A stretch of DNA of 19,001 bases. It comes from an uncultured Elusimicrobium sp. GTDB taxonomy: Bacteria; Elusimicrobiota; Elusimicrobia; Elusimicrobiales; Elusimicrobiaceae. Of this stretch, positions 1-19,001 are shown in pieces; within the stretch, counting starts at the first letter, position 1; each line of letters begins with the position of its first letter. Location: contig CAMGSK010000005.1 of assembly GCA_946061795.1 (NCBI GenBank), forward strand, positions 1 through 19,001. Reading direction: 5' to 3'. The notes under the pieces were generated by a model. The model was not told the origin of the DNA and searched no databases. It was given only the letters and a program-made list of their open reading frames with translations. The translations under genes were made by a program, and so were the position numbers.

Positions 1-4
1 TGTC

Positions 5-97
5 TATAAAAATGATTTTTTGAAGAATCACGTTTCTTTTTGTTCGAAGCCCTTTTGGGCGAGTTAAAAGAAACGCTTCATAAAAGTCATTTTTATA
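5..97. repeat. Long imperfect inverted repeat (hairpin) at left edge
   Basis: Nested arms are visible. TATAAAAATGA (5-15) pairs perfectly with TCATTTTTATA (87-97). TGAAG (21-25) pairs with CTTCA (76-80), with four more T:A pairs outside it. CGTTTCTTTT (31-40) pairs perfectly with AAAAGAAACG (66-75). At the tip GCCC (49-52) pairs with GGGC (57-60) around TTTT. The only sizeable asymmetry is a 5-nt bulge at 26-30. No convincing gene overlaps it; a 71-codon reading frame through here has no known motif. It could be a small non-autonomous element, a structured RNA or the end of something left of the window. Confidence 0.6.
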
Positions 98-121
98 CGC
101 TGCGGACGCGGGGGCCTTTTG

Positions 122-150
122 GATACTTTTCTGCTCTGGAGAAAAGAATC
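122..150. repeat. Hairpin with GATACTTTTCT arm, intergenic
   Basis: GATACTTTTCT (122-132) pairs with AGAAAAGAATC (140-150) with one mismatch and a 7-nt loop. A related hairpin at 2838-2864 carries the reverse complement of the central part, and both lie shortly upstream of a pilin promoter. There is no T run after it, so a terminator role is not supported. Confidence 0.4.
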
Positions 151-217
151 AAGAACACTTTGGGCAATGAAAGTAATTGGGGTGCCGGGTTAAACCCCGG
201 TAAAAATCTCTGCCCCC

Positions 218-245
218 TTGCATTGTTTTTTTTTTTTGATAAATT
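218..245 (+). promoter_or_regulatory. Pilin 1 promoter with T12 spacer
   Basis: The -35 is TTGCAT (218-223). The spacer of 16 nt is TG, twelve T (226-237) and GA. The -10 is TAAATT (240-245), preceded by TG as in extended -10 promoters. The expected transcript start, 7 nt after the last -10 base, is A252, the first base of the ATG. The same architecture recurs before pilins 2, 3 and 4, which is the main support for the call; the hexamers alone are weak. Confidence 0.65.
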
Positions 246-272
246 TTGCTTATGAACAAAATTTATCAAAAA
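233..272. promoter_or_regulatory. Palindrome over -10 box and start codon of pilin 1 (operator candidate)
   Basis: Perfect 16-nt arms TTTTTGATAAATTTTG (233-248) and CAAAATTTATCAAAAA (257-272) flank an 8-nt centre that contains the ATG (252-254). The left arm holds the -10 box. If transcription starts at 252 only the right arm is in the RNA, so a DNA role such as a binding site for a dimeric regulator is more likely than an RNA hairpin. Read-through RNA from upstream would instead form a stem with the ATG in its loop. Similar palindromes occur at pilins 2 and 4 but not 3. Confidence 0.6.
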
Positions 273-794
273 CCCTTCTCCGGCGAGAAAAACGCCGGAT
301 TTACGCTGATAGAGCTGCTGGTGGTCGTTTTAATCATCGGTATCCTGGCGGCCGTTGCGCTGCCGCAGTATCAAAAAGCGGTCGGGAAAGCCCGGCTGGC
401 TAATTTGAAAATTTTAGTTTCACGAATAGCCTCCAGCGCGGAGGAAGTGTATTTGGCCACCGGAGCCTATCCGGATTCTTTGGACGTACTGGCGGTTTCC
501 ATGCCGGCTCCTTCCAAAATAGAGAACGGCTATTGGCATTACGATTGGGGATATTGCTATTTGGAAAATAATGCGGCGGCAGGAGAAAATTTGTCTTGTG
601 CAAACACGCGTTCCGGTATTTTGTTTGCACAGCGTTTTGCTTTTGCCAGTCTTTATCCCGGTACAACTTCTTGCGGCGTCCTTCAGTCCTCTTCGTCAAT
701 AGAAAGAATGCGTGAAATCTGCCGCGCGGAAACAGGACAAAACTCTCATTCTTATAAGGATGAACATAAAGAAACTTATGTGTATCAAAAGTAG
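252..794 (+). CDS. Type IV pilin-like protein (pilin 1)
   Basis: Prepilin of 180 residues, probably a subunit of a type IV pilus or a related filament. The leader MNKIYQKPFSGEKNAG is cut after G16 by a prepilin peptidase in this family; the mature protein would begin F17 with the conserved Glu at position +5 (E21) and a hydrophobic N-terminal helix ending near ALPQYQKAV. The globular part is poorly conserved and has four cysteines, some of which could form the family's C-terminal disulfide. ATG 252 is chosen over TTG 246 because it fits the expected transcript start; there is no Shine-Dalgarno. It is an isolated gene, with no pilus assembly genes beside it. The first 24 codons are nearly identical to those of pilin 2, then the two diverge. 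A minor pilin or a secretion pseudopilin is an alternative. Confidence 0.9.
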   Translation: MNKIYQKPFSGEKNAGFTLIELLVVVLIIGILAAVALPQYQKAVGKARLANLKILVSRIASSAEEVYLATGAYPDSLDVLAVSMPAPSKIENGYWHYDWGYCYLENNAAAGENLSCANTRSGILFAQRFAFASLYPGTTSCGVLQSSSSIERMREICRAETGQNSHSYKDEHKETYVYQK

Positions 795-888
795 TATTGT
801 TCTTTTTTCTTCGTTTTATGTCCTTTAGGGGACAAAAGCTGCTTCCCTGTCCAATTTGCGGTTTCATATTTCATAAAGCCAAATTTAC

Positions 889-894
889 TACAAT
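889..894 (+). promoter_or_regulatory. Probable -10 box of rsmE-mtaB
   Basis: TACAAT with the expected transcript start near 901, giving a leader of about 14 nt that contains the Shine-Dalgarno AAGGAGAGG just before the ATG at 915. I see no good -35. Confidence 0.45.
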
Positions 895-914
895 ATATGA
901 GGTAAGGAGAGGGT

Positions 915-1613
915 ATGCCCCAGTATTTGGCCGATATCAAAGAAACCGAATTTTTTATTGAAAATGAAGAAGCCCACCACCTAACCGCGGTGGCGCGCCG
1001 CGCCGAAGGCGACGAAATCACTGTGTTTGACGGAAAAGGCAAACAGTTTCGCGCCCGGATTGAACGCGTGCAAAAAAATTTTGTGCGCGGAAAACTGCTG
1101 CAGTCCGTCCCCGTCAAAAGATCCGCGCTGTCGTTGGAACTGTGCTTTGCGCCCACCTCCCGCACGACCATGGAAGACGTGCTGGACAAATGCACCCAGT
1201 TAGGGGTGGAATCTTTTCAGCCTGTTTATACGGCGCGCAGTGAATATGATTTAGTCAAAAAATGGGAAAATAAACGTTCCCGCTGGGAACAAATTATTTT
1301 GTCCGCCTGCAAACAATGCGGCCGCGGATACGTGCCCGTTTTGCGTGAACCGATTTCTTTTGAAAAATGCGCCGCCCGCCCGGATACGCCCTCTTTGCTG
1401 GCGTATGAATGCGAAGAAAGCCATACCCTGTTCTGGGGAATGGAAAAACTGGGCGCGCCTTCCTCTCTGAGCGTATATATCGGACCCGCCGGCGGCTGGA
1501 CGGACGAAGAAGTGGTCGTCGCCAGCCAATACGGCGTGCTGCCCGTCACGCTGGGGCCGCATATCCTGCGCGCCGAGACGGCCTGTATTTGCGCCTGCGC
1601 TAAATTGTTATGA
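915..1613 (+). CDS. rsmE: 16S rRNA (uracil-1498-N3)-methyltransferase RsmE
   Basis: A SPOUT-class methyltransferase of 232 residues that methylates U1498 of 16S rRNA using S-adenosylmethionine; the length is typical of the family. An N-terminal PUA-like part (about 1-70, with HHLTAVARRAEGD) is followed by the methyltransferase domain. The knotted SAM-binding region near the C terminus shows YIGPAGGWTDEE and LGPHILRAETA, matching the family patterns GPEGG and LGxRILRxETA, except that the Glu of GPEGG is Ala here. A strong Shine-Dalgarno (AAGGAG, 904-909) precedes ATG 915. The stop overlaps the start of mtaB by 4 nt (ATGA), so the two are translationally coupled. Confidence 0.93.
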   Translation: MPQYLADIKETEFFIENEEAHHLTAVARRAEGDEITVFDGKGKQFRARIERVQKNFVRGKLLQSVPVKRSALSLELCFAPTSRTTMEDVLDKCTQLGVESFQPVYTARSEYDLVKKWENKRSRWEQIILSACKQCGRGYVPVLREPISFEKCAARPDTPSLLAYECEESHTLFWGMEKLGAPSSLSVYIGPAGGWTDEEVVVASQYGVLPVTLGPHILRAETACICACAKLL

Positions 1614-2839
1614 AATTTTTCTTAAAAACCTTCGGCTGCCGCGTCAACCAGGTGGAGAGCCAAGCGATATGGGAGCAGTTCTTGCGCTCCGGGGCCGAGC
1701 CCGCTCCGTCTTTTGAAACGGCGGACGTATGCGTGCTCAATACCTGCACCGTCACCCACCAGGCAGACAAAGACGTAGAAAAACTCATCCGCCAGATTTT
1801 ACGCCGCAATCCCGCCTCCCGTTTGGTATTGACGGGCTGCTACGCCATGGCGCACCAAGCTGCCGTGCGGGAAAAATTCCCTCAAGCCCAAATCGTAGGT
1901 AAATATGAGTTGGGCCGCGCCTTATTCAACGAAGAAGATATTTGTTGGACCGTATCCGGCCATGAGGGGCACAGCCGTGCGTTTATCAAAATTCAGGACG
2001 GGTGTGACTGCTTTTGTTCCTATTGTATTGTGCCGTTTGCGCGTAGCGTGAAACGTTCCAAACCCGTAGAGGACGTGTTAAAAGAAATTGCGTCTTTGGC
2101 GGAAAAAGGCTTTGGAGAGATTGTTTTGACGGGCATTAACATCGGCAATTATTCCTGCCCGCAAAGCGGCAAAGATTTGGCGGCCTTGTGCGCAGACGTC
2201 GCCGCTCTGCCGGGCCGCTTCCGCGTGAGATTTTCTTCTATTGAATTGCAGACCGTCACGGACGGCGTGCTGGCCGCTATGGCCGCGCGGCCGGACCGGT
2301 TCTGCTCTTATTTGCATTTGCCGCTTCAAAGCGGCTGTGACGGCGTACTGAAGGATATGAACCGCCATTATAATACGGCGCAATATGCCGCCAAAGTCGC
2401 CCAGCTGCGCGCGCAGGTGCCCGGCGCGTCCGTATTTGCCGATGTGATTGCCGGGTTTCCTACGGAAACGGAAGAAGATTTTGAAACGGGGTACCGCTTT
2501 ATTGAAGACCAAAAATTATGCGGGCTGCATGTATTCAGCTATTCTCCCCGCCCGGGCACCAAAGCCGCATTGCTTCCCCAACTGTCTCCTGCCGTGATTA
2601 AGGCGCGCGCGGAAAAATTGAGGGAACTGGATAGAAAACTACGCTCGGATTTCGCCGCCTCTTTGACGGGCTCGGAGCAGGAAGTGTTTGTGGAAGAGCA
2701 CGGCGCACAAGGAGTGCGTGGCGTGACGTCCAATTTCCAGCACGTTATTTTAGAAAATGCTCCTTCCGGTGCGCACGGGTTGGTGCATGCCGTGATTACC
2801 CGTACGGAAGGACCGGTTTGTTATGGGAAAATAAAGTGA
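1610..2839 (+). CDS. mtaB: tRNA methylthiotransferase MtaB (MiaB family radical SAM)
   Basis: A radical-SAM methylthiotransferase of 409 residues. Family members of the MtaB type add a methylthio group to t6A37 of tRNAs reading ANN codons. The N-terminal UPF0004 domain has the three cysteines of the auxiliary Fe-S cluster: C10 (TFGCRVN), C46 (LNTCTVT) and C77 (LTGCYA). The radical-SAM cysteines are C132, C136 and C139 in GCDCFCSYCIVPFAR. The RSKP motif after this and the absence of an extended MiaB-type insertion favour MtaB over MiaB or RimO. A TRAM-like C-terminal segment (about 350-409) would contact RNA. It starts inside the rsmE stop, and a hairpin begins at its own stop codon. Confidence 0.9.
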   Translation: MKFFLKTFGCRVNQVESQAIWEQFLRSGAEPAPSFETADVCVLNTCTVTHQADKDVEKLIRQILRRNPASRLVLTGCYAMAHQAAVREKFPQAQIVGKYELGRALFNEEDICWTVSGHEGHSRAFIKIQDGCDCFCSYCIVPFARSVKRSKPVEDVLKEIASLAEKGFGEIVLTGINIGNYSCPQSGKDLAALCADVAALPGRFRVRFSSIELQTVTDGVLAAMAARPDRFCSYLHLPLQSGCDGVLKDMNRHYNTAQYAAKVAQLRAQVPGASVFADVIAGFPTETEEDFETGYRFIEDQKLCGLHVFSYSPRPGTKAALLPQLSPAVIKARAEKLRELDRKLRSDFAASLTGSEQEVFVEEHGAQGVRGVTSNFQHVILENAPSGAHGLVHAVITRTEGPVCYGKIK

Positions 2840-2864
2840 TACTTTTCTCCAGGGCAGAAAAGTA
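2838..2864. repeat. Hairpin at mtaB stop, related to 122-150
   Basis: TACTTTTCT (2840-2848) pairs perfectly with AGAAAAGTA (2856-2864), loop CCAGGGC. The loop of the upstream hairpin at 122-150 is GCTCTGG, nearly the reverse complement, so the two hairpins are approximate inverted copies. There is no T tract on the plus strand, so intrinsic termination is doubtful. Confidence 0.4.
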
Positions 2865-2894
2865 CCCTATCGGGGCTTCGCCTACAACCCCACT

Positions 2895-3004
2895 CCCCCT
2901 TGCATTGTTTTTTTTTTTTGATAAATTTTGTTTATGAACAAAATTTATCAAAAACCCTTCTCCGGCGAGAAAAACGCCGGATTTACGCTGATAGAGCTGC
3001 TGGT
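2895..3004 (+). repeat. Pilin head repeat, copy 2
   Basis: Matches 213-322 at 109 of 110 positions. The T12 run lies at 2908-2919. The single substitution T2931 lets the palindrome pair two bases further than in copy 1. Confidence 0.9.
2900..2927 (+). promoter_or_regulatory. Pilin 2 promoter with T12 spacer
   Basis: TTGCAT (2900-2905), a 16-nt spacer of TG, twelve T (2908-2919) and GA, then TAAATT (2922-2927). The expected transcript start is the A of ATG 2934. The palindrome arms 2915-2930 and 2939-2954 flank the start codon. Confidence 0.65.
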
Positions 3005-3389
3005 AGTGGTGTTAATCATCGGCATCTTGTCCAGTATCGCTCTGCCCCAGTACACCAAAGCGGTAGAAAAAGCGCGCGCGACGGAAGTGTGGGTAGAGGG
3101 GAGAGCTTTGTTGAATGCTCTGAGCGTTTATAAATTGGCTAACGACTATTATCCGGTCTCTTTGGAAGGGGTCGGTATAGAAGTCCCGGAGATGAAAAAT
3201 TTTTCGGTAAGATACCTGAACCGGCAAGGACAATCTACCCTGAGGTTCCAGGGAAAACAAAGTATGGCTAATTATATTTTTGAGTATGATTTGGATCGTA
3301 AGATGATAAGCTGCTTAGATAAGCAAAGTTCGGGACGATGCCCTTCTCTCATGCCTTGCTCTTCCGCATCTTGTCCTTTTCCCTCATAA
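2934..3389 (+). CDS. Type IV pilin-like protein (pilin 2)
   Basis: Prepilin of 151 residues with the same 16-residue leader as pilin 1 (MNKIYQKPFSGEKNAG), cleavage after G16, F17 at +1 and E21 at +5. The hydrophobic helix reads LLVVVLIIGILSSIALPQY. The mature body shares little with pilin 1 after the helix. The C terminus holds all four cysteines in a short tail (ISCLDKQSSGRCPSLMPCSSASC), a different layout from the other three pilins. ATG 2934 is chosen because it sits at the predicted transcript start; TTG 2928 would lie inside the promoter. It is monocistronic, with its own promoter and terminator, between mtaB and glmU. Confidence 0.9.
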   Translation: MNKIYQKPFSGEKNAGFTLIELLVVVLIIGILSSIALPQYTKAVEKARATEVWVEGRALLNALSVYKLANDYYPVSLEGVGIEVPEMKNFSVRYLNRQGQSTLRFQGKQSMANYIFEYDLDRKMISCLDKQSSGRCPSLMPCSSASCPFPS

Positions 3390-3403
3390 AATTATTTGCT
3401 TAC

Positions 3404-3438
3404 TCCCCGCTTTTGGAAAAGGCGGGGATTTTTATTTA
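3404..3438 (+). terminator. Rho-independent terminator after pilin 2
   Basis: CCCCGC then TTTT (3405-3414) pairs with AAAA and GCGGGG (3417-3427) with one bulged G, followed by a T-rich tail ATTTTTATTT. It begins 15 nt after the pilin 2 stop. Confidence 0.85.
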
Positions 3439-3475
3439 TTGGACTGTGAAAATTGATACCATATAAGTAATGCTT

Positions 3476-3505
3476 GGGCCTAGAGCAGGCGTTATGCCTG
3501 CGCCC
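3476..3505. repeat. Short GC-rich hairpin upstream of glmU
   Basis: GCAGGC (3485-3490) pairs with GCCTGC (3496-3501) around GTTAT, and an outer GGGC (3476-3479) pairs with GCCC (3502-3505) across a 5-nt bulge. It lies about 25 nt before the glmU -10 box. Function unknown. Confidence 0.35.
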
Positions 3506-3529
3506 GCACCGCGGACGCTTTATTTTTGG

Positions 3530-3535
3530 TATAAT
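3530..3535 (+). promoter_or_regulatory. -10 box of the glmU operon
   Basis: A consensus TATAAT with expected start near 3542, giving a leader of about 52 nt. No clear -35 at 16-18 nt upstream. Confidence 0.5.
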
Positions 3536-3593
3536 ATCTATACATAATTTGTTTCTAACAAGTTAGATTCTTTTTAGGCAAGAGTTAAACAAA

Positions 3594-4997
3594 ATGGTAG
3601 CCCAAAAAAATCTCTGCGTACTCATCCTGGCCGCCGGCAAAGGCACCCGGATGAAATCTTCCCTTCCCAAACCGCTGCACCGCGTGTGCGGCTTGCCCAT
3701 GATTGCGCACAGCCTGCGCGCGGCCCAAAGCCTGGAGCCCGGCGCGATTTGTGTCATCGTCGGCCATGAAGCCTCCCGCGTGATGGAAGAAATCAAACAA
3801 AATTTATCTTTTTGGGGCGTGACCGCGCCCGTGGTGTTTGCCGAACAGAAAGAACTGAACGGCTCCGCCGGAGCGGTGCGCGCCGCGCTGCCGTTGTTGG
3901 GCAAATTCCAGTCTGTGATGATTCTGAACGGCGACGCCCCGATGATTCGCCCCGAAACCTTGCAGCAGATGTATGCGGCTTTTCATGCGCAGAGAGCGGG
4001 AGTGTCCGTGCTGGGCGTTAACGTACCCGACCCGAAAGGATACGGACGCATCGTACGGGACGCGTCCGGCGCGTTTGCGCGTATTGTAGAAGAGACGGAC
4101 GCTGATGAAACAACGCGCCAAATAACGGAAGTCAACGGCGGCATGTATGTTTTTGATTCCAAAGCGCTGGTGGATGCGCTGGGGCGGCTGACCCCGCAAG
4201 GGCCTAAACAGGAATTTTATTTAACCGATACGCTGGAAATCATTAAAAACGCCTCATTGGCCGCGCAGGTTTTTAACGCGGCCGATTATACGCAGGCTTT
4301 GGGCGTCAACAGCCGCCGGGAATTGGCTTTGGCGGACAAACTGATGCGTTCCCGCGTGACGGACAAATGGCTGGACGAAGGCGTCAGCTTTCCCCGCCCG
4401 GAAGAAGTATATATTGACGCGCAGGTCCAAATCGGCCAGGATACTACGATTTGCCCCGGATGCTGGATAGAGGGAAAAAGCGTTATCGGACAAAACTGCT
4501 TTTTTGAAAGCAACGTCATTGTGCGCGATTGCGTGATAGGGGATAATGTCCGCGTGCGCGCCGGCAGCTATTTGGAAGGCGGCACGGTAGAGCAAAACTG
4601 CGAAGTGGGCCCTTACGCCCGCCTGCGTCCCGGAGCCGCGCTGAAGACCAAGGCCAAAGTGGGCAATTTTTGCGAAGTGAAAAATTCCGTCATAGGGGAA
4701 GGTTCTAAAGTCAATCACCTGACTTATATCGGGGATACGGATATGGGTGCGGGGGTCAATATCGGCGCGGGAGCCATCACCTGCAACTATGACGGACAGA
4801 AAAAACACCGCACGGTGATAGGGGACCATTGTTTTGTGGGTTCCAACGTGAATTTTGTAGCACCCGTAGAAGTGAAGCCTTACAGCAAAATAGGCGCGGG
4901 CTCGACGATTACCAAAGAAGTGCCGGAAGGCTCTTTGGCCATTGCGCGGGCGCGTCAGGTCGTTCTGGAAAACAAAGGGATCAAAAAACATGACTAA
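3594..4997 (+). CDS. glmU: Bifunctional GlmU: glucosamine-1-P acetyltransferase / GlcNAc-1-P uridylyltransferase
   Basis: Makes UDP-GlcNAc, the precursor of peptidoglycan, in two steps. 467 residues, full length. The N-terminal nucleotidyltransferase has the signature LILAAGKGTRM (10-20), K26 and the metal-binding Asp in LNGDAP (D114). The C-terminal left-handed beta-helix of hexapeptide repeats (about 270-440) contains the acetyltransferase site with RLRPGA (343-348), the catalytic His in NHLTYIGD (H375) and NIGAGAITCNYDG. The uridine-binding loop, GTGHA in classical GlmU, reads GSAGA here (90-94), a visible deviation. It is first in glmU-prs-rplY-pth, and its last 8 nt overlap prs. Confidence 0.95.
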   Translation: MVAQKNLCVLILAAGKGTRMKSSLPKPLHRVCGLPMIAHSLRAAQSLEPGAICVIVGHEASRVMEEIKQNLSFWGVTAPVVFAEQKELNGSAGAVRAALPLLGKFQSVMILNGDAPMIRPETLQQMYAAFHAQRAGVSVLGVNVPDPKGYGRIVRDASGAFARIVEETDADETTRQITEVNGGMYVFDSKALVDALGRLTPQGPKQEFYLTDTLEIIKNASLAAQVFNAADYTQALGVNSRRELALADKLMRSRVTDKWLDEGVSFPRPEEVYIDAQVQIGQDTTICPGCWIEGKSVIGQNCFFESNVIVRDCVIGDNVRVRAGSYLEGGTVEQNCEVGPYARLRPGAALKTKAKVGNFCEVKNSVIGEGSKVNHLTYIGDTDMGAGVNIGAGAITCNYDGQKKHRTVIGDHCFVGSNVNFVAPVEVKPYSKIGAGSTITKEVPEGSLAIARARQVVLENKGIKKHD

Positions 4998-5934
4998 AAC
5001 CGTAAATGGGGATTTGCGCATTTTCTCCGGAAACGCCAATCCCGCTCTGTCCCAGAAAATCGCCGCGCATTTGGGCATGGAATTGGGAAAAATCCGCGTG
5101 GAACGTTTCGCCGACGGCGAAATAGACGTGCAGATTTTGGAATCCGTGCGCGCGCACGATTGCTATCTTATTCAGAGCACCTGTCCCCCCGTCAATGAAA
5201 ATTTGATGGAACTGTTGATCATGGTGGACGCTTTTAAACGCGCCAGCGCGGGAAAAATCACTGTAGTCATTCCGTATTTCGGCTACGCGCGCGCCGACCG
5301 CAAAGCCGCCGCCCGCGTGCCCATTACGGCCAAGCTGGCCAGCAATCTGATTACCAAGGCCGGTGCGGACCGTATTATGACGCTGGACTTGCACGCCGGG
5401 CAAATACAGGGATTTTTTGACATCCCGGTGGACCACCTGCGCGCGCGCAGCGTGTTTTTGGATTATTTTAAAGATTTCAAAAGAGAAGATTTGGTCGTCA
5501 TTTCGCCGGATGTGGGCGGCGTGGAACGCGCCCGCAAATTCGCCGCGCGCATGGATGCGGGGCTGGTGATTATTGACAAACGCCGTCCTAAAGCCAACGA
5601 GGCGGTGGTGTACAACGTCATCGGCGACGTAAAAGACAAAGTGGCCATTATTTTTGACGACATCGTGGACACGGCCGGTACGCTTACCACCGTGGCCGCC
5701 AAAATCAAAGAGCGCGGCGCGCGTGAAGTGTACGCCGCGTGCACGCACGGCCTGCTCTCCCGCAACGCCGTGGATAAAATCAACAAATCGGATATCAAAA
5801 AACTAATCATTACGGATTCTCTGCCTATACGGGATTTGGGGCCGAAAGTGGACGTACGCTCCATTTCCTACATCTTGGCGGACGCGATTAAACGCAACCA
5901 TGACGGACGTTCAATCAGCGATATGTTTAATTAG
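4990..5934 (+). CDS. prs: Ribose-phosphate pyrophosphokinase
   Basis: Transfers pyrophosphate from ATP to ribose-5-phosphate to give PRPP for nucleotide, His and Trp synthesis. 314 residues, normal for class I enzymes. Visible motifs: PYFGYARADRK (95-105), TLDLHAGQIQGFFDIP (131-146), the catalytic flexible loop DKRRPK (196-201), and the PRPP loop IFDDIVDTAGT (221-231). ATG 4990 is chosen because the protein then begins MTKTVNGDLRIFSG, the usual start; upstream codons in frame would lie inside glmU. It overlaps the end of glmU by 8 nt in another frame. Confidence 0.96.
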   Translation: MTKTVNGDLRIFSGNANPALSQKIAAHLGMELGKIRVERFADGEIDVQILESVRAHDCYLIQSTCPPVNENLMELLIMVDAFKRASAGKITVVIPYFGYARADRKAAARVPITAKLASNLITKAGADRIMTLDLHAGQIQGFFDIPVDHLRARSVFLDYFKDFKREDLVVISPDVGGVERARKFAARMDAGLVIIDKRRPKANEAVVYNVIGDVKDKVAIIFDDIVDTAGTLTTVAAKIKERGAREVYAACTHGLLSRNAVDKINKSDIKKLIITDSLPIRDLGPKVDVRSISYILADAIKRNHDGRSISDMFN

Positions 5935-5961
5935 TTTTTTATCACATAAGGAGTGAAAGAC

Positions 5962-6627
5962 ATGGAAGAGATGAACATTGCCGCCACCGTCAGAACCGGT
6001 GAAGGCGTCAAAGGTGCGCTGAGCAAAATCCGCGCCGAAAAAAACGTGCCGGCCGTTATTTACGGCGGTCACAAAGACCCCGTGAGCATCACGGTCAGCC
6101 TTAAAGATTTGGAAAAAATCGTGAAGGCGGGTAAAAACACCATCGTGGAAATCAATCTCCCCGAAGGCAAAGAACAGGCGTTGGTAAAGGAAATCCAGTA
6201 TCACGTGGTGACGGATTTGCCTATCCATGCCGATTTCCAGCGCGTGTCGCTCAAAGACAAAATGGACGTGGTCGTCCCCGTTAAACTGGTGGGCGAATCT
6301 CCGGACGTGAAAGCTTACGGCGCCATGGTGGAGCACATCTTGCGCGAAATTGAAGTCCGCGCTTTGGTCAGCAAAATCCCGCATGAGATTGAAGTGGACA
6401 TGACCCCGATGACCATCAACGTCGGCATCGTGGCGGGCGACATCAAATTGCCCGAAGGCGTGGAATTGTTGACTGATCCCCAGGCCCCCGTGGTGCACTT
6501 GACCATCCTCAAGGACGAAGAACCTGCTGCCGCGCCCGCCGCTGCGGACGCCCAGCCGGAAAGCTCTTCCACCAAGGGCAAAAAAGACGAAGACGGCAAT
6601 CTGACCAAGAACGCCGAAAAGAAATAA
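5962..6627 (+). CDS. rplY: 50S ribosomal protein L25/Ctc
   Basis: Long (Ctc-type) L25 that binds 5S rRNA in the large subunit; 221 residues. An N-terminal L25 domain (about 1-90, with IYGGHKDPVSI and EIQYHVVTDLPIHADFQRV) is followed by the C-terminal TL5-like beta domain (about 95-190). A low-complexity tail follows, rich in Ala and ending in a Lys-rich stretch, which is common in this family. ATG 5962 follows TAAGGAG (5947-5953) at 8 nt; GTG 5953 lies inside that site and is unlikely. Its place between prs and pth is the classical bacterial order. Confidence 0.93.
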   Translation: MEEMNIAATVRTGEGVKGALSKIRAEKNVPAVIYGGHKDPVSITVSLKDLEKIVKAGKNTIVEINLPEGKEQALVKEIQYHVVTDLPIHADFQRVSLKDKMDVVVPVKLVGESPDVKAYGAMVEHILREIEVRALVSKIPHEIEVDMTPMTINVGIVAGDIKLPEGVELLTDPQAPVVHLTILKDEEPAAAPAAADAQPESSSTKGKKDEDGNLTKNAEKK

Positions 6628-6628
6628 A

Positions 6629-7192
6629 TTGCAGCGCATTCTCATCGCCGGGCTGGGTAATCCGGGAGCGCAGTATCAGCAAACGCGGCATAACGCCGGG
6701 TTTATGGTGCTGGACGCTTTTGCCGAAAAACACGGTGCGGATTTCCAGCCCTGGCAAAATTTGGGAATGTACGCTAAGTTATCCATAGGCGGAAAGGAAG
6801 TGCTTCTCGCCAAACCGATGACTTATATGAATCTGTCGGGCCAGCTGACGTGCGGGCTGGCCCGCTTTTATAAAATTCCCGCGCAAAATTTGTTGGTCTG
6901 TTTTGACGATATGTCTTTGAATTTGGGCGGCATACGGCTCCGTTCCTCGGGGTCAGCCGGCGGACAAAAAGGCATGAAAAATATTATTGAGGGAATGGGC
7001 ACGGACAAAATCGCCCGTCTGCGCGTGGGAATAGGCCCCAAACCGGATTATTTTGACGCGGCGGATTTTGTACTGGGCAAGTTTTCCAAGCAGGAGCTTC
7101 CCGTTTTGGAACAAGCCGTTTCCCGCGCCGCAGAGGCTCTGGACGTTTTCTTGGCGGACGGGCTGGACAAAGCGATGAATCTGTTTAACTGA
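6629..7192 (+). CDS. pth: Peptidyl-tRNA hydrolase
   Basis: Releases tRNA from stalled peptidyl-tRNA. 187 residues, typical. The signature ILIAGLGNPG opens the protein. The catalytic His is in TRHNAGF (H21), the substrate-binding Asn in KPMTYMNLSG (N68), and the Asp pair in CFDDMSLNLGG (D93, D94). The start is TTG at 6629, 1 nt after the rplY stop; no ATG gives an intact N terminus, so the rare start is well supported and implies coupling to rplY. A strong terminator follows 30 nt after the stop. Confidence 0.94.
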   Translation: MQRILIAGLGNPGAQYQQTRHNAGFMVLDAFAEKHGADFQPWQNLGMYAKLSIGGKEVLLAKPMTYMNLSGQLTCGLARFYKIPAQNLLVCFDDMSLNLGGIRLRSSGSAGGQKGMKNIIEGMGTDKIARLRVGIGPKPDYFDAADFVLGKFSKQELPVLEQAVSRAAEALDVFLADGLDKAMNLFN

Positions 7193-7222
7193 TTTTCTTC
7201 TTTTTATTTTTTGAATGGAAGA

Positions 7223-7246
7223 AGCCGCCTCAGGCGGCTTTTTTAT
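7223..7246 (+). terminator. Terminator of the glmU-pth operon
   Basis: Perfect stem AGCCGCC (7223-7229) and GGCGGCT (7233-7239), loop TCA, followed directly by six T from 7239. Confidence 0.92.
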
Positions 7247-7277
7247 TGTCTTTCTCCGAAGAGAAATATACGCGCGC

Positions 7278-7305
7278 TTGACGCGTTTTTTTTTTTTGAT
7301 ACACT
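7278..7305 (+). promoter_or_regulatory. Pilin 3 promoter with T12 spacer
   Basis: TTGACG (7278-7283, five of six consensus), a 16-nt spacer of CG, twelve T (7286-7297) and GA, then TACACT (7300-7305) with upstream TG. Expected start near 7312. This is the best -35 of the four and lacks the palindrome, so it anchors the interpretation of the weaker copies. Confidence 0.75.
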
Positions 7306-7337
7306 GGCTTTTGCGTAAGGCGCGCAGGGAGGTGTAT

Positions 7338-7841
7338 ATGAAAAAGAAAAATGCGGGATTTACATTAATAGAGCTGTTGGTGGTTGTTTTGATTATTGGA
7401 ATTTTGGCCGCCGTTGCATTGCCGCAATATGAAAAAGCGGTGGAGAAAAGCAGAGTGGCGGAAGCAAATCTTATTTTAAAATCCTTGGCGGATGCCTGCA
7501 GCCGGTATTATTTGGCTAATCCAGATGGGGGCTGTTTTTGGGACACCATTGACATTTCTCTTAATCTCCCGGAAGCCGATTTCGGACCGGGAAATGTGGC
7601 AAATGCCCGGCAAGGTAAATATTTTTGGTATAGCTTGGAAACGTCCGGTGATGAAATTTTTGGCTGCCGGGGCAATTTTGACCAAGAAGAAGATTGGGAC
7701 TATTGTTTGTATTTTACTTATGGCAAAAATCCGGGAGAAGTTTTAACAAGATCTTGTCAGGGCAGAAATGAGCGCGGCCGTAAAATATGCGCTTCCGTTT
7801 GCGGACGAACGCCGGGTGGGGACGGAACGTGTATTTATTGA
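7338..7841 (+). CDS. Type IV pilin-like protein (pilin 3)
   Basis: Prepilin of 167 residues with a very short leader, MKKKNAG, cleavage after G7, F8 at +1 and E12 at +5, then LLVVVLIIGILAAVALPQYEKAVEKSR. The mature domain is rich in cysteine (eight), with a C-terminal cluster CASVCGRTPGGDGTC that could form disulfides. ATG 7338 is chosen because AGGGAGG (7326-7332) lies 5 nt upstream; the longer in-frame extension to 7215 would run through the pth terminator and the promoter. Unlike pilins 1 and 2 it has a conventional leader and ribosome site. Isolated, convergent with nagZ. Confidence 0.92.
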   Translation: MKKKNAGFTLIELLVVVLIIGILAAVALPQYEKAVEKSRVAEANLILKSLADACSRYYLANPDGGCFWDTIDISLNLPEADFGPGNVANARQGKYFWYSLETSGDEIFGCRGNFDQEEDWDYCLYFTYGKNPGEVLTRSCQGRNERGRKICASVCGRTPGGDGTCIY

Positions 7842-7851
7842 GGCTGTTTAG

Positions 7852-7870
7852 AAACCCCGGGGGTTTTGTT
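7852..7870 (+). terminator. Weak terminator after pilin 3
   Basis: AAACCC (7852-7857) can pair with GGGTTT (7861-7866) around a 3-nt loop, followed by a short T-rich stretch. The stem is small, so the call is tentative; it lies between two convergent genes. Confidence 0.45.
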
Positions 7871-7904
7871 ATATCATGAAGACGGAAGATGTTAAAAGCC
7901 ACCG

Positions 7905-9305
7905 TTAAACCGGCAAAATTCCTTTGGCCTTTGTCTTTCCCAGCAAGATGTCCGCCGCGCAAATTTGCGCTTCGTCGGCGGGGCTGAACAGAAAGAGCCG
8001 CCCCGTCAGTTCCCGGATTTCGTTTGAGCCGAAGGGACTGCCAAAACTGACAAAAACGCTTTGCCCGTACTGAGCCGCCGCGCGGGAGAGCTTTTGTTTT
8101 TCTTCCCTGGATAAATTGATATGTCCTTTGAACGCTTTGTAATTGGAAAAGCTGACGGCGATGAACGCGTCCGCTTTTTCTCCGGGTTTAACCAGCCGCA
8201 GGCCCGCGCTTTCCAGCGCGTTTAAAAAAGGTTTTGCGGCAAAATCTTCCTCGTTTCCGAGTTCCAAATAAGCCGCACTTTGCCCCGGTTTTAACACGGG
8301 AAGATACCCGTTTTGTACGGCGCAATTTGCTGCATATCGGACGTTAAATTCCCGCGCGGGCAGGCCTTCTTTCGGCGCGTCCGGCAGACGTTCGGCCAAC
8401 GCATCTTGCAGAGAAAGAGACCGGGCGATGACTTCCGGCGCAATCTGTTGCGTTTGTAAAAAATCGGACAGTGCGACGGAGTCTTCCGCCGCCAATAAAA
8501 TGTGCGCCCCTGCGTTCAGCGCGGCCAAAGCGGCCGTTTTCTCGTCTCCAATGGCCTTCATGCACAAGGCGTCCGTAAACACCAGCCCGTCATAGCCCAT
8601 TTCTTTTTGCAAAAGGGTCGTAATGACCGAACGGGAGAGAGAAGCGGGATTTTTTGAATCCAACTCCGGCAGCAACAAATGGCCGATCATCACGCTGTCC
8701 GCATACGGCAGGGCGGCCCGGAACGGAATCAGCTCATGCTTCTCCAACTCTTCCCGCGTTCGGTTTAAAACGGGAAGGCCCAAGTGGGAGTCTTGCGTCG
8801 TTTTGCCGTGCCCGGGAAAGTGCTTGATGCTGTTTAATACGCCGCCGTCTTTAAGCCCGCGGCATAACGCCGCTCCCAACCGTGCCACGGAGTGCGGATT
8901 TGCTCCCAAAGAGCGGGTGTTGACGATGGGGTTGTTGGGCTCGTCGCACAAATCCAATACGGGGGCAAACACCCAATCCACTCCCACATTCCGCGCTTCG
9001 AGCGCCAGCGTCAGGCCCTTTTGATAGGCGATTTCTTCTTGTCCGCTTGCGCCGACGGCCAGATTGGACAACACCCACGACTCTCCCGTTATCCAGCGGC
9101 CCAGGCCGTCCTCATAGTCCGCGCAGATAAAAAGTTTTTCCAGCGGAGAAGCCGCCCGCAGCGCCGGGATAAGCTCCGTCACTCCTTCCCGCGTGCCGCC
9201 GTAAATACAAAAACCGCCCGCTCCCCGGCGCGCCATTTCCAGCGCGTCTTTTTTGTCGGTTTTGCCAAACCAAAATCCCGGGTAAATCAAGCGGTTAATA
9301 TTCAT
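7905..9305 (-). CDS. nagZ: Beta-N-acetylglucosaminidase NagZ-like (GH3)
   Basis: Glycoside hydrolase family 3 enzyme expected to remove GlcNAc from imported GlcNAc-anhydroMurNAc (peptides). 466 residues. The TIM barrel (about 1-340) shows FAPVLDLC, NTRSLG, the family signature KHFPGHGKTTQDSH (161-174, with the acid/base-loop His174) and the nucleophile in FTDALCMKAI (D245). A further C-terminal domain (about 345-466) makes it longer than one-domain proteobacterial NagZ (roughly 340). No signal peptide is visible, which fits a cytoplasmic recycling enzyme. ATG 9305 overlaps the anmK stop (ATGA); the longer frame to 9359 would run back into anmK. Last gene of the operon. Confidence 0.92.
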   Translation of the reverse strand: MNINRLIYPGFWFGKTDKKDALEMARRGAGGFCIYGGTREGVTELIPALRAASPLEKLFICADYEDGLGRWITGESWVLSNLAVGASGQEEIAYQKGLTLALEARNVGVDWVFAPVLDLCDEPNNPIVNTRSLGANPHSVARLGAALCRGLKDGGVLNSIKHFPGHGKTTQDSHLGLPVLNRTREELEKHELIPFRAALPYADSVMIGHLLLPELDSKNPASLSRSVITTLLQKEMGYDGLVFTDALCMKAIGDEKTAALAALNAGAHILLAAEDSVALSDFLQTQQIAPEVIARSLSLQDALAERLPDAPKEGLPAREFNVRYAANCAVQNGYLPVLKPGQSAAYLELGNEEDFAAKPFLNALESAGLRLVKPGEKADAFIAVSFSNYKAFKGHINLSREEKQKLSRAAAQYGQSVFVSFGSPFGSNEIRELTGRLFLFSPADEAQICAADILLGKTKAKGILPV

Positions 9306-10405
9306 AAAGTAATTTGTCCCAATACGGCGTTTTTGTGCGCGCCGGTGGCGCGGGCGCAATGGTTTTTTTGTCCGCGTACGGCCAGCCAGGCCATCAGCGC
9401 AAAGGCCGCGGCTTCTTTGGCCTGCGGATCAATCCCCGTCTGGGCGGACGTGATGACGGGCAAGCCCGTCAGCCGGCGTAAGTTTTCCAACAGAACGGGA
9501 TTAAACGTTCCCCCGCCGGATACGATTATCTCTTTTCTTTGTTTGGCAGGCACAAAACGCACCAGCGCGTCCGCCACCGCGGCGGCGGTAAAATAATTCA
9601 GCGTGGCCAGCAAGTCCGGCACGCGTTGCGGTCCGAAATCCGAAAAATATTTTTCCAAATATTCCGGACCGAAATCATTTTTGTCCAAACTTTTGGGCGG
9701 TCTTTGGCGGAAATATTTTTGGCGCAGCAGACGGGAAACCAAGGCGGCGTCCGCTTGGCCGCGCGCGGCGTGCGCGCCGTTTTTATCAAAAGGAAGGTGC
9801 AAATATTTTTCGCACGCAAGGTCCATCAGCGTGTTGGCCGGGCCGCAGTCAAAGCCGAAAGTTTTTACTCCTTTCCCGACGACGGAAATATTGGAAATTC
9901 CGCCCAGATTGAGCAAGATTTTCGGTTTACCCCGTCCGAAAACGTATTCGTCAAAAAACGGCATCAGCGGCGCGCCCTGTCCGCCCAGCGCCATGTCTCT
10001 CTCTCGGAAATGACTGACTACGGGACGGCCCAACATTTCCGCCAAAAAGGCCGGCTCCGCTATTTGCAGGGTGTTGGGCGTTTTGTCCGTCGGGCCGTGG
10101 TAAATGGTTTGCCCGTGCATTCCCGCGCAGAAAATATCCGTTTTTTTCAATCCGGCCGATTTTAAAAACAATTCCGTTTTTTGCGCGTATAATTTGCCCA
10201 GTTCAAAGTTCAGCTCCGAAAGTGCGGCGGCGCGGAGCTCCGGCGCGCGGAGCAGCTTTTTCTGCAGAGCGGCGGGATAGCCGTAATTTTTGAACGCCAG
10301 AATTTCAAAGGGTTCCGGGTTTACCGCACATACGGTCAGACCGTCACAGCTGGTGCCGCTCATCAGGCCTAACACTGCGCCGCCGCGCGCGGGTTTAACG
10401 TTCAC
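9302..10405 (-). CDS. anmK: Anhydro-N-acetylmuramic acid kinase
   Basis: Opens the 1,6-anhydro ring of anhydroMurNAc and phosphorylates it to MurNAc-6-phosphate with ATP. 367 residues, typical. Motifs: GLMSGTSCDG (13-22, ATP loop), SHFRERDMALGGQGAPLMP (131-149), LLNLGGISNISV (164-175), and the catalytic Asp in FGFDCGPANTLMD (D186). The start is GTG 10405, which overlaps the end of murQ by 11 nt; no ATG nearby preserves the N-terminal motif spacing. Its stop overlaps the nagZ start. Product feeds directly into MurQ. Confidence 0.95.
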   Translation of the reverse strand: MNVKPARGGAVLGLMSGTSCDGLTVCAVNPEPFEILAFKNYGYPAALQKKLLRAPELRAAALSELNFELGKLYAQKTELFLKSAGLKKTDIFCAGMHGQTIYHGPTDKTPNTLQIAEPAFLAEMLGRPVVSHFRERDMALGGQGAPLMPFFDEYVFGRGKPKILLNLGGISNISVVGKGVKTFGFDCGPANTLMDLACEKYLHLPFDKNGAHAARGQADAALVSRLLRQKYFRQRPPKSLDKNDFGPEYLEKYFSDFGPQRVPDLLATLNYFTAAAVADALVRFVPAKQRKEIIVSGGGTFNPVLLENLRRLTGLPVITSAQTGIDPQAKEAAAFALMAWLAVRGQKNHCARATGAHKNAVLGQITL

Positions 10406-11282
10406 TCAAAGTCTCCTTTAAGAAGCCTTTGTGACGTTTGAGCAATTTTTCCGCGTCTGCTTTGTTTAATTTTTTTACGTGCATGACGATGGCCGTTTTG
10501 ACGTTTTGGCCGGAAGCTTGAAGCAGTTTCTCCGCCGTTTTTTCGTCTGCGCCGGATACCGCGCGGATTAAGCGTATGGCGCGGCGTACGAGTTTTTTGT
10601 TGGTGGGACGCACGTCCACCATCAGGTTGCCGTAGGCTTTGCCCGCGCGCGCCATTGCGCCGGTGGTAATGGCGTTAAGCGCCATTTTGGTGGCGGAGCC
10701 TGCTTTCATGCGCGTGGAGCCGTTTAAGGCTTCCGGGCCCGTGGGCAGGTGAATGAAAATGTCTGCGTCGGAATGATCCGCCTTGGCGTTGCAGGCGATG
10801 AGCGCGGTAAAGCAGCCGGCTTTTTTGGCGGCTTTGAGCGCGCCCAGCACGTAAGGCGTAATGCCGCTGGCCGTCAGCCCCACCACGAAGTCTCCTTTTT
10901 TGGCGGCTTTGAGGGCGTCTTTCCCGCCCTGTGCGGCGTCGTCTTCCGCGCCTTCTTTTGCGCGGAACATGGCCGATTTTCCGCCCGCCATAATGCCGAC
11001 GATTTGGGAAGGCTTGGTGCCGAAGGTGGGCACGCATTCCGCCGCTTCCAGCACGCCCAGCCGGCCGCTGGTGCCCGCTCCCATGAAAATAATTTTATGT
11101 CCGGCCAAAAACGTTTGCGCCGCCAGCGTGATGGCTTTGGCCACGGCGGGAGCGGCTTTTTTGACGGCGCGCGCGGCGTTGAAATCTTCTGCGTTGATCA
11201 TACGCGCAATCTGCGCGGGGGTGGAGCAGTCCAGCTTTCTGGTGCGGGGATTTACGGTTTCGGTGGGAATTAAGTTTTCCAT
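10395..11282 (-). CDS. murQ: N-acetylmuramic acid 6-phosphate etherase
   Basis: Cleaves the lactyl ether of MurNAc-6-P to give GlcNAc-6-P and D-lactate. 295 residues, one SIS domain, normal size. The signature IFMGAGTSGRLGVLEAAECVPTFG (65-87) holds the Ser/Thr sugar-phosphate site and the catalytic Glu (E79 or E82 by position; family alignment would decide). Also seen are the AEDDAAQGG segment and a C-terminal helical tail (about 250-295). ATG 11282 shares one base with the stop of the permease gene upstream (TAATG), so it is coupled. Confidence 0.95.
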   Translation of the reverse strand: MENLIPTETVNPRTRKLDCSTPAQIARMINAEDFNAARAVKKAAPAVAKAITLAAQTFLAGHKIIFMGAGTSGRLGVLEAAECVPTFGTKPSQIVGIMAGGKSAMFRAKEGAEDDAAQGGKDALKAAKKGDFVVGLTASGITPYVLGALKAAKKAGCFTALIACNAKADHSDADIFIHLPTGPEALNGSTRMKAGSATKMALNAITTGAMARAGKAYGNLMVDVRPTNKKLVRRAIRLIRAVSGADEKTAEKLLQASGQNVKTAIVMHVKKLNKADAEKLLKRHKGFLKETLSER

Positions 11283-12577
11283 TAGTCTGCGTCTCCTATT
11301 TGCATATGATGTTGTTTAAACGCCTTTTCCGTCTCTTCTATGGATTTAATTTTGAAAGCTTGCGGGATTACGGCCAGCGTGCAGACGCTGACGGCGGCCG
11401 TTAAAATAAAATACGGTCCGTATCCCAAAAGGGTTTGCAGTTTGCCCGAAAGCATGGAAGGAATCATCATCCCCAGTGCCATAATGCCGGTGGAAATGGC
11501 GTAGTGGGAGGTTTTGTATTTTCCCTGGGAGACATACATGATAAACACCATAAACGCCATCAACGCCAGCCCGTTGCCGAAATGCTCCAGCGTAATTAAC
11601 GCCGCCGCGACGGCCGGCCCGGGCCGGACAAACGCCATATATACATAAAAGAAATTGGGCAGAATCAAAATCAGCGCAAAGGGCCAAAGGCATTTTTTAA
11701 ATCCGTATTTTCCCAACAGCCAGCCGCCGCACAAATTGCCCGCGATGACGGCCGCCAGGCCCAGCGTACCTTTAATCAGCCCCAGTTGGGCGGTGCTTAA
11801 CGCCAAGGCGCCCGTTTCGGCCGGGCCGATGAGAAAGGGCGTGATGATTTTTTCCAACATGGCGTCTCCCAGCCGGTAAATCAGAATGAACGCCAAAATG
11901 CGGACGATGTTTTTTTGGGCGAAATAAGTTTTAAAGGCATCGGCAAAAACGGAAAATCCGCCTTCGGTTTCGGCGGGGAGGTCCTGCTCCGGGCGCGGAA
12001 GCGTCCCGGCGTGGTAGAGCGCGAAAATTCCCAGCAAAACCCCCATGCCCGCCAGACCCAGCTGCCAGCTGAGACGCACGCTTCCCGTGCGCGTTTCCAA
12101 CCAGCCGATAAACATCAGCAGCGTTCCTCCGCCGAATATCATGGCCGCGCGGTAAAAAATGGTGCGGATTCCGATAAAAAAGCTTTGCTTCTCCGCAGAA
12201 AGCGCCAGCATATAATATCCGTCCGTGGCTACGTCATAGGTGGCGGAAATGAAAGCGCCGGCCGCAAAACCCAAAATGGACGCAACGAAAAAAGAATTCC
12301 AGCCCAGCGTCCACGCAATGTAAAAGAGAATCAATGAAGACCCCGCCTGGCACCACAGCAGCCAGCGGCGTTTGGTGGCACTCCCGTCCACCAGCGGGCT
12401 CCAGAGCATTTTCAAAATCCACGGCAGATACAGCCAGCCCGTCCAAAAAATAAAAACGTCGTTGGGCACGCCGAGCTTGGTGTAGAGCGCGCCGGAAACG
12501 ACGTTGATCAAAATATAAGGCAGGCCTTCCACGAAATAGAGGGAAGGAATATATCGCCACGGGGAAATGTTTTTCAT
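11282..12577 (-). CDS. ampG: AmpG-like muropeptide permease (MFS)
   Basis: Major facilitator superfamily transporter of 431 residues with about 12 hydrophobic segments. The N terminus SLYFVEGLPYILINVVSGALYTKLG resembles AmpG-type proton-driven importers, and DGSATKRRWLL looks like the loop 2-3 MFS motif. AmpG carries GlcNAc-anhydroMurNAc-peptides into the cytoplasm in Gram-negative bacteria. Assignment rests on family resemblance plus its position directly before murQ, anmK and nagZ; substrate is inferred. ATG 12577 lies 3 nt after the stop of the preceding gene, and its stop abuts murQ. Confidence 0.85.
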   Translation of the reverse strand: MKNISPWRYIPSLYFVEGLPYILINVVSGALYTKLGVPNDVFIFWTGWLYLPWILKMLWSPLVDGSATKRRWLLWCQAGSSLILFYIAWTLGWNSFFVASILGFAAGAFISATYDVATDGYYMLALSAEKQSFFIGIRTIFYRAAMIFGGGTLLMFIGWLETRTGSVRLSWQLGLAGMGVLLGIFALYHAGTLPRPEQDLPAETEGGFSVFADAFKTYFAQKNIVRILAFILIYRLGDAMLEKIITPFLIGPAETGALALSTAQLGLIKGTLGLAAVIAGNLCGGWLLGKYGFKKCLWPFALILILPNFFYVYMAFVRPGPAVAAALITLEHFGNGLALMAFMVFIMYVSQGKYKTSHYAISTGIMALGMMIPSMLSGKLQTLLGYGPYFILTAAVSVCTLAVIPQAFKIKSIEETEKAFKQHHMQIGDAD

Positions 12578-12580
12578 AAA

Positions 12581-13597
12581 TCAGCGCAACGGAATGCGTC
12601 CGGCCAAAATATCGGCAAAAGGCCGGGTCGGTTCGCTGCGTTCCAAAATCATTTTAATAATGGAGGTGAGCGGCACGGCCAGCAACGCCCCTATCGCTCC
12701 CCACACCAAGGCCCAGAAAATCAAACAGGCAATGACCACCACCGGGTTTAAATCCATTCCTTTGCCCAGCCATTTGGTTTCCAAAATATTACCGATGATA
12801 AAATGCGTTCCGGCCAGCAGGCCGCCCGCCGCGATAATGTGCCAGTCAAAGCCGTATTGCAGAAATAACACGGGCATGGGCAGCAGGGTGGCGATAAAAG
12901 GGCCTATGTTAGGGATAAAATTAAGCACGAAGGTCAGCACCGCGAACATGGTGGCCAGCTCCGTTCCGGTAATGGAAAGGATAATCCAGGTGGACACGGA
13001 CGCCAGCAAAGAAACGAAAATTTTAATCAGCAGGTAATAGGAAATTTGTTTTTCTATGTTGGTGGTCAGCGCGTTTTTTTCATCTGCGGACGCGCGGCCC
13101 ATGAAGAGGAAAATCAAGAACAAAGAGACCAACAGCAAGTTGGAGATAAAAGAAACCACCGTGCTGCCCATGGTACGCACCAGATTGAGAATGGGCAGGC
13201 GGTTTAATAAATCGGCGATAAATTGGGCGTTAATACGAAAGCCCAGCTTTTCCGCCGTGTGCAAAAACCAAGCGACAGTGGCGTTTAATTTTTCGGCGTA
13301 AATATTGGCTCCGTCCACAAAGGAGGAAATGGAGTTGGAAATAAAAATGACGGAAAGAGCCGCCAGCCCCAAGAACAGCAAAATACCCAGCAAAAAACCC
13401 AACAGGTGCGGCACATTCCATTGTTTTTTCATCCATTGGGCAATGGTGTTGAGCACGATGGATAAGAACACCGCAATGACGAAAGGCATCAACACCGCTT
13501 TGGCATACACCAAAATACCGGTTAACGCGGTGCCGGCCAAAATCAGCAGGCAGATATTGTTGACGGGGGCTAATTTCTCATAAATATTTTTAGGCAT
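12581..13597 (-). CDS. AI-2E (PerM/YdiK) family membrane protein
   Basis: Predicted inner-membrane transporter of 338 residues with about 7-8 hydrophobic segments. Family hallmarks are the late FVLNFIPNIGPFIATLLP segment and PVVVIACLIFWALVWGAIGALLAVPL near the C terminus. Members include autoinducer-2 exporter TqsA, PerM and Na/H antiporter-like proteins, so substrate cannot be told. It is the first gene of the peptidoglycan-recycling operon, 3 nt before the permease gene, and on its own would not be assigned to that pathway. The start ATG 13597 has an AAGAGA ribosome site and a short leader. Confidence 0.9.
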   Translation of the reverse strand: MPKNIYEKLAPVNNICLLILAGTALTGILVYAKAVLMPFVIAVFLSIVLNTIAQWMKKQWNVPHLLGFLLGILLFLGLAALSVIFISNSISSFVDGANIYAEKLNATVAWFLHTAEKLGFRINAQFIADLLNRLPILNLVRTMGSTVVSFISNLLLVSLFLIFLFMGRASADEKNALTTNIEKQISYYLLIKIFVSLLASVSTWIILSITGTELATMFAVLTFVLNFIPNIGPFIATLLPMPVLFLQYGFDWHIIAAGGLLAGTHFIIGNILETKWLGKGMDLNPVVVIACLIFWALVWGAIGALLAVPLTSIIKMILERSEPTRPFADILAGRIPLR

Positions 13598-13614
13598 AAG
13601 TGTCTCTTGTATTT

Positions 13615-13620
13615 AGTATA
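13615..13620 (-). promoter_or_regulatory. -10 box of the recycling operon
   Basis: TATACT on the minus strand; expected start near 13608-13609, giving a leader of about 11 nt with AAGAGA before ATG 13597. No clear -35. Confidence 0.5.
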
Positions 13621-13694
13621 GCATACGGAGCGGGGGGACGGGCGCTTTGTTTGCCGGAGGCATCCGTTGGATAAGGGGGTGAGAGTGTCATGTC

Positions 13695-13722
13695 TTGATT
13701 TGTTTTTTTTTTTTGATAAATT
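13695..13722 (+). promoter_or_regulatory. Pilin 4 promoter with T12 spacer
   Basis: TTGATT (13695-13700), a 16-nt spacer of TG, twelve T (13703-13714) and GA, then TAAATT (13717-13722). Expected start near 13729, giving a leader of about 33 nt that carries AAAGAGG. Confidence 0.7.
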
Positions 13723-13750
13723 TGCTTTGTAAGCAAAATTTATCAAAAAA
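13709..13750. promoter_or_regulatory. Palindrome over pilin 4 -10 box (operator candidate)
   Basis: The left arm 13709-13727 and right arm 13731-13750 are complementary apart from one extra T, with a 3-nt centre. The core GATAAATTT / AAATTTATC is the same as at pilins 1 and 2, but here it ends before the ribosome site, so the coding part is free of it. Confidence 0.6.
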
Positions 13751-13761
13751 AGAGGTCCGTG

Positions 13762-14253
13762 ATGAAAAACGCGTTTGGGGCGGCTTTAAAGGGCTTTACA
13801 CTGATAGAACTTTTGGTGGTGGTACTGATTGTCGGCATATTGTCCGCCGTTGCGCTGCCGCAGTATAGAAATGCGGTTTCCAAAGCTCAGCTGGCGCAAG
13901 TGCTGCTGCAAGCCCGCAGTATTAGAAAAGACATTCAGATGTATCGTTTGGCAAACGGAACCTGGCCTAAAAATTTTGCGGACCTTACCGTGTGGGATTA
14001 TATAGACGAAAAAGGAGTGGCTCATATCGGCAAAGTGTCTTATACCAACCAAAACAGTGCATATATGACAAGCAATTCTCCGTTAATTTCGGCGAGTGAT
14101 TTCTTTCAATGTGCTATTTGGTTTACAGAGGCGGAGCCTCCTTTTTGTACTACTCGGATAGGACCCGCCGCCAAAATGTTGGAAGGGAGCGGCTGGAAAT
14201 GGCGGCACACAAATGAAGGAAGTAAAAGTACTTCTTATTATATGCCCCTGTAA
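13762..14253 (+). CDS. Type IV pilin-like protein (pilin 4)
   Basis: Prepilin of 163 residues. The leader MKNAFGAALKG is cut after G11; F12 is +1 and E16 is +5, followed by LLVVVLIVGILSAVALPQYRNAVSKAQLAQ. Two cysteines in the C-terminal half (FFQCAIWF and PPFCTTR) are placed like the classical disulfide loop, the most pilin-like layout of the four. ATG 13762 is preferred to GTG 13759 because AAAGAGG (13749-13755) is then at a normal distance. It stands alone between the recycling operon and the tRNA-Val array. Confidence 0.92.
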   Translation: MKNAFGAALKGFTLIELLVVVLIVGILSAVALPQYRNAVSKAQLAQVLLQARSIRKDIQMYRLANGTWPKNFADLTVWDYIDEKGVAHIGKVSYTNQNSAYMTSNSPLISASDFFQCAIWFTEAEPPFCTTRIGPAAKMLEGSGWKWRHTNEGSKSTSYYMPL

Positions 14254-14341
14254 TGCAATAACTGCGTATTATGCGGGTGAACAAAATCCGCACATTTCCC
14301 CTTTCGCGCGTTTTCCTTAAATAGAAAATCCCCGCGCCTTT

Positions 14342-14452
14342 CAAATTCCGGCGAATGCAAAGCAGTTTTCTTTCTTACTGCCAGTATCCAAACAAAAAAC
14401 CCATGCACATGGCATAGGTTTTTCATTTAAATGGTGGGCAGTACAGGATTTG
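14342..14452. repeat. tRNA-Val-end palindromic unit 1 (most degenerate)
   Basis: The unit begins with an inverted tRNA end: CAAATTCCG (14342-14350, degenerate), then a decayed hairpin with apex GCAG, then TACTGCC. A terminator-like stem follows, AAACCCATG (14397-14405) with CATAGGTTT (14413-14421). It ends with a 21-nt exact copy of the tRNA-Val 3' end in the tRNA's own orientation (14432-14452, starting TGGTGGGCAG). No following tRNA body exists, so it is not a functional tRNA. Confidence 0.7.
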
Positions 14453-14546
14453 GCCACAAGTTGCCTCGTTGCCCCTCGGCACTTGCGGCCCCGCCTCGCC
14501 ATACTCGCCTTTCGCTTCGCTCAAACTCGTATAAAACTCCGGCTTT
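14453..14546. other. GC-rich spacer between units 1 and 2
   Basis: 94 bp bounded by CAGGATTTG on the left and CAAATCCTG on the right. It has no start codon context or gene. The spacer between units 2 and 3 (14657-14768) has the same boundaries and shares short words such as GCCTTTCG but is otherwise different, and carries its own small stem AAAATTCC / GGAATTTT. A weak minus-strand frame (14427-14771) crosses both but has no motif. Confidence 0.5.
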
Positions 14547-14656
14547 CAAATCCTGACGCGGGCCAAGCAGTTGGCCCGCTTCCTGCCCTGTAATATAAAA
14601 CACAAATCCCCCACGGGAGTGGAGGATTTTGTAAATGGTGGGCAGTACAGGATTTG
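14547..14656. repeat. tRNA-Val-end palindromic unit 2
   Basis: CAAATCCTG (14547-14555), then a perfect hairpin GCGGGCCAA (14558-14566) / TTGGCCCGC (14571-14579) with apex GCAG, then CTGCCC. A different terminator-like stem follows: AAATCCCCCAC (14604-14614) with GTGGAGGATTT (14619-14629). It closes with the exact 21-nt tRNA-Val end (14636-14656). Confidence 0.75.
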
Positions 14657-14768
14657 CCTTCCGGTAAAATTCCTGACGGAATTTTCCTGCAGGCCGGGCT
14701 CGCGGTTTTTGCCTTTCGGCTCTCGCCGGTGCGGCTCGCACCTCAAACAAAAACATCGCTCCGCCTTT

Positions 14769-14879
14769 CAAATCCTGCCGGACGCAAAGCAGTTTGCGTC
14801 CTTACTGCCAGTATCCAAACAAAAAACCTATGCACGGGACATAGGTTTCTTGTTTAAATGGTGGGCAGTACAGGATTTG
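14769..14879. repeat. tRNA-Val-end palindromic unit 3, fused to the tRNA gene
   Basis: CAAATCCTG (14769-14777), perfect hairpin GGACGCAAA (14780-14788) / TTTGCGTCC (14793-14801) with apex GCAG, TACTGCC, the tRNA terminator stem, and the genuine tRNA-Val 3' end (14859-14879). The stem sequence differs from unit 2 at most positions yet stays fully paired around the same GCAG apex. Confidence 0.75.
14815..14848 (-). terminator. Terminator of tRNA-Val
   Basis: AAACCTATG (14824-14832) pairs with CATAGGTTT (14840-14848), loop of 7 nt. Read on the minus strand the stem is followed by a T run (complement of 14821-14826). It starts 11 nt past the tRNA 3' end. Confidence 0.8.
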
Positions 14880-14933
14880 AACCTGTGACCTTCCGCGTGT
14901 GAGGCGGACGCGCTACCGCTGCGCCAACTGCCC
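14859..14933 (-). tRNA. tRNA-Val (anticodon CAC)
   Basis: 75 nt including an encoded CCA. The acceptor stem GGGCAGT pairs fully with ACTGCCC. The anticodon stem TCCGC / GCGGA holds the loop CTCACAC, so the anticodon is CAC, reading GUG. The T arm has ACAGG / CCTGT with loop TTCAAAT. The discriminator is A. A promoter and terminator are both visible, so it should be expressed. Its last 21 nt are the shared element of the downstream array. Confidence 0.95.
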
Positions 14934-14950
14934 TAAATTGAATATATCTT

Positions 14951-14979
14951 ATTATAACAATTTTTCACCCGGGGCTCAA
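14951..14979 (-). promoter_or_regulatory. tRNA-Val promoter
   Basis: On the minus strand TTGAGC (14974-14979), a 17-nt spacer and TATAAT (14951-14956). The expected start near 14944 lies about 10 nt before the tRNA 5' end. This near-consensus promoter shows what the housekeeping sigma factor uses here. Confidence 0.8.
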
Positions 14980-15087
14980 CTTTTTCCGCCTGCGGTTGCA
15001 TTTTAGACGAACAGCGCAGCCTTTCGTTCGCACGCTATTCCGCTTTTCTGCCCGTTTTGGGCGTAGGCGCGGAAGGCTTGTTTTTAC

Positions 15088-15093
15088 TATACT
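15088..15093 (+). promoter_or_regulatory. Probable -10 box of marC
   Basis: TATACT, expected start near 15100, leader about 41 nt with AAGGAG at 15123-15128 before ATG 15141. Confidence 0.4.
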
Positions 15094-15140
15094 ATATATG
15101 AAGCGTTTTTACGTTCATATTTAAGGAGCTTTGAGCGACT

Positions 15141-15818
15141 ATGGAATGGAGTTTGTTGTTTAACGCGTTTATCGGTATTTTGGCCATTTTAAACCCCATC
15201 GGCAACGTGCCCATATTTTTGGAACACGTGGAGAACGATACTCCCAAAGTGCAGCGCGCGGTGGCGATTTTGATGGCTTTGTCCATGTTTGTCATGTTGG
15301 CGGTGTTCTTTGTATTCGGCACGCGCATTTTGGGCGTGTTCGGTATTACGCTGCCGGCGTTCCGGCTGGCCGGTTCGGTGATTATTTTGATTGTCGGTTT
15401 GCGCATGTTGCAGGGCCGCAGCAAGTTTGAGTCGGGCGGTATTGAAACCGCTTCCGCGCACGGCGGTACGTTTTCCCAGGCGCGCAACCGCTTGAGTCAC
15501 ATCGTCGTGCCGGTGGCTATGCCTTTGTTTATCGGCCCGGGGTCCATCACTACGGTGGTGCTCTATGCCGAAAAGACCAAAACCTTCCCGATGTTTGTTA
15601 TGATGTTGGGCGTTTTGTTTTTGGCGACGGTGGTGGTCGGCTTGTGTCTGGTGGTGTCCCGCTCCATTTTCAATTTGCTCGGCACCAACGGCACGCAGAT
15701 CGTCATCCGTTTTATGGGTATGATTTTGTGCGCCATCGCCATGCAGTTTATGATTGACGGCGTGGCCCAGCTGCTGCCCGGCGTGCTGAACGCAAACTTT
15801 ATTCACGGGGCCGTATAA
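15141..15818 (+). CDS. MarC family integral membrane protein
   Basis: Inner-membrane protein of 225 residues and about six hydrophobic segments, the usual size for the MarC/UPF0056 family. Family motifs are ILAILNPIGNVPIFL (13-27) and the second-half repeat VAMPLFIGPGSITTVVL, which marks the internal duplication of this fold. The biochemical role of the family is not established; the link to multiple antibiotic resistance came from genetic context. AAGGAG lies about 12 nt before the ATG. It is a single gene with its own promoter and a strong terminator. Confidence 0.92.
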   Translation: MEWSLLFNAFIGILAILNPIGNVPIFLEHVENDTPKVQRAVAILMALSMFVMLAVFFVFGTRILGVFGITLPAFRLAGSVIILIVGLRMLQGRSKFESGGIETASAHGGTFSQARNRLSHIVVPVAMPLFIGPGSITTVVLYAEKTKTFPMFVMMLGVLFLATVVVGLCLVVSRSIFNLLGTNGTQIVIRFMGMILCAIAMQFMIDGVAQLLPGVLNANFIHGAV

Positions 15819-15840
15819 GCGCGCATTTGAACACGATGGC

Positions 15841-15878
15841 AAACGGAGCAAAGCCCATGTTTTGCTCCGTTTGTTTTT
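15841..15878 (+). terminator. Terminator after marC
   Basis: Perfect 12-bp stem AAACGGAGCAAA (15841-15852) and TTTGCTCCGTTT (15861-15872), 8-nt loop, then GTTTTT. Confidence 0.92.
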
Positions 15879-15915
15879 AGTCTGTTTCTTGCCGGAGATA
15901 AGCCTTTTTTTGAAG

Positions 15916-15921
15916 TACAAT
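15916..15921 (+). promoter_or_regulatory. -10 box of uvrB, places start of transcript at the ATG
   Basis: TACAAT, with expected transcript start at 15928 plus or minus 2. ATG 15924 would then be upstream of the RNA start, while ATG 15930 would be at or near its 5' end. No Shine-Dalgarno is visible. Confidence 0.5.
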
Positions 15922-15929
15922 ATATGCGT

Positions 15930-17918
15930 ATGGACCATTTTAAACTCGTTTCCAATTTTAAACCGTCGGGAGACCAACCCAAGGCCATCGCCGCGTTGAC
16001 GCGCGGCGTGTTGGATGGGCAAAAACGCCAAACGCTTTTGGGTGTGACTGGTTCGGGTAAAACCTTTACGGTGGCCAATGTAATTGAAAAGTTAAACCGC
16101 CCGACGCTCATCCTCTCTCCCAATAAAGTGCTGGCCGCCCAGCTGTACGCCGAGTTTAAACATTTTTTTCCGGAAAATGCGGTGGAATATTTTATTTCTT
16201 ATTACGATTATTACCAGCCGGAAGCGTATATTCCGCAAACCGATACGTATATTGAAAAAGATTCCGCCGTCAATGACCACATCGATAAACTCCGCCTGAA
16301 GGCCACCACCTCTTTGCTGACGCGCCGTGACACCATTGTGGTGGCGTCCGTTTCATGCATTTATAATATCGGTTCGCCGGACAGCTACAGCGAGTTGTGC
16401 GTTTACCTTAAGCAAGGCGCGGAAATGCCCCGAGGTCTTTTGGGCGGCTTGCTGATTAAAATCCAATACGCGCGCAATGAAATGGAATTCATTCCCGGCA
16501 CTTTTCGCATGCGCGGCCCGTATGTGGATATATTCCCTCCGTACAGCTTAAACGCCGTGCGCGTGGAAATCAAAGGAAAAAACATCGCCCGCATTTATGA
16601 AATTCATCCTATGACCGGAAATATCGTTTCCGAACTGTCGGAAGCGTGGGTGTACCCGGCCAAACATTTTGTGGTTAAGGACGAAGACCGGGAACGCGCC
16701 CTAGACCAAATCCGCGCCGATTTGGCTGTGCAGCACTCCGCTTTGCGCGCGCAAGGCAAAGAAATGGAAGCATACCGTTTGAAACAGCGCACGGAGTATG
16801 ATTTGGAAATGCTCCAGCAGGCGGGGTTTTGCCCGGGAATTGAAAATTATTCGCGTTATATGGACGGCCGCGCGCCCGGAGCGAGGCCGAATTGTCTGAT
16901 TGACTATTTCCGTAAATATGACGATTTTTTGATGGTGGTGGACGAATCTCACGTGGCCTTGCCGCAGGTGCGCGGCATGTACAACGGGGACCGTTCCCGC
17001 AAACAAATGCTGGTGGATTTCGGTTTTCGCCTGCCGTCCGCGCTCGATAACCGCCCGCTGAAATTTGACGAGTTTGAAAGTCTGATGCCTTCTACCATTT
17101 TCGTTTCCGCCACGCCGGGGCCGTATGAACTGGCCGCCAGCGGAGGCGAAATTGTGGAACAGGTCATTCGTCCCACCGGGTTGGTGGACCCGAAAGTGAC
17201 TGTTCATCCCAGTGCGGGGCAAATAGACCATTTGCTGGGTAAAATTCAGGAACACATCGCCAAAAAAGAACGCACGCTGGTGCTTTCTTTGACGAAAAAA
17301 ACGGCGGAAGATTTAAGCGCGTTTTTGATTGAAAAAGGCGTTAAGACGCGCTACCTGCATTCGGATATTGACGCGTTGGAGCGCGTGGAAATTTTAAAAC
17401 AGTTCCGTCAGGGAGCGTTTGACGTGCTGGTAGGTATCAACCTGTTGCGCGAAGGTATAGACATCCCGCAGGTGGGGCTGGTGGCCATTTTGGGCGCGGA
17501 TAACGAAGGCTTTCTGCGCAACGCCACCACGTTGATTCAGATTTCCGGCCGCGCCGCGCGCAACGTCGGCGGGGAGGTGGTGTTGTATGCGGACCGGGAA
17601 ACCGAAAGCATGAAGTACGCTTTGGGAGAGATGAACCGCCGCCGCGCCATCCAAGAAGCATACAATAAAGAACATCACATTACTCCCAGAACCATTGAAA
17701 AAGCGGAAGTGGAACTGAAAGAATTTGAGCAATCGGCCAAAAACGAAGGTTTGGGCATTCTGCATTCGGCCCTGTCTGAACCAACGGCAAAAAATATTCA
17801 TAAAATTGCTGCCGAATTGGAACGCCAAATGCGAGAAGCGGCCGATAATTTGAACTTTGAACTGGCCGCGGATTTAAGAGACCGCCTGTTTGAAATCAAG
17901 CAAATGAAAGTAAAATAG
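15930..17918 (+). CDS. uvrB: Excinuclease ABC subunit B
   Basis: Damage-verifying helicase of nucleotide excision repair, acting with UvrA and UvrC. 662 residues from ATG 15930 (664 from ATG 15924), full length. Walker A is GVTGSGKT near residues 38-45, followed by the beta-hairpin YYDYYQPEAYIP, the helicase motif DESHV, the SATPGPYEL motif, and motif VI around QISGRAARN. The C-terminal UVR domain (about 620-660, AADNLNFELAADLRDRL) binds UvrC. The start is chosen from the -10 position; the other ATG would add only Met-Arg. No frameshift seen. Confidence 0.96.
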   Translation: MDHFKLVSNFKPSGDQPKAIAALTRGVLDGQKRQTLLGVTGSGKTFTVANVIEKLNRPTLILSPNKVLAAQLYAEFKHFFPENAVEYFISYYDYYQPEAYIPQTDTYIEKDSAVNDHIDKLRLKATTSLLTRRDTIVVASVSCIYNIGSPDSYSELCVYLKQGAEMPRGLLGGLLIKIQYARNEMEFIPGTFRMRGPYVDIFPPYSLNAVRVEIKGKNIARIYEIHPMTGNIVSELSEAWVYPAKHFVVKDEDRERALDQIRADLAVQHSALRAQGKEMEAYRLKQRTEYDLEMLQQAGFCPGIENYSRYMDGRAPGARPNCLIDYFRKYDDFLMVVDESHVALPQVRGMYNGDRSRKQMLVDFGFRLPSALDNRPLKFDEFESLMPSTIFVSATPGPYELAASGGEIVEQVIRPTGLVDPKVTVHPSAGQIDHLLGKIQEHIAKKERTLVLSLTKKTAEDLSAFLIEKGVKTRYLHSDIDALERVEILKQFRQGAFDVLVGINLLREGIDIPQVGLVAILGADNEGFLRNATTLIQISGRAARNVGGEVVLYADRETESMKYALGEMNRRRAIQEAYNKEHHITPRTIEKAEVELKEFEQSAKNEGLGILHSALSEPTAKNIHKIAAELERQMREAADNLNFELAADLRDRLFEIKQMKVK

Positions 17919-17927
17919 CTCTCGTTT

Positions 17928-17957
17928 TTGCCCAGGGCGCCTCTTAATTGATAAAAT
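17928..17957 (+). promoter_or_regulatory. birA promoter, leaderless
   Basis: TTGCCC (17928-17933), an 18-nt spacer and TAAAAT (17952-17957). Seven nt past the box is A17964, the first base of the ATG, the same geometry as pilins 1 and 2. Confidence 0.5.
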
Positions 17958-17963
17958 ATATTT

Positions 17964-18557
17964 ATGGAAGAAATGACCCTCCCTTTGCCCAGCGTCAGCC
18001 GCATGGTAAGCGTGGAAGTGTTGGACAGCACGCAAAACCTGGCGCGCGAGTTGGCCCAGCAGGATACTCCGGACGGCACGTTGGTGCTGGCCTATGAACA
18101 AACCGGCGGCCGCGGCCAGTATGAGCGCACGTGGGACGCCAAACGCGGCGGCGTATATTTTACGTTGGTGCTCCGCCCGGAAAAGCCGGTGCGCCACACG
18201 GGCAATTTAAGCCTGAAAACCGCCGAAGCCGTCTGCCGCGCACTGAAAGAATTGTTCGGATTTAAAACTAAAATCAAACATCCCAACGACGTTTTGGTTT
18301 GGGATAAAACCGCCAAACGCTGGAAAAAGATTTGCGGAATTTTAATTGAGTCTTCTTCCGAAGCCGACCTGGCCCAGTGGCTGTTGGTGGGAATAGGCAT
18401 TAACGTAAACAACAAACTTTCCCCCTCTCTGGCCGATACGGCCACCAGCGTCAAAAAGTTATTGGGCCGCGAAGGCGTGCCGGAACTGGTGTTGGAACGC
18501 ACGCTGGACGCATTTCGGGAAAAGTACGCCCAGGGGCGGCTGTCCAATCGAATTTAA
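17964..18557 (+). CDS. birA: Biotin-[acetyl-CoA-carboxylase] ligase, short form
   Basis: Joins biotin to the biotin carboxyl carrier protein via biotinyl-AMP. 197 residues, containing only the catalytic domain. Motifs: DSTQNLARE, the biotin/ATP loop QTGGRGQYERTW, KHPNDVLV with the catalytic Lys, KICGILIES and LVGIGINVNN. It lacks the N-terminal DNA-binding domain of repressor-type BirA, so it should not be a regulator, and it also lacks the C-terminal SH3-like domain that many ligases carry. All catalytic motifs are intact and a terminator follows directly, so it looks like a naturally short enzyme, not a broken gene. No Shine-Dalgarno. Confidence 0.9.
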   Translation: MEEMTLPLPSVSRMVSVEVLDSTQNLARELAQQDTPDGTLVLAYEQTGGRGQYERTWDAKRGGVYFTLVLRPEKPVRHTGNLSLKTAEAVCRALKELFGFKTKIKHPNDVLVWDKTAKRWKKICGILIESSSEADLAQWLLVGIGINVNNKLSPSLADTATSVKKLLGREGVPELVLERTLDAFREKYAQGRLSNRI

Positions 18558-18566
18558 CGAACAAAT

Positions 18567-18599
18567 AAAAAACCCCGCGTTTGCCACGCGGGGTTTTTT
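18567..18599. terminator. Bidirectional terminator between birA and the response regulator
   Basis: Perfect 14-bp stem AAAAAACCCCGCGT (18567-18580) / ACGCGGGGTTTTTT (18586-18599), 5-nt loop. With A and T runs on both sides it can end transcription from either convergent gene. Confidence 0.95.
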
Positions 18600-18611
18600 A
18601 TGGAAATGTTT

Positions 18612-18980
18612 TTACGCGTCGCCCAAGCACTGTTTGACTTTAATTACCAGTTCTTTCAAAACAAACGGTTTTGCGCAAAAGTCTTTTACCTGCGGAAATG
18701 GCTGAAACATGTGCGCCGATTCCACCAGCGCCGATGTGACGATGACGGGAATGCCGCTTAGTTCGTCGTCTTGTTCCATAATGGACGCGATGGCGCGTCC
18801 GTCCAGGCCGGGCAGCATGACGTCCAACAGCACCAGATGCGGGTGCAGTTCTTTCATGCGCGCGATGGCTTCGCGCCCGGTTTGGCAGGCATGCACTTCA
18901 TAGCCTTCTTTGGTAAGCACTAAAGTCAGCAGCTGCAATAGAGAAACTTCGTCTTCTGCCACTAAAATTCTTTTGTTCAT
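18612..18980 (-). CDS. Stand-alone response-regulator receiver (CheY-like)
   Basis: Receiver domain of 122 residues without an output domain. The acidic pair is E9/D10 (VAEDE), the phosphorylated Asp is D53 (LLDVMLPG), the switch residue is at T82/S83 (VTSALV) and the conserved Lys is K104 (AKPF). It could pass phosphate on to a partner or act by protein contact, as CheY and PilG/PilH-type proteins do. With four pilin genes nearby a pilus-motility link is conceivable but there is no direct evidence. The next gene upstream lies outside the window. -10 TATAAT (18994-18999) leaves a leader of only about 7 nt. Confidence 0.9.
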   Translation of the reverse strand: MNKRILVAEDEVSLLQLLTLVLTKEGYEVHACQTGREAIARMKELHPHLVLLDVMLPGLDGRAIASIMEQDDELSGIPVIVTSALVESAHMFQPFPQVKDFCAKPFVLKELVIKVKQCLGDA

Positions 18981-19001
18981 TTTGATACCCTGTATTATAT
19001 T

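Follow-up and report, generated by a model that had tools for sequence, protein, structure and literature searches.

T-tract promoters ahead of type IV pilin-like genes in Elusimicrobiaceae: a lineage-specific family with a candidate palindromic operator

In Neisseria meningitidis, the single gene porA carries a poly-G run between the -35 and -10 elements and its expression follows the length of that run, while in Mycoplasma hyorhinis the poly-A tract of the vlp genes is likewise positioned inside the promoter spacer. Extended -10 promoters of the sigma70 type, for their part, carry the motif TGn-TANNNT. According to PMC10502178, a poly-A tract is found in every promoter of the vlp family, each gene of which forms a separate transcript. 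The T-tract of Helicobacter pylori sabA, an adhesin gene, lies next to the -35 element, and its length, ranging from T5 to T22 between strains, affects transcription (PMC4081817). Gonococcal pilin variants, as described in PMC3547852, arise from silent copies by gene conversion.

A further arrangement is described here from an uncultured Elusimicrobium sp. of a poorly known group of gut bacteria, in which four sites would represent copies of one family-specific pilin promoter of the sigma70 type, composed of a TTG -35, a T-tract as the spacer, and an extended -10 whose TG takes in the final T of that tract. The reading favoured, and considered likely though by no means secure, is that selection holds this structural spacer at 12 T and the hexamer spacing at 16 nt, with slippage going on and off-length alleles forming a minority. 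Roughly every second copy additionally bears a long palindrome whose centre coincides with the predicted +1, usually the ATG itself. The mRNA would then have no leader, and the palindrome would probably serve as operator for one regulator acting on many dispersed pilins together.

The T-tract promoters of the window and its genome

The window, being the whole stretch of 19,001 nucleotides analysed, contains four T12 runs (226-237, 2908-2919, 7286-7297, and 13703-13714), and a scan of both strands returned these as its sole runs of nine or more T, in agreement with the initial annotation, which had seen no further T12. The order claimed there is present at all four pilins as TTGNNN-NG-T12-GA-TANNNT: promoters 1 to 4 read TTGCAT-TG, TTGCAT-TG, TTGACG-CG, and TTGATT-TG on the 5' side of the run and GA-TAAATT or GA-TACACT on the 3' side, flanks that give the claimed 16-nt spacer between the hexamers at every site. 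The GA does follow each run but is better taken as the G and the n of an extended -10, the last T and the G most likely forming the TG of TGn-TANNNT, which would explain why GATA succeeds the run so regularly. The TTG -35, the TGn-TANNNT, and a spacing within 15-19 nt, as used to recognise sigma70-type promoters, are all found in the T-tract promoters. Allowing up to three mismatches, the pattern matches four times in the window against 0.07 expected, and a chance origin was ruled out, given that none of 200 shuffles of the window reached four matches and the reversed-pattern controls yielded none. All four downstream open reading frames (ORFs) score above the Pfam N_methyl cut-off with a GFTLIE motif near the N-terminus; the "fimbriae" of the annotation should be termed type IV pilin-like proteins.

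All of these features lie on the plus strand. Promoter 1 (218..245) consists of the -35 TTGCAT (218-223), TG, the T12 run, and the extended -10 TGA-TAAATT (237-245). Its palindrome (233..272) has 16-nt arms (233-248 and 257-272, 100% complementary), with the dyad centre at 252.5 coinciding with the predicted +1 and the ATG of pilin 1 (252..794; 180 aa, MNKIYQK...GFTLIELL; N_methyl 33.6 bits), which is predicted to be leaderless from the position of the -10. Promoter 2 (2900..2927; -35 TTGCAT, -10 TAAATT at 2922-2927) runs into a palindrome (2915..2954) with 18-nt arms (2915-2932 and 2937-2954, 100%), centred at 2934.5 on the ATG of pilin 2 (2934..3389; 151 aa; 33.2 bits), again predicted leaderless. 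At promoter 3 (7278..7305; -35 TTGACG, -10 TACACT at 7300-7305), a palindrome was sought at the class position and found absent; a Shine-Dalgarno (SD) sequence, AGGGAGG (7326-7332), precedes pilin 3 (7338..7841; 167 aa; 37.8 bits). Promoter 4 (13695..13722; -35 TTGATT, -10 TAAATT at 13717-13722) has a palindrome (13708..13751) with 16-nt arms (13708-13723 and 13736-13751, 100%) at the same offset from the -10 as the others, but within a non-coding leader, followed by the SD AGAGG (13751-13755) and pilin 4 (13762..14253; 163 aa; 27.2 bits). At promoters 1, 2, and 4, the end of the T run thereby enters a perfect inverted repeat. The window also contains a tRNA gene on the minus strand (14862-14933; Rfam RF00005, 73.5 bits). 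Locus L058 carries a pilin at the place orthologous to that of pilin 1, upstream of an RsmE-like gene, and the same place is pilin-free in L059, which is 97.8% identical to L058 over 5757 bp just downstream, and in L084; single pilins would thus come and go between housekeeping genes.

The window's Elusimicrobiaceae MAG (G000; 1.30 Mb, 159 contigs, 85.6% complete) has 75 matches to the N_methyl pilin motif. The genome-wide search for the run proposed by the initial annotation returned 57 T8+-GATA sites, with none in the reversed control, and comprised 44 T12, four T13, four T11, one T14, two T9, and two T8 sites, both T9 sites being cut by contig ends and both T8 sites lacking a TTG in place. 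Of 50 distinct promoter-like sites with T9+, contig ends truncate six, and a pilin lies downstream of 41 of the 44 evaluable ones, the exceptions being a remnant, a signal-peptide-like protein (L037), and a 263-aa ORF (L043). In the genome pieces fetched from two further genomes, pilins follow 29/31 (G061) and 67/69 (G063) T9+ promoters, and two of the four exceptions resemble altered pilins (L330, L387). Counted from the 71 pilin starts checked in G000, a T-tract promoter is present at 47 and absent from 24; interrupted tracts (T6CT6 and T6CT5) also occur ahead of pilins, indicating that the homopolymer need not be strictly pure. Good support for the promoter model comes from its recurrence throughout the genome and the genus, with a pilin downstream in nearly every case; promoter activity and the +1 are inferred from sequence.

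The non-pilin protein behind the T12 promoter of L037 begins MKHLLTGLLALFVFAPAVRA..., and the region of its promoter is repeated at three contig ends (L037, L017, and L046), suggestive of a repeated gene family. Contigs C24, C54, C60, C74, C96, C101, C107, C116, C117, and C125 of G000 end at or near a T-tract promoter; with so many breaks at these sites, the true copy number is probably above that counted.

A structured leader of the form GTGCCGAGTGTTTGCC-stem-GGCARACYACGGCTGTT...AACAGCCGTTTTT often precedes pilins that lack a T-tract promoter, as at L391, L394, L396, L398-L401 (G040), L150 (G000), and L085. Folding nine such leaders with RNAalifold gave two helices in which 10 of 23 pairs show paired changes; T5 follows the second helix, in the manner of a terminator. 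Among the leader loci tested, Rfam returned no match at the gathering threshold, and relaxing E to 1 brought up nothing but implausible ones. This leader is possibly an attenuator or riboswitch of the pilins.

Occurrence within the family Elusimicrobiaceae

The phylum Elusimicrobiota has few cultured members, and Elusimicrobium minutum has a large pilin set. Across 61 congeneric genomes, the pilin expansion amounts to 22 to at least 112 matches per genome. In the open-licence literature, pilins of the phylum are mentioned and a promoter of this kind was not found; the available portions of PMC8809381 and PMC11257099 mention pilins in Elusimicrobiota and describe no T-tract promoter.

Searching related genomes for the run, a further proposal of the annotation, recovered the strict T12 form in 36 of the 61 congeners (731 sites, with up to 91 in one genome), together with other lengths in the same -35 context, namely T11 in 22 genomes (81 sites), T10 in 19 (38), and T13 in 22 (55). 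In this count, which covers T10-T13 only, T12 makes up 731/905 sites (~81%) and off-length runs ~19%. The loose pattern CTTGN{5,14}T6GATA, which also takes non-tract sites, matches 57/61 genomes. T12 promoters are found in 4/18 genomes of a second genus, bringing the family total to two of six sampled genera, and in 0/52 sampled genomes outside the family. The T-tract promoters are a real, lineage-specific, and pilin-associated family in architecture, repetition, pilin specificity, and length distribution. Placing one promoter design before dozens of scattered pilins, it offers many natural replicates for the study of spacer length, T-tract structure, and palindrome.

The 25 congeners without a strict T12 site have many pilins all the same (median 66 matches), so the expansion of pilins needs no T12, and the T12 count correlates weakly with pilin matches (Spearman 0.30 over 61 genomes, the highest pilin counts entering as at least 112). 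Among 20 pilin starts from three genomes devoid of strict T12, some displayed T-rich spacers (T11-G-TACCTT in L393 and T13-C-TACAAT in L409), and several had a terminator-bearing leader in place of the T-tract promoter.

Length of the T run

The equal run length noted by the annotation holds at the four window loci; elsewhere, 12 is the usual but not the invariable length, and the other lengths in G000 and the 61 congeners refute a constant 12 for all copies. The annotation's own alternative, a fixed structural spacer, fits better than phase variation in view of the T12 share across the genus and the alignments that follow. Sequence from two related species, 892 kb in total, contains 88 T12 runs, every one of them in promoter context, and 12 further T9+ runs. 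Between these two species, 21 promoter pairs comprised 17 T12/T12, two T12/T13, one T11/T12, and one T9/T12. Five were set aside for single-flank alignment or differing -10 regions, and the 16 that aligned on both sides of the run and agreed in -10 type gave 14 T12/T12, one T12/T13, and one T11/T12, the pairing having taken in only sites with a still recognisable run and so being biased toward retained tracts. T12 was kept in five of these 16 while the -35 flank had changed. In G011, where TTGACA-TCG-T11 is listed at five sites, an extra base separates the -35 from the shorter run, so that the spacing is again 16. In a sample blind to T length, T12 is present at 132/165 promoters, and the one near-identical pair (at least 95%) is T12/T12. 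We read these lengths as reflecting selection on spacing with slippage ongoing, and relatedness among copies, through duplication or gene conversion, could be part of the cause of the uniformity.

The annotation had put forward phase variation, whereby each T12 run slips, changes the -35/-10 spacing, and switches its pilin independently. Such a mechanism is described for Mycoplasma vlp. What stands of the proposal is that the homopolymer sits in the spacer at every copy and that its length does vary: T8-T14 occur, two of the 16 well-aligned pairs differ by one T, one locus has T13 in L058 and T12 in L060, and the tandem copies of L326, alike in their palindrome, have T13 and T12. The off-length promoters are not mainly dead loci, a possibility ruled out by sampling 30 loci per length class, in which intact pilins (at least 100 aa) follow 28/31 T12, 25/32 T11, 23/30 T10, and 23/30 T13 sites; this fits either spacing tolerance or switching. 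At one degenerate, pilin-less locus (L194/L208), two species differ, the one having T9 and the other T10. Against switching, T12 dominates across species and 14 of the 16 pairs agree, compared with the far wider T5-T22 between strains at sabA, a known T-tract switch (PMC4081817). The extended -10 may, moreover, render the promoter tolerant of spacing. Independent switching by slippage is accordingly judged unlikely. Similarly doubtful is its extension to a very large promoter phasome, in which dozens of dispersed pilins per 1.3-1.8 Mb gut Elusimicrobiaceae genome, each with a slippable T12 promoter and about half with a palindromic operator, would let a population display combinatorial coats of pilins governed by a single master regulator. 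Should the runs switch, the number of surface genes open to independent switching would be unusually large; should they not, the question becomes how a twelve-T run stays constant.

Less probable still is concerted evolution, in which recent duplication or gene conversion, rather than selection for T12, would make the promoter and the 5' end of the pilin uniform. Copies of the palindrome class do have about 80 nt in common, N-terminus included, and tandem pilins occur, for example at L171. T12 is, however, equally common in the palindrome class (67/82) and in the other promoter class, whose -10 boxes and leaders differ (65/83), of the sample blind to T length, and it persists where the -35 flank has changed and in another genus.

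The palindrome and comparison with known systems

The palindrome, of about 30-40 bp and unmentioned in the initial annotation, is found at 82/165 promoters in the sample blind to T length, at one fixed offset in 144/312 unique T8+-GNTA sites (a set including length-picked loci), and, by a looser criterion, at 117/223 sites against 3.7% in shuffles. Measured from the G of GATA, its dyad centre falls 14.5 nt downstream, at the predicted +1, with a start codon there in 138/144; the mRNA would thus be leaderless, and from this we infer leaderless translation in the palindrome class. Perfect arms with paired (compensatory) changes were found at six sites, of three kinds, some of which alter the encoded residue, and codons 3, 5, and 6 are near-invariant in the class (127/130, 130/130, and 128/130). 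Among the 38 palindromes with at most one mismatch in G000, 37 are at T8+-GATA sites and one starts 6 nt inside a contig, being cut; two further matches with two mismatches elsewhere were taken as chance. An independently spread repeat was rejected, the palindrome being confined to T-tract promoters in G000. A fixed position relative to the promoter and a symmetry kept by paired changes, the marks of a palindromic operator, are both present, and with its symmetry at the start point under selection the palindrome is probably such an operator. It offers a practical route towards identifying the regulator of this large pilin family. A search of Rfam with the window and the leaders gave no match bearing on promoter or palindrome.

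That the palindrome is instead an RNA hairpin with the start codon in its loop, transcribed from a promoter further upstream with the T-tract as part of the leader, is highly improbable. Compensatory changes are as compatible with a stem in RNA as with a dyad in DNA, but by eye the 57 aligned G000 sites share nothing ahead of the TTG, and the good -35/extended -10 overlaps the left arm, which a transcript from it would lack.

Taken as sigma70-type promoters with a T-tract spacer held at 12, these sites resemble vlp in having a homopolymer in the promoter of each member of a surface-protein family; switching has been demonstrated for vlp, whereas the Elusimicrobiaceae family is far larger, dispersed, and mostly of one length. 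As in porA, the homopolymer lies between -35 and -10, although porA is a single gene with a G run whose length expression tracks, in contrast to many genes with a T run of one dominant length. The T-tract in the promoter of a surface gene is shared with sabA, but the tract is here the spacer rather than adjoining the -35 and T12 dominates, which departs from a sabA-type rheostat. Many pilin copies per genome are likewise a feature of Neisseria pilE/pilS, where variants come from silent copies, as opposed to the T-tract promoter of its own at 47/71 G000 copies checked. With extended -10 sigma70 promoters, finally, the family has TGn-TANNNT in common, and it differs from these in general by a pure T spacer of near-constant length, set before dozens of paralogues.
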